DNA of 64,000 nt from Isoptericola peretonis (GTDB lineage Bacteria > Actinomycetota > Actinomycetes > Actinomycetales > Cellulomonadaceae), in NCBI GenBank assembly GCA_023241745.1, contig JALQCY010000001.1, positions 644,054 through 708,053 on the forward strand, written 5' to 3'. Positions 1 to 64,000 of the stretch are shown here, in pieces (within the stretch, counting starts at the first letter, position 1; each line of letters begins with the position of its first letter). A program made the translations under genes and the position numbers. Under the pieces are notes generated by a model that saw only the letters and a program-made list of their open reading frames with translations, was not told the origin of the DNA and searched no databases.

Positions 1-36
1 TTCGACGGGGTCGTGCGCGGCCTCGGACAGCGCTGA
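1..36 (+). CDS. Possible 3' tail of an upstream gene (partial)
   Basis: Frame 1 reads an 11-residue tail (FDGVVRGLGQR) ending in TGA at 34-36. It would be the end of a gene that starts outside the window and converges on the DUF3048 gene ending at 57. The tail is too short to identify and could be chance; only the convergent layout favours it. Confidence 0.3.
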   Translation, partial: FDGVVRGLGQR

Positions 37-56
37 CGAGAGGGACACGGCGGCGG

Positions 57-1118
57 TCAGGAGATCTTCCAGCGCCCCGTGTCCTTCGGGACCAGCTCGA
101 TCCACGTGCTGCCGGGGTCGAGCTCGACCGGTTCGCCGTCACGGGTCAGCTCGACCGGCGAGCCGACGTCCTTCTTGGACCACCGCACCGGCACCGACCT
201 GCCGGCCGAGGCGAGCACCCCCTCGCCTTTGCCGACGAGCCTCGACTCCGGCACCGGGGCGCCGGCCGGGTCCTTGAACTTCGTGTCCACCACCTCGACG
301 GACAGCAGCAGCACGTTGGTCGCGGCGTGCCGCTCGCCCGACGTCGAGACGGACTCGCGGGACCCCTCGCTGCGCAGCCACTGCTTCTTCTCGCCCGACC
401 AGTCCCAGACGCTGCGCTGGGCCGGGCTGAACGCCACGTCGAGCGTGGCGGCCTTCGACCCGTCGGCGCCCGCGGTGCCGGCCCCGGCCTCGTCGGCGTA
501 GCGGAACTGGGCGGGCGGCGGCACCGTGCGGTCGTCGTCGGCCTGGTCGAGGAAGGCCTGCGGGTCGCCCACGACGTTGTGCGGCGCGGACCGGGCGCGG
601 TCGCGGGAGAAGCCCGCGTCGCCCCGGTCCATGACCACCGACTGCGTACCGGACTTCTCGACCGCCGCGATGAAGGGCGCTTGCGCGCCCGAGTAGGCGA
701 GGATCCCGCCGAGCGGGGCCACGATCGCCGGGTCCATGGGCCGCACCGACCGCACCGGCTCCACCGCCTCCGGGATCGCCGAGTGATAGACGGCGACAAA
801 GCGCGTGATGCCGCCCTCCACGACCTCCTCCCACACCAGGTCGGCGTCCTCGAGCCCGGTCTGCGGCCGCGCCTCCCGGGCGTTCTCGATCTTGACCGCG
901 AGCGCCGGCCGGGCCGCGACGTCCTCCGAGGGCACGCCCGTGAGGGGCCACGCCGACGGCATGGTCGGGGCGGGTGGCGACCCCTTGTCCGCCGTGCTCC
1001 CCGGTGTCACCGTCGGCGACGTGGGCTCGCCGGACGAGCACGCCCCGAGTGCCAGGACGGCGGCGAGCGCCAGCGCGGCGCCCGACCGGGCGTGGGACGG
1101 GCGGATCGTTGCGGTCAT
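57..1118 (-). CDS. DUF3048 domain-containing lipoprotein (first copy)
   Basis: A 353-residue exported protein. The N-terminus has a basic start, a hydrophobic stretch (residues 13-26) and a lipobox LGAC with the lipidated cysteine at C27. A low-complexity Pro/Ser/Thr linker leads into a DUF3048 (YerB-like) domain, recognisable by blocks such as RPALAVKIEN, DLVWEEVVEGGITRF and RSVRPMDPAIVAPLGGILAY. The function of DUF3048 is not established; YerB-type proteins are extracellular lipoproteins. The start at 1118 has GGAGGA just upstream. A homologous gene lies directly upstream in the same orientation (1197-2324), so the pair looks like a tandem duplication. Confidence 0.88.
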   Translation of the reverse strand: MTATIRPSHARSGAALALAAVLALGACSSGEPTSPTVTPGSTADKGSPPAPTMPSAWPLTGVPSEDVAARPALAVKIENAREARPQTGLEDADLVWEEVVEGGITRFVAVYHSAIPEAVEPVRSVRPMDPAIVAPLGGILAYSGAQAPFIAAVEKSGTQSVVMDRGDAGFSRDRARSAPHNVVGDPQAFLDQADDDRTVPPPAQFRYADEAGAGTAGADGSKAATLDVAFSPAQRSVWDWSGEKKQWLRSEGSRESVSTSGERHAATNVLLLSVEVVDTKFKDPAGAPVPESRLVGKGEGVLASAGRSVPVRWSKKDVGSPVELTRDGEPVELDPGSTWIELVPKDTGRWKIS

Positions 1119-1196
1119 GCGGTCCTCCGGGTGGGTGGCGAGCTGTGCGCTCGGTCACACGCCCTCACCGTAGGCCGGGGAGGTGCCGATCCGGCG

Positions 1197-2324
1197 TCAG
1201 CCCACGCGCCACGACCCGCTGCCGCGCGGCACCAGCTCGACCCACAGGTTGCCCGGGTCGAGGGACACGGGGTCACCGCTGCGGGTCGTGAGGGCGATCT
1301 TCTTGCCCGTCTTCTTCTTGGACCAGTCGACGTTGAGCGCCCTGCCCCGGGTGAGCAGCACGCCCTTGCCGGAGCCGACCATCTGCGTCTCGGGCACGGG
1401 CGCCCCGCTCGGGTCCTTGTACTTCGTGTTCTTCATCGCGACCGACAGGATCAGCACGTTGCGGGCCCGCAGCTGAGACCCGGACGAGACCGACGGGGTG
1501 GAGCCGTCGTACCGGGCGTACGTCTTGGTCTTGTTCTTCCACCGCCACACGGTGCGCTGCGCCGGCGAGAGCCGGACGTCCGCCACGTGTCCACGGCGGT
1601 CGTTCTTCGCGGCGCTCCCCTGCCCGGCCTTGGCCGCGTACGAGAACTGCGCGGGCGGCGGGGTGGCTCGGCTCTTGCTCGCCTGCTTCGCGAACGTCTT
1701 CACCGACCCGTACACGTTGTGCGGCGCAGCCCGGTCGCCGCTGCGCCGGAAGCCCGGGTCGCCGCTGTCCATCGTCACAGACTGGACCTTGGCCCGGCCC
1801 ACGGCCCGGATGAACGGCGGCTGGCCGCCGGAGTAGGCGAGGATGCCCCGCATCGGCGCGACGATCGCAGGGTCCATAGGGCGCACGGACCGCACGGGCC
1901 CGACCGTGCCGGGCAGCGTCGAGTGGTAGACGGCGACGTACCGGGAGATGCCGCCCTCGACCACCTGCTCCCACACGATGTCGGCCTGCTGCAGCCCGGA
2001 CTGCGGGCGTGCCTCGACCGAGTTCTCGATCTTGACTGCGACGGCGGGCCGCGCCGGGACCTTCTTCGTGCCGGTCGGCTTGCCGTTGAGCGGCCACACC
2101 ACCGGCTTCGGCCTGGGCTCGGGCTTCGGCGAGGACGGCTCGGGCGGTGCCGCCTTGGATGCGGCGACGTCGGGCGCCGCGGTCACCGTGGGCGGGGCGG
2201 CGGGCTCACCCGCGCCGCAGGCGGCCGTGCCCAGCAGGGCGAGGGCCGTGAGCGCGGCGACGGCGCCGGTGCGCACCCGGCTCCGGCGGCTGCCACGGAA
2301 CGGTGGTGCGGGCATCGTGGGCAT
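1197..2324 (-). CDS. DUF3048 domain-containing lipoprotein (second copy)
   Basis: A 375-residue paralogue of the protein encoded at 57-1118. It shares the blocks RPAVAVKIEN, IVWEQVVEGGISRYVAVYHS and VRSVRPMDPAIVAPMRGILAY, and both copies end in a similar WVELVP-type tail. The N-terminus carries a run of Arg, a hydrophobic core and a lipobox ending at C36. A Pro/Glu/Lys-rich spacer follows and probably crosses the cell wall. The 78-base gap to the first copy suggests co-transcription or separate promoters after duplication. The role is unknown beyond the family name. The gene is divergent from menE. Confidence 0.87.
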   Translation of the reverse strand: MPTMPAPPFRGSRRSRVRTGAVAALTALALLGTAACGAGEPAAPPTVTAAPDVAASKAAPPEPSSPKPEPRPKPVVWPLNGKPTGTKKVPARPAVAVKIENSVEARPQSGLQQADIVWEQVVEGGISRYVAVYHSTLPGTVGPVRSVRPMDPAIVAPMRGILAYSGGQPPFIRAVGRAKVQSVTMDSGDPGFRRSGDRAAPHNVYGSVKTFAKQASKSRATPPPAQFSYAAKAGQGSAAKNDRRGHVADVRLSPAQRTVWRWKNKTKTYARYDGSTPSVSSGSQLRARNVLILSVAMKNTKYKDPSGAPVPETQMVGSGKGVLLTRGRALNVDWSKKKTGKKIALTTRSGDPVSLDPGNLWVELVPRGSGSWRVG

Positions 2325-2433
2325 CCTCGGCGTCCTCCTCGACGTCCTCCGGCGAGCGGCCCGGGGCGCTCCCCGGGCCAGGATCGGACCACCCTACGGC
2401 AGCGCCCGGTCGACCCGGACCTACGCTGGTGCG

Positions 2434-3684
2434 GTGCCGGACCCTTCGCTCCCCCTCGCCGTCGGCGCGCTGCGCGACGCCGTGCGCGACGCCCTCGACG
2501 GCGGCCCCGCCGTCGTCCCCCTGCCCCGCACGACGGCGGCCCCGGTGCCTGCGGGGACCGCGCTCGTCGTGCGGACGTCGGGCTCGACGGGGACGCCACG
2601 GGAGGTGGCCCTACCGGCCGCCGCCCTCCGCGCGTCAGCGGCGGCCACGCACGCGCGCCTCGGCGGGCCGGGGCGATGGGTGCTGACGCTGCCGGCCACC
2701 CATGTCGCCGGGCTGCAGGTGGTGGTGCGCTCGGTGCTCGCCGACACCCCGCTGGTGGCGGCCGAGCCCGGCGCGCGCTTCGCCCCCGACGGCCTGGCCG
2801 ACCTGCTCGAGCCGGCCCTCGACGCCGGCGACGCCCCCCTGTACGTGTCGCTGGTGCCCACCCAGGTGCACCGGCTGCTCGAGGCGGCCCGCGACGGCGC
2901 ACCCCGCGGGCTGGCGGCCCTGGCCCGGTGCGGCGCGGTGCTGCTCGGCGGTGCGGCGTCCCCGCCCGCCCTGCTGCGCCGGGCCGCGGAGGCGGGGGTG
3001 CGCGTCGTGACGACCTACGGCATGTCCGAGACCGCCGGCGGGTGCGTGTACGACGGCGTGCCCCTGTCCGGGGTGCGCGTGCGCCTGGCCCCGCCGGGGT
3101 CGTCAGAGCCACAGGGGGGCCTCGGCCACCGTGGCGCCGACGAGCCCGGGGCGGTCGGGGTGGTCGGGGTGGTCGAGCTCGGCGGACCCACGCTCGCCAC
3201 GGGGTACCTGGGCGGCGACGACGCCACGGCCGCCGCGTTCCGGACCGACGACGACGGCGCCCGCTGGTTCCGCACGTCCGACCTCGGCCGCCTGCACCCG
3301 GACGGCAGGCTGGAGGTGCTGGGCCGCGCCGACGACGTCGTCGTCACGGGTGGGGTGAACGTCGCCCCCGCTCCGGTCGAGGCGCTGGTCGGCGAGCTGT
3401 GCGGCGGTGAGGCCTGCGTGGTCGGCGTGCCCGACCCCGAGTGGGGGCAGGCTGTCGTCGCCGTCGTCACCGGCCCGGCGTCGAGCGCGCTCGACGTGGT
3501 CGACGACACCGAGCTGGCTCGGGTGCGGTCCGTCGCGACGACTAGGCTGGGTGCGCCGTCCGCGCCCCGCCGCGTGTACCGGACGGCCGCGCTCCCGCTG
3601 CGCGGCCCCGGCAAGGTGGACCGCAACGGCGTCGTCGCCCTGGTCCTCGCCCATGAGCAGCACGTGCACGAGGCGCGCGGCTGA
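2434..3684 (+). CDS. menE: o-Succinylbenzoate-CoA ligase MenE
   Basis: An adenylate-forming ligase that activates o-succinylbenzoate to its CoA ester in menaquinone synthesis. The 416-residue protein carries the AMP-binding loop TSGSTGTPREV (residues 48-58), a YGMSETAGG motif near 195 and the hinge motif SDLGRLHPDGRLEVLGR with DDVVVTGG behind it. It is shorter than many MenE proteins, as is common in actinobacteria. The GTG at 2434 was chosen because the family fold begins there and a TACGCT box (2422-2427) sits 6 nt upstream, which suggests a leaderless mRNA. The neighbour menA, 30 bases downstream, belongs to the same pathway. Confidence 0.9.
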   Translation: MPDPSLPLAVGALRDAVRDALDGGPAVVPLPRTTAAPVPAGTALVVRTSGSTGTPREVALPAAALRASAAATHARLGGPGRWVLTLPATHVAGLQVVVRSVLADTPLVAAEPGARFAPDGLADLLEPALDAGDAPLYVSLVPTQVHRLLEAARDGAPRGLAALARCGAVLLGGAASPPALLRRAAEAGVRVVTTYGMSETAGGCVYDGVPLSGVRVRLAPPGSSEPQGGLGHRGADEPGAVGVVGVVELGGPTLATGYLGGDDATAAAFRTDDDGARWFRTSDLGRLHPDGRLEVLGRADDVVVTGGVNVAPAPVEALVGELCGGEACVVGVPDPEWGQAVVAVVTGPASSALDVVDDTELARVRSVATTRLGAPSAPRRVYRTAALPLRGPGKVDRNGVVALVLAHEQHVHEARG

Positions 3685-3714
3685 GCCCGACCCCTCGAGG
3701 AGACACGGAGAACG

Positions 3715-4584
3715 ATGGCCACGACGAGCGAGTGGATCGCCGGAGCACGCCCCCGCACCCTGCCGGCCGCCGCCGCGCCGGTGCTGATCGGTTCGGGGGC
3801 CGCGGCGGACGTCGGTGCGTTCGCCTGGCTGCCCGCCCTCCTCGCGCTCGGCGTGGCGCTCGCCCTCCAGGTGGGGGTCAACTACGCCAACGACTACTCC
3901 GACGGCGTGCGCGGCACGGACGTGGACCGGGTGGGTCCGCTGCGCCTCACCGCGTCGGCGATCGCCCCGCCCCGGCAGGTCAAGGCCGCCGCGTTCGCCG
4001 CGTTCGGCGTCGCCGGCGTGCTGGGCCTCGCCCTGTGCGCCGTGACCGGTCACTGGTGGCTGCTGGCCGTGGGCGTGGTGTGCGTGCTCGCCGCCTGGTT
4101 CTACACCGGCGGCAAGCACCCGTACGGGTACGCGGGGCTGGGCGAGGTCGGCGTGTTCGTGTTCTTCGGGCTCGTCGCGACGCTCGGCACCACGTACACC
4201 CAGGCCGACACGATCACCTGGCCGTCGGTGCTGGGCGCGGTCGGCGTCGGCCTGATCGCGTGCGGGCTGCTCATGGTGAACAACGTGCGCGACATCCCGA
4301 CCGACGTCGTCGCGGGCAAGCGCACCCTCGCCGTGCGTCTCGGCGACCATCGCGCCCGGCGCTGGTACGCCGCCTGCATCCTGCTGCCCGTGGTGCTGGG
4401 CATGGTGTGCGCCGCCTGGTCGCCGTGGGCGCTGATCGTGGCCGTGCTGCTGCTGCCGGCGGCGCTGCTCGTGGCCCCGGTGGTCGCTGGGGCGCGGGGG
4501 CCGCTGCTCGTCAAGGTGCTCGCCGGCACCGGGATGTTCGAGCTGGCGTACGGGGTGCTGCTCGCCGTGGGCCTGGCGCTCTGA
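3715..4584 (+). CDS. menA: 1,4-Dihydroxy-2-naphthoate polyprenyltransferase MenA
   Basis: An integral membrane UbiA-family enzyme of 289 residues that attaches the isoprenoid chain to 1,4-dihydroxy-2-naphthoate, the membrane step of menaquinone synthesis. The first Asp-rich motif is N59-D60-x-x-D63 with D69 nearby (NDYSDGVRGTD). The second is NNVRDIPTD about 185 residues in, followed by AGKRTLAVRLG. Several hydrophobic segments span the rest. GGAGACACGGAGA precedes the ATG. It follows menE and is probably co-transcribed. Menaquinone made here is the electron acceptor for the Sdh1 complex further along the window. Confidence 0.93.
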   Translation: MATTSEWIAGARPRTLPAAAAPVLIGSGAAADVGAFAWLPALLALGVALALQVGVNYANDYSDGVRGTDVDRVGPLRLTASAIAPPRQVKAAAFAAFGVAGVLGLALCAVTGHWWLLAVGVVCVLAAWFYTGGKHPYGYAGLGEVGVFVFFGLVATLGTTYTQADTITWPSVLGAVGVGLIACGLLMVNNVRDIPTDVVAGKRTLAVRLGDHRARRWYAACILLPVVLGMVCAAWSPWALIVAVLLLPAALLVAPVVAGARGPLLVKVLAGTGMFELAYGVLLAVGLAL

Positions 4585-4624
4585 CGGTCGCCGGCCGGCC
4601 GGTCGAGTCCTCGGTCGGACCGGC

Positions 4625-4888
4625 TCAACCCGCGGTGGGGTGCTCCCGGTCGACCACCGAGTCCTCGAAGTCCGAGTCGACGTCGCGCTTGGCGGAGCTG
4701 CCCCTGCGCCGCTGGTCCTTCTCGGCGAGCCAGCGCGCCGCGGCGTCACGCGGCTTGCTCAGCGCGAGGTAGGAGACGGCGAACGCCACGACGGCCGCGA
4801 CCAGGACGAGGAGCCAGCCGCCGAGGCCCAGCGCGTAGCCGAGCACGAGGGCGGCGACGAACAGCAGGATCCGCCAGACGGTGTACAT
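4625..4888 (-). CDS. DUF4229 small membrane protein
   Basis: An 87-residue protein with two hydrophobic segments (WRILLFVAALVLGYALGLGG and WLLVLVAAVVAFAVSYLAL), then KPRDAAARWLAEKD and an acidic C-terminus. This matches the DUF4229 pattern found beside menA/ccs genes in actinobacteria; its function is unknown. ATG 4888 is preferred over an upstream start at 4930 because GGAGGGG lies about 12 nt before it and the first membrane segment starts immediately after. It converges on menA and is divergent from the 4957 gene. Confidence 0.8.
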   Translation of the reverse strand: MYTVWRILLFVAALVLGYALGLGGWLLVLVAAVVAFAVSYLALSKPRDAAARWLAEKDQRRRGSSAKRDVDSDFEDSVVDREHPTAG

Positions 4889-4956
4889 GACGAGGGGCAC
4901 CCCTCCAGGGTAGGCGCGATTCCTGAGCACCCTGACGCCGAACTAGGCTGGGGGGC

Positions 4957-5313
4957 ATGTTCGCGCGTGTGATCCTGCCGCTCCTCGTGGTGGGCCTCGC
5001 CCTCTACGCCCTCCTCGACCTCGCCGGCTCCGAGGAGGACGAGCGGGGTGGCCTCCCCCGGTGGCTCTGGGCCGTGATCATCGTGCTCCTGCCGATCTTC
5101 GGCGCCGTCGCGTGGATCGTCGTGAAGCGGGCCGCGCGGCGCGCGTCCGGCGGCGGCCAGGGCCCGTCGTCACGGCCCGGCCGACGACCTTCCGGCCCGA
5201 GACGACCCTCCGGGCCCGTCGCACCCGACGACGACCCCGAGTTCCTCTGGCGCCTCGAGCAGGAGAAGCGCCGCCGCGAGCGCGACGCCGGAGGCAACGG
5301 CGACACCCCCTGA
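4957..5313 (+). CDS. PLDc_N domain-containing membrane protein
   Basis: A 118-residue protein. An N-terminal hydrophobic segment (residues 4-22), an acidic loop (GSEEDERGG) and a second segment (WLWAVIIVLLPIFGAVAWIVV) form the PLDc_N (phospholipase D N-terminal-like) membrane hairpin. A Pro/Arg-rich linker and a charged tail (DDDPEFLWRLEQEKRRRER) follow. No phospholipase catalytic HKD motif is present, so the name is structural only. TAGGCT at 4944-4949 lies 7 nt before the ATG, which suggests a leaderless transcript. The gene end abuts the long inverted repeat at 5315-5399. Confidence 0.82.
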   Translation: MFARVILPLLVVGLALYALLDLAGSEEDERGGLPRWLWAVIIVLLPIFGAVAWIVVKRAARRASGGGQGPSSRPGRRPSGPRRPSGPVAPDDDPEFLWRLEQEKRRRERDAGGNGDTP

Positions 5314-5314
5314 C

Positions 5315-5399
5315 GCCGAGATAGAGAAGGCTCCCGTCGAGATAGAGAAGGGACGGTCCGTCCCTTCTCTATCTCGGCGGGAGCCTTCTCTATCTCGGC
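5315..5399. repeat. 85-bp near-perfect inverted repeat (hairpin element 1)
   Basis: Arms at 5315-5356 and 5358-5399 are 42 bp each with a single mismatch, centred on T5357. Each arm contains the unit GAGATAGAGAAG twice in the same orientation, and the centre is GGGACGGTCCGTCCC. It starts two bases after the stop of the 4957 gene and ends 5 bases from the ccsB stop, so it fills the convergent gap. A bidirectional terminator is the simplest reading, but the arms are far longer than usual and the motif recurs at 11582-11687. Confidence 0.9.
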
Positions 5400-5404
5400 A
5401 GGTG

Positions 5405-6397
5405 TCAGGCGCCGCCGGTGGTGTCGGTGTTCAGGCCCGAGTAGGAGTGCTTGCCGTTGAAGATCAGGTTCACGCCGGTGAAGTTGAACAGCACGCACAG
5501 GTAGCCGACGATCACGAACCACGCGGCACGGCGCCCGTCCCAGCCACGGGTGGTGCGCGCGTGCAGGTACGCGGCGTACACCACCCAGATGACGAAGCTC
5601 CAGACCTCCTTGGGGTCCCAGCCCCAGTAGCGGCCCCAGGCGTGCTCGGCCCAGATGGCGCCGCCGATGATGGTGAAGGTCCACAGCACGAAGCCGACGG
5701 CGTTGAGGCGGAACGACAGCGCCTCCAGCGAGGTGGGCGTCGGCACGCGGTCGAGCCAGCGGAAGCCGGGGCGCAGCAGGTACGGCGAGCCCGTGTCGCG
5801 GCTGTCGCGCAGGAGCTGCAGGACGGACGCCACGAACGCGACGGTGAAGATGCCCGTGGCGCTGATCGCCACGCCCACGTGGATCACGAGCCAGTAGTTC
5901 TGCAGCGCCGGCTGCACGCCCGTCGCGGCCACGTAGAAGACGTTGAGCCCCAGCACGAGGAACAGCACGGTCAGCCCCGTGACGAACGCGCCGAGGAACT
6001 TGAAGTCCTTGCGCAGGTTCATGCCGAGGAAGACCGCGAGCGCCATGAACGAGCCCACCAGCGTGAACTCGTACATGTTGGCCCACGGCGTGCGCCCTGC
6101 GGCGACCCCGCGCAGCACGATCGCCACGAGGAGTAGCGCTGTGCCCAGCCAGGTCGTGGACATGGCGATGCCGGCGGCACGACGACGTGCCGGGGCAGGG
6201 GCGGCGTCCTGGGTGCTGGGGATCGTGGACGTCGGCCCGGACGCGGCGCCGACGGCGGCGGGCGTGCGCGCCTCGGCGTGCGCATCCGCCCGCGCCTCCG
6301 TGCGGCGGCCCAGGTCGATCGCGAACGCGACGAGCGCGATCGTGAGCGCCGTGGCCGCGCCCCAGACGAGCAGGACGCTCAGCTCGGCGATCTGCAT
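5405..6397 (-). CDS. ccsB: Cytochrome c biogenesis protein CcsB (ResC)
   Basis: A 330-residue multi-pass membrane protein of System II cytochrome c maturation. With ResB it exports haem and attaches it to apocytochromes outside the membrane. It contains the haem-handling WWD-type signature GRYWGWDPKEVWS (WGWDPKE at about 258-264) and conserved His-bearing segments (WLVIHVGVAIS, AEHAWGRYWG). A variable Ala/Thr/Pro-rich loop separates the first membrane segment from the core, as in other actinobacterial CcsB. The ATG lies 2 nt after the resB stop behind GGAGGA, and it is last in the operon phosphatase-tlpA-ccdA-resB-ccsB. Confidence 0.93.
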   Translation of the reverse strand: MQIAELSVLLVWGAATALTIALVAFAIDLGRRTEARADAHAEARTPAAVGAASGPTSTIPSTQDAAPAPARRRAAGIAMSTTWLGTALLLVAIVLRGVAAGRTPWANMYEFTLVGSFMALAVFLGMNLRKDFKFLGAFVTGLTVLFLVLGLNVFYVAATGVQPALQNYWLVIHVGVAISATGIFTVAFVASVLQLLRDSRDTGSPYLLRPGFRWLDRVPTPTSLEALSFRLNAVGFVLWTFTIIGGAIWAEHAWGRYWGWDPKEVWSFVIWVVYAAYLHARTTRGWDGRRAAWFVIVGYLCVLFNFTGVNLIFNGKHSYSGLNTDTTGGA

Positions 6398-6399
6398 GG

Positions 6400-8175
6400 T
6401 CAGTCCTCCGTGGCGGTTCTCTGATGGTCGCCGGCGAGCCGGTCGTCGTCGGGCTTGTCGTCGTTCGTGCCGTCCGCCGCGTCGTCGGCGACGCCCGGCA
6501 CCGAGGCCAGGGCCTTGTCGACCTCGCGCTGCAGGCCGGCGTCGTCGCCGCGCGCGAGCCCGGCGAGCTCCACGTGCGTCACGGGGCGCCCGCCGTCGTC
6601 CGTGGTCTCCCATGATCGCACCCACACGCGCCGGCGCGGCGTGAACAGGGAGACCGCGAGGCCGCCGAGCGCCAGCAACGAGAACGTGAGCACCCAGGCC
6701 AACGACGGGTCGTGCCGCAGGTCGAGGGCGACGTAGCGGGGCACCTGCTCGCCGAGGGTGACGGTGCCGAGCCCGTCGGGCAGCTCGACCGTCTCGCCGG
6801 GCTTCACCAACAGCTTGATCGTCTGGCCGTCGTCGTCCACGGACGGCGTGAGGCTCGCGGTGTCGAGGCGGTACACGTTCTGCGGCACGCCCTCGTCCAG
6901 ACCGAGGTCGCCGCGGTACACCTCGAGCACCAGCAGCGGGTTCTGGGGCTGCGGGAAGACGGAGCGGGCGGACCCGTCCGCCTCGACGACGGCGGTGGGC
7001 AGGAAGTACCCGATCATCCCGATCTGCTCCTGCCCGGCCGAGACGTCCGGCACCTTCACGACGCCGCGCGAGGTGTACATGGTGTCCTCGGGCAGGAACG
7101 GCACCCGCCCGGCGAACGCCGTCTCGCCGGCGCCGTCCTGCACGGTGATCTCGGGGGCGAAGCCGTTGCCCTGCAGGTAGATCTTGGCGCCGTCCACGGT
7201 GAGCGGGTGGTTCACCTTGATCTGCTCGGAGTGGGTGCCGCCGTCGGGCTCGCTGACCGTCACGTGCGCGGTGAAGTCGCGCGCCTGGGCGAAGGCCACG
7301 GTGTCGGAGGCGAACTCCGAGTCGAACGAGTCGAGGGTCATGGAGAAGGGCGACAGCGACGCCGGCCGGAACCAGGCACCCCTGTCGAAGGTGTCGTAGT
7401 CCACGACGGCGTTGGCGAAGCCGCGGCCCTCGGTGACGATCGCCTGGCCGCGGTAGTGCAGCAGCTGGCCGAGCGCGACGGAGACGAGCAGCCCGAGCAG
7501 CGCCAGGTGGAACAGCAGGTTGCCCGTCTCGCGCAGGTACCCCCGCTCGGCGGCGACCGTGCGGGTGGCGGGGCGCCCGAGCCGCGGCTCCTCGGCGCCG
7601 GTGTCGACGCGGAACGTGGGCAGGCGGCGCAGCGGCCCGCGCAGGTGGGCGGCGACGGCGTCCGTGACCTCGTCGGGGGACGCGGCGGTGGCGCCCTGGG
7701 CCGTGGCGGGGAACCGCCCGAACCGCACGGGCGTCTTCGGCGGGCGGTTCCGCAGCGCGCGGCCGTGCGCGAGCGTGCGCGGCACGATGCAGCCCACCAG
7801 CGACACGAACAGCAGGATGTAGATGGCCGAGAACCAGACCGAGCTGTACACGTCGAAGAAGCCGAGGCGGTCGAGCCACTCGCCCAGCGTCGGGTTGTCG
7901 CCGAGGTACTCCAGCACGGCCGCGGCGTCCTGGCTGCGCTGCGGCAGCACCGACCCGGGCACGGCCGCGACCGCGAGCAGCATGAGCAGCATGAGCGCCA
8001 CGCGCATGCTGGTGAGCTGCCGCCACGTCCAGCGCAGCATGCCGCGCCAGCCGAGGGACGGCAGGTTGGGCCCGGCGGGCTTCGCCGGGCCGCCCGCCGT
8101 GGGCGCCTCGTCGGTGCGTCCCTCGGTGAACGCGTCGTGGATCCCCTCGGGACGGTACGTCGCCTTCTCGCTCAT
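6400..8175 (-). CDS. resB: Cytochrome c biogenesis protein ResB
   Basis: A 591-residue ResB-family protein, partner of CcsB in the System II haem export and ligation complex. A cytoplasmic N-terminus is followed by membrane segments (LMLLMLLAVAAVPGSVLPQR, SAIYILLFVSLVGCIVPR, LLFHLALLGLLVSVALGQLL). A large extracytoplasmic domain comes next and a final segment (WVLTFSLLALGGLAVSLF) near the C-terminus. Its start codon overlaps the ccdA stop (TGATG at 8177-8173), indicating translational coupling. The C-terminal charged tail is long and divergent. Confidence 0.93.
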   Translation of the reverse strand: MSEKATYRPEGIHDAFTEGRTDEAPTAGGPAKPAGPNLPSLGWRGMLRWTWRQLTSMRVALMLLMLLAVAAVPGSVLPQRSQDAAAVLEYLGDNPTLGEWLDRLGFFDVYSSVWFSAIYILLFVSLVGCIVPRTLAHGRALRNRPPKTPVRFGRFPATAQGATAASPDEVTDAVAAHLRGPLRRLPTFRVDTGAEEPRLGRPATRTVAAERGYLRETGNLLFHLALLGLLVSVALGQLLHYRGQAIVTEGRGFANAVVDYDTFDRGAWFRPASLSPFSMTLDSFDSEFASDTVAFAQARDFTAHVTVSEPDGGTHSEQIKVNHPLTVDGAKIYLQGNGFAPEITVQDGAGETAFAGRVPFLPEDTMYTSRGVVKVPDVSAGQEQIGMIGYFLPTAVVEADGSARSVFPQPQNPLLVLEVYRGDLGLDEGVPQNVYRLDTASLTPSVDDDGQTIKLLVKPGETVELPDGLGTVTLGEQVPRYVALDLRHDPSLAWVLTFSLLALGGLAVSLFTPRRRVWVRSWETTDDGGRPVTHVELAGLARGDDAGLQREVDKALASVPGVADDAADGTNDDKPDDDRLAGDHQRTATED

Positions 8176-8954
8176 CACACCACCGTCCCGAACCCGCTGA
8201 TCCAGCCCTGGAGCTGGCTCGTCCACTCCGTCCAGAGACCCGTGACCAGGGCCAGGCCGACCAGCACCAGCAGGGCGCCGCCCGCGCGCTGGATGCCCAG
8301 GCGGTGGCGGCGCAGGAAGCCGAGCATGCGCTGCGAGGACTGCAGCCCGAGGGCCACGAGCAGGAACGGCACGCCCAGCCCGACGCAGTACGCGACGCCC
8401 AGCACGATGCCCCGCGCGGCGGACGCCTCGTCGAGGGACAGCGCCTGCACGGCCGCCAGGGTGGGGCCGATGCACGGCGTCCAGCCGAGGCCGAACACCA
8501 CGCCCAGCAGCGGGGCGCCCCACAGGCCCGCGCGCGGGCTGAGGTGCATGCGCCGCTCGCGCTGGAGGAACGGGACGGCGCCGAGGAACGCCAGGCCCAT
8601 GAGGATCACGACGACGCCGAGGACGCGCATGATCGTGTCCTCCCACTGCACCAGGTACGACCCGAGCGCGCCGGCGGCGCCCATCAGCGCCACGAACACC
8701 GCGGTGAAGCCGAGCACGAACAGGCCGACGCCCGCGACGACGCGGCGGCGGGCCGGGGCCTGCGGCACGCCGGTGCGGCCGTTCGCCCCCGTCCCCGCCG
8801 ACGCGGCGGCCATGCCGCTGACGTATCCGACGTAGCCGGGCACCAGCGGCAGCACGCAGGGCGATGCGAAGGACACCAGGCCGGCGATCAGCGCCACGGG
8901 CAGCGCCAGCAGCATCGATCCGCTCCAGGCCGTGGCGGCGAAGGCGTCACCCAT
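8175..8954 (-). CDS. ccdA: Cytochrome c biogenesis protein CcdA
   Basis: A 259-residue membrane thiol-disulfide carrier that moves reducing equivalents from cytoplasmic thioredoxin to the outside, keeping apocytochrome cysteines reduced. The two redox cysteines sit in [14 protein letters not shown] (C33) and [11 protein letters not shown]. Six hydrophobic segments are visible. The start overlaps the stop of the TlpA-like gene (TGATG at 8956-8952) and its stop overlaps the resB start. The downstream electron acceptor is presumably the TlpA-like lipoprotein encoded just upstream. Confidence 0.93.
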
Positions 8955-9598
8955 CAGGCGTCCTCCGCGCCGCCGTCGGCCGCGTCGTCCGACCCTGCGC
9001 CCGACTCGGCGAGCACCTCGTCGACGATCGCGTCGAGCGTCGAGCCCTCCGCCTGGCCGATGACACGGGCCGCGACGCGGCCCTCGCCGTCGAGCACGAC
9101 GGTGGACGGCACGGCCTGCAGCGGCACGACGCCGGACAGCCCGGCGACGACCTGCCCGCTGCGGTCCTCGATCGACGGGTAGGGAACCTCGAAGGTGCGC
9201 TGGAACGCCAGGGCGGCGCCGGCCTCGTCCTCGGTGTTGATGCCGAGCACGCGCACGCCGTCCGCCTCGCGCTCGTTCGCGAGGGCGACCAGGTCGGGCG
9301 CCTCGGCCCGGCACGGCGCGCACCCGGCGTACCAGGTGTTGACCACCACGACGTCGCCCAGCCAGTCGGCGGTGCTCACGTCGTCGCCCTCGAACGTGGT
9401 GCCCTCGACCGTCACCGGGTCCTCGCGGTCGCCCGCGTCCCACTGCTTGACCGACCCGTCGCCGGAGACGAAGCCCTGCCCGACGACGTCGCCCGCCCCC
9501 GAGTCCTGCGCCCCGCACGCGGCGAGGAGCCCGGCCACGACGACGGCACCCGTCGCCACCGTCGCGCGCCGCAGCGCGCGTCCGCCCGTGCGCCGCAT
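8954..9598 (-). CDS. TlpA/ResA-like thioredoxin lipoprotein
   Basis: A 214-residue exported thioredoxin-fold protein. A signal peptide ends in lipobox LLAAC (C28 lipidated), and the redox motif is C93-A-P-C96 in [16 protein letters not shown] cis-Pro loop ([15 protein letters not shown]) follows. It probably reduces the CXXCH haem-binding cysteines of apocytochromes using electrons from CcdA. Start 9598 overlaps the phosphatase stop as TGATG; an ATG at 9601 is in frame and would add one residue. The C-terminus ends in an acidic Ala/Asp/Gly tail. Confidence 0.9.
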
Positions 9599-10242
9599 CA
9601 TGCCCCCGGCACGGGGTCGGCGCCGGCGAGGAGGTCGCCCGCCGGCTCGGTGTAGTGCAGGCCGACGAACGTCTCGCCGTCGAACCGCAGCGACGTCAGC
9701 GACGCCAGCGCGCACTCGCGGCGCCGGGGGTCGTGCGCCAGGGGACGGCCCTCGTACGACCGGCGGGTCACCCACACCGGCAGCTGGTGGCTCACCAGCA
9801 CGACCTCGTGGCCCTCGTAGGCGCGGCGTGCGTCGTCCACCGCGGCCCGCATCCGGGTGACCTGGTCGGCGTACGGCTCGCCCCAGGACGGCTGCATCGG
9901 GTTCCACAGGTAGCGCCAGTAGCGGGGGTGCGCGAGCTGACCGGGGTTGCTCCCGATCGTCGTGCCCTCGAAGTGGTTCCCGGCCTCGACGAGGCGGTCG
10001 TCGGTGGCGAGGGTCAGGCCGAACGCCTGGGCGGTCGGGGTCGCGGTCTCCTGCGCGCGCTGCAGCGGGGACGCGACGACGGCGGCGACGTCGCGGCCCG
10101 CTCCGGACAGGTGCTCCGCCACGCGGCGCGCCATCGCCTGACCGCGCTCGGACAGCCGGTAGCCGGGGATGCGCCCGTAGAGGACCCCGCCCGGGTTGTG
10201 GACCTCGCCGTGCCGCACGAGATGGACGGTGGTGGTGGCCAT
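9598..10242 (-). CDS. Histidine phosphatase family protein
   Basis: A 214-residue branch-1 histidine phosphatase (phosphoglycerate-mutase fold). The catalytic RHG motif is R10-H11-G12 ([10 protein letters not shown]), with [10 protein letters not shown] and the second His in [11 protein letters not shown]. The substrate cannot be told from sequence; MSMEG-type family members act on small phosphometabolites. It is the first gene of the cytochrome c maturation operon and overlaps the TlpA-like gene by TGATG. ATG 10242 was chosen because the fold begins there; an in-frame extension to 10290 carries no recognisable sequence. Confidence 0.88.
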
Positions 10243-10303
10243 GGGTCCCAGTGTCCCAGAACTACGGAGCACCCAGGTCCCGTCCAGCATGACGTGACGG
10301 CCC

Positions 10304-10927
10304 TCACGCGCCGGCGGCGGCGGCCCTTCCGGGGGTGGGGTCCGGGGCCGGCTCGGACGCCGGCTCGGACACGGGTGCGGACCCGCCCCCGGGCTCGGTG
10401 GCGAGCACCGTGGCGGGGTCGAGCCCCTTCGCCCTGGCGGCGACCTTCGCCATCGCGCGCCCGAGCACGGCCATCTCCTCCGGCTCGAGGGCGTCGACGA
10501 GCAGGCGCCGGACGGCGGAGACGTGGCCCGGGGCGGCCTCCACGAGCGCCGCGTACCCCACGTCGGTCATGACGCAGCTCACGCCGCGCCGGTCACCGGG
10601 CACCGGGGTGCGCACGACGAGGCCGCGCTGCTCCATCCGGTCGACCGTGTGGGTGAGCCGGCTGCGCGACAGCGCGAGGAACTCCGCGAGCGCCGACATC
10701 CGCAGGCTCCGCCCGGGGGCCTCGGAGAGCTGCACCAGCAGGTGGTACTCGCCGAGCGTGACGGGGAGCGCCTCGTCGTGGGCGTCGCCCAGCGCCTCGA
10801 AGAACCGGGACGTGCCCTCGAGATAGCGCCGCCACGACCACTGCTGTCCCTCGTCGAGCCAGCGCACGTCCGCGCCCTCGGCGTCGCCGTCGTCGTCGCG
10901 CCGGTGCGCGTTCGTCGTCCCACCCAC
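10304..10927 (-). CDS. MarR family transcriptional regulator
   Basis: A 207-residue winged-helix regulator. The MarR core spans roughly residues 45-165, with the recognition region LRMSALAEFLALSRSRLTHTVDRMEQRGLV and the wing RTPVPGDRRGVSCVMT. A Pro/Glu-rich tail follows. It is divergent from a YceI gene, and the perfect palindrome at 10971-10988 between them is the obvious operator. AGGTTA (TAACCT on this strand, 10934-10939) is 6 nt before the GTG, suggesting a leaderless transcript. MarR members often sense phenolics, peroxides or lipophiles; no ligand is evident here. Confidence 0.9.
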   Translation of the reverse strand: MGGTTNAHRRDDDGDAEGADVRWLDEGQQWSWRRYLEGTSRFFEALGDAHDEALPVTLGEYHLLVQLSEAPGRSLRMSALAEFLALSRSRLTHTVDRMEQRGLVVRTPVPGDRRGVSCVMTDVGYAALVEAAPGHVSAVRRLLVDALEPEEMAVLGRAMAKVAARAKGLDPATVLATEPGGGSAPVSEPASEPAPDPTPGRAAAAGA

Positions 10928-10970
10928 GGGAATAGGTTACGAGGTCCGCGTGTTCTCCCCCTCGTGACGG

Positions 10971-10988
10971 TAGTTGAGTGCTCAACTA
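10971..10988. promoter_or_regulatory. Palindromic operator between marR and yceI
   Basis: TAGTTGAGTGCTCAACTA is a perfect inverted repeat with 8-bp arms and a 2-bp centre. It lies 44 bp from the MarR start and 38 bp from the YceI start. Its size and symmetry match MarR-family operators, and its position would let one protein control both promoters. The link to this MarR is inferred from adjacency. Confidence 0.8.
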
Positions 10989-11025
10989 TCTGGTAACCGC
11001 ACGACCGACATCCCGAGGAGAACTC

Positions 11026-11574
11026 ATGACCGCGCTGCCCGCAGGCCTGACCACCGGTACCTACGCCATCGACAACGCCCACTCGACCGCGTCGTTCTCC
11101 GTGCGCCACGCGGGGATCGCGAAGGTGCGCGGCACGATCGCGATCACCGGCGGCGAGATCACCGTGGGCGACGACCTCGAGTCGTCCTCCGTCTCCGCCG
11201 AGCTGGACGCCGCGTCGGTCAGCACCGGCGACGAGAACCGCGACGGCCACCTGAAGAGCGCCGACTTCTGGCACGCCGAGGAGAAGCCGGTCTGGACGTT
11301 CGCCTCGAAGGGCATCTCGACCGACGGCGACGACTACGTCATCCACGGCGCCCTGACGATCAACGGCGTCACCAACGACGTCGCGCTGCCCACCGAGTTC
11401 ACCGGCACCGCCACCGACCCGTTCGGCAACCCGCGCGCCGGCTTCGAGGCCGAGCTCGAGATCTCCCGCAAGGACTACGGCCTGACCTGGAACGCCGCGC
11501 TCGAGACCGGCGGCGTCCTCGTGGGCGACAAGGTCAAGATCGCCCTCGACATCTCGGCCATCAAGCAGGCCTGA
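11026..11574 (+). CDS. YceI family protein
   Basis: A 182-residue YceI-domain lipocalin-like beta-barrel. Blocks typical of the family are GTYAIDNAHSTASFSVRHAG, KVRGTIAITGGEI, DFWHAEEKPVWTF and GNPRAGFEAELEISRKDYGL. YceI proteins bind isoprenoid or quinone-like lipids in solved structures; the ligand here is unknown. No signal peptide is visible, as in most actinobacterial YceI. Start 11026 is preceded by GAGGAG; an in-frame GTG further upstream would run through the operator. Expression is likely repressed by the divergent MarR protein. Confidence 0.92.
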   Translation: MTALPAGLTTGTYAIDNAHSTASFSVRHAGIAKVRGTIAITGGEITVGDDLESSSVSAELDAASVSTGDENRDGHLKSADFWHAEEKPVWTFASKGISTDGDDYVIHGALTINGVTNDVALPTEFTGTATDPFGNPRAGFEAELEISRKDYGLTWNAALETGGVLVGDKVKIALDISAIKQA

Positions 11575-11581
11575 GGCCTCT

Positions 11582-11687
11582 CGCCGAGAGAGAGAAGCCG
11601 GACCCGCGAGATAGAGAGGGGACGGTCCGTAGCCGGCTACGGACCGTCCCCTCTCTATCTCGCGGGTCCGGCTTCTCTATCTCGGCG
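11582..11687. repeat. 106-bp near-perfect inverted repeat (hairpin element 2)
   Basis: Arms at 11582-11634 and 11635-11687 are 53 bp each with one mismatch (GAGAGAG against GAGATAG) and no loop; the centre is GTAGCCGGCTAC. Like element 1 at 5315-5399, each arm has the GAGATAGAGA unit twice, and both share GGGACGGTCCGT near the centre. The right arm overlaps the 3' end of rex: the rex stop TAG (11679-11677) is the TAG inside CGAGATAGAG. It sits between the convergent yceI and rex genes. Confidence 0.92.
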
Positions 11688-12336
11688 TGCCGTTCGTGGC
11701 GGCGCGGGCGGCGGCGTGGAACGCGAGGATCTGCAGCTCGCCGGCCACGTCGACGGAGCGAACGACGACGTCGTCGGGCAGCTGCAGGGCGACCGGTGCG
11801 AACGACAGGATCTCCCGCACGCCGCACGCGACGATCCGCTCGGCGATCGGCTGCGCGACCGGGCCCGGCGTCGCCAGCACGACCATCGACACCCCGGTGC
11901 GGGCCAGCACCTCCTCGAGCACGTCGACGTGCTCGATGGTCAGCCCGGCCGCGGTGCGCCCCACCACCTGCGGGTCGGCGTCCAGCAGGGCCACCACCTG
12001 GAACCCGCGCGCCGCGTACCCCGAGTAGTTGGCCAGCGCGTGCCCCAGGTTGCCGATGCCGACGATCGCCAGCCGGTGCTCGGACTCCAGCCCCAGCGCC
12101 GTGGCGATGTACCGCGCCAGCGACTGCACGTCGTAGCCGACCCCGCGCGTGCCGAACGACCCGAGGTACGACAGGTCCTTGCGCAGCTGCGCCGACCCCA
12201 CCCCCGACCGTTCCGCCAGCTCCGACGACGACGTCGTCGTGACACCGCCGTCCGCCAGGTCGCGCAGCGCGCGCAGGTAGTAGGGCAGCCGCGCCACCGT
12301 CGCGGCCGGCACCGTCGCCTCACCGAGCTCGATCAC
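11677..12336 (-). CDS. rex: Redox-sensing transcriptional repressor Rex
   Basis: A 219-residue Rex protein, which binds DNA when the NADH/NAD+ ratio is low and releases respiratory and fermentative genes when NADH rises. The N-terminal winged helix includes VARLPYYLRALRDL and SAQLRKDLSYLGSFG. The Rossmann domain has AIVGIGNLGHALANY (G93-x-G95-xx-G98) and FAPVALQLP. The GTG at 12336 has GGGGAGGA upstream. The last codons and stop lie inside the long inverted repeat. The glutaredoxin gene 19 bases upstream is likely co-transcribed. Rex could control respiratory genes such as those for cytochrome maturation. Confidence 0.93.
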   Translation of the reverse strand: MIELGEATVPAATVARLPYYLRALRDLADGGVTTTSSSELAERSGVGSAQLRKDLSYLGSFGTRGVGYDVQSLARYIATALGLESEHRLAIVGIGNLGHALANYSGYAARGFQVVALLDADPQVVGRTAAGLTIEHVDVLEEVLARTGVSMVVLATPGPVAQPIAERIVACGVREILSFAPVALQLPDDVVVRSVDVAGELQILAFHAAARAATNGTPR

Positions 12337-12355
12337 TCCGTCGTCCTCCCCGGGC

Positions 12356-12631
12356 TCAGCGTGCCAGCCTGCGCGCCAGCCGCGCGGCGTCCACCCGCCA
12401 GAAGCCCTGCTGCACGCCGTCCACCTCGACGACGGGCACGTAGTCCCCGTACTTGCCCACCAGGTCTCCGCCCGGCCCGTCGTCGACGTCGATGTCGATC
12501 TCGCGCCATGCCTCCCCCGCCGCGCCGCACACGTCCGCGACCACCGCCCGTGCCTCGTCGCACAGGTGGCAGCCGTCGCGCGTGTACAGCAGCACCCGGG
12601 GTTCACCTGCGGATCCCTGCGGCCTGCTCAC
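12356..12631 (-). CDS. Glutaredoxin family protein (DUF836-like)
   Basis: A 91-residue thioredoxin-fold protein with the redox motif C21-H-L-C24 (YTRDGCHLCDEA). YVPVVEVDG supplies the cis-Pro, and a basic C-terminus (VDAARLARRLA) follows. DUF836/glutaredoxin-like proteins next to rex are common in actinobacteria. The start at 12631 was chosen over an in-frame GTG at 12637 because the box TACGCT (12643-12638) lies 6 nt before 12631, matching the leaderless pattern in this window. It is divergent from the HAD phosphatase gene. Confidence 0.85.
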   Translation of the reverse strand: MSRPQGSAGEPRVLLYTRDGCHLCDEARAVVADVCGAAGEAWREIDIDVDDGPGGDLVGKYGDYVPVVEVDGVQQGFWRVDAARLARRLAR

Positions 12632-12666
12632 GAGCACAGCGTATCCGCGCCGTTAGGGTGGACGGC

Positions 12667-13473
12667 ATGCCGTCGCCCGCCGAGTCGTCCCCGTCGGTGC
12701 GCGCCGCAGCATTCTTCGACGTCGACAACACCATCATCCGTGGCGCCAGCGCGTTCCACCTGGCCCGGGCGCTGTACCAGCGGCGGTTCTTCGGGACGGG
12801 CGACCTGGTGCGGTTCGCGCTGATCCAGGCGAAGTACCTGCTCTTCGGCGAGTCGCGCAGCCAGATCGAGACGGTGCGCTCCAAGGCGCTGTCCCTCATC
12901 GCGGGTCGCTCCGTGGCGGAGATCACCGCCGTCGGCGAGGACGTGTACGACACCGTGCTTGAGCTACGGATCTTCCCCGGCACCAAGCGCCTGCTCGACG
13001 AGCACCTGGCCGCCGGCGACCAGGTGTGGCTGGTGACCGCGACTCCCGTGGAGATCGGCGGGCTCATCGCGCGCCGCCTCGGCGCCACCGGCTGCCTCGG
13101 CACCATCGCCGAGCACTCGGGCGGCTTCTACACCGGCCGGCTCGTGGGCGACCTCATGCACGGCGAGGCCAAGGGTGCCGCCGTGCGCGAGCTCGCCGAG
13201 CGCGAGGGCATCGACCTGTCCGCCTCTTACGCGTACGGCGACTCGCTCAACGACCTGCCGATGATGCGCACGGTCGGCCACCCGTGCCCCATCAACCCCG
13301 ACGCCCGGCTGCGCCGGCACGCCAAGGAGGTGGGCTGGCCCATCCGGGAGTTCCGCGGGCGCGGCCGGCGCGCGGCGGGACGCGGCATGAAGACCGCCTC
13401 GTGGGCGGGCGCCGCCTGGGTGGCCGGCCTCGTCCTGCGCACCATCCGCCGGCGCATCCAGGGCGGTCGCTGA
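12667..13473 (+). CDS. HAD-IB family phosphatase (SerB-like)
   Basis: A 268-residue HAD-superfamily hydrolase. Motif I is D18-V-D20-N-T22 (FFDVDNTIIRG), motif II the Thr in VWLVTATP, and motifs III/IV are K in GEAKG and the Asp pair in YGDSLNDLPMM. Subclass IB-type HADs with these motifs resemble phosphoserine phosphatase; the substrate is unassigned. A basic tail with one hydrophobic stretch (TASWAGAAWVAGLVL) may anchor it to the membrane. TAGGGT (12654-12659) sits 7 nt before the ATG. Confidence 0.9.
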   Translation: MPSPAESSPSVRAAAFFDVDNTIIRGASAFHLARALYQRRFFGTGDLVRFALIQAKYLLFGESRSQIETVRSKALSLIAGRSVAEITAVGEDVYDTVLELRIFPGTKRLLDEHLAAGDQVWLVTATPVEIGGLIARRLGATGCLGTIAEHSGGFYTGRLVGDLMHGEAKGAAVRELAEREGIDLSASYAYGDSLNDLPMMRTVGHPCPINPDARLRRHAKEVGWPIREFRGRGRRAAGRGMKTASWAGAAWVAGLVLRTIRRRIQGGR

Positions 13474-13495
13474 CCCCCGTCGGCCGGGAGCACGA

Positions 13496-13531
13496 ACGGG
13501 CCCGGCACCTCCGTGGAGGTACCGGGCCCGT
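13496..13531. terminator. Hairpin terminator between HAD gene and bS22 gene
   Basis: A 36-bp hairpin pairs ACGGGCCCGG with CCGGGCCCGT, extended by ACCTCC/GGAGGT and interrupted by one mismatch. It sits between two convergent genes and could stop both. No U-run is obvious, as is usual in high-GC actinobacteria. Confidence 0.75.
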
Positions 13532-13570
13532 CCCTGCACGTTGTCCGCCGGGCTCAGCCGGCGGACGACG

Positions 13571-13669
13571 TCACTTCTTGTTGCGGCGCTGGTGGCGCGT
13601 CTTGCGCAGCAGCTTGCGGTGCTTCTTCTTCGCCATGCGCTTGCGGCGCTTCTTGATGACGGAGCCCAT
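13571..13669 (-). CDS. 30S ribosomal protein bS22 (AURKAIP1/COX24-domain)
   Basis: A 32-residue, almost entirely basic protein: MGSVIKKRRKRMAKKKHRK and so on, ending RRNKK. This is the conserved small-subunit protein bS22 of actinobacteria, seen in mycobacterial ribosomes and carrying the AURKAIP1/COX24 motif. GAGGA lies a few bases before the ATG. The gene is easily missed because of its length. The 133-bp region upstream to acuC holds its promoter but no clear motif. Confidence 0.92.
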   Translation of the reverse strand: MGSVIKKRRKRMAKKKHRKLLRKTRHQRRNKK

Positions 13670-13802
13670 GAGGTCCTCACAATGCTTGTCGGTCGGTGGA
13701 ACACGGTTGGTCCCACGAGCCCTGTCTCCAGGGGCAGCCGACCAACGCGGAAAAGTCCGTCCCCCAGGGTACCCGACTCCGGTGGCCCACCCGAACGGCC
13801 CC

Positions 13803-14978
13803 TCAGTCGCGGTAGGGGTCCAGGCCCCAGGTGGGGAAGACGTGCCGCCGGGTGGCGAGGATCGCCCGGTCGACGTCGTCGGCGGGGTCGTACCCGTCGG
13901 CCCAGGCGCGCCACGCGACGTCGCCGCCGGCCAGCCGCTCGGCGGGGTCCAGGCCGGAGAGCTCCTCGACCTCCCGGCGCCACGACTCGGGCAGCTCCAG
14001 GCACGCGGGCAAGGGCACGTGCGCGGCCTCCGCGACGAGGCTCGCCCACACCAGCGGCACGACGTCGACGACCGCGTAGCCGCCGCCCCCGAGGGCCACC
14101 CAGCGGCCGTCCGCCAGCTCGTGCGCCAGGTCGTGCACCCACCGTGCGGCGGTGCGCTGCGCGGCCACGCCCACGTCCAGGTCGGTGAGCGGGTCGTTGC
14201 CGTGCGCGTCGCAGCCGTGCTGCGAGACGATCGCCTGCGGCCGGAAGTCGCGCACCACCGCGGGCACGACGGCGTCCACCGCGCGCAGCCAGTGCGCCCC
14301 GTCGGTGCGCGGCGGCAGCGCGACGTTCACCGCGGTGCCCTGCGCCGCGGTGCCGCCCGTGTCGCCGGCGTTGCCGCTGCCCGGGAACAGGGTGTGCCCG
14401 TCCTGGTGCACCGAGACGGTGAGCACGCGCGGGTCGTCCCAGAAGATCGCCTCGACGCCGTCGCCGTGATGGGCGTCCAGGTCGACGTACGCCACCCGCT
14501 CCGCCCCGAGGTCGAGCAGCCGCTGCACGGCCGCCGCGGCGTCGTTGTAGATGCAGAACCCGGAGGCGGCACCCCGCTGCGCGTGGTGCATCCCGCCCGC
14601 GATGTTCACGCCGTGCGCCACCCGCCCGGACCAGACCGCCTCCGCCGCGTCCACTGACGCGGCGACCAGGCGGGCCGCGGCGTCGTGCATCGCGGGGAAC
14701 ACCGGGTCGTCCTCGGTGCCGAGGCCGCGCACGAGGTCGGGCTGCCCCGTCGTGGCCGCGCGGCGGACCGCCGCGACGTAGGCGGCGTCGTGCACCGTCT
14801 CGACGAGCGCGTCGGATGCGGGCTCGACGTCCACCACCTCGAGCGTGGGCTCGTCGAGCAGCCCGAGCTCGGCCACCAGCCGCATCGTGAGGTCGAGGCG
14901 GGCGGGCGCCATGGGGTGCCCCGGTCCGAAGTCGTAGCGCAGGAGCTCGGGGCTCCACAGCAGCCGGGCGACGTGCAT
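13803..14978 (-). CDS. acuC: AcuC-like class I/II histone deacetylase family protein
   Basis: A 391-residue arginase-fold deacetylase related to AcuC, which in Bacillus deacetylates acetyl-CoA synthetase and other proteins. The zinc-site pattern is visible as YVDLDAHHGDGVE and VSQHGCDAHGNDPL, with the catalytic His pair in GMHHAQRG. GGGGYAVVDVVPLVW matches the C-terminal active-site loop. No acetoin genes are nearby, so a role in acetyl-lysine removal is more likely than acetoin use. ACGCTA (TAGCGT on this strand, 14990-14985) lies 6 nt before the ATG. It is divergent from trkH. Confidence 0.88.
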   Translation of the reverse strand: MHVARLLWSPELLRYDFGPGHPMAPARLDLTMRLVAELGLLDEPTLEVVDVEPASDALVETVHDAAYVAAVRRAATTGQPDLVRGLGTEDDPVFPAMHDAAARLVAASVDAAEAVWSGRVAHGVNIAGGMHHAQRGAASGFCIYNDAAAAVQRLLDLGAERVAYVDLDAHHGDGVEAIFWDDPRVLTVSVHQDGHTLFPGSGNAGDTGGTAAQGTAVNVALPPRTDGAHWLRAVDAVVPAVVRDFRPQAIVSQHGCDAHGNDPLTDLDVGVAAQRTAARWVHDLAHELADGRWVALGGGGYAVVDVVPLVWASLVAEAAHVPLPACLELPESWRREVEELSGLDPAERLAGGDVAWRAWADGYDPADDVDRAILATRRHVFPTWGLDPYRD

Positions 14979-15042
14979 CCCGTCACGCTAGCCGACGGCG
15001 TGGCAGGCTGTGCCCAGCGACTGAGGGGCGAGAGGGGGCAGG

Positions 15043-16431
15043 GTGCCGAGGACGTGGGGCGGCCGCGCGCTCGCGCTGCGGGGGTGGGTCGACCAGGTCG
15101 CCCGCGAGTCCCCCGCCCGCCTGGCGATGACGGTGTTCGCCGCCGTCATCACGCTGTTCACCCTGCTGCTGCTCCCCCCGTGGGCGACCGCGTCGGGACG
15201 GAGCGTCTCCATCGTCGACGCACTGTTCACGGCGACGTCGGCCGTGTGCGTCACCGGGCTCGTGGTGGTCGACACGGCGACCTACTGGTCCGAGTACGGG
15301 CGCGTCGTCATCCTGCTCGGCATCAAGATCGGCGGGCTGGGAGTGATGACGCTCGCCTCGCTGCTGGGGCTGGCCGTCTCACGTCGGCTCGGCCTGACGC
15401 AGAAGCTGCTGACGGCGTCGGAGACCAAGACCGAGCGCCTCGGCGAGGTCGGCGCCCTGCTGCGCACCATCATCATCACGGCCACGACGATCGAGCTCGC
15501 CATCGCGGTCCTGCTGTTCCCGCGTTTCGTCGCCCTCGGCGACTCCCTGGGGACGGCGGCCTGGCACGCCCTGTTCTACGGGGTCTCGTCGTTCAACAAC
15601 GCCGGCTTCGTCCCCACCGAGCACGGCCTGATGCCGTTCGCCTCCGACTGGCTGGTGCTCGTGCCCATCGCGCTGGGGGTGTTCATCGGGTCGCTCGGCT
15701 TCCCCGTGATCCTCAACATCATGACGCACCGCCGGCGGCGCCATCACTGGATCCGCTCGCTGTCGCTGCACACCAAGCTGACGGTCACCACCAGCCTGGC
15801 CCTCCTCGGTGGCGGCGCCGTCCTCATCGGCGCCCTGGAGTGGTCGAACCCCGCGACGCTGGGCGCGCAGGACGGCGCCACCCGCGTGCTGTCGTCGATC
15901 TTCGCCTCCGTGATGCCCCGCTCGGGCGGCTTCAGCACCGTGAACGTGCACGAGATGCAGCCCGAGACGTGGCTCGTCACCGACGCCCTCATGTTCGTGG
16001 GCGGCGGCTCCGCGTCCACCGCCGGCGGCATCAAGGTCACGACGCTGGCGGTCATGCTGCTGGCGATCGTCTCCGAGGCCCGGGGCGACAAGGACACCGA
16101 CGCGTTCGGCCGGCGCATCCCGCGCGACACGATCCGGCTGTCGATCGCGGTGATGTTCATGGGTGCGACGGCGGTGCTCGTGTCCTGCCTGGCCCTGCTG
16201 CGCCTCACCCCGTTCGGACTCTCCGAGGTCCTGTACGAGGTGATCTCCGCGTTCGCCACGGTCGGCCTGTCCACCGGGATCACCCCCGAGCTGCCGGACT
16301 CGGCGAAGTACTGGCTCAGCGGGCTGATGTTCGTGGGCCGCGTCGGCGTCGTCTCGCTCATGGGCGCGCTGGCCCTGCGCGACCGGCGGCGCATCGTACG
16401 CTTCCCCGAGGAGCGGCCGATCGTCGGCTGA
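15043..16431 (+). CDS. trkH: TrkH/KtrB family potassium transporter subunit
   Basis: A 462-residue potassium channel-like transporter with the four pore loops of the SKT superfamily: SAVCVTGL, SSFNNAGF, RSGGFSTVN and FATVGLSTG. Each holds the filter glycine. Membrane segments lie on either side. It works with a cytoplasmic RCK subunit, which is encoded by the next gene. Length and loop spacing fit KtrB/TrkH of Gram-positives. GAGGGGGCAGG precedes the GTG start. Confidence 0.92.
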   Translation: MPRTWGGRALALRGWVDQVARESPARLAMTVFAAVITLFTLLLLPPWATASGRSVSIVDALFTATSAVCVTGLVVVDTATYWSEYGRVVILLGIKIGGLGVMTLASLLGLAVSRRLGLTQKLLTASETKTERLGEVGALLRTIIITATTIELAIAVLLFPRFVALGDSLGTAAWHALFYGVSSFNNAGFVPTEHGLMPFASDWLVLVPIALGVFIGSLGFPVILNIMTHRRRRHHWIRSLSLHTKLTVTTSLALLGGGAVLIGALEWSNPATLGAQDGATRVLSSIFASVMPRSGGFSTVNVHEMQPETWLVTDALMFVGGGSASTAGGIKVTTLAVMLLAIVSEARGDKDTDAFGRRIPRDTIRLSIAVMFMGATAVLVSCLALLRLTPFGLSEVLYEVISAFATVGLSTGITPELPDSAKYWLSGLMFVGRVGVVSLMGALALRDRRRIVRFPEERPIVG

Positions 16432-16462
16432 CCTCCGGCCGATCCGACCAGGAAGGACCGTC

Positions 16463-17134
16463 GTGCCCGAGAAGAAGGCCCCGCCGAGGGAAGCCGGCGT
16501 GCTCGTGATCGGCCTCGGCCGCTTCGGCTCGTCGCTCGCGACGACGCTCGACCGGCTGGGTCAGGACGTGCTCGCCGTCGAGCGCGACGAGAAGCTCGTG
16601 GCGCAGTGGTCCGGACGGCTGCCGCTGGTCGAGGCGGACGCGTCGGAGGCGGAGGCGCTCATCCAGCTCGGCGCCAGGGACTTCGGCGTGGCGGTGGTGG
16701 GCGTCGGCACGGAGCTCGAGGCGTCGGTGCTCATCACGGCCAACCTGGTGGACCTCGGCACCCCGCAGATCTGGGCCAAGGCGATCTCCATGGAGCACGG
16801 CAAGATCCTCACCCGCATCGGCGCGCACCACGTGGTCTACCCGGAGGCGGACGCCGGCTCCCGCGTCGCGCACCTGGTGAGCGGCAAGATGCTCGACTAC
16901 ATCGAGGTGGAGGACGGCTTCACCATCGTGAAGATGCGGCCGCCGAAGGAGATGCAGGGCTTCACGCTGGCCCAGTCGGACATCCGCAAGCGCTACGGCG
17001 TCACCGTCATCGGCGTGAAGTCGCCGGGCGTCGAGTTCACGTACGCGACCCCCGAGACCCGCGTGAGCGCCAACGACCTGCTCGTGTGCTCCGGCCACGC
17101 CGACCTGCTGGAACGGTTCTCGGCCCGCCCCTGA
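16463..17134 (+). CDS. trkA: TrkA/KtrA family potassium regulatory subunit
   Basis: A 223-residue RCK protein that gates the TrkH/KtrB pore in response to nucleotides. The Rossmann motif VLVIGLGRFGSSLA lies at about residues 14-27, and the RCK_C domain fills the last 80 residues (MQGFTLAQSDIRKRYGVTVIGVK). In actinobacteria and Bacillus RCK_C domains can bind c-di-AMP, and the c-di-AMP synthase gene disA is in this window; a functional link is inference only. AGGAAGGA precedes the GTG. It is 31 bases after trkH and ends 3 bases from a convergent ATPase gene. Confidence 0.92.
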   Translation: MPEKKAPPREAGVLVIGLGRFGSSLATTLDRLGQDVLAVERDEKLVAQWSGRLPLVEADASEAEALIQLGARDFGVAVVGVGTELEASVLITANLVDLGTPQIWAKAISMEHGKILTRIGAHHVVYPEADAGSRVAHLVSGKMLDYIEVEDGFTIVKMRPPKEMQGFTLAQSDIRKRYGVTVIGVKSPGVEFTYATPETRVSANDLLVCSGHADLLERFSARP

Positions 17135-17137
17135 CGG

Positions 17138-18409
17138 TCACGGTCCGAGCAGCGCCAGGGGCACCACGGCGATCCCGTCCGGTCGCCGGTACGCCGCCCG
17201 TCCCGTGGTGACCACGACCGAGTCGACGACGTCGGGACCGAGCCGCTCGGTGAGCCAGCGCAGGTGCCGCACGTCGCGGTCGCTCGGCGCCGTGCCCAGC
17301 TTCACCTCGATCGCCAGGATTCGGCCGTCGTCGCGCTCGACGACGAGGTCGACCTCATGCTCGCCGCGATGCGTCCGAAGATGGCTGACCGTGGCGCCGG
17401 CCGCCTCCGCGTAGACGCGAACACACAACGTCACCAGACTCTCGAAGAGAGCCCCGAACAAGCTCCCCCGGCGTGCGACCGGGACATCGGCCGGGTTCGG
17501 GCGGTCCAGCAGGCTCGTGGCGGTCACGCCGAGCAGTCGCGCCGCGAGCGCCGGATCGGTCAGGTGATGCTTCGGCGATCGCCCCAGCGCCGTCAGGGGG
17601 CTGCCCGCCCCGACCCAGGCCGGAACCTCTTCCAGCAGCCAGATCCGTTCGAGCGTCTCCCGGTAGGCCGCCGTGGTCGTCCTGGCCGGCTTGTCCGGCT
17701 CGCCTGCCGTCGCCGCGTCGAGGATCTCGGTGTACGACGCCGTGGTCGAGGTCGCGGCGGCGTAGGCGCGCATCCACGCTCGAAGCGTGCCCGGCCTGCG
17801 TACCTCTCGTCCGGCGTCCGGGAAGTCGCGCTCGACGACGAGTCGCAGGTACGTGTCCAGCGAGTCGCGGGTTCCCCGCGCGGTGAGATGGCGGAACCCG
17901 GGGAACCCTGACGCGACGATCTCGTCCGCGTAGTCCTCGAGCACGACGACCGACTCGCCGTCGACCGCCCCGCCACCACCGAGCAGCCCGAGGAGCGACA
18001 CCGTCGGCTCTGCCACGCCCCGCTCGGCGAGCGTCATCGGTCGCATCCGTAGCTGCACGATGCGCCCCGCACCTGAGTGCATCGGTCGTTCGGAGGGAGT
18101 CGCCGAACCGGTCAAGAGGAACGATCCCGGCTCGGCACCCTCGTCCACGCCGCGACGGACGACGTCCCACACCCCAGGGAGCGCTTGCCACTCGTCGATC
18201 AGGACAGGCCGGGGCAGACGCGTCACCCGGCGCAGGTCCGCACCGACGAGATCGGATTCTTCCGGGTCGGACAGGTCGACGACCGACGTCGCACGACGTT
18301 GCGCCGTGGCGGTCTTGCCCACTGCCTTGGGACCGACGATCGCCACCGCTGGCAGCTCTGCGAGCATCCGGTCAAGCTCGCCATCCACCACCCTCTTCGC
18401 GTACTCCAC
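17138..18409 (-). CDS. AAA ATPase with DUF4143 (PD-D/ExK-like C-terminus)
   Basis: A 423-residue orphan ATPase. Walker A is GPKAVGKT (residues 26-33), Walker B-like VLIDEWQALPG at about 69-79, and a sensor segment FLLTGSATPS. The DUF4143 C-terminal domain ends with the nuclease-fold signature EVDLVVERDDGRILAIEVKLG, which has the D-(E)xK spacing of restriction-like folds. Members are widespread, often horizontally mobile, and of unknown function. The 5' region carries four 23-bp-spaced repeats (18414-18499) that probably form its control region. The GTG start is weakly supported by ribosome-binding sequence. Confidence 0.87.
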   Translation of the reverse strand: MEYAKRVVDGELDRMLAELPAVAIVGPKAVGKTATAQRRATSVVDLSDPEESDLVGADLRRVTRLPRPVLIDEWQALPGVWDVVRRGVDEGAEPGSFLLTGSATPSERPMHSGAGRIVQLRMRPMTLAERGVAEPTVSLLGLLGGGGAVDGESVVVLEDYADEIVASGFPGFRHLTARGTRDSLDTYLRLVVERDFPDAGREVRRPGTLRAWMRAYAAATSTTASYTEILDAATAGEPDKPARTTTAAYRETLERIWLLEEVPAWVGAGSPLTALGRSPKHHLTDPALAARLLGVTATSLLDRPNPADVPVARRGSLFGALFESLVTLCVRVYAEAAGATVSHLRTHRGEHEVDLVVERDDGRILAIEVKLGTAPSDRDVRHLRWLTERLGPDVVDSVVVTTGRAAYRRPDGIAVVPLALLGP

Positions 18410-18413
18410 TAGG

Positions 18414-18499
18414 CAAGACTACAAACGCGAGGCGTTCTACGCTACAGATTCGCAGGATCCTACGCTACAGATTCGCGCCCCTCTACACTCCACTTTCGC
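18414..18499. repeat. 23-bp-periodic iteron array upstream of DUF4143 ATPase gene
   Basis: CTACGCTACAGATTCGC occurs exactly at 18437-18453 and 18460-18476. A diverged copy (CTACACTCCACTTTCGC) is at 18483-18499 and a weak one at 18414-18430 (10 of 17 matches). All four begin at 23-bp intervals. They lie directly upstream of the ATPase start, so autoregulation or a protein assembling along one face of the helix is plausible. No CRISPR-like spacer variation or cas genes are present. Confidence 0.8.
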
Positions 18500-18552
18500 G
18501 CCCCAGCACGGGGCGTCGCCGTCGCCCCGCACTCCGGCACGACGGCCGAGAA

Positions 18553-18574
18553 GTTCGTTCCGGGTTCACGGCCC
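18553..18574 (+). promoter_or_regulatory. PHO-box-like direct repeat upstream of phytase gene
   Basis: Two adjacent 11-nt units, GTTCGTTCCGG and GTTCACGGCCC, match the direct-repeat form of actinobacterial PhoP boxes (GTTCA-led 11-mers). A weaker third unit may follow (18575-18585). A CAGAGT box at 18602-18607 lies 8 nt before the phytase ATG. Phosphate-starvation induction fits a secreted phosphate-releasing enzyme. Confidence 0.65.
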
Positions 18575-18615
18575 GGACATCAGCACGTCGACCGGGCGGG
18601 CCAGAGTTCCCGTCC

Positions 18616-19995
18616 ATGCGATCACCACGTCGCGCCGCCCTGCCGGCGCTCCTGCTGCTGCCCGCCGTCGCGCTCGTGCCCGCCTCGTCCGCGTGGGGCC
18701 ACCCCGGCCACGGGCACGGCGGGCACGACGTCGCCACGGTGACGACCGACGTCGAGACCCCGGTGCTCTACGACGACGACGAGGGCGGCAACGCCTCCGG
18801 CGACGACCCGGCGATCTGGGTCCACCCCGACGACTCCGACGAGTCGCTGGTGCTGGCCACCGCCAAGGAGGGCGGCCTGCGGGTCTACGACACGGAGGGC
18901 GACGAGCTCCAGTCCCTCGCCGCCGACCCGGCGCCGCGCGCCGACGGCGTCGCCGGCCGGTACAACAACGTGGACATCGCCTACGGGCTCGAGGTGGGCG
19001 GCGCGACGGTGGACGTCGCCGTCGTCTCCGACCGCTACAACGACCAGCTGCGCCTCTTCGCCGTCGACCCCGCCGGCGCGGACGCCGACATGCCCCTCAC
19101 GGAGATCACCGCGCCCGAGCAGCCGTTCCTGTTCCAGCCCGACCGCGAGGGCGTCGACTCCGAGCAGACGGCCTACGGCCTGGCCGTGTGGCAGGACGGC
19201 GACGACGCGTACGCCGTCGTCACGCAGGAGGGCACCACGCGCATCGCCACGGCCCGGCTCGTGCCGGGGGCCGACGGCACCGTCGGGTACGCGGACCTGG
19301 AGCACCTCGACCTGCCCGCGTCGTTCGGCCTCCCCGACGGCACCACCTGGACGCCCTGCGACGAGCCGGGCGTGGGCCCGCAGCTCGAGGGCCTGTCCGT
19401 GGACCAGCGCACCGGCACCCTGTACGCCGGGCAGGAGGACGTCGGCCTGTGGCGGCTGCAGCTCCCGCTGGGCTCGGGTGCGCCGACGCTCGTCGACACG
19501 GTCACCGACTTCGGCGTGCACGACGCGTACGACGCGGAGACCGAGGAGTGCGCCCCGGCGGACGGGTCGTCGCCGGAGGAGGCCGTCGCGGCGAACCCGT
19601 TCGGCGGCGACCTGCTCACGGCCGACGCCGAGGGCGTGGACGTCTACCACGGCCCCGGCCGCGCCGGCTACGTCATCGTCTCGAGCCAGGGCGACGACAC
19701 GTACGCCGTCTACTCCACGACCGGCCGCAACAAGGCCGTCGGCACGTTCCGCGTCGCGGGCACGGGCGGCGTCGACGACGTCAACGGCTCCGACGGGCTC
19801 GCGGTGACGAACCGCCCGGTCGGCGACGACCGCAAGGGGCTGCTCGTCACCCACGACGAGCCGGAGACCGGCGCCGACGTCGAGGACGGCCGCGGCGACG
19901 CCACCGGCTTCTCCTACGTGGCCTGGGACGACGTCGCCGACGAGCTCGACCTCGTCGTCAGCACCCGCGCCGGGAACGACCCGCGCTTCCGCTGA
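18616..19995 (+). CDS. Secreted beta-propeller phytase (3-phytase)
   Basis: A 459-residue exported enzyme that releases phosphate from phytate in a Ca2+-dependent way. An Arg-rich N-terminus, hydrophobic core and cleavage site near residue 29 form the signal peptide, followed by a His/Gly-rich stretch (HPGHGHGGH). Beta-propeller phytase markers are DDPAIWVHP, LVLATAKEGGLRVYD, RYNNVDIAYG, DREGVDSEQTAYGLAVW, QLEGLSVDQRTGTLYAGQED and SSQGDDTYAVY. The gene lies behind a PHO-box-like repeat and is probably induced under phosphate limitation. No phosphate transporter is adjacent. Confidence 0.93.
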   Translation: MRSPRRAALPALLLLPAVALVPASSAWGHPGHGHGGHDVATVTTDVETPVLYDDDEGGNASGDDPAIWVHPDDSDESLVLATAKEGGLRVYDTEGDELQSLAADPAPRADGVAGRYNNVDIAYGLEVGGATVDVAVVSDRYNDQLRLFAVDPAGADADMPLTEITAPEQPFLFQPDREGVDSEQTAYGLAVWQDGDDAYAVVTQEGTTRIATARLVPGADGTVGYADLEHLDLPASFGLPDGTTWTPCDEPGVGPQLEGLSVDQRTGTLYAGQEDVGLWRLQLPLGSGAPTLVDTVTDFGVHDAYDAETEECAPADGSSPEEAVAANPFGGDLLTADAEGVDVYHGPGRAGYVIVSSQGDDTYAVYSTTGRNKAVGTFRVAGTGGVDDVNGSDGLAVTNRPVGDDRKGLLVTHDEPETGADVEDGRGDATGFSYVAWDDVADELDLVVSTRAGNDPRFR

Positions 19996-20014
19996 CCACC
20001 GCGCGGGTGTGGGG

Positions 20015-20737
20015 TCAGGCGGTCCGTCGGCGCAGCGTGGCGACGCCGAGCGCGACGGCGCCGACGATGAACGCCGCGATGGCTCCGACGGCGCCCTGCA
20101 CGTCGGCCCACTCCCCGCCGGCGGCGAGCGTCTGCATCGCCTCGACGGCGTAGGTGAGCGGGAAGACGCGGGACAGCCACTCCAGCACCTCGGGCATCTG
20201 GTCGCGCGGCATGAGCAGGCCACAGGTGATGAGCTGCGGGAAGATCACCGCCGGCATCATCTGCACGGCCTGGAACTCGCTGCGCGCCAGCGCGGAGGCG
20301 GCCAGGCCGAGGCAGCAGCCGAGCACCGCGTCGAGCATGGCGACGACGACCACCAGCCACAGCGGCCCGAGCACGTCCATGCCGACGGCGAGCGCGAAGC
20401 CCACGACCACCAGCGACTGCAGCAGGGCGAGGGCCGCGAACGCCAGCGCGTAGCCCGCCACGAACTCGCCCTTGCGCAGCGGCGTCGTCATGAGCCGTTC
20501 GAGCGTGCCCGACTGGCGTTCGCGCAGGGTGGCGACGCTCGTCACGAGGAACATCACGATGAGCGGGAACAGCCCGACCAGCATGGGGCCGAACTGGTCG
20601 AGGACGGGCGTGCCGTCGAACATCCACGCGATGAGGCCGAGCAGCAGGCACGGCAGCACGAGGATGAGCGCCACGGTGCGGTGGTCGAAGCGGAGCTGGG
20701 CCAGCACGCGGCTGGTCGTCGTGAGGGCGAGCGTCAT
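20015..20737 (-). CDS. ABC-2 type transporter permease
   Basis: A 240-residue membrane protein of the ABC-2 export family with about six hydrophobic segments. Typical sequences are TSVATLRERQSGTLERLMTTP, AVMMP-like QAVQMMPAVIFPQLITCGLLMPR and FPLTYAVEAMQTL. It forms an exporter with the ATPase encoded immediately upstream; the ATG overlaps that stop as ATGA (20737-20734). The substrate is unknown; exporters of this kind often handle drugs or lipids. The longer in-frame extension upstream lies inside the ATPase gene and was rejected as the start. Confidence 0.9.
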   Translation of the reverse strand: MTLALTTTSRVLAQLRFDHRTVALILVLPCLLLGLIAWMFDGTPVLDQFGPMLVGLFPLIVMFLVTSVATLRERQSGTLERLMTTPLRKGEFVAGYALAFAALALLQSLVVVGFALAVGMDVLGPLWLVVVVAMLDAVLGCCLGLAASALARSEFQAVQMMPAVIFPQLITCGLLMPRDQMPEVLEWLSRVFPLTYAVEAMQTLAAGGEWADVQGAVGAIAAFIVGAVALGVATLRRRTA

Positions 20738-21495
20738 CGGGTCCCCTCCCCCGTGGCCGTGGGCGAGGCCTGCTGCTCGATGAGCGCGAGGAAGGCCCGC
20801 TCGGCGTCGGGCGCCCCCGTGGTGGCGAGGAGCTCGTCGGGCGTGACGTCGGCGACGAGCGAGCCGTCGCGCAGCAGCAGGAGCCGGTCGCACTGGGTGG
20901 CCTCGTCCATGACGTGGCTGGACACCAGCAGCGTGCGGCCCTCCCGGGCGAGGCGGCGGAACATCGCCCACAGGTCGCGGCGCAGCACCGGGTCGAGGCC
21001 CACGGTGGGCTCGTCGAGCACGAGCAGCTCCGGGTCGCCGACCAGCGCCGCGGCGAGCGAGACGCGCGACCGCTCACCGCCGGACAGGGTGCCGACGCGC
21101 TGCTTCTCGTGCCCGCCCAGGTCGACGGCGGCGACGGCGCGCCGCACGGCGGCCTCCGCCCCCGCGCGGGGCAGGCCCGCGAGCCGGGCGAAGTAGCGCA
21201 GGTTCTGGAGCACCGTGAGGTCGGTGTACACGGACGCGGCCTGGGTCACGTAGCCCACCCGCCGGCGCAGCCCGGGCGCGCCGGCCGGCTCGCCGAGCAC
21301 GGTCACCGCGCCGCCCACGCGCGCCTGCACGCCCACGATCGCGCGCAGCAGCGTCGTCTTGCCCGAGCCGGACGGGCCGAGCAGGCCCACCACCTGACCC
21401 GCGGGCACCTCGACGTCCAGGCCGTCGATGATCGACCGGCCGCCGCGCTCGACCCGGAGGTTGCGGGCCCGGACGGCGCTGTCGTTATTCCTCAT
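20734..21495 (-). CDS. ABC transporter ATP-binding protein
   Basis: A 253-residue ABC ATPase. Walker A is GLLGPSGSGKTTLL, the Q-loop lies in GYVTQAASVY, the signature is LSGGERSRVSLAAAL, and Walker B is LLVLDEPTVGLDP followed by the H-loop SSHVMDEATQ. It energises the ABC-2 permease encoded downstream. ATG 21495 was chosen because the domain starts there; an earlier ATG at 21531 adds residues with no family match. The upstream tetR gene at 21606 may control this exporter, but the inverted repeat at 21545-21602 separates them. Confidence 0.92.
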   Translation of the reverse strand: MRNNDSAVRARNLRVERGGRSIIDGLDVEVPAGQVVGLLGPSGSGKTTLLRAIVGVQARVGGAVTVLGEPAGAPGLRRRVGYVTQAASVYTDLTVLQNLRYFARLAGLPRAGAEAAVRRAVAAVDLGGHEKQRVGTLSGGERSRVSLAAALVGDPELLVLDEPTVGLDPVLRRDLWAMFRRLAREGRTLLVSSHVMDEATQCDRLLLLRDGSLVADVTPDELLATTGAPDAERAFLALIEQQASPTATGEGTR

Positions 21496-21544
21496 GTGGA
21501 GAATTCTGCTCCTGCCGGGCCGCGAGCGCAATGCCCCCGCGGGT

Positions 21545-21602
21545 TGTGAGCACGATTTCGGGGGCCACCCCGGCCCGGACAGTCCCCGGAATCGCGCTCA
21601 CA
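21545..21602. repeat. Imperfect 58-bp inverted repeat between tetR and ABC exporter
   Basis: The outer arms read TGTGAGCACGATTTCGGGGG and, on the other strand, TGTGAGCGCGATTCCGGGGA, with four mismatches in those 20 bp and further pairing inward (CCGGCC/GGCCGG). A looser, direct-orientation relative (GCGAGCGCAATGCCCCCGCG) is at about 21521-21541. Lying just past the tetR stop it may act as a terminator; the motif is unlike the GAGATAGAGAAG repeats. Confidence 0.7.
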
Positions 21603-21605
21603 GCG

Positions 21606-22205
21606 TCAGGCCGGTGGCAGGTCTCCCGTCAGGTAGCGCTGCACCGTCGGCCCGACCAGGGCGGCGATCCGCGCCGGCGGCTGCGAGCACAGCGGCTCGA
21701 TCGGCACCAGGTAGCGCGTCATGAGCACGCCGGCCATCTGCGACGCGACCAGCGAGGTGCGCAGGGGCGCGTCGTCGACGTCCAACCGGCGCACGAGCGG
21801 GCCGAGCAGCTCTGCGCCGAGGAACTGCGGCAGCAGCGCCCGCAGGCCGGGGTCGGCCATCACCGCGGGGATCACCAGCCGCACCGTGTCGCCGTAGTCC
21901 GCGTCCCACAGGTCGACGACGGCCCGCACGAGCCGCGCTCCCAGGCCCTCCACGGGGCCGTCGGCCGCGGCGCGGACGATCGCCGCCGGGTCGACGTCGG
22001 CCAGGCCGAGGGAGGCGGTGAACAGATGGGTCTTGTCCCCGAACCAGTGCCGCACCGTGCCCGGGTCCACGCCCGCGCGCCGCGCGACCGAGCGGACCGA
22101 CGCCGCCTCGTACCCGCGCTCGCGGAACTCCTCGCGGGCGGCGGCGAGCACCGGCTCGCGGGTGTCCTGACCCGCGGGCCGGCGGCCGCGACGCCCCTCG
22201 ACCAT
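21606..22205 (-). CDS. TetR family transcriptional regulator
   Basis: A 199-residue TetR-type repressor. The N-terminal HTH covers about residues 17-62 (LAAAREEFRERGYEAASVRSVARRAGVDPGTVRHWFGDK), with a C-terminal ligand domain of the TetR_C type. It starts 11 bases after the proC stop and is followed by an ABC-2 exporter, a common repressor/efflux layout. No separate palindromic operator stands out between it and the exporter except the inverted repeat at 21545-21602. The effector is unknown. Confidence 0.9.
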   Translation of the reverse strand: MVEGRRGRRPAGQDTREPVLAAAREEFRERGYEAASVRSVARRAGVDPGTVRHWFGDKTHLFTASLGLADVDPAAIVRAAADGPVEGLGARLVRAVVDLWDADYGDTVRLVIPAVMADPGLRALLPQFLGAELLGPLVRRLDVDDAPLRTSLVASQMAGVLMTRYLVPIEPLCSQPPARIAALVGPTVQRYLTGDLPPA

Positions 22206-22216
22206 GCGCCCGCCCG

Positions 22217-23080
22217 TCAGCCGTGCTCGGCGGCGAGCTCGCGCGACCGGTCGCGTGCGGCTTCCAGGGCGTCGAGGAAGGCCGCGCGCACGCCGCCGTC
22301 GTCCAGCTTGCGCAGCGCGGCCACCGTGGTGCCGCCGGGCGAGGAGACCTTCTCGCGCAGCAGCACGGGGTGCTCCCCCGTCTCGTCGAGCAGCCTCGCC
22401 GAGCCGAGCACCGTCTCGACGGCGAGCCGGCGCGCGACGTCGCGCGTGAGGCCCAGCAGGACGCCGGCCTCGGCCATCGCGTCGACCACGTAGAACACGT
22501 ACGCCGGGCCGGAGCCGGCGAGGGCGCCGAACGCGTCGATGTCCTTCTCCACGACGCGGAACACGTGGCCCGAGCCGGACAGCACCGTCTCGACCAGCGC
22601 GACGTCGTCCTCGCGCGCGGCGGTGCCGCCGACGACGGCGGTGACGCCCGCCCCCACGAGCGCGGGGGTGTTCGGCATGGCCCGCACGACGGGCGTGCCC
22701 GCGGGCAGGCGCTGCTCGAAGAACGACAGCGGCAGACCGGCGGCCACGCTCACGACCACGGCACCCGGCTCGAGCGCGTCGGCGACACGGTCGAGCATGG
22801 CGCCCACGTCCTTCGGCTTGACCCCGACGACGACCACGTGGGCGCCCGCGACGGCGGCGACGTTGTCGGTCGTGGTGCGCACGCCGTACCGCTCGGCGAG
22901 GTGGGCCCCGCGCTCGGGCCGGCGTGAGGTGGCCACCACGTCCTCGGCGGCGACGCCCGCCGACAGCGCGCCCGCCAGCACCGCCTCGCCCATGTTCCCC
23001 GTGCCGAGGAACGCCATCTTCACGCCGCTCACCTGGTGGGCCGGCGAGGCGCCGGCCTGCTCGTCAGTCTGCTCGCTCAC
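22217..23080 (-). CDS. proC: Pyrroline-5-carboxylate reductase ProC
   Basis: A 287-residue enzyme for the last step of proline synthesis, reducing pyrroline-5-carboxylate with NAD(P)H. The Rossmann motif is MAFLGTGNMGEAVLAGAL, followed by VVVGVKPKDVGAML, RAMPNTPALVGAGVTAV and the C-terminal dimer helix region GSGPAYVFYVVDAMAEAGV. SPGGTTVAALRKLDD is a near-invariant ProC block. GTG 23080 is favoured because ACGGTA (TACCGT, 23093-23088) sits 7 nt before it; an alternative GTG at 23023 would begin right at the Rossmann fold. Confidence 0.93.
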   Translation of the reverse strand: MSEQTDEQAGASPAHQVSGVKMAFLGTGNMGEAVLAGALSAGVAAEDVVATSRRPERGAHLAERYGVRTTTDNVAAVAGAHVVVVGVKPKDVGAMLDRVADALEPGAVVVSVAAGLPLSFFEQRLPAGTPVVRAMPNTPALVGAGVTAVVGGTAAREDDVALVETVLSGSGHVFRVVEKDIDAFGALAGSGPAYVFYVVDAMAEAGVLLGLTRDVARRLAVETVLGSARLLDETGEHPVLLREKVSSPGGTTVAALRKLDDGGVRAAFLDALEAARDRSRELAAEHG

Positions 23081-23126
23081 GGGGACCACGGTACGTCGCG
23101 AGGCCCGCCCCAGGGTTCGCGCGGGG

Positions 23127-23753
23127 CTACAGCGGGTAGGCGGAGTAGAAGTCCTCGACCAGGTCCGCCGGCCCCGTGGCCTGCAGCACCGCGGTGGCGT
23201 TGCGCCACGTGACGACGGCGGTGCCCGCCGTGGTGCCGGGCGTGACGACGTAGGCACCGACCACCTCGTCGTCCACGCTCACCTCACCCTCGCCGGACGG
23301 CTCGCCCGCACCCTTCACCAACGCCTGGTAGGCGGCGGTCGCCGTGTCGGCGTCCTCCCACTGCCCCGCGTGCACCTGGACGGTCGTGGCGCCCTCGCCG
23401 TCGCCGTCCGCAAAGGTGAGCTGCCACGACTCGACGGCGTCCGCGTCGTCCTCCCACGCCTCGTCCTCGGCGGCCTGCCGCAGGGCGAGCGCCAGCACCG
23501 TGTCCGGCTGCGCCTGCAGGAACGCCGTCTGGGCCTCCGGGCGCCCGCTCGGCGAGATCGTCGGCGTCGGCACCGGCGCCGTCACCGTGGCCTGCGGCTC
23601 CGGCTCGGCGCGCGCGAACCCCGGCCACACGAACGCCGTCAGCAGCACCACCAGCAGCACCAGCGCGCCCGCCGCCGACGCCACCACGATGCGCCGACGC
23701 CGGAACACCTCCGGGGACGGGCGGCCCCTCCCGCCCGTGCGTGCCTGGGTCAC
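23127..23753 (-). CDS. Hypothetical single-pass membrane protein
   Basis: A 208-residue protein of no recognised family. A basic N-terminus (RRRRIVV) precedes one membrane segment (ASAAGALVLLVVLLTAFVW). A Pro/Thr/Ser linker and an extracellular domain with an alternating pattern follow (ESWQLTFADGD, VQVHAGQWEDADTATAAYQAL, TAVVTWRNATAVLQATG). The shape suggests a cell-surface protein of the type with DUF-like alpha/beta repeats. AGGAGG lies before the GTG at 23753. It is upstream of proC but separated by 46 bases. Confidence 0.75.
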   Translation of the reverse strand: MTQARTGGRGRPSPEVFRRRRIVVASAAGALVLLVVLLTAFVWPGFARAEPEPQATVTAPVPTPTISPSGRPEAQTAFLQAQPDTVLALALRQAAEDEAWEDDADAVESWQLTFADGDGEGATTVQVHAGQWEDADTATAAYQALVKGAGEPSGEGEVSVDDEVVGAYVVTPGTTAGTAVVTWRNATAVLQATGPADLVEDFYSAYPL

Positions 23754-23853
23754 GATGTCCTCCTGCGGGGTCGGCGTCGGTGCACCCGCAGCCTAGGACG
23801 CGCCGCTCCGGATCGGTCACGTCCTGCGGCCGCGTGTCGACTCCGCAGCACGG

Positions 23854-24570
23854 TCAGCGCAGCACGAGCTGCACCTCCGGGTGGTCCGCGAAGACCTCGA
23901 GGACCAGCTCGGCGTAGGTCTTGCCCGTCCCCGCCTCGAGGTCGGCGAGACGACGGCGGAAGAGCCCGGAGTCGAACCGCGGGTCAGCGAGCTTCGCGAG
24001 GTAGTACTCGCGCGTCGCCGCGAACCCCAGCGCCTCGCGGGAGCGCGCGAAGCCGTGCCAGACGACGGTGAGCCGCCCCGCGCCGTGCGCGGCGCCGAAA
24101 CCGCCGTGCAGCAGGTCGTCGAGTGCGTCGAGGCTCGGGCCGAGCCGCCAGTCCTCGCCCGCCATGAACACCCGGTCCAGCTCGACGTAGAACGCGGCGA
24201 TCGAGTCCACGCGGCCGCCGTCGAGGTGCAGCGTGCGGTGCGGCCCGCCGGTCCCGGCCGCGCCGGCAGGCTCGTCGTCCTCCGTGAGCCGGTCGTGCTC
24301 CGTCAGCTCCGTGCGCCAGTACTCGGCGCCGTCGCGGGTGCGGTGCACGATCCCGAGGTCGACCAGCGCGCGGCGCACCCCGACCGGGTCGTCCGCGACC
24401 GCGCCGAGCCGCCGCGTGAGCTCCCGCTCCCCCACGGGCTCGAGCAGGTCGGGCAGCGCGGCGTGCGCCAGCCAGCGCGCCACGGCCAGGCGGTGCTCCC
24501 GCCGCCGGGGCATCGTCTCCAGGCGGCCGCCGTGCAGGAAGCGGCTCACCTCCGGGGGTGCGGGGACCAT
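23854..24570 (-). CDS. DUF2087-barstar fusion protein
   Basis: A 238-residue protein with two domains. Residues about 12-95 match DUF2087, a winged-helix-like DNA/RNA-binding fold (RREHRLAVARWLAHAALPD, RRALVDLGIVHRTRDGAEYW). Residues about 115-238 look like the barstar RNase-inhibitor fold: LDGGRVDSIAAFYVELDRVF, WRLGPSLDALDDLLHGGFG, LTVVWHGFARSREALG and a final VLEVFADHPEVQLVLR. No RNase partner is encoded nearby. The combination is unusual. ATG 24570 is used; a GATGAT box lies 6 nt upstream. Confidence 0.7.
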   Translation of the reverse strand: MVPAPPEVSRFLHGGRLETMPRRREHRLAVARWLAHAALPDLLEPVGERELTRRLGAVADDPVGVRRALVDLGIVHRTRDGAEYWRTELTEHDRLTEDDEPAGAAGTGGPHRTLHLDGGRVDSIAAFYVELDRVFMAGEDWRLGPSLDALDDLLHGGFGAAHGAGRLTVVWHGFARSREALGFAATREYYLAKLADPRFDSGLFRRRLADLEAGTGKTYAELVLEVFADHPEVQLVLR

Positions 24571-24635
24571 GCCGCCATCATCGCGCGCGGCGTGCGGGGG
24601 GCGACTGTCGGTGCCGGCCCCTAGCGTCGGACGTC

Positions 24636-26081
24636 GTGAGCACCACGACGTCGTCCCGCACCCGCGCCAAGCAGTCGCGCCCCGGCTACCGCTGCACCGA
24701 GTGCGGGTGGACCACCCCCAAGTGGGTAGGGCGGTGCGGCGAGTGCCAGGAGTGGGGCACGGTCACCGACGAGGGCCCGGCGGCGACCGGGCCGCGGACG
24801 GTCGCGGTCAGCCCGGGGCGCACGCCCGCGCGTCCGATCGGGGACATCGACGTCGCCGCCGCCCAGACCGCGCCCACGCAGGTCGCCGAGCTGGACCGGG
24901 TGCTGGGCGGCGGGCTCGTGCCGGGTGCCGTCGTGCTGCTCGCCGGCGAGCCGGGCGTCGGCAAGTCGACCCTGCTGCTCGACGTCGCGGCCACCTACGC
25001 CCGCGGCGGGAACGGTCACGACGCCCGCACGGTGCTGTACGTGACGGGCGAGGAGTCGGCCGGGCAGGTGCGGCTGCGCGCCGAGCGGGTGGGCGCCCTC
25101 GCCCCGACGCTGCTGCTCGCCGCCGAGACCGACCTCGGCACGGTGCTCGGACACGTCGAGGCCAACGAGCCCGACCTGCTGGTGGTCGACTCGGTGCAGA
25201 CCATCGCGTCGGCCGAGGTGGACGGCGCCCCCGGCGGCGTGAGCCAGGTGCGCGAGGTGGCCGCAGCCCTCATCGCCGTGGCCAAGTCCCGGCAGGTGCC
25301 CGTGCTGCTCGTCGGGCACGTCACCAAGGACGGCACCGTGGCCGGGCCGCGCACGCTCGAGCACCTGGTGGACGTCGTCTGCCAGTTCGAGGGCGACCGG
25401 CACTCCCGGCTGCGCATGGTCCGGGCCGTGAAGAACCGGTACGGCCCCACCGACGAGGTCGGCTGCTTCGAGCTGTCCGAGGCGGGGATCGTCGGCCTCA
25501 GCGACCCGAGCGGCCTCTTCCTGTCCCACCTCGGGGCCGGGGTGCCGGGCACCTGCGTCACCGTGACGCTCGAGGGCCGGCGCCCGCTCGCCCTCGAGCT
25601 CCAGTCGCTGGTCGCGCCGTCGCCGCTCGCCAACCCGAGACGCACCACGAGCGGCGTCGAGTCCTCCCGGCTGGCGATGATCCTCGCCGTCCTGCACCGA
25701 CACGCCGGGCTGCGGCTCGCCGACCAGGACGTCTACGTCTCCACGATCGGCGGCGCCCGCGTCACCGAGCCGGCGGCCGACCTCGCCACGTCGCTCGCCA
25801 TCGTCTCCGCCCGCACCGGCGAGCCGCTGCCCACCGGCACCGTGGCGGTCGGCGAGGTCGGGCTCGCAGGCGACATCCGGCCGGTCACGGGGCTCGACCG
25901 ACGCGTCGGTGAGGCGGCGCGCCTCGGCTTCGTGCGCGCCGTCGTGCCCGCCGGGTCGTCGGTCAAGGCGCCCGCCGGGATGCAGCTGCTGGAGGCCCGG
26001 CACCTCGCCGAGGCGGTCGAGCTCGCCGGAGTGGGTGTCCGATCGGCGGATCGCCGCGGCGAACGCCCCCCCACGTCGTAG
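24636..26081 (+). CDS. radA: DNA repair protein RadA
   Basis: A 481-residue RadA (Sms), a RecA-like motor that helps process recombination intermediates. A four-Cys zinc finger (CTECGWTTPKWVGRCGEC) lies near the N-terminus. Walker A is GEPGVGKSTLL, the KNRFG-class motif appears as KNRYGPTDEVG, and the Lon-like C-terminal domain contains IGGARVTEPAADLA. GTG 24636 is chosen because TAGCGT (24622-24627) lies 8 nt upstream. The disA gene begins 10 bases later, and the radA stop codon is part of its promoter. Confidence 0.95.
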   Translation: MSTTTSSRTRAKQSRPGYRCTECGWTTPKWVGRCGECQEWGTVTDEGPAATGPRTVAVSPGRTPARPIGDIDVAAAQTAPTQVAELDRVLGGGLVPGAVVLLAGEPGVGKSTLLLDVAATYARGGNGHDARTVLYVTGEESAGQVRLRAERVGALAPTLLLAAETDLGTVLGHVEANEPDLLVVDSVQTIASAEVDGAPGGVSQVREVAAALIAVAKSRQVPVLLVGHVTKDGTVAGPRTLEHLVDVVCQFEGDRHSRLRMVRAVKNRYGPTDEVGCFELSEAGIVGLSDPSGLFLSHLGAGVPGTCVTVTLEGRRPLALELQSLVAPSPLANPRRTTSGVESSRLAMILAVLHRHAGLRLADQDVYVSTIGGARVTEPAADLATSLAIVSARTGEPLPTGTVAVGEVGLAGDIRPVTGLDRRVGEAARLGFVRAVVPAGSSVKAPAGMQLLEARHLAEAVELAGVGVRSADRRGERPPTS

Positions 26082-26084
26082 GAT
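26079..26084 (+). promoter_or_regulatory. disA -10 box overlapping the radA stop codon
   Basis: TAGGAT at 26079-26084 is a TANNNT-type -10 element 6 nt upstream of the disA GTG. Its first three bases are the radA TAG stop. The layout implies a separate leaderless disA transcript in addition to read-through from radA. Confidence 0.6.
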
Positions 26085-26090
26085 TCCCCC

Positions 26091-27176
26091 GTGGCTCCCT
26101 CTTCCGTGCACTCCGATGCCCTACTGCGGGAGACCCTTGCCGCGGTGGCCCCCGGCACCGAGCTGCGCGACGGCCTCGAGCGCATCCTGCGCGGGCGCAC
26201 CGGCGCGCTCATCGTGCTCGGCCTCGACAAGACCGTGGAGCAGATGTGCTCCGGCGGCTTCGAGCTAGACGTCCAGTTCTCCGCCACCCGGCTCCGCGAG
26301 CTGTCGAAGATGGACGGTGCCTGCGTGCTCGACCACGACGCCACGCGCATCCGTCGCGCCGCGGTGCAGCTGCTGCCCGACCCGTCGATCGAGACCAGCG
26401 AGTCCGGCACCCGGCACCGCACCGCCGAGCGCGTCGCCAAGCAGTCGGGCCTGCCCGTGATCTCCGTCAGCCAGTCCATGCGGATCATCGCCATCTACGT
26501 CGGGTCGCACCGGCACGTCCTCGAGGACCCGGACACCATCCTCGGCCGCGCCAACCAGGCGCTCGCCACCCTCGAGCGCTACCGGTCCCGCCTCGACGAG
26601 GTGTCCGGCACCCTGTCCGCGCTGGAGATCGAGGACCTCGTCACCGTGCGCGACGTGTGCTCCGTCGTGCAGCGGCTCGAGATGGTGCGCCGCATCTCCG
26701 AGGAGATCGACGGGTACGTCGTCGAGCTCGGGGCCGACGGCCGCCTCCTCGCCCTCCAGCTCGACGAGCTCATCGGCGGCATCGGCGCCGACCGCGACTT
26801 CGTGGTGCGCGACTACGTCGAGCTCGACCGCAGCGGCCGCACCCTCGCCGCCGTGCAGGCCGACCTCGCCGCCCTCGACTCCGCCCAGCTCCTCGACCTC
26901 GGCCACATCGGCCGGGTCCTCGAGCTGCCCGGCGGCGGTGTCGCCCTCGACGCCGCCGTGGCTCCCCACGGCTACCGCCTGCTGTCCAAGGTGCCGCGCC
27001 TGCCCGCCGCCATCATCGAGCGCCTCGTCGGGCACTTCGGCGGTCTGCAGAAGCTCCTCGCCGCGAGCGTCGACGACCTCATGGCCGTCGACGGCGTCGG
27101 CGAGCAGCGCGCCCGCGCCGTGCGCGAGGGCCTGTCCCGCCTCGCCGAGTCCAGCATCCTGGAACGCTACGTCTGA
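26091..27176 (+). CDS. disA: Diadenylate cyclase / DNA integrity scanner DisA
   Basis: A 361-residue DisA that makes c-di-AMP from two ATP and scans DNA. The DAC domain has the catalytic DGA (residues 75-77 in KMDGACVLD) and RHRTAER (108-114). A helical linker and a C-terminal helix-hairpin-helix DNA-binding region ([27 protein letters not shown]) follow. In actinobacteria c-di-AMP links to potassium homeostasis and fatty-acid genes. The gene is next to radA, whose product is reported to interact with DisA in Bacillus. GTG 26091; the 3' end overlaps a convergent GNAT gene by 10 bases. Confidence 0.95.
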
Positions 27177-27631
27177 CCGGGGTCGTCCCGGAGCGGCAGG
27201 TTCCAGGCGATCTCCCGGCCGAGCTGGCCGGTCCGTGCGAACAGCCGCACCTGCTGGGCGTCCGGCAGCGCCGCCGCGAGCGAGCTCGTCTCCGCTCGCG
27301 TGAAACCGAGCCGTTGCCAGAACGGGCCGGAACGCCGGGAGAACAACCAGGCGGTGCGGGCCCCCGCCTCCCGCGCCCGGTCGACCGCGAACGCCGCGAC
27401 GGCGAGCCCCGCGCCCCCGCCCCGCAGGTCGGGCCGGACGGCCGTGCTGCGGATCAGGGCGTGGCGCCCGTCGGCGCTGAGCTCGAACCCGGCGCTCGCC
27501 GCGATCCCTCCCTCGTCCCGTCGCAGCCACAACCGCACGGTCGGCGCGTCCAGACCGGCCACGGTCAGGTCGGCCTGCCGGAGGAACTCCGTCAGGTCCG
27601 GGACGTCGCGCGGGCGCAGCAGTTCGAGCAC
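27167..27631 (-). CDS. GNAT family N-acetyltransferase
   Basis: A 154-residue acetyltransferase. The acetyl-CoA-binding motif A is visible as [25 protein letters not shown] (R-x-x-G-x-G/A-like), with the downstream [20 protein letters not shown] typical of ArsN2-like GNATs. Its resemblance to arsenate/phosphinothricin-type acetyltransferases is only moderate, so the substrate is not assigned. The start is supported by a TAGCGT box (27643-27638) 6 nt before GTG 27631. The 3' end overlaps disA by 10 bases in convergent orientation. Confidence 0.85.
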
Positions 27632-27695
27632 GCGGGAACGCTAGCCGCGCCGGCGCCCCTGACGTCGGGACGTCCCGTCCAGCGGTCCGCCCGGG

Positions 27696-28928
27696 TCAGC
27701 CGTCCTCCGGGGGCTCGTCATCCGTCACCGACGTGTCGGGCGTCTCCTCCTCGGCCTTCGAGGCATTCGCGTCGTCGGCCTTCTCGTCCGCCCCCGGGGT
27801 GGCGTCCGGGCTCGGCGTGGCGGCAGCCTTCGCCTTCGCCTTCGCCTTCGCCGCGACCGTGAGGGTCACGGGCTCGCTCGTGGCGCCGGGGACGTCGGCG
27901 AGCGACGCCGTGGCCTGGTAGGTGCCCGCCCCGACCACGGGGGCCTTCTTCGCGCAGCCCTGAACGGACTTCCAGTGCACCTCGCCGACGTTGACGTCCT
28001 CCGGGCCGAGCAGCAGCATCGTCGAGCCGTCGCCACAGTCGGCGGACGACCAGACCTTCTCCTTGCCGGACTCGTCGGTGATCGTCACCGCGCGGCTGGC
28101 GGCGGCCCCGTCGAACAGGCACGGCACGCGGCCCACGTTGGCCACCCGCACCATGAAGGACATCGGCGTGCCCGCGGTGACCGTCGTCGCGCTCGCCGAG
28201 AGCCGCAGCTCCACGTCCTCCGGGAGGCACCGCGTCGCCGGGCCGCCCATGTCGAGCGGCTCAGGCGCGGCGACCTTGTCGGCCGGCAGGCTCTCCGGCC
28301 CGGCGAGCAGGCCACGCACGCCGTCGGCGGCCTTCCCGAGCCCGTAGCCGCCCACCACGCCCACCGCGCACAGGAGCACCACGACCAGCAGCGAGACCAC
28401 CGACGAACGACGCGCCCGCCTCGGTGCCGGACGTCCCCCGCGCGGCCTGGTCGGCCGGGCGTTCGTCCTGCCCCGCGACGCCGAGCGCGCCCCACCTCGG
28501 GAGGCGCCCGGCGCGACGAGTCGTGAGGTCGTGACGACGCGGCGGTCGTCGCGGCGCGGCGCGGACGCCCTCGACCCCGAGGACCGCGTCGTCGACCGGG
28601 CCGACGACGTCTTCGTTCCCGAGGTCCTCGTGCTGGCCGACGTCGTCCCGCCGGAGCGACCGGAGCCTCCCGACGTGCGCGCGCCGCCGCGTGCGGGGTT
28701 CGTCGCGGAGCCCTTCGCGGAACCGCTCGTCGTCCCCTTCGAGCCGCCCCGCGACCCGGCCGCGGGCCGCTTGGCCGGCGTCGCCCCGCGGGACGTGTCG
28801 CCCGAGCGACGCGCAGTGCCCCCGGAGCGCCCCGACGAGGCGGCCCCTCCGGCGCTACGCCCTCCGGAGCGCGCGCCACCGCCGCGCGAGGTGCCGGCAC
28901 CTCGACGCCCGTCGTCCGCACGTGCCAC
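27696..28928 (-). CDS. Low-complexity Ser/Gly/Arg/Thr-rich membrane-anchored protein
   Basis: A 410-residue protein. Residues 1 to about 175 are a highly basic, repetitive Ser/Gly/Thr/Arg/Ala tract that is likely disordered and cytoplasmic. One membrane segment (SVVSLLVVVLLCAVGVVGGYGLG) follows. The extracellular part resembles a CARDB/immunoglobulin-like domain (LRLSASATTVTAGTPMSFMVRVANVG, CLFDGAAASRAVTITD). An Ala/Lys/Asp/Glu tail ends it. GTG 28928 has GGAGGGG 6-7 nt before it. It is divergent from mutY with a 160-bp gap. No specific function is recognised. Confidence 0.75.
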   Translation of the reverse strand: MARADDGRRGAGTSRGGGARSGGRSAGGAASSGRSGGTARRSGDTSRGATPAKRPAAGSRGGSKGTTSGSAKGSATNPARGGARTSGGSGRSGGTTSASTRTSGTKTSSARSTTRSSGSRASAPRRDDRRVVTTSRLVAPGASRGGARSASRGRTNARPTRPRGGRPAPRRARRSSVVSLLVVVLLCAVGVVGGYGLGKAADGVRGLLAGPESLPADKVAAPEPLDMGGPATRCLPEDVELRLSASATTVTAGTPMSFMVRVANVGRVPCLFDGAAASRAVTITDESGKEKVWSSADCGDGSTMLLLGPEDVNVGEVHWKSVQGCAKKAPVVGAGTYQATASLADVPGATSEPVTLTVAAKAKAKAKAAATPSPDATPGADEKADDANASKAEEETPDTSVTDDEPPEDG

Positions 28929-29092
28929 GGGCCACCCCTCCGTCTCGATCCGTGCCGCGGCGCCACCGTACGACGCGGGCCGCCACCTGCGGCGGAGCCG
29001 CGCCGCCGTCGCCCCCACCCTCGCGACCTGTCGGGCCCCCGACCGGGGACACCGCGCCCCGGGCCCGACAGGCGTGGGCGACAATGGCGTCC

Positions 29093-30025
29093 GTGCCGCC
29101 CGTCGCCCCCGCCCCGCTGTCCGTGGCCCGTCCGCATGACCCGCGAGACCACCCCGACGCCCTCGTCGCGCGCACGGTCGCATGGTTCGACGACGCCGCT
29201 CGCGACCTGCCGTGGCGACGCGCGGACCGCACGCCCTGGGGCGTGCTCGTCAGCGAGGTGATGCTGCAGCAGACACCGGTCGCGCGGGTCGAGCCGGTGT
29301 GGCGGGCCTGGCTGGACCGCTGGCCCACCCCGGCCAACCTCGCCGCCGCTCCCACGGCCGACGTGCTGCGCGCCTGGGACCGGCTCGGCTACCCGCGCCG
29401 GGCGCTGCGCCTCGCGGACTGCGCCCGCGCGATCGTCGAGCGGCACGACGGCGCCGTCCCCGACGACGAGGAGGCGCTGCGCGCCCTGCCCGGCGTCGGC
29501 GAGTACACCGCGGCCGCCGTCCGCGCGTTCGCGTTCGGACGCCGGTCCGTCGTCGTCGACACGAACGTGCGCCGGGTGCTGGCCCGTGCCGCGGGCGGCA
29601 CCGCTCTCGGCGCGCCCTCCCCCACGGCGGCGGAGCGGACGCTCGCCGCCGCCCTCGTGCCCGACGACGACGCGACCGCCGCCCGGTGGGCGGCGGCGTC
29701 CATGGAGCTGGGGGCCGTCGTGTGCACCGCCCGCGCCCCGCGGTGCGGTGCGTGCCCCGTCGCCGACCTGTGCGCCTGGCGCGCCGCGGGCCACCCGCCC
29801 GACGAGCACGCGCACCGCCGTCGCACCCAGGCCTGGCACGGCACCGACCGCCAGGTGCGGGGGCGCGTCATGGCCGCCCTGCGCTCCGCCGTCGAGCCGG
29901 TGCCACGCGTGCTGCTCGCCGACTCAGGTCCGGACCGGGCGCAGGTCGACCGCTGCCTCGGCAGCCTGGTCGAGGACGGGCTCGTCGAGCAGGACGACGC
30001 GGGCCGCTACCACCTGCCCGCCTGA
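29093..30025 (+). CDS. mutY: A/G-specific adenine glycosylase MutY
   Basis: A 310-residue base-excision repair enzyme that removes adenine opposite 8-oxoguanine. The HhH-GPD core has the catalytic E in EVMLQQT, the hairpin LPGVGEYTAAAV and the catalytic D in VDTNVRR. A [4Fe-4S] loop near residue 225 reads CTARAPRCGACPVADLC. GTG 29093 is favoured: GACAAT lies 7 nt before it, matching the leaderless pattern; an in-frame ATG at 29084 adds three residues. It is a shorter MutY without the full NUDIX-like C-terminal domain. Confidence 0.9.
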   Translation: MPPVAPAPLSVARPHDPRDHPDALVARTVAWFDDAARDLPWRRADRTPWGVLVSEVMLQQTPVARVEPVWRAWLDRWPTPANLAAAPTADVLRAWDRLGYPRRALRLADCARAIVERHDGAVPDDEEALRALPGVGEYTAAAVRAFAFGRRSVVVDTNVRRVLARAAGGTALGAPSPTAAERTLAAALVPDDDATAARWAAASMELGAVVCTARAPRCGACPVADLCAWRAAGHPPDEHAHRRRTQAWHGTDRQVRGRVMAALRSAVEPVPRVLLADSGPDRAQVDRCLGSLVEDGLVEQDDAGRYHLPA

Positions 30026-30053
30026 CCGGAGCCCCGCTCACGGCGACCGCGGG

Positions 30054-30584
30054 TCACAGCTCGAGGAGCATCCGGCTGTTGCCGAGGGTGTTGGGCTTCA
30101 CCCGCGCGAGGTCGAGGAACTCCGCGACCCCGTCGTCGTGGGAGCGCAGCAGCTCGGTGTACACCTCGGCGTCGACCGGGGTGCCGTCGATCTCGCGGAA
30201 TCCGTGGGTGCGGAAGAAACCGACCTCGAAGGTGAGGCAGAAGACGCGCCGCAGCCCGAGCTGGCGGGCGCGGCCCACCAGACCCTCGACGAGGGCATGG
30301 CCCACGCCGCGCCCGCGCCAGGCCGGGTCGGCCGCGAGGGTGCGCACCTCGGCGAGGTCGTCCCACATGACGTGCAGGGCGCCGCACCCCACGACGTGAC
30401 CGTCGGCGTCGGCCGCGACCAGGAACTCCTGCACGGCCTCGTAGTACCCGACCATCTCCTTGGCCAGGAGGATCCGCTGCTCGGCGTACGGCTCCACCAG
30501 GCGACGCACCGCGCGCATGTCGGCCGGCAGCGCGGGGCGGACGGCGAACGACGCGCCGTGGTCCTGTGGCGGGTCCGGGAGCAC
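30054..30584 (-). CDS. argA: Amino-acid N-acetyltransferase (ArgA-like, N-acetylglutamate synthase)
   Basis: A 176-residue stand-alone GNAT closely resembling the mycobacterial ArgA (Rv2747-type) that makes N-acetylglutamate for arginine synthesis. Conserved blocks are YYEAVQEFLVA, VVGCGALHVMWDDLAEVRT, WRGRGVGHALVEGL, VFCLTFEVGFFRTHGF and the C-terminal GVAEFLDLARVKPNTLGNSRM. The GTG at 30584 has TAGAGT 6 nt before it. It converges on mutY with a 28-base gap. Arginine-biosynthesis genes are not adjacent. Confidence 0.93.
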   Translation of the reverse strand: MLPDPPQDHGASFAVRPALPADMRAVRRLVEPYAEQRILLAKEMVGYYEAVQEFLVAADADGHVVGCGALHVMWDDLAEVRTLAADPAWRGRGVGHALVEGLVGRARQLGLRRVFCLTFEVGFFRTHGFREIDGTPVDAEVYTELLRSHDDGVAEFLDLARVKPNTLGNSRMLLEL

Positions 30585-30641
30585 GCCGTCACTCTACGGT
30601 CGCGACCGCGGCCGGTCCCGGGCGTCCCGGTGCACGGACGT

Positions 30642-31595
30642 TCACGGTTCCTCCACGAGCGCCGTGGCGGTCGTCTCGTCGATCACGAGGTCCGTGACGA
30701 CGCCGGCCGCGAGCGCGGCGCGCAGGGGCGCCACCTTGTTGTCCCCCGCGACGGCGCACAGGCGTCGCGGGATGCGGCGCAGCTCGGCGGGCGACGGCCC
30801 GGTGGCGCGGGCGTTCAGCGGGATGTCGCGGTACGTGCCGTCGGAGCGCACGAACACGGTGCAGACGTCTCCCACGACCCCCTCGGCGTCGAGCACGGCG
30901 ACGTCGTCGGGGTCGAGGTACCCGGCCGAGTACACGTGCGAGGGGACGCCGCCGGTGAGGGCGCCCACCGAGAACAGGGCGATGTCGGCACGGCTCTGGA
31001 CGTCGAGGACGCGCCGCACGGAACGCTCGCGCCACATGGCCGCGCGGGTCTCGGCGAAGTCGAAGAACGCGGGGACGGGGAAGTAGTGGACGGACGCGTC
31101 GAAGGCGGTCCCGAAGCCGGCGATCAGGTCGCCGGCGTAGTTCATGCCCGAGGTCCGGGTGTTGGCGGCGCCGTTGAGCTGCACGACGGCGGCTCCCCGG
31201 GTCGGCTTGTGCGGCAGGTGCTCGGTGATGGCGGCCAGGGTGGTGCCCCAGGCCACGCCGAGCACCATGTCGGAGTCGAACCAGCGGGCGAGGAGGCGTG
31301 CGGTGGTGATCGACACCTGCTGGAGGCGGTCGGCGTCCGTGGCGGAGTCGGCGACGGGGACGACGTAGGCGTCCAGGCCGTGCCGCTCGGCGATCTCCTG
31401 GCTCAGCCCGGGCGCCCGGGACGGGCCGGGCCGCAGGGTGATCTCGACGACGCCGGTCTCGCGCGCCCGCTTGATCAGCCGCGACACCGTGGACCGCGAC
31501 GTGCGCAGGTTGCGCGCGATCGTCTCCATCTTCATGTCCTGCAGGTAGTACATCGTCGCCGCCATCACGACGTCGCGTTCCCGGTAGCTCGCCAT
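30642..31595 (-). CDS. SorC/DeoR-type sugar-binding transcriptional regulator
   Basis: A 317-residue regulator with an N-terminal HTH (METIARNLRTSRSTVSRLIKRARETGVVEITLRP) and a C-terminal sugar-binding (SIS-like) domain, including GVAWGTTLAAI and VAGDNKVAPLRAAL, typical of the SorC family. It is divergent from glpD, with palindromes at 31615-31628 and 31648-31660 between them. That position suggests control of the glycerol genes in response to a phosphorylated metabolite such as glycerol-3-phosphate or a related triose phosphate; the effector is inference. GGAGGG lies before ATG 31595. Confidence 0.9.
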   Translation of the reverse strand: MASYRERDVVMAATMYYLQDMKMETIARNLRTSRSTVSRLIKRARETGVVEITLRPGPSRAPGLSQEIAERHGLDAYVVPVADSATDADRLQQVSITTARLLARWFDSDMVLGVAWGTTLAAITEHLPHKPTRGAAVVQLNGAANTRTSGMNYAGDLIAGFGTAFDASVHYFPVPAFFDFAETRAAMWRERSVRRVLDVQSRADIALFSVGALTGGVPSHVYSAGYLDPDDVAVLDAEGVVGDVCTVFVRSDGTYRDIPLNARATGPSPAELRRIPRRLCAVAGDNKVAPLRAALAAGVVTDLVIDETTATALVEEP

Positions 31596-31614
31596 CCCTC
31601 CAGCATGCCACCGC

Positions 31615-31660
31615 TGCACGTTTGTGCACCCAGGTTGCGCGGACGTGCCAGCAGTGCTGG
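31615..31660. promoter_or_regulatory. Two palindromes in the regulator-glpD intergenic region
   Basis: TGCACGTTTGTGCA (31615-31628) has arms TGCAC/GTGCA, and CCAGCAGTGCTGG (31648-31660) has arms CCAGCA/TGCTGG. They lie between the divergent SorC-type regulator and glpD. SorC-family operators are short inverted repeats, so either could be the binding site. Confidence 0.6.
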
Positions 31661-31692
31661 TCTGGGGGCGTCGTCGATCGGAAGGAACCACG

Positions 31693-33438
31693 ATGGCCTC
31701 CACCAGGCTCACGGCCGAGTCACGCCAGCAGGCACTCTCGGCGCTGCGCGGCTCGCAGACCCCGAGCGGCGAGCTCGACATCCTCGTCGTCGGCGGGGGC
31801 GTCACCGGCGCCGGCATCGCGCTCGACGCCGCCACGCGCGGCCTGTCGACCGCCATCGTCGAGGCGCAGGACTGGGCGTCCGGCACCTCCAGCCGCAGCA
31901 GCAAGCTGGTGCACGGCGGCCTGCGCTACCTCCAGATGCTCGACTTCCACCTGGTCAAGGAGGCGCTCACCGAACGCGACCTCCTGCTCAAGGACATCGC
32001 CCCGCACCTGGTCAAGCCGGTGCCCTTCCTGTACCCGCTGGAGCACCGGGTGTGGGAGCGCGCGTACGTCGGGGCCGGCATCGCGCTCTACGACACCCTC
32101 GCGTCGCTCGCCCCGGGCCGCCGAGCCATGCCGCTGCACCGCCACCTCAGCCGGCGGCAGCTGGAGCGTAAGTTCCCCGACCTCGCCCACGACGCCGCGA
32201 TCGGCGCCGTGCAGTACTGGGACGCTTCCGTCGACGACGCCCGCCTGGTGTCCACGCTGGTGCGCACGGCCGTGAGCTACGGCGCGCACGCGGCGTCGCG
32301 CACCCAGGTCGTGGGGCTCACCAAGGGCGCCACCGGCGCGGTGAACGGCGCCGAGCTGGTCGACCTCGAGACCGGCGAGGAGATCACCGTGCGTGCCCGC
32401 CACGTCATCAACGCGACCGGCGTGTGGACCGAGGACACCGAGGCCCTGGCCGGCGACACGGGCGGCCTGCGGGTGCTGGCCTCCAAGGGCGTGCACATCG
32501 TGGTCCCGCGCGAGCGCATCAAGGGCACCGTGGGCCTCATCCTGCAGACCGAGAAGTCGGTGCTGTTCGTCATCCCGTGGTCGCGGTACTGGGTGGTGGG
32601 CACCACCGACACGCCGTGGGACCAGGACCCGCGGCACCCCGTCGCGACCGCCCAGGACGTCGACTACGTGCTGGACCACGCCAACGCCGTGCTGGCCCAC
32701 CCGCTGTCGCGCGACGACGTGATCGGCACGTACGCCGGCCTCCGCCCGCTGCTGCAGCCCGGCACCAAGGAGGGCACCAGCTCGGCCAAGGTCTCGCGCG
32801 AGCACACCGTGGCCAGCCCCGTGCCCGGCCTCACCGTCATCGCGGGCGGCAAGCTCACCACCTACCGCGTCATGGCGAAGGACGCCGTGGACTTCGCCAT
32901 CGGCCAGCGTGCCGCCGCGCTGCCCTCGATCACGCACCAGATCCCGCTGCTCGGTGCCGTCGGGCTGCAGGCCACCCGCCGTCTCGCCCGCACCTGGGCG
33001 GCGAAGTACGGCTGGAAGCCACCGATGGTCGACCACCTGCTGCACCGGTACGGGTCGTCCCTGCGCCAGCTCGTCGACCTCTGCGAGCAGGACCCGTCGC
33101 TCGCAGAGCCGCTGGAGCACGCCCCCGCCTACCTGCGCGCCGAGATCCACTTCGGTGTCAGCCACGAGGGCGCACTGCACCTCGAGGACCTGCTGCTGCA
33201 CCGCACGCGCCTCGTGTACGAGGTGGCGGACCGCGGCCTCGCGGCCCTGCCCGAGATCGCCGACATTGCCGCCCCGCTGCTCGGCTGGGACGACGCCACC
33301 CGGCAGGCGGAGATCGACGCCTACGCCGCCCGCGCCCAGGCCGAGGACGCGGCGGAGCTCGAGCCCGACGACGCGAGCGCGGAGGCCGTGCGCCTCCGGG
33401 CGCCCGACGTCGCCGCCATGCAGCCCCTGCGGGGCTGA
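31693..33438 (+). CDS. glpD: Aerobic glycerol-3-phosphate dehydrogenase GlpD
   Basis: A 581-residue FAD enzyme that oxidises glycerol-3-phosphate to dihydroxyacetone phosphate and passes electrons to menaquinone. The dinucleotide motif G34-G-G36-V-T-G39 lies in DILVVGGGVTGAGIALD, and SSKLVHGGLRYLQ is a family hallmark. IVIAGGKLTTYR-type ending (VIAGGKLTTYRVMAKDAVDF) and a C-terminal DAO_C domain follow. GGAAGGA precedes ATG 31693. The 112-base gap to glpF contains a strong hairpin. Length is normal for actinobacterial GlpD. Confidence 0.95.
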   Translation: MASTRLTAESRQQALSALRGSQTPSGELDILVVGGGVTGAGIALDAATRGLSTAIVEAQDWASGTSSRSSKLVHGGLRYLQMLDFHLVKEALTERDLLLKDIAPHLVKPVPFLYPLEHRVWERAYVGAGIALYDTLASLAPGRRAMPLHRHLSRRQLERKFPDLAHDAAIGAVQYWDASVDDARLVSTLVRTAVSYGAHAASRTQVVGLTKGATGAVNGAELVDLETGEEITVRARHVINATGVWTEDTEALAGDTGGLRVLASKGVHIVVPRERIKGTVGLILQTEKSVLFVIPWSRYWVVGTTDTPWDQDPRHPVATAQDVDYVLDHANAVLAHPLSRDDVIGTYAGLRPLLQPGTKEGTSSAKVSREHTVASPVPGLTVIAGGKLTTYRVMAKDAVDFAIGQRAAALPSITHQIPLLGAVGLQATRRLARTWAAKYGWKPPMVDHLLHRYGSSLRQLVDLCEQDPSLAEPLEHAPAYLRAEIHFGVSHEGALHLEDLLLHRTRLVYEVADRGLAALPEIADIAAPLLGWDDATRQAEIDAYAARAQAEDAAELEPDDASAEAVRLRAPDVAAMQPLRG

Positions 33439-33441
33439 TCC

Positions 33442-33471
33442 GGTCCCGGCCGGGCCATCCCGGCCGGGACC
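33442..33471. terminator. GC-rich hairpin after glpD
   Basis: GGTCCCGGCCGGG and CCCGGCCGGGACC form perfect 13-bp arms around CCAT (33455-33458). It starts just past the glpD stop and lacks a U-run. It may terminate some transcripts or protect the glpD 3' end while glpF-glpK continue. Confidence 0.75.
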
Positions 33472-33499
33472 TCCCGCAGGGCTCCGCCCGTCGCGGGCT

Positions 33500-33565
33500 C
33501 TCTCCGACCCCGGAGAGGACAACGTGGTCCCTCAAGAGAAAGAGATCCGACGATGGACTCATTGA
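33500..33565 (+). promoter_or_regulatory. Possible leader ORF and SD-sequestering hairpin before glpF
   Basis: CTCTCCG (33500-33506) can pair with CGGAGAG (33511-33517), covering a GGAGAGG ribosome site. Behind that site GTG 33524 opens a 13-codon frame (MVPQEKEIRRWTH, stop at 33563-33565) that overlaps the glpF ATG at 33553. Coupling between the leader frame and glpF is possible; no experiment supports it here. Confidence 0.4.
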
Positions 33566-34314
33566 TCATGCAGGCGTTCTGGTCCGAGATCCTCGGGACC
33601 GCGACGCTGATCCTGCTGGGCGCCGGCGTCGTCGCCAACGTGGTGCTCCCGAGAACCAAGGGCTTCGACGGCGGCTGGCTGCTCATCAACTTCGGATGGG
33701 GTCTCGCGGTGTTCGCGGGCGTGTTCACCGCGTACAAGTCGGGTGCCCACCTCAACCCTGCGGTGACGATCGGCCTGTACTCGGCACAGGCTCCGTTCGC
33801 CACGCTCACCGGGCCGGAGGGTCGCGTGACCGCGACGATCGAGCCGACCGTGAGCAACATGTTCATCTACTTCGCCGCCGAGATGATCGGCGCGATCATC
33901 GGCGCAGTGCTCGCGTACCTCGCCTACAAGAAGCACTTCGACCAGGAGGCCCCCGCGGCCACCAAGCTGGCGGTGTTCTCGACCGGGCCGGAGCTGCGCT
34001 CCTACGGCTGGAACTTCATCACCGAGGTTCTCGCGACCTTCGTCCTGGTGTTCTTCGTCGTCGTCTCGGGCAAGTCCCCCTCCGGGCTCGGGCCGCTCGC
34101 GGTCGCCCTGATCGTGGTCGGCATCGGCGCCTCCCTCGGTGGACCGACGGGGTACGCCATCAACCCGGCACGTGACCTCGGCCCCCGCATCGCGCACGCC
34201 TTCCTGCCGATCAGGGGCAAGGGCTCCAGCGACTGGAGCTACGCCTGGGTCCCCGTCGCAGGCCCCCTCGTGGGCGGCGTGCTCGCCGGACTCCTGGGTT
34301 CCGTCTACTCCTGA
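33553..34314 (+). CDS. glpF: Glycerol facilitator GlpF (MIP family aquaporin)
   Basis: A 253-residue MIP channel for glycerol uptake. The two NPA half-helices are HLNPAVTIG (N68) and YAINPARDLGPR (N204), with six hydrophobic segments. The Asp after the second NPA (NPARD) marks the glycerol-conducting subgroup. The gene lies between glpD and glpK, as in the classical glycerol operon. The ATG has only a weak GAGA-type site, which makes the upstream leader frame notable. Confidence 0.93.
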   Translation: MDSLIMQAFWSEILGTATLILLGAGVVANVVLPRTKGFDGGWLLINFGWGLAVFAGVFTAYKSGAHLNPAVTIGLYSAQAPFATLTGPEGRVTATIEPTVSNMFIYFAAEMIGAIIGAVLAYLAYKKHFDQEAPAATKLAVFSTGPELRSYGWNFITEVLATFVLVFFVVVSGKSPSGLGPLAVALIVVGIGASLGGPTGYAINPARDLGPRIAHAFLPIRGKGSSDWSYAWVPVAGPLVGGVLAGLLGSVYS

Positions 34315-34322
34315 TCCACCCC

Positions 34323-34350
34323 GCCGGCCGGGCCGCACGGCCCGGCCGGC
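34323..34350. terminator. Perfect GC-rich hairpin between glpF and glpK
   Basis: GCCGGCCGGGCCG and CGGCCCGGCCGGC pair as perfect 13-bp arms around CA (34336-34337). It is 9 bases after the glpF stop and 38 bases before glpK. It may attenuate or stabilise the operon mRNA. Confidence 0.7.
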
Positions 34351-34388
34351 ACCCCGCACCACCCACACCGACGTGAAGGGCAACCCCC

Positions 34389-35903
<1,515 letters not shown>

Positions 35904-35920
35904 TCCTTCCGCTCGCCGTC

Positions 35921-36023
35921 GCTGAGGGGACGGCATCGCTTCGCCCGGACGCGTTCACGGGCGCCAGGGCGCCCTCCACGTCGGGAGGGACACGTCCGGG
36001 CGAAGCGATGCCGTCCCCTCAGC
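35921..36023. repeat. 103-bp inverted repeat with perfect 31-bp arms (hairpin element 3)
   Basis: Arms at 35921-35951 and 35993-36023 are perfect complements, beginning GCTGAGGGGACGGCATCG. The 41-base loop has its own small hairpin (GGGCGC/GCGCCC). It lies 18 bases past the glpK stop between convergent genes. It shares GGGACGG with elements at 5315 and 11582 but lacks the GAGATAGAGAAG unit. Confidence 0.88.
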
Positions 36024-36092
36024 TCTGCAGTCGTCCTCTGTGCGTGGTGGGTGCTGGTGGTCGTGGTGTGATCCGTCCGTGCCGGCCGGGCG

Positions 36093-36946
36093 TCAGGGGC
36101 TGACGACGAGGACCGAGGCGGCGAGCGCCAGGGCGAGGCCGACGGCCTGGGAGCGGGCGATCCGTTCGCGCAGGATCGTGAGACCGACCAGGACCGGGAC
36201 CACGGGGTACAGGGCGGACAGCGTGACGGCCACCGCCACCAGCTCCGTGCGGGCGGCGAGCAGGTAGCAGACGAGCGCGGCGGCGGCCAGGACGCCGCTG
36301 GACGCCGCCGCGAGGCGCAGGGCCGGCGTCGGCCCGGGTCGTGGCTCGCCGACGCCCGCCGCAACGCCAGGAGCGCGAGCACCGCGACGCACGCGACCGC
36401 CGTCACCCGCCCCGCGGCCACCGGCCAGACGCCCGAGCCGGCCCCGGCCCGGGCGAGCGCGAGGTACTGCACGCCGATGCCGAGGCTCGCCACCAGGCCG
36501 TCACGCACCGCGCTCGCGTCCCCCGACCGCGTCCCCGGCCCGCCCCGGCCGACCAGCCAGAGCGCGGGCAGGGCGAGCAGCACCCCCGCCCACGTCGACC
36601 CGCCAGGCCGCTCCCCGAAGAACAGTGCGGCCGCGACGACCGGCAGGGCGAGCCCGCCGACCGCGCTCACCGGCACCACCAGGGACATCGCCCCTCGGCT
36701 CATCCCCCGGAACAGCGCGACCATCGCGACGCCCGTGCCGACCCCGGAGAGGCCGCCCCACAGCAGGTCGGCCGACGTCGGCCCCGCCCCGCCCGCGAAC
36801 GGCGCCACGGCGACCGTGACGACGAGGCCCCCGACCTGACCCCAGAGCGCGACCCGCACGAACGGCATCCGCCGTGAGACGACACCGCCCACGACGTCCG
36901 ACACCCCGTACAGGAGCGCCGACGAGAGCGCGAGCAGGGCACCCAC
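36093..36946 (-). pseudogene. EamA/DMT-family transporter gene, frameshifted
   Basis: An EamA-type 10-segment permease reads in one frame from about 36946 (VGALLALSSALLYGVSDVVGG) to about 36345. It continues in another frame to the stop at 36093 (RLAAASSGVLAAAALVCYLLA, LSALYPVVPVLVGLTILRER, LALAASVLVVSP). A one-base loss in the CCCGGG run near 36333-36338 would explain the change; restoring it gives 284 residues, normal for the family. Either the gene is broken or the sequence has a single-base error. The GTG start has no clear ribosome site. The tetR gene lies upstream. Confidence 0.8.
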
Positions 36947-37002
36947 GATCAGCGGGCCGGAGCCGGATCGGGACGGAGACGGGTGCCGGACATCCCTCCT
37001 GC

Positions 37003-37635
37003 CTACCGGCGACGCCCGGCGGTCGCACCCCCGGCGTTGCCCGGGCCGACCAGGAACGCCCGGGCCGTGGCGACCAGGAGGTCGCGCTCGCCGACGACGG
37101 TGAAGCCGGGGTCGGTCGCGACCCGCTCGAGGAAGCCGCCGGACAGCAGGACGAGCCACGACGCGATGCGCGCGGGCGGCAGGTCGGCGCGGACGTCGCC
37201 GTCGGCCTGGCCGCGCTCGATCCACGGAAGCAGGAGGTCGCGCTGGGCGCGGTCGTCCGCCGCCAGCGCGTCGGCCACGGCGGGCAGGTGCATGACGCCG
37301 GCGACGGCACGCACGAACCCCGGGATGCGTGGGTCGGCGGCGTCGTCGGCCCAGGAACCCACGAGGTCGAGCAGGACGCCCAGCGGGTCGGTGCGGCCCT
37401 CCAGCGCCGCCGCCTTCTCGACCGTCTCGGCAGTGCCCAGCTCGAGGATCGCCAGCACCAGCTCCGTCTTGGTGGCGAAGTAGTGGAAGAACGTGCCGGA
37501 GCCGATGCCCGCCTCGCGGCAGATCGCCGCCGTCGTCGCCCCCTCGTACCCGCGCGCGGCCAGCACCGTCAGGCCGGCGCCGATGATCTGCAGGCGGCGC
37601 GCCTCGTGGCGCGCGGGATCAACCCTGCGCGCCAC
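37003..37635 (-). CDS. TetR family transcriptional regulator
   Basis: A 210-residue TetR-type repressor with the HTH at about residues 18-60 (GLTVLAARGYEGATTAAICREAGIGSGTFFHYFATKTELVLAIL). It overlaps the end of the yqeB-like gene by 17 bases (start GTG 37635) and lies upstream of the frameshifted transporter gene. The palindrome TTGGAG-N6-CTCCAA at 38353-38370 is the best candidate operator for it. The ligand is unknown. Confidence 0.9.
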   Translation of the reverse strand: MARRVDPARHEARRLQIIGAGLTVLAARGYEGATTAAICREAGIGSGTFFHYFATKTELVLAILELGTAETVEKAAALEGRTDPLGVLLDLVGSWADDAADPRIPGFVRAVAGVMHLPAVADALAADDRAQRDLLLPWIERGQADGDVRADLPPARIASWLVLLSGGFLERVATDPGFTVVGERDLLVATARAFLVGPGNAGGATAGRRR

Positions 37636-38341
37636 GGTCGTCGCCCGACGCGACCGTGCGGAACCTCCGCACCTGGAGCCGGTCGTCGCGCACCCGCGCG
37701 GCCAGGCCGCACGCCGCGAGCTCCGCGTCGGCCTCCGCGGCCTTGCGGGTGTCCTTGCGGTCGTCGAGACGACGCCGCAGCAGGGCGTGCTCGGCCGCGG
37801 TGAACCCGGGCCTCCCGTCCAGCCACCGCTCGTACTCGTTCTCGTGCGGGTCGCCGTCGCGCCACGGCCACCGGTGCGTCTCGAAGGCGGCCCGTACGTC
37901 GGCCTTGCGCAGGGTGTCCGCGTCGAGGCGGGCCCGCGGGGCCCCGGACGGCCCCAGGAGGACCAGGTACCGGCCGTCGCGGAAGACGTCGGCCACGTCG
38001 GAGCGCTCGACCCACCCCTCGCGCTCGTCGGTGCGGTGCTCCAGGTGGTCGTCGGCGACCGTCAGGCGCAGCGCCTCCCCGATCGTGGTCAGGGCCAGCA
38101 GGACACCGCCCACGACGCCGAGCCCGCCGAGGATCGGCGCCGACCAGACGAGCGGCAGGCCGGCGAGCAGCTCGACCGGGCCGAGGCCCGGCAAGGGGGT
38201 GCCCTCGAGGAGCGCCTGCCACCAGCGCGCGAGCGGAGGCAGCGCGAAGCCCAGCCCGACGCCGAGGGCGACGGTCGCGAGCAGCACGAGCAGCGGGACC
38301 CGGCGCGGCTGGCGCACCTCGGAGACGGCGGTCGTCGACAC
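37619..38341 (-). CDS. YqeB-like membrane protein
   Basis: A 240-residue protein with two N-terminal hydrophobic segments (VPLLVLLATVALGVGLGF and APILGGLGVVGGVLLALTT). A cytoplasmic region follows with the patterns DVADVFRDGRYLVLLGPSGAPRARLDAD and HRWPWRDGDPHENEYERWLDG, as in YqeB-family proteins. Function is not known. GTG 38341 was chosen because AACAAT lies 7 nt before it and TTGCAT further upstream gives a promoter spanning the palindrome; GTG 38365 is an in-frame alternative. It starts an operon with tetR. Confidence 0.8.
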   Translation of the reverse strand: MSTTAVSEVRQPRRVPLLVLLATVALGVGLGFALPPLARWWQALLEGTPLPGLGPVELLAGLPLVWSAPILGGLGVVGGVLLALTTIGEALRLTVADDHLEHRTDEREGWVERSDVADVFRDGRYLVLLGPSGAPRARLDADTLRKADVRAAFETHRWPWRDGDPHENEYERWLDGRPGFTAAEHALLRRRLDDRKDTRKAAEADAELAACGLAARVRDDRLQVRRFRTVASGDDRGAQG

Positions 38342-38352
38342 GACGACAATTG

Positions 38353-38370
38353 TTGGAGCATGCACTCCAA
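38353..38370. promoter_or_regulatory. TetR-type operator between yqeB-like gene and S33 peptidase
   Basis: TTGGAGCATGCACTCCAA has 6-bp arms TTGGAG/CTCCAA. It lies between divergent promoters: TACCCT (38386-38391) serves the peptidase and AACAAT serves the yqeB-like gene. A bound protein would block both. The downstream TetR gene is the likely binder. Confidence 0.7.
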
Positions 38371-38398
38371 GAATGCAACCCGGCCTACCCTTGCTCAC

Positions 38399-39736
38399 GT
38401 GAGCATCACCGGCACCGCCACCCCCTCGGTCATCGCAGGGCGCGAGTACACGATCCCCGGCGTCCACGTCACCGACCGCACCCTCACGGTGCCGCTGGAC
38501 TGGAACCGTCCCGACGACGGCCGCACGATCTCGCTGTTCGTGCGCGAGCTCGTGGACCCGACGCGACGCGCCGACGACCTGCCGCTGCTCGTCTTCCTCC
38601 AGGGCGGCCCGGGCGGCAAGGGTCCGCGCCCCACCGGCCCCGACGGTTGGGCGGGCGAGGCGCTGAAGCGGTTCCGGGTGGTGCTGCTGGACCAGCGCGG
38701 CACCGGTCGCTCGTCGGCCGTCCGCGCGGGCGCCCTCACCGCGCTCGGGTCCACCGACGCCCAGGCGGACCACCTGTCCCACTTCCGTGCCGACTCGATC
38801 GTCGCCGACGCCGAGCACGTGCGAAAGACCGTGTACGGGGGACGGCGCTGGTCGACCCTCGGCCAGTCGTACGGCGGGTTCCTCACGCTCACCTACCTGT
38901 CACGCGCGCCCGAGGGCGTGGCCGCGTCGTACGTCACCGGCGGGCTGGCCGGCCTGACCGCGAGCGCCGAGGACGTCTACCGGCGCACGCAGCCGCGCGT
39001 CGTCGCCAAGAACGCGCTGTACCGCGAGCGGTACCCCGACGACGTCGAGCGGGTGGCGCGCATCGCCGACCGGCTCGCGGCGGGCGACGTCCGCCTGCCG
39101 GGTGGGGACGTCCTCGGCGTCGAGCGGTTCCAGACGCTCGGGATGGCCTTCGGCATGGCCCCCGGCTTCGAGCGCGTGCACTGGATCGTGGACGAGGCGT
39201 TCGACGACGACGCACCGGACGAGCTGACCGACACCTTCCTCGCCGAGGTCGAGGCGGCCACCGGCTTTGCCACCAACCCGATGTACGCGGTCCTGCACGA
39301 GTCCATCTACGCGCAGTCCGGCACGGGCGCGACGGCGTGGGCGGCGCAGCGGGTGCGCGACGACGACCCGTCGTTCGCGGCGTCCGCCCGCCCGCTGCTC
39401 TTCACCGGCGAGATGATCTACCCCTGGATGTTCGAGCAGGTCACCGCCCTGCGGTCCTTCCGGCCCGCCGCCGAGGCGCTCGCCGCCCGCGCCGACTGGG
39501 ACGACCTGTACGACCTCGACGTGCTCGCCGCGAACGAGGTGCCGCTGGAGGCAGCGGTCTACCACGACGACATGTTCGTGGACGCCGGGCTGTCGCTCGA
39601 GACCGCCTCGCACGTGGGCAACGCCCGCGCCTGGGTGACCAACGAGTTCGAGCACGACGGCCTGCGCCTGGGCGACGTCTTCCCCAAGCTCCTCGCCCGC
39701 CTGGACGCCCGCGGCGGCGCCCGCCCCACGAGGTAG
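38399..39736 (+). CDS. S33 family alpha/beta hydrolase (proline iminopeptidase-like)
   Basis: A 445-residue alpha/beta hydrolase of peptidase family S33, which removes N-terminal proline or di/tripeptide residues. The oxyanion motif is FLQGGPGGKGPRP, the nucleophile Ser is in GQSYGGFLTLTYL, and the LLDQRGTGRSS block is characteristic. Late His and Asp positions are probably HVGNARAWV and its surroundings. GTG 38399 follows TACCCT by 7 nt, so the transcript is probably leaderless. A TetR-type palindrome covers its promoter. The next gene starts 5 bases after the stop. Confidence 0.87.
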   Translation: MSITGTATPSVIAGREYTIPGVHVTDRTLTVPLDWNRPDDGRTISLFVRELVDPTRRADDLPLLVFLQGGPGGKGPRPTGPDGWAGEALKRFRVVLLDQRGTGRSSAVRAGALTALGSTDAQADHLSHFRADSIVADAEHVRKTVYGGRRWSTLGQSYGGFLTLTYLSRAPEGVAASYVTGGLAGLTASAEDVYRRTQPRVVAKNALYRERYPDDVERVARIADRLAAGDVRLPGGDVLGVERFQTLGMAFGMAPGFERVHWIVDEAFDDDAPDELTDTFLAEVEAATGFATNPMYAVLHESIYAQSGTGATAWAAQRVRDDDPSFAASARPLLFTGEMIYPWMFEQVTALRSFRPAAEALAARADWDDLYDLDVLAANEVPLEAAVYHDDMFVDAGLSLETASHVGNARAWVTNEFEHDGLRLGDVFPKLLARLDARGGARPTR

Positions 39737-39741
39737 ACGCC

Positions 39742-40056
39742 GTGCCCGAGCCCAGCGACGAACGGCTCACCGTCAAGCTCATGAACGACTACGGGGCTGA
39801 CTGGCCTGTCTGGACGCTGTTCGACCCAGCGGTCGACGCCGCGGTGGAGGAGGCGGTGGACGGCGCTCTCGGCTCGCGGCTGCGCGTCTGGGCCGAGGTC
39901 TTCAACGAGCGCTACCACCACGAGCGCGGCTGGGACGACCCTCGGGTGGCCGCCGAGCACCGGGCCGAGGGCGAGGCCCTGCGGGACGCGCTGGAGGCGG
40001 TGCTCCCGGAGCCCTTGCGGGTTCGCCTCGACTACTGGGAGACCCACGGTGCCTGA
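39742..40056 (+). CDS. Hypothetical protein, 104 residues
   Basis: Soluble, acidic, no recognised domain. It contains KLMNDYGADWPVWTLFDPAVD, a Glu/Ala-rich stretch, RVWAEVFNERYHHERGWDD and an ending LRVRLDYWETHGA. The layout suggests a small helical protein. The 5-base gap after the peptidase gene suggests co-transcription with it. The start is GTG 39742; an ABC ATPase gene follows after 119 bases. Confidence 0.75.
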   Translation: MPEPSDERLTVKLMNDYGADWPVWTLFDPAVDAAVEEAVDGALGSRLRVWAEVFNERYHHERGWDDPRVAAEHRAEGEALRDALEAVLPEPLRVRLDYWETHGA

Positions 40057-40175
40057 CGCTGAGCGGAAGGATGCCACGGCGTTCCTGGGCCGAGGGAACC
40101 GCGGGGTACCGTCGTTCGTCGGACCTACCGGCCGGCCCGTCCGGGCCCGCGCCACGTGAAGCAGAAGGCGACCCC

Positions 40176-40967
40176 ATGAGCACCACCTCCCCCATCCCGA
40201 TCCTGCGCGCGGCCGACCTGGTGGTCGGCTACGGCGGCCCCGCGATCCTGGACGGCGTGGACCTCGCGCTGCTGCCGGGGGCGGAGCCGGTGGGCGTGGT
40301 GGGCGAGTCGGGTGCGGGCAAGTCGACGCTGGTGCAGGCGCTGCTGGGGCAGATCCGCATCCGCGAGGGTCACGTGACGTACGAGGGCCGCACGGTCGCG
40401 AAGCTGGGCCGCCGGGACAAAAAGAAGTTTCGCGCGGCGGTGCGGACGGTGGCCCAGAACGGGCTCGACGTCGACCTGCGCTGGACGGTCGAGCGGGCGG
40501 TCTCCGGCGCCCTGAGCGACGCGCGGAAGGCCGGCCGAGCGAGCGGGCGCACCGTGGCGGACCTGCTGGACGACGTCGCGCTCGAGCCGCACTTCGCGAA
40601 GCGCACCGTGTACTCGCTCTCCGGCGGGGAGAAGCAGCGCCTCGCCCTGGCGCTCGCCCTCGCGACCCGCCCCGGCGCCCTGCTGCTCGACGAGCCGCTC
40701 ACCGCCGTCGACCCGGCCATGCGCGGCGAGATCGTGCGCCGTCTCACCGACGCCACCCGCGCCGAGGGGACGGCCGTGCTGCTGGTGTCGCACGACGTCG
40801 AGCTGGTCGGCCGCCTGTGCCCCACCGTGCACGTGCTGGCCGACGGCCGGTTCGTCGCGTCCGGGCCGCTGGGCGACGTGCTGGCGGCCGGCACCGAGGA
40901 CGACGCGCACCCCGCCGTCCGAGGGCTGGCCGAGGCCGCTCCCCTCGCGGCCCAGCGCTTCCGCTGA
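40176..40967 (+). CDS. Stand-alone ABC transporter ATP-binding protein
   Basis: A 263-residue ABC ATPase of the peptide/nickel (DppD/OppD-like) kind. Walker A is GESGAGKSTLVQ, the signature YSLSGGEKQRLALAL, Walker B GALLLDEPLTAVDP and the switch VLLVSHDVELVG. No permease or binding protein is adjacent, so its partner is elsewhere or it acts alone. GVVGESGAGKS and the Arg-rich linker are typical of the family. The ATG at 40176 follows a weak GCAGAAGG site. It converges on the RamB-like gene with a 13-base gap. Confidence 0.88.
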   Translation: MSTTSPIPILRAADLVVGYGGPAILDGVDLALLPGAEPVGVVGESGAGKSTLVQALLGQIRIREGHVTYEGRTVAKLGRRDKKKFRAAVRTVAQNGLDVDLRWTVERAVSGALSDARKAGRASGRTVADLLDDVALEPHFAKRTVYSLSGGEKQRLALALALATRPGALLLDEPLTAVDPAMRGEIVRRLTDATRAEGTAVLLVSHDVELVGRLCPTVHVLADGRFVASGPLGDVLAAGTEDDAHPAVRGLAEAAPLAAQRFR

Positions 40968-40980
40968 CCCGGTCGCCCGC

Positions 40981-42465
40981 TCACAACGCTTCGGTCGGGG
41001 CGTGGCGCTGCAGGAAGGCGAAGACGTCGGTGTCGTCGACGCCGGGGAACGCGCCGCGGGGCAGGGCGGCGAGCACCTGTTGGTGCATGCGGGCGCTGGG
41101 CCACGCCACCCCGTTCCACCGCTCGGCCAGGTCGGCGGGCGGCCGCTGGCAGCAGGCCGGGTCCGGGCAGGTGGAGGCGTGCCGCACGTGCGTGTCGCGA
41201 CCGCGGAACCACTTCGCGTGCGCGTACGGGACGCCCACGGTGATCGAGAACTGCCGACCGTCGGCGCCGGTGCCGGTCTGCACGGAGTCCCAGAAGGTGC
41301 CCGCCGGGGTGTCGGTGTACTGGTAGGACTCGGTGGCCCGGTCGCGACGCGTGAAGGCCTCGCGGCCCGCCCACCACCGGCACACCAGCTGGCCCTCGAT
41401 GGCGCCGGTGACGTCCTGCGGCAGGGGCAGTCCGTCGTTGGCGTAGCCGCGGAACAGGGCGCCGTCGTCCCCCACGCGCAGGAAGTGCAGCGGGATGCCC
41501 AGGTGCACGGTGGCGAGGTTCGTCAGGCGCATGGCCGCGGCCTCGTGCGTGACGCCGAACGCGTCGCGGAGGTCCTCGACGGCGAGGTCCTTCTCCCGCT
41601 TGCGCCGCTGCAGGAACTCGACGGCCACCGACTGCGGGATGAGGCAGCTCGCCGCGAAGTACGTGATCTCCACGCGCTGGCGCAGGAACTCCGCGTAGCT
41701 GCGCGGGCGCTCGTGGCCCAGCACGCGGTGGGCGATGGCCTGCAGGGCGAGGGAGCGCAGGCCGTGCCCGCCCGGGATGGACGCCGGAGGCAGGTAGATG
41801 CGGCCGTTCTTGAGGTCGGTCACCGAGCGCGCGGACCGGGGCAGGTCGTCCACGTGCAGGATGGTCAGGCCCAGCTGCTCGGCCATGCGCGCCACCGTGC
41901 GATGGGTCAGGGCACCCGCCCCGGCGTAGCCGGCGCGCCGCGTGAGGTCCTCCCCCAGCGCCTCGATCTGCGGGAAGTAGTTGTCCCGCTCCTGGCGTTC
42001 GTGGCGCAGCTCGGTGTTCGCGCGGCGCGCCTCCTCCGGCGTCGCGATGGCCTCCTCCTCGCGCCGCGACAGCTCGGTGTGCAGGCCCACGAGCTGCTCC
42101 AGCACCGGCATCGGCAGCTTCTGGCTGGGCTTCACGGACGGCAGGCCGAGCGCCCCGAAGAGGGGACCGCGCTGGGCGCGCTCGAGGGCGATCTCCAGCT
42201 CGGCGCGGCGCGACGGCGGCTCGTCCGCGAGCAGGTCGGGCACCGCGACGCCGAGGGCGTCGGCGATCGAGCGCAGCAAGGACAGCCGCGGCTCGCGCCG
42301 GCCGTTCTCGACCAGCGAGAGCAGGCTCGGTGCCGAGCCCACGCGTTCGCCCAGCGCCTCGAGGGTGAGTCCGCTCGACGTGCGCGCGTGGCGGATGCGC
42401 CGCCCGAGGGTGATGAGGTCCGGGGACTCCCCCGCTGAGGGGGAGCCGACGTCCTTGGCTGCCAT
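40981..42465 (-). CDS. RamB-like XRE/DUF2083 transcriptional regulator
   Basis: A 494-residue regulator: an N-terminal XRE helix-turn-helix (IRHARTSSGLTLEALGERVGSAPSLLSLVENGRREP), a central IrrE/M78-like domain in which the HExxH motif is degenerate (IAHRVLGH), and a C-terminal DUF2083-type region with paired Cys (TCPDPACCQRP). RamB in Corynebacterium represses acetate and glyoxylate genes. The neighbour is pckG, so a role in gluconeogenic/acetate metabolism is plausible. A 24-bp near-perfect palindrome is 12 bp upstream of the ATG. This family senses acyl-CoA or similar metabolites in some cases. Confidence 0.9.
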   Translation of the reverse strand: MAAKDVGSPSAGESPDLITLGRRIRHARTSSGLTLEALGERVGSAPSLLSLVENGRREPRLSLLRSIADALGVAVPDLLADEPPSRRAELEIALERAQRGPLFGALGLPSVKPSQKLPMPVLEQLVGLHTELSRREEEAIATPEEARRANTELRHERQERDNYFPQIEALGEDLTRRAGYAGAGALTHRTVARMAEQLGLTILHVDDLPRSARSVTDLKNGRIYLPPASIPGGHGLRSLALQAIAHRVLGHERPRSYAEFLRQRVEITYFAASCLIPQSVAVEFLQRRKREKDLAVEDLRDAFGVTHEAAAMRLTNLATVHLGIPLHFLRVGDDGALFRGYANDGLPLPQDVTGAIEGQLVCRWWAGREAFTRRDRATESYQYTDTPAGTFWDSVQTGTGADGRQFSITVGVPYAHAKWFRGRDTHVRHASTCPDPACCQRPPADLAERWNGVAWPSARMHQQVLAALPRGAFPGVDDTDVFAFLQRHAPTEAL

Positions 42466-42477
42466 GGTTTGACGTTA

Positions 42478-42501
42478 CGTGAAGATCCGCGAATCTTCAC
42501 G
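42478..42501. promoter_or_regulatory. 24-bp palindrome upstream of RamB-like gene and pckG
   Basis: CGTGAAGAT and ATCTTCACG form perfect 9-bp arms around CCGCGA; only one base pair in the whole 24-bp palindrome is mismatched. It is 12 bp from the regulator start and 94 bp from pckG. A second, 6-bp-armed repeat GTCCAC-N6-GTGGAC is at 42521-42538. Confidence 0.75.
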
Positions 42502-42595
42502 CGCACATGACTGGAAAGTCGTCCACGGCGCGGTGGACGCTGGAGGCAGCCCTCCCGACAGGACCTGCCGGGCACGCCGACGGACGGAGCACCCG

Positions 42596-44527
42596 ATGAC
42601 CTTCACCGCGAACCCGCGCCGCACGCGACTCGCCATCGCCGAGCTCGCCCCGGACACCCTGGCCCTCGGCGAGCAGCCCGGCGGGGTCTCGAGCACCGCC
42701 ACCGCTCCCGCTCCCTCGGTGCCGGACCCGCGCGCGTGGGTGCGTGAGATCGCCGCTCTGACCCAGCCGGACGAGATCGTGTGGTGCGACGGGTCGGCCG
42801 CCGAGAAGCAGCGGCTGCTCGACGGGATGGTCACGGCCGGCACGCTGATCAGGCTGAACGAGGCGAAGCGCCCGAACTCCTACCTCGCGCGCTCGAACCC
42901 GTCCGACGTGGCGCGCGTCGAGTCGCGCACGTTCATCTGCTCCGAGCGGGAGGAGGACACCGGCCCCACCAACAACTGGCGCGCCCCCGCCGAGATGCGG
43001 GCCGAGCTGTCCGACGTCTTCGCCGGCTCGATGCGCGGCCGCACCATGTACGTGGTGCCGTTCTCGATGGGCCCCGTCGGCGGCCCGATCTCGCAGGTGG
43101 GCATCGAGATCACCGACTCCCCGTACGTCGTCGTCTCGATGCACGTCATGACGCGCGTCTCCTCCGACGTCCTGGACCTCATCGACTCCGGGCGCCAGTG
43201 GGTGCCGGCCGTGCACTCGGTGGGCGCCCCGCTGATCGACGAGCACGGGCGGCGAGCGGGCGACGTCCCTTGGCCCTGCAACGACACCAAGTACATCGTC
43301 CACTACCCCGAGACCCGCGAGATCTGGTCCTACGGGTCCGGCTACGGCGGCAACGCCCTGCTCGGCAAGAAGTGCTTCGCGCTGCGGATCGCCTCGGCCA
43401 TGGCCCGCGACGAGGGCTGGCTGGCCGAGCACATGCTGCTCGTCCGCGTCACCTCGCCGGAGCAGCGCCGCTACCACCTGGCCGCCGCGTTCCCCAGCGC
43501 CTGCGGCAAGACGAACCTCGCCATGCTGCGCCCGACCATCCCCGGCTGGACGGTCGAGACGCTCGGCGACGACATCGTGTGGATGCGCCCCGGCCCGGAC
43601 GGCCGCCTGCGCGCCATCAACCCCGAGGCGGGCTTCTTCGGCGTCGCGCCGGGGACGGGCGTCGAGACCAACCCGACCGCGGTCGAGACCTTCACGCACG
43701 ACGCGATCTTCACGAACGTGGCCCTCACCGACGACGGCGACGTCTGGTGGGAGGGCCTCACGCCCGAGCCTCCCGCCCACCTGGTCGACTGGCAGGGCAA
43801 CGACTGGACGCCGGGCTCCGACACCCCGGCCGCGCACCCGAACTCCCGGTTCACGGTGGCCGCGGCGCAGTGCCCGACCATCGCGGACACCTGGGAGGAC
43901 CCCGAGGGCGTGCCCGTGGACGCGATCGTCTTCGGCGGCCGCCGCGCGACGAACGTGCCGCTCGTGGCGCAGGCGACCAGCTGGGACCACGGCGTCTTCA
44001 TGGGCGCCACGATCAGCTCCGAGCGCACGGCCGCGGCCGAGGGCACGGTCGGCGAGCTGCGTCGTGACCCCTTCGCGATGATGCCGTTCTGCGGCTACAA
44101 CATGGCCGACCACTGGGCCCACTGGCTGCGTGTCGGCAAGGGCCTCGACGCCGACAAGCGCCCCAAGGTGTTCCAGGTGAACTGGTTCCGCAAGGGCGAC
44201 GACGGCGGCTTCCTGTGGCCCGGGTTCGGGGAGAACTCGCGCGTGGTCGAGTGGATCGTCACCCAGCTCGACCGGGCGCGCGGCCTGCGCACGGACGCCG
44301 GCGCGGTGCACTCCCCCGTCGGCCTGCTCCCCGCTCCCGGCGCGCTGCGCACCGACGGCCTCGACCTCTCGGACGACGACCTCGTCGCCCTCTTCGACGT
44401 CCCGGCCGAGCCGTGGCGGGCCGAGGCCGAGCTGACCGGCGAGTTCTTCGACACCTTCGGCGACCGCGTGCCCGAGCAGCTCTGGGCGCAGCTCTCCCTG
44501 CTGCGCGAGCGGCTCGGCGCGGCCTGA
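42596..44527 (+). CDS. pckG: Phosphoenolpyruvate carboxykinase (GTP)
   Basis: A 643-residue GTP-dependent PEPCK that makes phosphoenolpyruvate from oxaloacetate in gluconeogenesis. The P-loop with reactive cysteine is F299-P-S-A-C303-G-K-T-N ([13 protein letters not shown]), the metal-binding kinase-2 region GDDIVWM, and the guanine pocket segment [28 protein letters not shown] is a GTP-PEPCK signature. ATG 42596 begins the family N-terminus. It is divergent from the RamB-like regulator and convergent with trpS. Confidence 0.96.
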
Positions 44528-44537
44528 CCCACCGACC

Positions 44538-44568
44538 CGGGCCCGCCGGAGAGGCACCGGCGGGCCCG
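44538..44568. terminator. Bidirectional hairpin between pckG and trpS
   Basis: CGGGCCCGCCGG and CCGGCGGGCCCG form perfect 12-bp arms around AGAGGCA. It is centred between two convergent stops (44527 and 44589). Confidence 0.8.
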
Positions 44569-44588
44569 TACCTCTCCGCTCGGCCGTG

Positions 44589-45683
44589 TCAGGAGTACAC
44601 GGTGCCCATGAGGTCGCGGACGTCCGCCAGCGTGCGGTCGGCGACCGCGTTCGCCCGGGCGTTGCCCCGCGCGAGGACGTCGCGCACGACGGCGGGGGCG
44701 TCGGCGGCGAGCGCGCGGCGCCGCTCGCGGAGCGGGCGCAGCCCCTCCACGACCGCCTCGGTGACGACCGCCTTGAGGCGGCCGGCCCCGGCGTCCGCCA
44801 CGGACGCGGCCAGGTCCTCCGGCGTCGTCCCGGCGAAGTGCGCACCGATCCGCAGCAGGTTCGCGACCTCGGGCCGGCCCTCCGGGTCGAACGCGATGTG
44901 CCGCTCGGAGTCCGTCCGGGCCCGGCGGAAGAACGCCACCGTCTCGTCCTCGGACGCCCGCAGCTCCAGGGCGTTGCCGCGCGACTTGCTCATCTTGGCG
45001 CCGTCGTCGCCCAGCACGGTGAGCGACGGCGTGAGCAGCGCCTCCGGCTCGGGGAAGTACGGCCGGGCGGCGGCGTAGCGCTGGTTGAACCGCCGCGCGA
45101 CCGTCCGCGTGGTCTCGAGGTGCGGCAGCTGGTCCAGCCCCACGGGCACGAGGTTGCCGTGGCAGAACAGGATGTCGGCGGCCTGGTGCACCGGGTACGT
45201 GAACAGCAGCCCGGACATGCCCCGCCCCTGGCGGCGCTCGGCGTCGACCGCCTCCGCCTTGACGGTGGGGTTGCGCTCCAGCTCCGCCACGCTCACCAGC
45301 GACAGGAACGGCAGCAGCAGCTGGTTCAGCGCCGGCACGGCGGAGTGCGTGAACACCGTGGTGCGGGCGGGGTCGATGCCGGCCGCCAGGTAGTCCAGCA
45401 CCACCTCGCGCACGACGGCGGGCAGGTCGCCCGTGTCGTCGCGGTCGGTGATGACCTGGTAGTCCGCGACGACGAGCACGACGTCCACGCCGGCGTCCTG
45501 CAGGCGCACCCGGTTGTCCAGCGTGGCGAGCAGGTGGCCGAGGTGCAGGGCGCCGGTCGGGCGGTCGCCGGTGAGGACACGGAATCGACCCGGGTCGCGC
45601 GCGATCTCCGCCTCGATCGCGGCGGAACGCGCCTGCGCGACGGCGGCGCTCGCGGTCGGCGCGGGGGTGGTCAGGACGGTCAT
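44589..45683 (-). CDS. trpS: Tryptophanyl-tRNA synthetase, type II
   Basis: A 364-residue class I synthetase. The HIGH motif appears as TGALHLGHL, preceded by GDRPTG, and KMSKS begins at K230 (AKMSKSRG). The GDRPTG-LHLGH form is that of the auxiliary TrpRS II of Deinococcus and of indolmycin-resistant actinobacterial enzymes, unlike the QPSG-IGNY housekeeping type. That makes this an auxiliary or alternative enzyme. It is preceded by a leader peptide gene with three Trp codons (45789-45833), so its expression is probably governed by charged Trp-tRNA. A housekeeping trpS elsewhere is not visible here. Confidence 0.92.
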   Translation of the reverse strand: MTVLTTPAPTASAAVAQARSAAIEAEIARDPGRFRVLTGDRPTGALHLGHLLATLDNRVRLQDAGVDVVLVVADYQVITDRDDTGDLPAVVREVVLDYLAAGIDPARTTVFTHSAVPALNQLLLPFLSLVSVAELERNPTVKAEAVDAERRQGRGMSGLLFTYPVHQAADILFCHGNLVPVGLDQLPHLETTRTVARRFNQRYAAARPYFPEPEALLTPSLTVLGDDGAKMSKSRGNALELRASEDETVAFFRRARTDSERHIAFDPEGRPEVANLLRIGAHFAGTTPEDLAASVADAGAGRLKAVVTEAVVEGLRPLRERRRALAADAPAVVRDVLARGNARANAVADRTLADVRDLMGTVYS

Positions 45684-45710
45684 GGGGAGCGGCTCCTTCG
45701 AGGGATCGCC

Positions 45711-45768
45711 GCCCGTCGGTCCGGTCCGGACACGAGAGCGTCCCGGCTGCGACGGGCAGCTCGGGACG
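45711..45768 (-). promoter_or_regulatory. Attenuator structures of trpS
   Basis: In the leader RNA a strong hairpin (45739-45768) pairs CGTCCCG-A-GCTGC with GCAGC-CGGGACG. Its loop region (GCCCGTCG, 45757-45750) can instead pair with CGACGGGC at 45718-45711, just before the trpS ribosome site AAGGAG. The two pairings exclude each other. No U-run is obvious. Confidence 0.65.
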
Positions 45769-45788
45769 GGATGCGTGGGCGCGTCAGG

Positions 45789-45833
45789 TCAGGGCTGCGG
45801 GGGCAGCCACCACCAGGACGCGCGCATCGACAT
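45789..45833 (-). CDS. Trp leader peptide MSMRASWWWLPPQP
   Basis: A 14-residue leader frame with three consecutive Trp codons (TGG TGG TGG, 45815-45807) and a TGA at 45791-45789. It ends about 105 bases before trpS. TAGGGT (45846-45841) lies 7 nt before its ATG, so the transcript would start at or near the codon. Ribosome stalling at these Trp codons when Trp-tRNA is low would shift the downstream pairing. This is the classic layout of ribosome-mediated attenuation, reported for an auxiliary Streptomyces trpS. Confidence 0.85.
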   Translation of the reverse strand: MSMRASWWWLPPQP

Positions 45834-45892
45834 GTCGCCCACCCTATGCCACGGCCGCCGGCATCCCTCGGCGGCCGTGATCAGATGCTCTC

Positions 45893-48688
45893 GTGGAGAG
45901 AGAACCCCGCGGCGACGGCCACGGACGCATCCTCGGACGCGACGCCGAGCTCGATCGCATCGACCGCCTCGCGGCCGCGGGCGCAGGCGGTGCGCTGCTC
46001 GTCGTCGGCGAGCCGGGCCTGGGCAAGACGACCCTGCTGGAGCACGGCGTCGCGCACGCGCGGCGGGCCGGCCGACGCGTCCTCACCGCGAGGTGCGCCC
46101 GGGGGGAGCGCGACCTGCCGTTCGCGGTCCTCCACCAGCTCCTGCTGCCGCGCCTCGACGGCCTCGACCGCCTCCCGGCTCCCCAGGCCCGGGCCCTCGG
46201 CGCCGCGCTCGGCCTGCGCGAGGACACGGCGATTCCCGATCGGCTGCATCTCGCGGCCGGAGCGTTGACGCTCCTGTGCGAGGCGAGCACGGGCGCCGCG
46301 GACGACGGCGGCACGCTCGCCGTCGTCGACGACCTGCACTGGGCCGACGACGCATCCCGCGACGTGCTGCTGTTCTGCGCGCGTCGCCTGGCCGACGCCT
46401 CGGCGGGCACGGCCCTGCTCGTGACCACGCGGCCCGATCCGCCGCAGGACCCCCTCCCGACGATCACGCTGTCCGGGCTCGACGCCCGGGACGCAGCCCG
46501 GGTGCTCGACCTGCAGCCCGTCCCGCCGTCGCCGGCGGTGCGGCACGACCTGATCGAGCACGCGGCGGGCAACCCGCTGGCGCTGGTGGAGCTCTCGCGG
46601 TCCGACGGCGCGCCGCCCTCGCCCGGGCAGCCCTCGGGCGGGCCCTGGCCCGTGAGCGAGCGGGTCGAGCAGGCGTTCGCGGCGCGCCTCCCGGCGCTGC
46701 CCGCGCCGACGCGGTGGCTGCTGCTCCTCGCCGCCGCCGCGGACGGCGACGACCTCGCCCCGGTGCTCACGGCCGCCGGAGGCGACGCCGGAAGCCCGGT
46801 GGACGGCGGAGACGGCCCGCTCGCCGCCTGGGTGCCGGCCGAGGCCGCCGGTCTGGTGCGCCTGGACGGTCCGCGCTTCCGCTTCCGTCATCCGCTCGCT
46901 CGGTCGGCGGTCTACCACGCCGCCCCGTTCGCCGAGCGGCGGGGAGCGCACCTGGCACTGGCGGAGGCGGTGGTGGACCCCGACCGCCGTGCCTGGCACC
47001 GGGCCGCGGCCGCCGTCGGCCCGGACGCCGATGTCGCCGCCGAGCTCGAGCAGACCGCGGACCGGGCGCGCGAGCGGGGAGGCTGGGCCGCGAGCGCCCG
47101 CGCGCTGGAGCGCGCCGCGGAGCTCTCGGCGGACCCCGAGGAGGCTGCCCGACTCTTCCTCCTCGCCGCGCCGGCCGCGATGTACACCGGACGCTCGCCC
47201 TGGGTGGAGCGCCTGGCGGACCGCGCCCGCGAGGCCACCGACGACGAGCGGACGCAGTGGGAGGCGGACCTGTACGCGGGCTGGGCGACCGCCTCGACGC
47301 CACGGCACCGGGAGGCGGTCGAGCGCCTGACGACGGTCGCCCGCCGGGCCGGAGCCGCGGACCCGGAGCTCGCCCTCGCCGCGCTGGCGCCGGCCACGGT
47401 GGCCGCCTACAACTCCGGCGACGACGGGCTGATCGACGCCGTCGCCGTGTGCCTCGAGTCCTTGCGGCCCGACGACACGGTGCCGGTCACCGCGTGGGTG
47501 CGGGGCACGGCGGCGCCGTTCGACCCGGCGTCGCGCGCCACGCTCGACCGCGCCGTGCGCGCGAACGCGCACCTCGGGATCAACGAGCTCAACGTGCTCG
47601 GCGGTGCCGCGTGGGTGCTCGACGAGACGGTGCTGGCGGCGCGACTGCTCGGCGAGCTGCTGGAGCTGTTCTCCCACGGCCCGACCGAGGGGACGAACGC
47701 GCTGGTCTCCGCCACCCTCGCGGCGGGCCTGCACGAGCTCGGCCGGTGGGACGACGCCCAGGCGCACGCGGAGGACGCCGTGCGGGTCGCCGAGGCGACC
47801 GGGATGCCGGTCGTGCGCGCGTCCGCGGTCGAGACGGCGGCTCTGCTGGCAGCAGGCCGCGGCCGCGTCGACGAGGCGCGCGAGCTGGCCCAGCACGCGC
47901 TCGCCGACGTCGGACCTGACGCCACGCGGTCGGTGGAGGTGCGCGCCCGCCAGGCCCTGGGCCTCGCGTCGCTCGTGGCGGGCGAGCCGGACGCCGCGTA
48001 CGACGTGCTGCGTCGCACGTTCGCCCCCGACGGCCTCCCTCTGCACCGCCACACGTCGGTGCACGGCGTCGCGCTGCTGGCGTCGGCTGCCGCGCGTGCG
48101 GACCGGCCCGGGCAGGCTCACGACGCCGAGCGTGTCGTCGCGGCCGTCGCCGCGCACGTCGGTGCGCACCCGGGACCGCGCGTGGCCTCGTTGCTGCACC
48201 ACGCACGCGCCCTCCTGGCCGCTCCGGAGGAGTCCGAGCGCGAGTATCGCGCCGCTCTCGCGGACCCGGCCGGCGCGACCTGGCCGTTCGAGCGCGCCCT
48301 GGTGCGGCTCGATCTGGGCGAGAGGCTGCGACGCCTGCACCGCGTGAGCGAGGCACGCACCGAGCTGAGCGCGGCCCGCGAGACGTTCCTGCGGATCGGC
48401 GCCGCGACGTTCGCGGACCGGGCGACCGCGGAGCTGCGGGCGGCGGGGGTCGCGGTGGCCGAGCGCACCCCGGACGCGCTCGCGCAGCTCACCCCGCAGC
48501 AGCGCCGCATCGTCCGGCTGGCCGCCGAGGGACGCACCAACCGTGAGATCGCGGAACGGCTCTTCCTGTCGCCGCGCACGGTCGGGTTCCACCTCTACCG
48601 CGTCTTCCCGGTGCTGGGCGTGACGTCGCGCGCCCAGCTGCGCGACCTGGTCGACGCGGGGGCGTCCGAAGCAGGACCAGTCATCTGA
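45893..48688 (+). CDS. LAL-type LuxR family transcriptional regulator
   Basis: A 931-residue large ATP-binding LuxR regulator. The N-terminal ATPase has Walker A GEPGLGKTTLLE, Walker B TLAVVDDLHWADDASR and a sensor-like LLVTTRPD. A long helical (TPR-like) middle follows, and the C-terminal HTH is LTPQQRRIVRLAAEGRTNREIAERLFLSPRTVGFHLYRVF. LAL proteins act as activators responding to sugars or small metabolites. The two alpha/beta hydrolase genes downstream, after a hairpin, may be its targets. GTG 45893; it is divergent from the trpS leader. Confidence 0.92.
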   Translation: MEREPRGDGHGRILGRDAELDRIDRLAAAGAGGALLVVGEPGLGKTTLLEHGVAHARRAGRRVLTARCARGERDLPFAVLHQLLLPRLDGLDRLPAPQARALGAALGLREDTAIPDRLHLAAGALTLLCEASTGAADDGGTLAVVDDLHWADDASRDVLLFCARRLADASAGTALLVTTRPDPPQDPLPTITLSGLDARDAARVLDLQPVPPSPAVRHDLIEHAAGNPLALVELSRSDGAPPSPGQPSGGPWPVSERVEQAFAARLPALPAPTRWLLLLAAAADGDDLAPVLTAAGGDAGSPVDGGDGPLAAWVPAEAAGLVRLDGPRFRFRHPLARSAVYHAAPFAERRGAHLALAEAVVDPDRRAWHRAAAAVGPDADVAAELEQTADRARERGGWAASARALERAAELSADPEEAARLFLLAAPAAMYTGRSPWVERLADRAREATDDERTQWEADLYAGWATASTPRHREAVERLTTVARRAGAADPELALAALAPATVAAYNSGDDGLIDAVAVCLESLRPDDTVPVTAWVRGTAAPFDPASRATLDRAVRANAHLGINELNVLGGAAWVLDETVLAARLLGELLELFSHGPTEGTNALVSATLAAGLHELGRWDDAQAHAEDAVRVAEATGMPVVRASAVETAALLAAGRGRVDEARELAQHALADVGPDATRSVEVRARQALGLASLVAGEPDAAYDVLRRTFAPDGLPLHRHTSVHGVALLASAAARADRPGQAHDAERVVAAVAAHVGAHPGPRVASLLHHARALLAAPEESEREYRAALADPAGATWPFERALVRLDLGERLRRLHRVSEARTELSAARETFLRIGAATFADRATAELRAAGVAVAERTPDALAQLTPQQRRIVRLAAEGRTNREIAERLFLSPRTVGFHLYRVFPVLGVTSRAQLRDLVDAGASEAGPVI

Positions 48689-48694
48689 CAGAAG

Positions 48695-48712
48695 CGGCCG
48701 GCCACCCGGCCG
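48695..48712. terminator. Short hairpin after LAL regulator gene
   Basis: CGGCCGG and CCGGCCG are 7-bp arms around CCAC. It begins 6 bases past the stop and precedes the hydrolase pair; a weak terminator. Confidence 0.5.
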
Positions 48713-48754
48713 GGTGACGGTGGTGTCTCCGACCCGCAGCCGAGAGGCACCACC

Positions 48755-49582
48755 ATGACCGAGTTCAGCACGTCCCGCCGCGCGGTGGTCTTCGTCCACG
48801 GCCTGTGGCTCCACGCCGACTCCTGGACGCCGTGGACGGACCGCTTCGCCGAGTCCGGCTACGACCCGCACAACCCGGGCTGGCCCGGCGACTCCGCCAC
48901 CGTGGCCGAGGCGCGGGAGAACGCCGACCGGGCGGGCGGGGTCGGCCTCGACGACGTCGTCGCGCACTACGCCGACGTCCTCGACGGCCTGCACGTCGAC
49001 GGCCTCGACCCGCGGCCCGTCGTCGTCGGCCACTCGTTCGGTGGCCTGGTCGCGCAGCGGCTGCTCACCGAGGGGCACGCGGCCGCGGCCGTCGCGATCG
49101 ACCCCGCCCCCATGCGGGGCAACATCCTGCTGCCGCCGAGCTCGCTGCGCGTGGCCGCCGTCGCGCTGAGGAACCCCGCGAACTTCCGGGGCACGGTCGC
49201 GCTGACCCCCGAGGAGTTCCGGTACGGCTTCGCCAACGAGCTCTCCGACGAGGAGGCCGCGGCGCTCTACGACCAGTGGACGATCCCCTCCCCGGGCCGT
49301 CCGTTGTTCGAGGACGCCGCGGCGAACCTCCTGCCCGGCTCGCCCGCGCGGGTCGACACCCACGACGCGGACCGCGGTCCGCTCCTGTTCATCGGTGGCG
49401 GCATGGACCACACCGCACCCGCGTCCCTGACGCGGACGTCCGCGAAGATCTACCGGAAGCACTCCGGCGCCGTCACCGACCTCGTCGAGTTCCCCGACCG
49501 GGGACACTCGCTCACCATCGACCACGGCTGGACCGAGGTCGCGGACGCCGCGCTCGCGTGGCTCAAGGAAAAGGGGCTGTGA
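48755..49582 (+). CDS. Alpha/beta hydrolase
   Basis: A 275-residue alpha/beta hydrolase. The nucleophile elbow is VVGHSFGGLVAQ, the oxyanion region VFVHGLWLHADSW, and the catalytic His is in FPDRGHSLTIDHGW. Proteins of this type are lactone or ester hydrolases of unclear substrate. The stop overlaps the start of the next hydrolase gene as TGATG, so the two are coupled. GAGAGGCACC precedes the ATG. It lies downstream of the LAL regulator. Confidence 0.88.
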   Translation: MTEFSTSRRAVVFVHGLWLHADSWTPWTDRFAESGYDPHNPGWPGDSATVAEARENADRAGGVGLDDVVAHYADVLDGLHVDGLDPRPVVVGHSFGGLVAQRLLTEGHAAAAVAIDPAPMRGNILLPPSSLRVAAVALRNPANFRGTVALTPEEFRYGFANELSDEEAAALYDQWTIPSPGRPLFEDAAANLLPGSPARVDTHDADRGPLLFIGGGMDHTAPASLTRTSAKIYRKHSGAVTDLVEFPDRGHSLTIDHGWTEVADAALAWLKEKGL

Positions 49583-50403
49583 TGCCGTTCATCACCACCA
49601 CCGACGGTCTCGAGATCTTCTACAAGGACTGGGGCACCGGCACTCCCGTCGTGTTCTCGCACGGCTGGCCGCTCAACGCCGACGCCTGGGACCGGCAGAT
49701 GACCGAGGTCGTCGACGCCGGCTTCCGCGCCGTCGCGCACGACCGCCGCGGGCACGGCCGGTCCACCCAGACCTCCACCGGCAACGACATGGACCACTAC
49801 GCCGACGACCTCGCGGCCCTGCTGGACCAGCTCGACCTCACGGACGTCGTGCTCGTGGGCCACTCGACCGGCGGCGGCGAGGTGGCGCACTACCTGGCAC
49901 GGCACGGCTCGGCGCGGGTGCGCAAGGCCGTGCTGGTCGGCGCCGTCCCGCCGCTGATGGTCAAGACCCCCGAGAACCCGGACGGCACGCCCATCGAGGT
50001 GTTCGACGGCATCCGCGAGGGCGTGCTCAAGGACCGCGCGCAGTACTACCGCGAGCTCGCGGTGCCGTTCTTCGGCGCGAACCGCGAGGGCTCGAACGTC
50101 TCCGAGGGTGCCCTCGAGCAGTTCTGGCGCCTGTCGATGCAGGCCGGGCTCAAGCCCGCGTACGACTGCATCGCGCAGTTCTCCGAGGTCGACTACACCG
50201 CCGACCTGCAGAAGATCGACGTCCCGGTCTTCGTGGCCCACGGCGACGACGACCAGATCGTGCCGATCAAGGCCGCGGGCCTGCGCTCGGCCGAGATCCT
50301 CAGCGACGCGACGCTCAAGGTCTACCCCGGGGCCTCGCACGGCATCGTCGGGGCCTACGAGGACGAGTTCACGAAGGACCTCGTGGAGTTCCTCCGCGCC
50401 TGA
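49582..50403 (+). CDS. Alpha/beta hydrolase (non-haem chloroperoxidase-like)
   Basis: A 273-residue hydrolase with the perhydrolase/chloroperoxidase pattern: FSHGWPLNADAWDRQM, VAHDRRGHGRSTQTSTGNDMDHYADDLA, VLVGHSTGGGEVAHYL (nucleophile Ser) and YPGASHGIVG (His). VFVAHGDDDQIVP supplies the Asp. Related enzymes show halogenation or perhydrolysis in vitro, but physiologically are likely esterases. Start ATG 49582 overlaps the upstream stop. A hairpin follows at 50409. Confidence 0.92.
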   Translation: MPFITTTDGLEIFYKDWGTGTPVVFSHGWPLNADAWDRQMTEVVDAGFRAVAHDRRGHGRSTQTSTGNDMDHYADDLAALLDQLDLTDVVLVGHSTGGGEVAHYLARHGSARVRKAVLVGAVPPLMVKTPENPDGTPIEVFDGIREGVLKDRAQYYRELAVPFFGANREGSNVSEGALEQFWRLSMQAGLKPAYDCIAQFSEVDYTADLQKIDVPVFVAHGDDDQIVPIKAAGLRSAEILSDATLKVYPGASHGIVGAYEDEFTKDLVEFLRA

Positions 50404-50408
50404 CCGGG

Positions 50409-50427
50409 ACCGCCCGCGGCGGGCGGT
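50409..50427. terminator. Hairpin between hydrolase gene and trmL
   Basis: ACCGCCCG and CGGGCGGT form perfect 8-bp arms around CGG, 6 bases after the hydrolase stop. A GAGAAT box (50430-50435) for trmL follows immediately. Confidence 0.6.
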
Positions 50428-50441
50428 GGGAGAATCGGGCC

Positions 50442-50936
50442 GTGCCCGAGCTTCCCGCCGCCCCGCCGTCCCCGTTCGCCCACGTCGTGTACTACGAGCC
50501 GCGGATCCCCGGGAACACGGGCTCGGCCATCCGGCTCGCCGCCGTCACCGGGGCGCGGCTGCACCTCGTGGAGCCGCTGGGCTTCGACCTGTCCGAGGCG
50601 AAGCTCAAGCGGGCCGGCCTGGACTACCACGACCTCGCCGTCATGGACGTGCACCCGACCTTCGACGCCGCGCTCGACGCCCTGCCCGGCGCCCGCGTCT
50701 TCGCGTTCACCGCTCACGCGGCGACGACGTACACCGAGGTCGCCTACCGCCCCGGCGACGTGCTGCTGTTCGGCCCGGAGCCCACCGGGCTGCCCGACGA
50801 CGCCCTCGACCACCCGCGCGTCACCGACCGGGTGAAGATCCCCATGCTGCCGGGCCGCCGCTCGCTCAACCTCACCAACGCCGCGTCGATCGTCGTCTAC
50901 GAGGCGTGGCGGCAGGCGGGCTTCCCGGGCGCCTGA
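50442..50936 (+). CDS. trmL: tRNA (cytidine(34)-2'-O)-methyltransferase TrmL
   Basis: A 164-residue SPOUT methyltransferase that modifies the wobble base of certain leucine tRNAs. Motifs are YEPRIPGNTGSAIRLAAVTG, LHLVEPLGFDL, VLLFGPEPTGLPDD and IPMLPGRRSLNLTNAASIVVYEAWR. The size and motifs match TrmL/YibK. GAGAAT lies 6 nt before GTG 50442, so transcription may start at the codon. Confidence 0.93.
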   Translation: MPELPAAPPSPFAHVVYYEPRIPGNTGSAIRLAAVTGARLHLVEPLGFDLSEAKLKRAGLDYHDLAVMDVHPTFDAALDALPGARVFAFTAHAATTYTEVAYRPGDVLLFGPEPTGLPDDALDHPRVTDRVKIPMLPGRRSLNLTNAASIVVYEAWRQAGFPGA

Positions 50937-51027
50937 CGCGCGCCCCCTTGCCGGCCCGGGGCATCCGCGGGATATTCGGCAGAGACGTGGCCCACATCGG
51001 CGTGGGGCACGGGCGAGGAGGTGTCTC

Positions 51028-51321
51028 GTGACCACCACCGCACTGGCGATGCTGCACCGCGCGGTCGAGCAGCTGCGCCACGCCGTCTCGGAGGTGCGCG
51101 ACGCCTACGGTGACACGCCGGCGGCGCGCAGGCTCGCGAACGATCTCGAACGGCTCGAGATCGACGCGGGCGAGCTGGAGGCGTCGTCGCCCCACCCGCT
51201 GGCCGCCGCCGGCCTCGAGGCGCCGGAGCACGTCGTCGTGCCGGACACGCCGCTCGACGAGACGATGTGGCGCGACGCCGACGACGAAGGGGTCGGCGGC
51301 TACCACGGCCGACGGCCGTGA
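51028..51321 (+). CDS. Conserved hypothetical protein coupled to sdhC
   Basis: A 97-residue protein with an N-terminal helical region (AMLHRAVEQLRHAVSEVRDAYGDTPAARRLANDLERLEIDAGELE) and a conserved-looking acidic tail (PDTPLDETMWRDADDEGVGG). Its GTGA stop/start overlap with sdhC (51318) implies co-translation. A similar-sized ORF precedes the mycobacterial sdh1 operon (Rv0250c-type), so it may be an accessory factor of this succinate dehydrogenase. GGAGGTG is 5 nt before GTG 51028. Confidence 0.8.
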   Translation: MTTTALAMLHRAVEQLRHAVSEVRDAYGDTPAARRLANDLERLEIDAGELEASSPHPLAAAGLEAPEHVVVPDTPLDETMWRDADDEGVGGYHGRRP

Positions 51322-52157
51322 CGCACCTCGTGCGGCGGATCCTGGCGCCAGAGTTCGGCGCGCACGGCGTCCACAGCCGGGGCCGCGCCGCGATCGGCTC
51401 GGGCACGGTCCGCCTGGACAACTGGTGGCGGGCGCCGGCAGCGACCACGGCAGGGCTGCTGGTCTTCCTCCTGTACGGCGGCTTCCGGGCGTTCCAGCAG
51501 CAGTACTTCTTCGCCGACGAGCGGTACCTGACGCCGTTCTACTCCCCCTGCGTCTCGCTCGGGTGCGCGTCGGAGCCGGGGTCCGCGCACTTCGGCATGT
51601 TCCTGCCGGACAACCCGCTCATCCCCTACGCCGCGCTCAGCCTGCCGTTCCTGCTCGGCTTCCGGCTGACCTGCTACTACTACCGCAAGGCCTACTACCG
51701 CTCGATCTGGCTGGCCCCCGCGGCGTGCGCGGTGCCGGAGCCGCACGCCACCTACACGGGAGAGACGCGCCTCCCGCTGATCCTGCAGAACGTGCACCGC
51801 TACTTCTTCTACGTCGCGCTGCTGGTGTCGCTCGTCAACACCTACGACGCGATCGTCGCGTTCAAGCACCCCACCGACGGCTTCGTCGTCGGCGTCGGGA
51901 ACATCGTCCTGCTGGTGAACGTGGCGCTGCTGTGGTGCTACACCGTGTCGTGCCACTCGTGCCGGCACGTGACGGGCGGGCGGCTCAAGCACTTCTCGAA
52001 GCACCCCGTGCGGTACTGGCTGTGGACCAAGGTCTCCGCGCTGAACACGCGGCACATGCTCTTCGCGTGGGTCACCCTCGGCACGCTGGTCCTCACCGAC
52101 CTGTACATCGCGCTCGTCGCCGCCGGGACGGTCACCGACCTGCGGCTCGTCGGATAG
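51318..52157 (+). CDS. sdhC: Succinate dehydrogenase membrane anchor SdhC (Sdh1 type)
   Basis: A 279-residue membrane anchor of the actinobacterial Sdh1 complex. About five hydrophobic segments are visible (TTAGLLVFLLYGGF, PYAALSLPFLLGF, YFFYVALLVSLVNTYDAIV, VVGVGNIVLLVNVALLWCY, HMLFAWVTLGTLVLTDLYI), with His residues in NVHRYFF and HSCRHVTGG that may bind haem or quinone. It matches the single large anchor of mycobacterial Sdh1 (Rv0249c-like). GTG 51318 overlaps the previous stop. SdhA and SdhB follow. Confidence 0.87.
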   Translation: MTHLVRRILAPEFGAHGVHSRGRAAIGSGTVRLDNWWRAPAATTAGLLVFLLYGGFRAFQQQYFFADERYLTPFYSPCVSLGCASEPGSAHFGMFLPDNPLIPYAALSLPFLLGFRLTCYYYRKAYYRSIWLAPAACAVPEPHATYTGETRLPLILQNVHRYFFYVALLVSLVNTYDAIVAFKHPTDGFVVGVGNIVLLVNVALLWCYTVSCHSCRHVTGGRLKHFSKHPVRYWLWTKVSALNTRHMLFAWVTLGTLVLTDLYIALVAAGTVTDLRLVG

Positions 52158-52179
52158 GAACCCGCATGGGAGGCCGGAC

Positions 52180-54135
52180 GTGACGGACACCGAGCGGCAC
52201 GAGGCCGACGTCCTCGTCATCGGCGCGGGCGGCGCCGGGCTGCGCGCCGCGATCGAGGCCCGCGAGCGCGGGCTGCGGGTGGCGATCGTCTGCAAGTCGC
52301 TGTTCGGCAAGGCGCACACCGTCATGGCCGAGGGCGGGTGCGCGGCCGCGATGGGCAACGTCGCCGAGAAGGACTCCTGGCAGGTGCACTTCCGCGACAC
52401 CATGCGGGGCGGCAAGTTCCTCAACAGCTGGCGGATGGCGGAGCTGCACGCCCAGGAGGCGCCCGACCGCGTCTGGGAGCTCGAGACGTGGGGCGCCCTC
52501 TTCGACCGCACGGCGGACGGGCGGATCCATCAGCGCAACTTCGGTGGCCACACGTACCCGCGCCTCGCGCACGTCGGCGACCGGACCGGGCTCGAGCTCA
52601 TCCGCACGCTCCAGCAGCGCATCGTCGCGCTCCAGCAGGCCGACCACGCCGAGACCGGCGACCACGAGTCCCGGCTGCGCGTGTTCGCCGAGTGCACGGT
52701 CACCGAGCTGCTGACCGACGGCGGCGCCGTCGCCGGGGCGTTCGGGTACTGGCGCGAGTCCGGCAGGTTCGTGGTGTTCACGGCGCCCGCCGTCGTGCTC
52801 GCCACGGGCGGGATCGGGAAGTCGTTCCAGGTGACGTCGAACTCGTGGGAGTACACGGGCGACGGGCAGGCGCTGGCGCTGCGCGCGGGCGCCGACCTCG
52901 TCGACATGGAGTTCGTCCAGTTCCACCCGACGGGCATGGTCTGGCCGCCCAGCGTCAAGGGGATCCTCGTGACGGAGGGGGTGCGGGGCGACGGCGGCGT
53001 GCTGCGGAACTCCCGCGGGGAGCGGTTCATGTTCGGTTACGTCCCGGACGTGTTCAAGGGCCAGTACGCCCAGACCGAGGACGAGGCGGACCGCTGGTAC
53101 GACGACCAGGACGCCAACCGCCGCACCCCCGACCTGCTGCCCCGCGACGAGGTGGCCCGGGCGATCAACACCGAGGTGAAGGAGGGTCGCGGCTCGAAGC
53201 ACGGCGGCGTCCTGCTCGACATCGCGAGCCGCCTGCCCGCCGAGGAGATCAAGCGGCGCCTGCCGTCGATGTACCACCAGTTCAAGGAGCTGGCCGACGT
53301 CGACATCACGGCCGAGCCGATGGAGGTCGGCCCCACCTGCCACTACGTGATGGGCGGGATCGACGTCGACCCGGACACCGGCGCCACGGCCGTGCCGGGA
53401 CTGTTCGCGGCCGGCGAGTGCGCGGGCGGGATGCACGGCTCGAACCGGCTCGGGGGCAACTCGCTGTCCGACCTGCTGGTGTTCGGGCGCCGGGCCGGGA
53501 TCGGCGCCGCCGACCACGTCGGCGGGCTGGCGGCACGGGGCGGCCGCCGTCCCGCCGTCCACGACGAGGACGTCGACGCGGCCGCCGAGCTCGCCCTCGC
53601 GCCGTTCGCCCGGGCGGCCGGCGGCGTGGACGAGGACGGGGCGGCCGGCGAGAACCCGTACGCCCTGCACGCCGACCTGCAGCGGACGATGAACGACCTC
53701 GTCGGCATCATCCGCACGGAGGCCGAGATGACCGCCGCCCTCGACCGGCTCGCCGGGCTGCGCGCCCGGCTGCGCGACGTCGTCGTCGAGGGGCACCGGC
53801 AGTACAACCCCGGCTGGCACCTGGCCCTGGACCTGCGGAACATGCTCATGGTGGGCGAGGCCGTGGCGTCGTCGGCGCTGCGCCGCACCGAGAGCCGCGG
53901 CGGGCACACCCGCGACGACTACCCGACGCTCGACGCGCGATGGCGCCACCGCGTGCTGGTGACGCACACCCGCACCGACGGGCCCGCCGACCCCGTGGTG
54001 CCGCGCGTCGCCGTCGACGTGGCCGAGCGGGACCCGATGCGCCCCGACCTGTTCGCGCTGTTCGAGCTGGAGGAGCTGGAGAAGTACTACACGCCGGCCG
54101 AGCTGACGGCCCACCCCGAGGGAGGGACACCATGA
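52180..54135 (+). CDS. sdhA: Succinate dehydrogenase flavoprotein subunit SdhA (Sdh1)
   Basis: A 651-residue flavoprotein that oxidises succinate to fumarate. The FAD motif is DVLVIGAGGAGLRAAIEA, the covalent FAD His is H46 in FGKAHTVMAEGG, and the catalytic region includes QFHPTGMVWPPSVKGILVTEGVRGDGG and HYVMGGIDVDPDTGA. GECAGGMHGSNRLGGNSLSDLLVFGRRAG marks the C-terminal FAD loop. It overlaps sdhB as ATGA (54132-54135). The GTG start at 52180 follows GGAGGCCGGAC. Confidence 0.95.
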   Translation: MTDTERHEADVLVIGAGGAGLRAAIEARERGLRVAIVCKSLFGKAHTVMAEGGCAAAMGNVAEKDSWQVHFRDTMRGGKFLNSWRMAELHAQEAPDRVWELETWGALFDRTADGRIHQRNFGGHTYPRLAHVGDRTGLELIRTLQQRIVALQQADHAETGDHESRLRVFAECTVTELLTDGGAVAGAFGYWRESGRFVVFTAPAVVLATGGIGKSFQVTSNSWEYTGDGQALALRAGADLVDMEFVQFHPTGMVWPPSVKGILVTEGVRGDGGVLRNSRGERFMFGYVPDVFKGQYAQTEDEADRWYDDQDANRRTPDLLPRDEVARAINTEVKEGRGSKHGGVLLDIASRLPAEEIKRRLPSMYHQFKELADVDITAEPMEVGPTCHYVMGGIDVDPDTGATAVPGLFAAGECAGGMHGSNRLGGNSLSDLLVFGRRAGIGAADHVGGLAARGGRRPAVHDEDVDAAAELALAPFARAAGGVDEDGAAGENPYALHADLQRTMNDLVGIIRTEAEMTAALDRLAGLRARLRDVVVEGHRQYNPGWHLALDLRNMLMVGEAVASSALRRTESRGGHTRDDYPTLDARWRHRVLVTHTRTDGPADPVVPRVAVDVAERDPMRPDLFALFELEELEKYYTPAELTAHPEGGTP

Positions 54136-54893
54136 CCGGACCGAGCGACTCGCGCGTCGTCCGGGTCTGGCGGGGCGACGCCGACGACGGTGAGCTGGTG
54201 GACTTCCAGGTGGAGGCCCACGAGGGCGAGGTGGTGCTCGACGTGCTCCACCGGATCCAGGCCACCCAGGCGCCCGACCTCGCCATCCGGTGGAACTGCA
54301 AGGCCGGCAAGTGCGGGTCGTGCTCGGCGGAGATCAACGGGCGCCCGCGGCTGCTGTGCATGACGCGGATGTCCGTGTTCACGCAGTACGACGAGATCGT
54401 GATCACGCCGCTGCGGACCTTCCCCGTGATCCGCGACCTCGTGACCGACGTGTCGTTCAACTACACGAAGGCGCGCGAGATCCCGGCCTTCGTTCCCCCG
54501 CCCGGGCTGGGCCCCGGGGAGTACCGGATGGCGCAGGCCGACGTCGAGCGCTCGCAGGAGTTCCGCAAGTGCATCGAGTGCTTCCTGTGCCAGGACGTGT
54601 GCCACGTGGTGCGCGACCACGAGGAGAACAAGTCCGCCTTCGCCGGCCCGCGCCACCTCATGCGGGTCGCCGAGCTGGAGATGCACCCGCTCGACACCGC
54701 GGACCGCGTGCCCGCCGTCCAGGACCAGCACGGGCTCGGCCTGTGCAACATCACCAAGTGCTGCACCGAGGTCTGCCCGGAGGGCATCAAGATCACGGAC
54801 AACGCGCTCATCCCGATGAAGGAGCGCGTGGCCGACCGGCGCTACGACCCGCTGGTCTGGCTCGGCCGCACCATCTCGCGCCGCCGCGACTGA
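54132..54893 (+). CDS. sdhB: Succinate dehydrogenase iron-sulfur subunit SdhB
   Basis: A 253-residue subunit with the [2Fe-2S] cluster ligands in WNCKAGKCGSCSAEINGRPRLLC and the [4Fe-4S]/[3Fe-4S] ligands in KCIECFLCQDVC and TKCCTEVCPEG. It transfers electrons from the FAD to the membrane anchor and on to menaquinone. Its ATG overlaps the sdhA stop. It closes the sdhC-sdhA-sdhB unit. A CAGGAT box at 54909-54914 belongs to the next gene. Confidence 0.95.
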   Translation: MTGPSDSRVVRVWRGDADDGELVDFQVEAHEGEVVLDVLHRIQATQAPDLAIRWNCKAGKCGSCSAEINGRPRLLCMTRMSVFTQYDEIVITPLRTFPVIRDLVTDVSFNYTKAREIPAFVPPPGLGPGEYRMAQADVERSQEFRKCIECFLCQDVCHVVRDHEENKSAFAGPRHLMRVAELEMHPLDTADRVPAVQDQHGLGLCNITKCCTEVCPEGIKITDNALIPMKERVADRRYDPLVWLGRTISRRRD

Positions 54894-54921
54894 CGGGGTC
54901 CCGCCTGGCAGGATGGGCCCC

Positions 54922-55593
54922 ATGCGCAGCAGCCTCTTCCAGCACACCGAGCCGGAGGGCGAGCCGGGCGCCTTCGTCCTCGCCAACGGCAGGATGCTCA
55001 AGGTGGACCTCGCCGGTTCCGGCGGGTTCTTCTACGCCAAGCAGGGGTCGATGGTGGCCTACCAGGGCGACGTCGACTTCGCCTACGAGGGCGCCGGCGG
55101 CATGACCAAGCTCTTCAAGAAGGCGTTCACCGGCGAGGGCATGTCGCTGATGAAGGTCTCGGGGAACGGCGACGTCTTCCTCGCCCAGGACGCCGACGAG
55201 GTGTTCGTGCTGTACCTGGAGAACGAGAGCGTCACCGTCTCCGGCAGCAACATTCTGGCGTTCGAGAGCACCCTCACCTGGGACATCAACCGCGTCCAGG
55301 GCGCGTCGATGCTCAGCGGCGGGCTGTTCAACACCACCTTCACCGGCTCCGGCGCGCTGGCCGTGACCGCCTACGGCACCCCGGTGGTGCTGAACGTCGA
55401 CGAGCCCACGTACGTCGACATGCAGAGCGTGGTGCTCTGGTCGACGTCGCTCACCAGCACCGTGCGCAAGACGGCCAAGCTCGGCGCCGCCATCGGCCGC
55501 GGCTCCGGCGAGGCCTACCAGCTCGGGCTCACCGGGCAGGGGATCGTCGTGGTGCAGGCCTCCGAGGGCCACCCGCTGCCCAACCAGAGCTGA
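54922..55593 (+). CDS. AIM24 family protein
   Basis: A 223-residue protein of the AIM24/TRAP-like beta-sandwich family, seen as KVDLAGSGGFFYAKQGSMVAYQGDVDF, GEGMSLMKVSGNGDVFLAQ and ESTLTWDINRVQGASMLSGGLFNTTFTGSGALAVT. Function is not established in bacteria; the eukaryotic relative is a mitochondrial assembly factor. ATG 54922 is preferred over an in-frame ATG at 54913 because CAGGAT lies 7 nt before it. It converges on the VOC gene with 10 bases between stops. Confidence 0.87.
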   Translation: MRSSLFQHTEPEGEPGAFVLANGRMLKVDLAGSGGFFYAKQGSMVAYQGDVDFAYEGAGGMTKLFKKAFTGEGMSLMKVSGNGDVFLAQDADEVFVLYLENESVTVSGSNILAFESTLTWDINRVQGASMLSGGLFNTTFTGSGALAVTAYGTPVVLNVDEPTYVDMQSVVLWSTSLTSTVRKTAKLGAAIGRGSGEAYQLGLTGQGIVVVQASEGHPLPNQS

Positions 55594-55603
55594 CGGCGCA
55601 GGC

Positions 55604-55990
55604 TCAGCGCGGCGCGAGCACCTCGACCCGGTTGCCCGCGCCGTCGCGGGTGTGGAACCGCAGGTACCCGGCGAACGACTCGCGCTCGGTGCGGTCGACG
55701 GCGAAGCCCAGCGCCTCGAGCCGGTCCGCCGTCGCGTCCAGGGCCGCGACGTCGTCGACCACCAGCGCCGGGTGCGCCTTGCGCGCCGGGGCGAACGGAT
55801 CCTCCACGCCCACGTGGACCTCGGCGACGACCGCTCCGCCCGGCCCGTACCCGCGGAACCAGCAGCCGCCTCGGCCCGCCAGCTCCGGCGGCTTGGCCAC
55901 CTCGGTCAGCCCCAGGCCCGCGCCGTAGAACGCACGGGCGGCGTCCTCCCCGCCCGTGGGGCAGGCCACCTGCACATGATGGAGTCGCAC
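55604..55990 (-). CDS. VOC family (glyoxalase/bleomycin-resistance-like) protein
   Basis: A 128-residue VOC-fold protein with two beta-alpha-beta-beta-beta repeats: HHVQVACPTGGEDAARAFYGAGLGLTEV and HPALVVDDVAALDATADRLEALGFAVD, ending DGAGNRVEVLAPR. Metal ligands are partly conserved (first His, later Glu). Likely substrates are small electrophiles or antibiotics, not determined. GAGGGGAG lies before GTG 55990. A palindrome at 56009-56026 is directly upstream. Confidence 0.87.
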   Translation of the reverse strand: MRLHHVQVACPTGGEDAARAFYGAGLGLTEVAKPPELAGRGGCWFRGYGPGGAVVAEVHVGVEDPFAPARKAHPALVVDDVAALDATADRLEALGFAVDRTERESFAGYLRFHTRDGAGNRVEVLAPR

Positions 55991-56008
55991 GGCTCCCCCT
56001 CGTCGAAG

Positions 56009-56026
56009 TATCTCGACGTCAAGATA
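56009..56026. promoter_or_regulatory. Palindromic operator-like site upstream of VOC gene
   Basis: TATCTCGACGTCAAGATA is an 18-bp near-palindrome (one mismatch pair), of the size and form of MarR-family sites. It lies about 19 bp upstream of the VOC start and overlaps the 3' end of the 65-residue membrane protein gene. No MarR gene is adjacent. Confidence 0.6.
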
Positions 56027-56216
56027 TCCGGTCGCGGGCCCGCTCCCGGCGGCGGCGCTCCGCGGCGGCGCGGACCGCCAGCCCGCCGCCGATGAAGATC
56101 GGCGCCATCACGGCGAACCGGCCGAGCGAGGAGATCCCCGGGGCGAACGTCTCGACGAGGTACGTCGCGGCCACCACCACCGCCACGAAGACCAGCCCGA
56201 CCCCCAGCACGCGCAC
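56019..56216 (-). CDS. Small two-segment membrane protein
   Basis: A 65-residue protein with two hydrophobic segments (VRVLGVGLVFVAVVVAATYLV and FAVMAPIFIGGGLAVRAA) and a very basic tail (ERRRRERARDRIS). The GTG at 56216 starts 4 nt after the ThuA stop behind CTGGAGC, so the two are probably co-translated. No family recognised. Its stop lies within the palindrome at 56009-56026. Confidence 0.65.
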   Translation of the reverse strand: MRVLGVGLVFVAVVVAATYLVETFAPGISSLGRFAVMAPIFIGGGLAVRAAAERRRRERARDRIS

Positions 56217-56220
56217 GTCG

Positions 56221-56922
56221 TCAGCGCTCCAGGAGCCAGCTGGCCGCGCGGCGGAGCAGCTCGGCATGGGACGGCGAGTCGTAGGCGCGGACGTCGTGGC
56301 CGAGGCCGGAATAGACGGTGCGGCCGCCGTGGGCCTCGGCGACCCAGACGGCGGGGTGGCGCTCGCCGTCGTCGTCGGCCACCCAGCCCAGCACCTGCGT
56401 CGACGGCCCCACGCGCAGGCGGCAGTAGCGCTCGTCGTCGACCTCGACGGCGCCGAACCCCTCGGTGATCGGGTGCGCACCCGCCGCGAGCCCCACCGTC
56501 GCCGGGCCGAACGGCGGGTGGTACGACGTTCCCGGCACCCACCGGCCGCCGAGCACCTCCTCCCACTCGGGGCGGTCGCCGAACGCGTTGGCCGCCTGGT
56601 GCACGGCGAGGATGCGCCCGCCCGAGCGAGCCCAGGCGTCCAGGCGTGCGTGGAACGGTGCCCAGGCCGCGTCGTCGGGGCCGATCCCGGCCTCCCGCAG
56701 GCCGGGCCACGGGCTGCCGGCGTTGACCACGAGCAGGTCGACGTCGTCCAGGTCGTCCAGCGCGTCGGGGAACGTCGAGCGCACGACGACGTCCGGGGCG
56801 TCCGTCCCGAGGTCCAGGCCGGAGAGCACCAGCGCCAGCCGGTACGAGGTGGCCGCGTGGTCGTGCCAGGGGTCCTCGTGGCGGCCGCGGCCGGCGAGGA
56901 TCAGGATGCGCGTCGTCGTCAC
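56221..56922 (-). CDS. ThuA-like domain protein
   Basis: A 233-residue ThuA-like (type 1 glutamine-amidotransferase-fold) protein. Patterns are LILAGRGRHEDPWHDHAATS, DVDLLVVNAGSPW, GGRILAVHQAANAFGDRPEWEEVLGGRW and GRTVYSGLGHDVRAYDSPSHAELLRRA. ThuA relatives act in trehalose/sucrose metabolism, but this lone gene has no such context. GTG 56922 has CAGGAT 8 nt upstream. An in-frame extension to 56961 was rejected for that reason. Confidence 0.85.
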   Translation of the reverse strand: MTTTRILILAGRGRHEDPWHDHAATSYRLALVLSGLDLGTDAPDVVVRSTFPDALDDLDDVDLLVVNAGSPWPGLREAGIGPDDAAWAPFHARLDAWARSGGRILAVHQAANAFGDRPEWEEVLGGRWVPGTSYHPPFGPATVGLAAGAHPITEGFGAVEVDDERYCRLRVGPSTQVLGWVADDDGERHPAVWVAEAHGGRTVYSGLGHDVRAYDSPSHAELLRRAASWLLER

Positions 56923-56994
56923 GGGGACCCATCCTGCCCGCCGGTCCCTGCCCACGGCCACCGATCGATCACGAACGGTCGGACCGGTCGGACC

Positions 56995-57582
56995 TCAGCC
57001 CGCGACGAGCCGGACGAGCGCCTCGACCCGGCCGTCGTCGTTCCCGGCGGAGAGGCGGCCGGCCCGGTACAGGGCAGCGAGGCCGTGCACGGACCCCCAG
57101 AGCACCTCGGCCGCCGTCGCGACGTCGTCCGGCGGCGACTCGAGCCCGGACAGCGTGCCCGCGATGGCGTCGAAGCCCGCCCGCACGACCGCCGGCGTGT
57201 CGTCCGACGCGAACGGGATGACGACGGACAGCAGGAACATCGCGTCGTAGGTCGCCGGGTTCCGCGCGGCGAAGTCCAGGTACGCCGTGACGAGCGCGCG
57301 CACCCGTTCGGCGTCGGTCCCCGCCGCTCCGAGCGCCGACGGCGAGAGCTCGGCCGCGAGCTCCTCGAAGCCGACGAGCGCGACGGCGGTGACGATCTCC
57401 GTCCGCCCCTGCGGGAAGTGGCCGTAGAGCACGGGCTGGCTGTACTCGATCGCGTCCGCGAGGCGCCGGGTCGTCACGGCCTCCCAGCCGTGCTCCTCGG
57501 CGAGCTCGCGGGCCGCGGCGACGATCCGCTCCCTGCGCTCCTCGACCTGACGGGCTCGGCGTGCTGCGGCGGGAGACGTCAT
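56995..57582 (-). CDS. TetR family transcriptional regulator
   Basis: A 195-residue TetR-type repressor. The HTH is IVAAARELAEEHGWEAVTTRRLADAIEYSQPVLYGHF, and the C-terminal half has the WHG-like pattern AAEVLWGSVHGLAALYRAG. ATG 57582 has TAGGGT (57594-57589) 6 nt upstream, so the transcript is leaderless. Three operator copies (57592-57651) sit in the divergent promoter, one over this -10 box. It should repress itself and the DUF1772 gene. Confidence 0.92.
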   Translation of the reverse strand: MTSPAAARRARQVEERRERIVAAARELAEEHGWEAVTTRRLADAIEYSQPVLYGHFPQGRTEIVTAVALVGFEELAAELSPSALGAAGTDAERVRALVTAYLDFAARNPATYDAMFLLSVVIPFASDDTPAVVRAGFDAIAGTLSGLESPPDDVATAAEVLWGSVHGLAALYRAGRLSAGNDDGRVEALVRLVAG

Positions 57583-57591
57583 GCGTCGACC

Positions 57592-57651
57592 CTAGCACTG
57601 CTAGCAGGTCGCTGATATGTTCTCTAGCACTGCTAGATCTAGCGGTGCTAA
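57592..57651. promoter_or_regulatory. Three TetR operator copies
   Basis: CTAGCACTGCTAG is a perfect 13-bp palindrome (odd centre) at 57592-57604 and 57624-57636; a diverged copy CTAGCGGTGCTAA is at 57639-57651. Spacing between starts is 32 and 15 bp. They lie between the divergent tetR and DUF1772 genes. The first overlaps the tetR -10 box (57589-57594). Confidence 0.88.
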
Positions 57652-57669
57652 CCAGAGGGAGCGTGGGTC

Positions 57670-58110
57670 ATGGAGTGGTTGCCGATCGTCGCCGTGGTCG
57701 TCGTCGGGCTGATGGTGGGGGTGGAGCTGTCGGTCGCGTTCGTGATGAACCCGATCTTCGACGGCCTGCCCGAGAACGCCGGGATCTCGGCCCGCAGCCA
57801 TGGCGGCCGCATGCTCGGGCGTGTCATGCCGTTCTGGTACATCGGCTCGATGCTCCTGGTCGCCGGAGCGGCCCTGGTGTCGACGGGCACGGCGGCGCTC
57901 GCCTGGGCCGCGGTGGCCCTGCTCCTGGTCAGCGTGATCATGTCGGTCGCGCTGCTGGTCCCGATCAACGACCGGGGGAAGACGTGGACCCCCGAGACCG
58001 CCCCGGCCGACTGGCGCGAGCAGCTGGCCAGGTGGGACCGCCTGCACCTGGTGCGCCTGGCCGTGATCGTCGCCGCGTTCGTGCTCGTGACGGTGGCCGC
58101 CGCCCGGTGA
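57670..58110 (+). CDS. DUF1772 domain membrane protein
   Basis: A 146-residue membrane protein with about four hydrophobic segments and the DUF1772 (anthrone oxygenase-like) pattern: GVELSVAFVMNPIF, HGGRMLGRVMPFWY, VPINDRGKTW and WDRLHLVRLAVI. Members include polyketide anthrone oxygenases, but most bacterial ones are unassigned. It is controlled by the divergent TetR through the operator array. GAGGGAGCG precedes the ATG. Confidence 0.88.
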   Translation: MEWLPIVAVVVVGLMVGVELSVAFVMNPIFDGLPENAGISARSHGGRMLGRVMPFWYIGSMLLVAGAALVSTGTAALAWAAVALLLVSVIMSVALLVPINDRGKTWTPETAPADWREQLARWDRLHLVRLAVIVAAFVLVTVAAAR

Positions 58111-58134
58111 CCGCACCCGAGGTCGTCGGGCCGG

Positions 58135-59310
58135 TCACGCCTCCAGCAGCACCGCCGAGCCCTGGCCCCCACCGCCGCACAGCGCGGCGGCGCCCAGGGA
58201 CCCCGGCCCGAGCAGCTGGAGGCGCCGGGCCAGGTGCCCCACGACCCGTGCGCCGGACGCCCCGATCGGGTGGCCCAGCGCGATGGCGCCGCCGTGCGCG
58301 TTCACCAGCTCGGGGTCCAGACCGAGCATGTCCACCGACGCGAGCACCACGGCTGCGAAGGCCTCGTTGATCTCGGCGGCGGCGAGGTCGCGCGGCGTCA
58401 CGCCCGCCCGTTCGCACGCCGTCGTGATCGCGTGGGCCGGCTGCGCGTGCAGGCCCACGTCCGGGCCCGCGACGAGAGCGTGCGACCGCACCCGCACGCC
58501 GGTCAGCCCGCGGGCCTGGGCGACGTCGTCCGCCACGAGCACCAGCGCCGCCGCGCCGTCGGAGATCTGCGACGCGTTCCCCGCGGTGATCGTGCCGTCC
58601 TCCCGGAACGCCGGCCGCAGCCGCGCCAGTCCGTCGAGCGTGGAGTCCGGCCGCACGCCGTCGTCGGTGTCCACGCGCACGGTGCCGCGGCGCCCCTGCA
58701 CGTCGTAGGGCGCGATCTCCTCGGCGAGCAGCTCGGCCGCCTTGGCCGCGCGCGTGTGCGACGCCACGGCCAGCGCGTCCTGCGCCTCCCGCGTGTTCCA
58801 GGGCGCGGCCGCCATCGACTCGCCGTGCCGCTCCGTGCTCAGCCCCATGGAGTCGCGCTCGAAGGCGTCCGTCAGGCCGTCGTGCGCCATCGTGTCGATC
58901 AGCTCGACCGGCCCGAACTTCTGCCCGGCCCGCGAGCCGACCCACGCGTGCGGGGCGAGCGTCATCGACTCCATGCCGACCACCGCCACGACCCGCGCCT
59001 CCCCGCCCGCGATCAGCCGGTGCGCCTGCACCACGGCCTCGGCTCCCGACAGGCAGACGGCGTTGAGCGTCACGGCCGGCACGGTCATCGGCACCCCCGC
59101 CCCGACGCCCGCCTGCCGGGCAGGGTTCTGCCCCGCGCCGCCCTGCAGCACCTGGCCGCCCACGACGACGTCCACCTCGCCCGGCTCGACGCCCGCCGCC
59201 GCGAGCGCCCCCGCCAGCGCGTGCGCGCCCAGCGCCGTCGCCGGCACGGACGCGAACGCCCCGTTCGAGCGCACGAACGGCGTGCGCCGGTATCCCGCGA
59301 TCACGGTCAT
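58135..59310 (-). CDS. Acetyl-CoA C-acetyltransferase (thiolase)
   Basis: A 391-residue thiolase that cleaves acetoacetyl-CoA to two acetyl-CoA or works in beta-oxidation. The acyl-enzyme Cys is in [12 protein letters not shown], the His in [20 protein letters not shown], and the second Cys in [17 protein letters not shown]. It is the last gene of the run 63956-58135; its ATG overlaps the scoB stop as ATGA. In this context it would complete breakdown of acetoacetate formed from leucine. Confidence 0.93.
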
Positions 59311-60011
59311 CGCTGTCCCTCCTCCGTCACGGCCGGCGAGCCGTCGCCCGTCCCGGCCTCGTCCTCCAGCTCGACGACCACCTCGGCCTCGGTGGCCTCG
59401 CGCACCTCGTCCACCGTCACGCCGGGCGCGAGCCGGCGCAGCACGAACGCGGCCTCCAGGCCGTTGTCCCTCACGTCGAGGACGGCGCGGTCGGTGACGA
59501 TCCGGTCGACCACCCCCTCGCCCGTGAGCGGCAGCGTGCAGCGCCGGCGCAGCTTGGGCGTCCCGTCGCGGGCCACGTGGTCCATGAGGGCGACGATGCG
59601 CTGCGCCCCGACCACGAGGTCCATGGCGCCGCCCATGCCCTTGACGAGCTTGCCGGGCACCGTCCAGCTCGCCAGGTCGCCGGTGGCCGACACCTGCAGC
59701 GCGCCGAGGATCGCGATGTCGATGTGCCCGCCGCGGATCATCGCGAACGACGCGGCCGCGTCGAAGTAGCTGGCCCCCGGCACCGCCGTGACGGTCTGCT
59801 TGCCGGCGTTGATCAGGTCCGCGTCCTCGGTGCCCTCCACGGGGAACGGGCCGATGCCGAGCAGCCCGTTCTCGCTCTGCAGCGTGATGCCGACCCCCGG
59901 CGGCAGGTGGTTCGCCACCAGCGTCGGGATGCCGATGCCGAGGTTGACGTAGTCGCCGTCGCGCAGCTCGCCCGCCGCCACGGCCGCCATCTCGTCGCGC
60001 GTCCAGGTCAT
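59307..60011 (-). CDS. scoB: 3-Oxoacid CoA-transferase subunit B
   Basis: A 234-residue CoA-transferase beta subunit. The catalytic Glu lies in [12 protein letters not shown], with [19 protein letters not shown] and [11 protein letters not shown]. With subunit A it moves CoA from succinyl-CoA to acetoacetate. A C-terminal acidic tail is longer than usual. Its ATG overlaps the subunit A stop (ATGA), and its stop overlaps the thiolase start, so all three are coupled. Confidence 0.93.
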
Positions 60012-60778
60012 GCCGCACCCCCCGCCGTCGTCGCCGTCGTCGCCGCGTCGGCCGTGTCCTGCGCCGGGTGCTGTGCCGGGCGCACCGTGCGCTGCTCGAT
60101 GTCCTTCACCCGCTCGCGCGCCAGCACCAGCCGGTGCGTGTAGATGCCCGGCGTCACGACGACGTCCGGGTCGATGGGCTCGTCGGTGATCTCCTCCGCC
60201 TCGACGACGGACACGCGCCCCGCCGTCGCGATCACGGGGTTGAAGTTGCGCGCCGTGAACCGGTAGACGAGGTTGCCGAACCGGTCCGCGCGCCGGGCGT
60301 GCACCAGCGACAGGTCGGCCACGACGGCCCGCTCCAGCACGTACCGGCGGCCGTCGATCTCGTCCACCGGCTTGCCTTCCGCCACCGGCGTGCCCACGCC
60401 CGTCGCGGTGTAGAACGCGGGGATGCCCGCGCCGCCGGCGCGCAGCCGCTCGGCGAGCGTGCCCTGCGGCACGAACTCGACCTCGAGCACCCCGTCGAGG
60501 TACTGCTGCGCGAACAGCTTGTTCTCCCCCACGTACGAGGCGAGCACCCGCCGCACCTGGTCGTTCTCCAGCAGGATGCCGAGGCCCTTGCCGTCCACGC
60601 CCATGTTGTTGGAGACGATCGTGAGGTCCTTGACCCCGGAGTCGCGCACCGCCTCGATGAGGTCGTTCGGGTTGCCGCTCAGGCCGAACCCGCCGACGGC
60701 GATCGTCATCCCGTCGTGCAGCAGGCCGTCCAGCGCGGCCACGGCGCTGGGCTGCAGCCGGTCCGTGGTCCTCGTCAT
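60008..60778 (-). CDS. scoA: 3-Oxoacid CoA-transferase subunit A
   Basis: A 256-residue CoA-transferase alpha subunit, with [59 protein letters not shown] and [24 protein letters not shown]. It pairs with subunit B encoded downstream. A low-complexity Ala/Thr tail ends it. ATG 60778 overlaps the stop of the CitE-like gene as ATGA. The enzyme would activate acetoacetate produced by the lyase step. Confidence 0.93.
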
Positions 60779-61737
60779 CGTCGTCCCCCGTTCTCCTCGA
60801 CCGTACGTCCGCCGGCGGGTCCGCCGGGAGCCCCTTCGTCGTCCTCGGCGCCCTGACCACCCTGCCCCGACTCCTCCGCCCGGCGCAGCACCGCCTCGGC
60901 GTGCCGCAGCAGCGGCGCGTCGACCATCTGCCCGCCCACGGTGAGCACCCCGGAGTCGGCCGAGGCACCCGGGGGAAGGGCGGCGAGCGCCTCCGCCCGC
61001 CCGGTCGCGGCGGCGAGCACCTCGCGGGCCCGCTCCACCTCCGCCTCCGACGGCGAGAAGGCCGCGCGCACCACGGCCACGTGGCTCGGGTGCACGCACA
61101 GCGACCCGACGAACCCGCTCGCCGCCGCGTCCTGCGCCTCGGCCCGCAGCCCGGCGAGGTCGTCGAGCTCCAGATGGACGGCGTCGATCGCCGCCTTGCC
61201 CGCCGCGCCGGCGGCCAGCAGGACGGCGGACCGGGCGTGCCGCGCGACGTCGCGGTACCCGCCGTCCGGCCGGCGGCTGGACGTGCCGTGCAGCGAGGCG
61301 ACCAGGTCCTCGGCCCCCCAGGCGAGCGCGACGACGTCCGGCCGGGCGGCCAGCGCGGGAGCGGCGAGCACGCCCGCCGCCGTCTCGCACAGGGCGACCA
61401 CGGCGTACGGCCCGCCGTCCGGCGCGAGCAGCGGGCCCACGAACCGGCCGTCCGCCTTGGGCAGCATCACCGTGCGGTACGGCGTGCGCGCGAGGGCGGC
61501 GAGGTCGGCGTCGTGGTCAGGGGTGCCGACCGCGTTGACGCGCACGATCACGCGCGCGGGGTCGAGGGCCGTGTCGGCCAGCGCCTGGCGGGCCGCCTCC
61601 TTGCGCCCGGGCGCGACCGCGTCCTCCAGGTCGAGGATCGCGGCGTCGGCGCGGTCCAGGGCCTTGGCGAACCGGTCCGGCCGGTCGGCGGGGCAGAACA
61701 GCAGCGCCGGCCCGAGCGCGAACGGTGCCGGGTTCAC
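60775..61737 (-). CDS. CitE-like CoA ester lyase (HMG-CoA lyase candidate)
   Basis: A 320-residue HpcH/HpaI-fold lyase of the CitE-like family: [63 protein letters not shown] and [14 protein letters not shown]. Family members cleave citramalyl-, malyl- or HMG-CoA. Next to the acyl-CoA dehydrogenase, MaoC and CoA-transferase genes it matches the mycobacterial Rv2498c type, reported as an HMG-CoA lyase in leucine catabolism. GTG 61737 overlaps the MaoC stop. Confidence 0.88.
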
Positions 61738-62252
61738 AGCAACCCCCCGCCGTGCTCGCTCTCCCGCTTGTGCTCGTGCTCCTCGTGCCCCTCGCGCGTC
61801 CAGACGAGCACCGTGCGCAGGGCCCGCGCCACGACGTCGCCGTCCTGGTTGCGCCCCACGTGCTCGAGGGTCACGACGCCGGTGCCCGGGCGCGAGCGCG
61901 AGAGGCGCCGGTCGGTCACCGTCGTCTCGCCGTAGAGGGTGTCGCCGTGGAACATCGGGTGCGGGAACGTCACCTCCGTGAAGCCGAGGTTCGCCACGAT
62001 CGTCCCCCGGGTCAGGTGCGCCACCGACAGCCCCACGAGCGTGGCCAGCGTGAGCATCGAGTTCACCAGCGGCCGGCCGAACGGCTGCGTCGCCGCCCAC
62101 GCCGCGTCCAGGTGCAGCCCCTGGGGGTTCATCGTGACGGTCGTGAACAGCACGTCGTCCGCCTCCGTCATCGTGCGCCCCGGCCGGTGCACGTAGCGCA
62201 CCTCCGGCTCGAGCTCGTCGTAGTACAGCCCACGCTGGACCTCGTCACGCAT
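61734..62252 (-). CDS. MaoC family dehydratase
   Basis: A 172-residue hot-dog hydratase with the pattern [43 protein letters not shown] and [18 protein letters not shown]. It would hydrate an enoyl-CoA intermediate of the pathway. The C-terminal His/Glu-rich tail ([15 protein letters not shown]) is odd and may be disordered. It corresponds in position to Rv2499c of the mycobacterial leucine cluster. Stop and next start overlap as GTGA. Confidence 0.9.
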
Positions 62253-62276
62253 CTCGCGCGCTCCTTCCCGTGCCGG

Positions 62277-63475
62277 TCATGACGCCAGCCCCAGGTCGCG
62301 GGCGAGGATCATCAGCTGGACCTCGGTGGTGCCCTCGCCGACCTCGAGGATCTTCGAGTCCCGGTAGTGCCGCGCCACCGGGTTCTCGTTGAGGAAGCCG
62401 TAGCCGCCGAAGATCTGCGACGCGTCCCGCGCGTTCGCCATCGCCGCCTCCCCGCCCACGAGCTTCGCCACCGACGCCTCCGCCTTGAACGGCTTGCCGT
62501 GCACCTGCTTGAGCGCGGCGTCCAGCCAGCACAGCCGGGCGGAGTGCACGCGCGCCTGCATGCGGGCCAGCGTGAACGCGATGTGCTGATTGCTCCCGAT
62601 GGCGTGCCCGAAGACGCGGCGCTCCTTCGCGTAGCGCAGCGCCTCCTCCAGGCAGCCCTGCGCGGCGCCGGTCGCCAGCGCCGCGAAGGCGATGCGCCCC
62701 TCGTCCAGCGCCCGCAGAAAGTTCGCGTAGCCGCGTCCGCGCTCGCCGAGCAGGTTCGCCGCGGGGACGCGCACGCTGTCGAGGGTCAGCGGGTGCGTGT
62801 CCGAGGTGTGCCAGCCGACCTTGTCGTAGGCCGGCCCCACGACCAGGCCCGGCGTGCCCGAGGGCACCAGGAACGACGACAGCTCCGGCTGGTCCGACCC
62901 GTCCTCGCCGCGGCGCCGCCCCGTCACCGCGGTGACCGTGATGACGCTGGTGATGGGCGTGCCGGAGTTGGTGATGAACTGCTTGGAGCCGTCGATCACC
63001 CACTCGCCCGCGCCGTCGGGCCCCACGCCCTCCTCCAGGCGCGCCGTGGTGCGGGTGGCGCCCGCGTCCGACCCGGCGCCGGCCTCCGTGAGGCCGAACG
63101 CGGCGAGCGCACGGCCGGTCACGAGGTCCGGCAGCCAGCGCTGCTTCTGCTCCTCGGTGCCGTGCCGGAAGATCGGCATGATCCCCAGGCCGACGCCCGC
63201 CTCCAGCGTCACCGCGATCGACTGGTCCACGCGCGCGAGCGCCTCGACCGCGAGGCACAGCGACACGTAGTCCTTGCCCTGCCCGCCCACGTCCACCGGG
63301 AACGGCAGCCCGAACAGCCCGAGCTCGCCCATCTGCGCGATGATCTCCACCGGCAGGCGGCGCTCCGTGTCGTACCCGTAGGCGGCAGGTGCCACCACCT
63401 GGTCGGCGAACTCGCGGACCACCTGGCTGAGCTTCCGCTGCTCGTCGGTGAGCACGGTGGACTGGGACTCGCTGA

Positions 63476-63479
<4 letters not shown>
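62277..63479 (-). CDS. Acyl-CoA dehydrogenase (FadE19-like)
   Basis: A 400-residue acyl-CoA dehydrogenase with FAD- and substrate-binding regions AFGLTEAGAGSDAGATRTTA, WVIDGSKQFITNSG, AFTLARMQARVHSARLCWL and the C-terminal DASQIFGGYGFLNENPVARHYRDSKILEVGEGTTEVQ. The catalytic base is presumably the Glu in this last motif. In this cluster it probably acts on isovaleryl- or methylbutyryl-CoA. ATG 63479 overlaps the carboxylase stop as ATGA. Confidence 0.93.

Positions 63480-64000
<521 letters not shown>

Follow-up and report, generated by a model that had tools for sequence, protein, structure and literature searches.

The type II tryptophanyl-tRNA synthetase gene (trpS) of Isoptericola peretonis is very probably controlled by a ribosome-mediated attenuator that senses the charging of tRNA-Trp. 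We analysed a 64-kb window (the whole stretch of DNA under study) of contig JALQCY010000001.1 (GCA_023241745.1), in which the feature lies on the minus strand. Sequence comparison with related loci supports a leader peptide with a run of Trp codons, a -10 element, a set of competing RNA segments and the covariation of an additional pairing, C:D, close to the ribosome site of trpS. Our confidence concerns a Trp-tRNA attenuator as such; two rival readings, plain termination and a C:D helix that opens the ribosome site, differ from ours only in the output step. Control of this kind is known from Streptomyces, and the C:D element and the patchy occurrence of a U-run make the window's leader a variant of it.

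Results

The leader and its gene

The original prediction, made from the letters of the window, had proposed Trp-leader attenuation of a type II trpS. Its coordinates for the -10 element, the leader ORF, the hairpin, the alternative pairing and trpS were all confirmed on the minus strand (Table 1), and attenuation itself is supported by the presence of the leader ORF in 13 of the 13 Isoptericola genomes with a full-length type II trpS, including that of the window. trpS appears to be monocistronic because the gene upstream, for an AAA-LuxR regulator, is divergent and the gene downstream, for a GTP-PEPCK, is convergent.

Table 1. Features of the trpS leader region in the window
Feature	Position	Strand	Basis and remarks
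-10 element TAGGGT	45846..45841	-	Sequence and conservation in related loci; a 7-nt gap separates it from the leader ATG
Predicted leader peptide ORF MSMRASWWWLPPQP, stop included	45833..45789	-	14 residues, TGA stop ending at 45789; conserved in the genus
Three Trp codons (TGG)3, inside arm 1	45815..45807	-	Sequence
Long 1:2 hairpin	45828..45770	-	Folding; Trp codons in the 5' arm, leader stop codon in the 3' arm
Inner part of the 1:2 hairpin	45816-45785	-	Arm 2 core GCAGCC at 45798-45793
Strong hairpin 3:4 (C:C')	45768..45739	-	-21.9 kcal/mol; without a U-run
Segment C GAGCTGCCCGTC	45762..45751	-	5' arm and loop of the 3:4 hairpin; proposed hub
Element D GACGGGCGGC	45717..45708	-	Complementary to C; covariation; ends 9 nt upstream of the Shine-Dalgarno sequence
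trpS Shine-Dalgarno sequence AAGGAG	45698..45693	-	Sequence
Type II trpS, 364 aa, GDRPTGALHLGH / KMSKS	45683..44589	-	TIGR00233, PF00579 and PDB matches

We scanned both strands of the window for TANNNT followed after 6-7 nt by ATG or GTG and an ORF of 5-35 aa containing WW. The leader was the single match, and 30 first-order random sequences of the same length gave one match between them (mean 0.03). The 153-nt leader RNA has a folding energy of -83.2 kcal/mol, and 200 shuffled copies average -64.4 (sd 4.2; z -4.5). A sigma-70 promoter scan of 45600-46000 found no match, and the promoter call therefore rests on the -10 element and its conservation. No Rfam family reached its gathering score within the window; in 45600-45950, at up to E 5, Rfam gave one match only, a microRNA family at E 4.6, which we took as chance.

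The product is identified as a tryptophanyl-tRNA synthetase (TrpRS) by TIGR00233, above its cut-off, and by PF00579. It carries the type II signature GDRPTG-LHLGH as well as KMSKS. By sequence, the PDB entries that match it best are 1yi8 and 2a4m, both of them Deinococcus radiodurans proteins; 2a4m bears the name TrpRS II. In all 131 type II rows, DYQ takes the place of the DLH found in the four housekeeping rows (4/4). The His of DLH presumably matters for indolmycin, and its replacement by Q is no more than a hint of resistance. The genome holds one other trpS only, of the QPTDG type (MQPTDGSLHLGN) and 36% identical to the window enzyme. Judged by sequence, the type II gene is thus a spare TrpRS beside the housekeeping one in this genome. 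The housekeeping copies of the genus differ in their upstream regions: in 13 of 17 TGGTGG is missing from the 500 nt before the gene, and in the remaining four it occurs only at 340-387 nt.

Leader peptide and predicted leaderless start

The Trp run reads WWW in six of the 13 genus leaders and WW followed by Arg in the other seven. Two Trp codons are thus the constant part and the third is not. A loss of the Trp frame in relatives, which would have refuted the original prediction, was not seen.

Among trpS leaders of related loci, TANNNT stands 6-7 nt before the start codon in 80 of 84, a count favoured by the start codon having been picked by hand among several in some leaders (e.g. L001, L113 and L127). 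The 84 comprise 44 aligned leaders and 40 picked by hand from locus lists, and the remaining four of them form one clade with CATACT or CATAAT at the -10 position. From the conserved -10 element and its gap we predict a leaderless leader mRNA, and the frequency of this arrangement indicates that a leaderless leader peptide is the rule for these trpS leaders. The original prediction had called such a start unusual. That view does not hold given the 80 leaders with this pattern and the leaders trpL1, trpL2, leuL1, leuL2, ilvL, metL and thrL of S. lividans, which the relevant part of an earlier report describes as leaderless (PMC8079986); by that account a leaderless leader peptide is not new.

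Competing hairpins

We aligned 44 rows, namely loci of at least 65% identity with a WW leader, identical sequences being merged. L010 and L055 (no start codon behind the Shine-Dalgarno sequence, SD), L015, L071, L073 and L086 were left out, and WW ORFs far upstream or in the coding start in L071, L073, L077, L099 and L109 were taken as chance. Segments for 1:2, 2:3 and 3:4 are all present in the sequence. In all 44 leaders arm 1 contains the Trp codons, and arm 2 includes the stop codon of the leader ORF. Standard pairs fill 96.7% of the 1:2 and 3:4 cells, many of them invariant, and 98.6% of the cells of the inner 1:2 helix, which is mostly invariant. In 28 single-sequence folds the outer 1:2 pairs often differ by genus (e.g. 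GGCGC:GCGCC, GCAG:CTGC and ACGCG:CGTGT). Hairpin 3:4 is nearly invariant among the aligned leaders, and pair counts therefore say little about it.

Arm 2 (GCAGCC) is able to pair with the 5' arm of 3:4 (GAGCUGC), which is the classical 2:3 pairing; its core is invariant, and so covariation gives it no support. Energies in the window are -16.0 kcal/mol for 1:2, -21.9 for 3:4 and, calculated as free duplexes without loop cost, -11.1 for 2:3 and -21.5 for C:D. Given that 3:4 is by far the more stable of 2:3 and 3:4, the ON state has to depend on kinetics. A covariance model of the leader, R1, scores 121 bits on the window and recovered few distant leaders. At 0.001 it matched 7 of 296 class genomes, and four of these places were not trpS. 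Because R1 detects its own kind and few distant leaders, its silence elsewhere says little.

An additional pairing near the ribosome site

Segment C pairs with D, just upstream of the trpS ribosome site. The alternative pairing of the original prediction, GCCCGTCG (45757-45750) with CGACGGGC (45718-45711), proved to be the pairing that covaries in relatives. Over the 44 sequences, standard pairs make up 94.3% of the cells of the eight C:D pairs, and 17 cells are changed on both sides. The covariation score is 0.281, against 0.155 for shuffles, which leave relatedness in, and 0.006-0.077 for slid controls, which keep it. For paired cells, covariation score and cells changed on both sides, none of 500 shuffles was as high. 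The two coarser of our five measures were no better than shuffles (pairs changed on both sides, 2 vs 1.9; further pair types, 9 vs 8.5). Columns 110:200 shift from C-G (24) to G-C (10) across the aligned leaders, and columns 112:198 from G-C (19) to A-U (4) and U-A (3). When only the loop positions were shuffled, the count was 179 against 148.0 (sd 3.7), and with one row for each of the 27 distinct loop/D combinations it was 102 against 82.5 (sd 3.3); in both cases 0 of 5000 shuffles were as high.

The signal is specific to its register, with z 8.3 in register and at most 2.2 at ten other registers. At slide +4 the loop positions pair in 76% of cells, against 88% in register, and do so without covariation. 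Three rows of the window clade carry a loop T paired with A, at a place where C is paired with G in Isoptericola rows; in L049 the loop and D are each one base shorter. A row's own C:D partner beats swapped partners in 37 of 44 rows. The seven exceptions are mostly Antribacter-like and Sanguibacter/Flavimobilis leaders, among which the own partner is no better than swapped ones in five of six rows. C:D is kept within the aligned family both with and without a U-run.

Tested against its own shuffled region, C:D of the window gives p 0.003 and that of L048 is no better than shuffled (p 0.23). Outside the aligned family, we compared the pairing of loop plus 5' arm with the region up to the SD, own against shuffled. 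The loop pairs with the region upstream of the SD in 12 of 12 anchored Jiangella-like rows (p <=0.010; these are near-copies, and L167 was not anchored) and in four of four rows of the neighbouring GTG clade (p <=0.033). The same pairing was found in one of five anchored Intrasporangiaceae rows, where L081 was not anchored and the SD search shortened the regions, and in two of eight Streptomycetaceae-type rows at p 0.05.

We also considered sequestration of the SD by an adjacent anti-SD helix. In the window the best such helix has 5 pairs (p 0.69), and the idea was dropped. When the SD was tested for pairing with the preceding 48 nt, p <=0.05 was reached in 12 of 83 loci, a count in which the SD is mis-assigned in at least L098, L101, L115 and L086; the 83 are the 84 leaders less one without an assigned SD. 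On visual inspection such a helix had seemed convincing in Oerskovia, Intrasporangiaceae and Jiangella; for the window it was not used, given its p of 0.69.

The U-run

Does the 3:4 hairpin resemble an intrinsic terminator? In the window it is followed by GCTCTCGTGTCC, with a longest T-run of 1, and a terminator scan gave no match at this hairpin. Because the search for the best hairpin by energy often joined two hairpins, we measured the U-run from the conserved 3' arm. This was done for 55 + 21 = 76 of the 84 leaders, the eight classed as 'other' being left out; group names (Promicromonospora, Cellulosimicrobium, Jiangella-like and so on) were assigned by leader-peptide pattern. A T-run of at least 4 follows the hairpin in 17 of the 76, all of Streptomycetaceae type (8/8) or Promicromonospora type (9/11). 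It was found in none of the Krasilnikoviella/Isoptericola/Puerhibacterium (0/13), Cellulosimicrobium (0/10), Antribacter-like (0/4), Oerskovia (0/3), Intrasporangiaceae (0/6), Jiangella-like (0/13), GTG-clade (0/4), Nocardiaceae (0/2) or Sanguibacter/Flavimobilis (0/2) leaders. With no U-run after it, the window hairpin is not a canonical terminator, and we infer from this absence that the window version may act partly at translation. An attenuator is still the best explanation of the leader, with the correction to the original prediction that the hairpin gives no evidence of classical intrinsic termination.

Distribution in relatives

The ortholog is full-length in 13 of 18 Isoptericola genomes (that of the window included), reduced to a fragment in one (G017) and missing from four. 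In the fragment (L015, 1397-1569 onward) the leader and hairpin are kept (99 bits to R1), the 5' part of trpS is mostly lost and residues ~242-363 remain. In two Isoptericola chiayiensis loci (L010 and L055) no ATG, GTG or TTG stands at the usual distance behind the type II trpS SD; the gene may start at another place or with a rare codon, or the sequence may contain an error.

A type II trpS match at E 1e-60 or better occurs in 75 of 200 family genomes. Our wider sample held at least 80 named loci and further loci from the class and from plasmids. Among the matches listed, WW leaders precede type II trpS in Promicromonosporaceae, Oerskovia, Sanguibacter, Intrasporangiaceae and Jiangella, and also in some Nocardiaceae, Streptomyces and Embleya and some Propionibacteriaceae; no leader was recognised among them in the sampled Brachybacterium, Actinomycetaceae, Ruaniaceae and Nocardioides loci. 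A type II trpS with a WW leader is found on Rhodococcus sp. DN22 plasmid p1 (L139) and on a plasmid of Streptomyces sp. Mut1 (L136). Of the three trpS matches in Antribacter soli, two score as type II, and each of these two has its own WW leader (MALRRDWWRLHPQP and MTLRRSWWRLPSQP; L034 at G043:C25, and L060, whose coordinates are the same as G043:C66 and G478:C66).

In a quick tree analysis of 135 proteins (87 rows with a leader, 43 without, five not counted), the best tree needs at least 8 changes of leader state. Starred branches force 6 of these, and shuffled states need ~37-40. The long branches L140 and L119 are joined on this tree and may be misplaced. The records L066 and L102 bear the names Sphaerisporangium cinnabarinum and Xylanimonas cellulosilytica, and the tree places their trpS genes within Cellulosimicrobium and Actinomyces/Schaalia; these labels may be wrong.

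Among 36 named genomes, 17 gave at least two trpS matches and 19 a single one. A WW leader is present in 14 genomes of the first set (L072, L096 and L119 lack it) and in three of the second. Fisher's test on 35 rows (L053 dropped as identical, L096 counted with a leader despite its one Trp codon) compares 14/16 with 3/19 and gives p 3e-5, a link that relatedness may explain, since starred branches leave only three independent pairs. No trpS other than the type II gene was found in L068, L087 and L089 (Sanguibacter hominis, Austwickia chelonae and Propioniciclava flava), genome completeness not being given, and in all three this gene has a Trp leader. Leader control is therefore not limited to spare genes. 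The original prediction's auxiliary trpS is borne out by the second gene in this genome, but not as a general property, given these three leaders among the 19 genomes with one trpS.

Similar short ORFs stand before other genes. In L131 (G342, ~1500-2121) a leader, MRNDRANWWRLQ, and a hairpin precede a GNAT acetyltransferase gene; among 60 genomes of that genus, one contains the 25-base core. In L134 (G604, ~1480-1940) the short ORF MLTQTTFLFTYGNRPTGCHGRAA, possibly a Phe leader, precedes an ORF that we take to encode a chorismate mutase. On the minus strand of L133 (G607), upstream of 1515, MSTTSCWWHLR is possibly a trpE leader, and the ORF behind it presumably encodes an anthranilate synthase.

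Discussion

How might such a leader control trpS? We infer stalling, the direction of the switch and a role for C:D. The leaderless mRNA would begin at or next to the leader AUG and so place a ribosome at once on the leader peptide. With ample Trp-tRNA, this ribosome would pass the WW(W) run and reach the UGA in arm 2; with arm 2 covered, C would fold with C' and trpS expression would be low. When Trp-tRNA is scarce, the ribosome would stall on the Trp codons in arm 1 and free arm 2 (GCAGCC) for C (GAGCUGC). The arm 2:C pairing would keep the C:C' hairpin from being made, and trpS would be expressed.

C would then be a hub, taken by arm 2 on stalling and otherwise by C' and, once it is transcribed, by D. 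Once RNA polymerase has gone by, the C:D pairing could silence the full-length mRNA, and starvation would then be read a second time at translation initiation. The end of D lies so near the SD that a 10-bp helix there would sit under or next to the initiating 30S subunit and may block initiation. That C:D is an OFF lock of this sort is nearly an even call. Our fuller reading we advance tentatively, as falling short of an even chance: that C has three partners (arm 2 for ON, C' for the hairpin and the SD-proximal D), that Trp-tRNA shortage is read twice, and that actinomycete trpS leaders have moved between a terminator with a U-run (the Streptomycetaceae type mostly without D, the Promicromonospora type with D) and a U-less form with D (Krasilnikoviella, Isoptericola, Cellulosimicrobium and Oerskovia, with Jiangella using a separate D-like pairing).

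The strongest rival, which we consider doubtful though it deserves weight, is plain transcription attenuation, with C:C' as an intrinsic (U-poor) or Rho-assisted terminator as in Streptomyces and C:D formed in run-through RNA without a role. The T-runs of all eight Streptomycetaceae-type and nine of 11 Promicromonospora-type leaders fit this reading, as do a candidate attenuator predicted at S. avermitilis trpS2 (PMC1262725) and a U-poor version described for S. lividans trpL2 (PMC8079986), as far as the relevant parts of these papers go. However, a T-run is missing from all 13 leaders of the window clade and from all 44 in the eight other groups measured without one, and C:D covaries and persists in groups whether or not they have a U-run.

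It is unlikely that C:D is instead an ON structure, which would compete with C:C' or with a fold at the SD and open the ribosome site. As a free duplex, C:D is about as strong as 3:4 in the window, and in three Oerskovia rows the bases after D form an SD helix of 6-7 bp (p 0.020, 0.043 and 0.086) that C:D would partly undo. However, D is made after the hairpin and so cannot stop termination there, the SD helix of the window is no better than shuffled, and, by our reasoning, an arm 2 freed by stalling would take C from D, which is the wrong direction. It is highly improbable that GC-rich DNA has produced the short ORF and the RNA folds by chance and that trpS is expressed constitutively: high G+C does make hairpins common and the sigma-70 scan found no match, but frame, spacing and folds are conserved over many genera, and the fold energy (z -4.5), the C:D covariation and the 0.03 random matches per window all speak against chance.

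The proposed attenuator has known counterparts. Vecchione and Sello are said to have described, in 2010, ribosome-mediated attenuation of the auxiliary trpRS1 of Streptomyces coelicolor. Like that gene, the window has an auxiliary type II trpS behind a short leader with Trp codons and a hairpin before the gene. The eight Streptomycetaceae-type loci, three of which are Streptomyces or Embleya, share the leaderless pattern with the window. Unlike the window, they have a T-run, and their loop pairs downstream at p 0.05 in two of eight cases, against p 0.003 in the window. In the attenuator of E. coli trpL, Trp codons lie in arm 1 and the pairings 1:2, 2:3 and 3:4 compete. The window shares this arrangement but differs in its leaderless start, the stop codon in arm 2, the missing U-run, the fourth partner D and a synthetase gene as the target.

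In S. lividans TK24, trpL2 (MMTRTCTQLWRAA; PMC8079986) likewise is a leaderless leader before trpS, with two hairpins and no U-rich stretch. Compared by this partial description only, it has one Trp codon against two or three in the window's genus, and the description has no SD-proximal third partner, unlike the window with its D. In the parts of their paper that bear on this work, Seliverstov et al. (2005) predicted attenuators at trp operons, with poly-U terminators. They also proposed S. avermitilis trpS2 as a candidate for attenuation and predicted for leuA an element with a pseudoknot (PMC1262725). The LEU element of actinobacterial leuA resembles the window in its leader codons, pseudoknot-capable RNA and link to the SD region; it differs, in the same parts, in that its run of Leu codons pairs with the SD itself, and its authors doubt control by a leader peptide (PMC1262725). 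Beyond PMC1262725 and PMC8079986 we found, judging by titles in the open-licence literature, no further paper on the trpS leaders of these genera. Nor did that literature, again judged by titles, yield a description of an SD-proximal third partner in trpS leaders, which may be in print elsewhere.

What do these leaders mean for actinomycetes? With them, the control of type II synthetase genes by Trp leaders reaches beyond Streptomyces into many groups of actinomycetes. As some of the leaders have a U-run and others lack it, they form a natural series for testing the change from transcriptional to translational attenuation directly, and C:D gives a precise break-and-restore prediction. Finally, S. 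coelicolor TrpRS1 is cited for indolmycin resistance in the pertinent passage of a review (PMC9437257); PMC8546547 has no mention of the subject. If the spare enzyme is indolmycin-resistant as in Streptomyces, the leader and its gene would be a ready-made sensor of TrpRS inhibition in ordinary soil bacteria.
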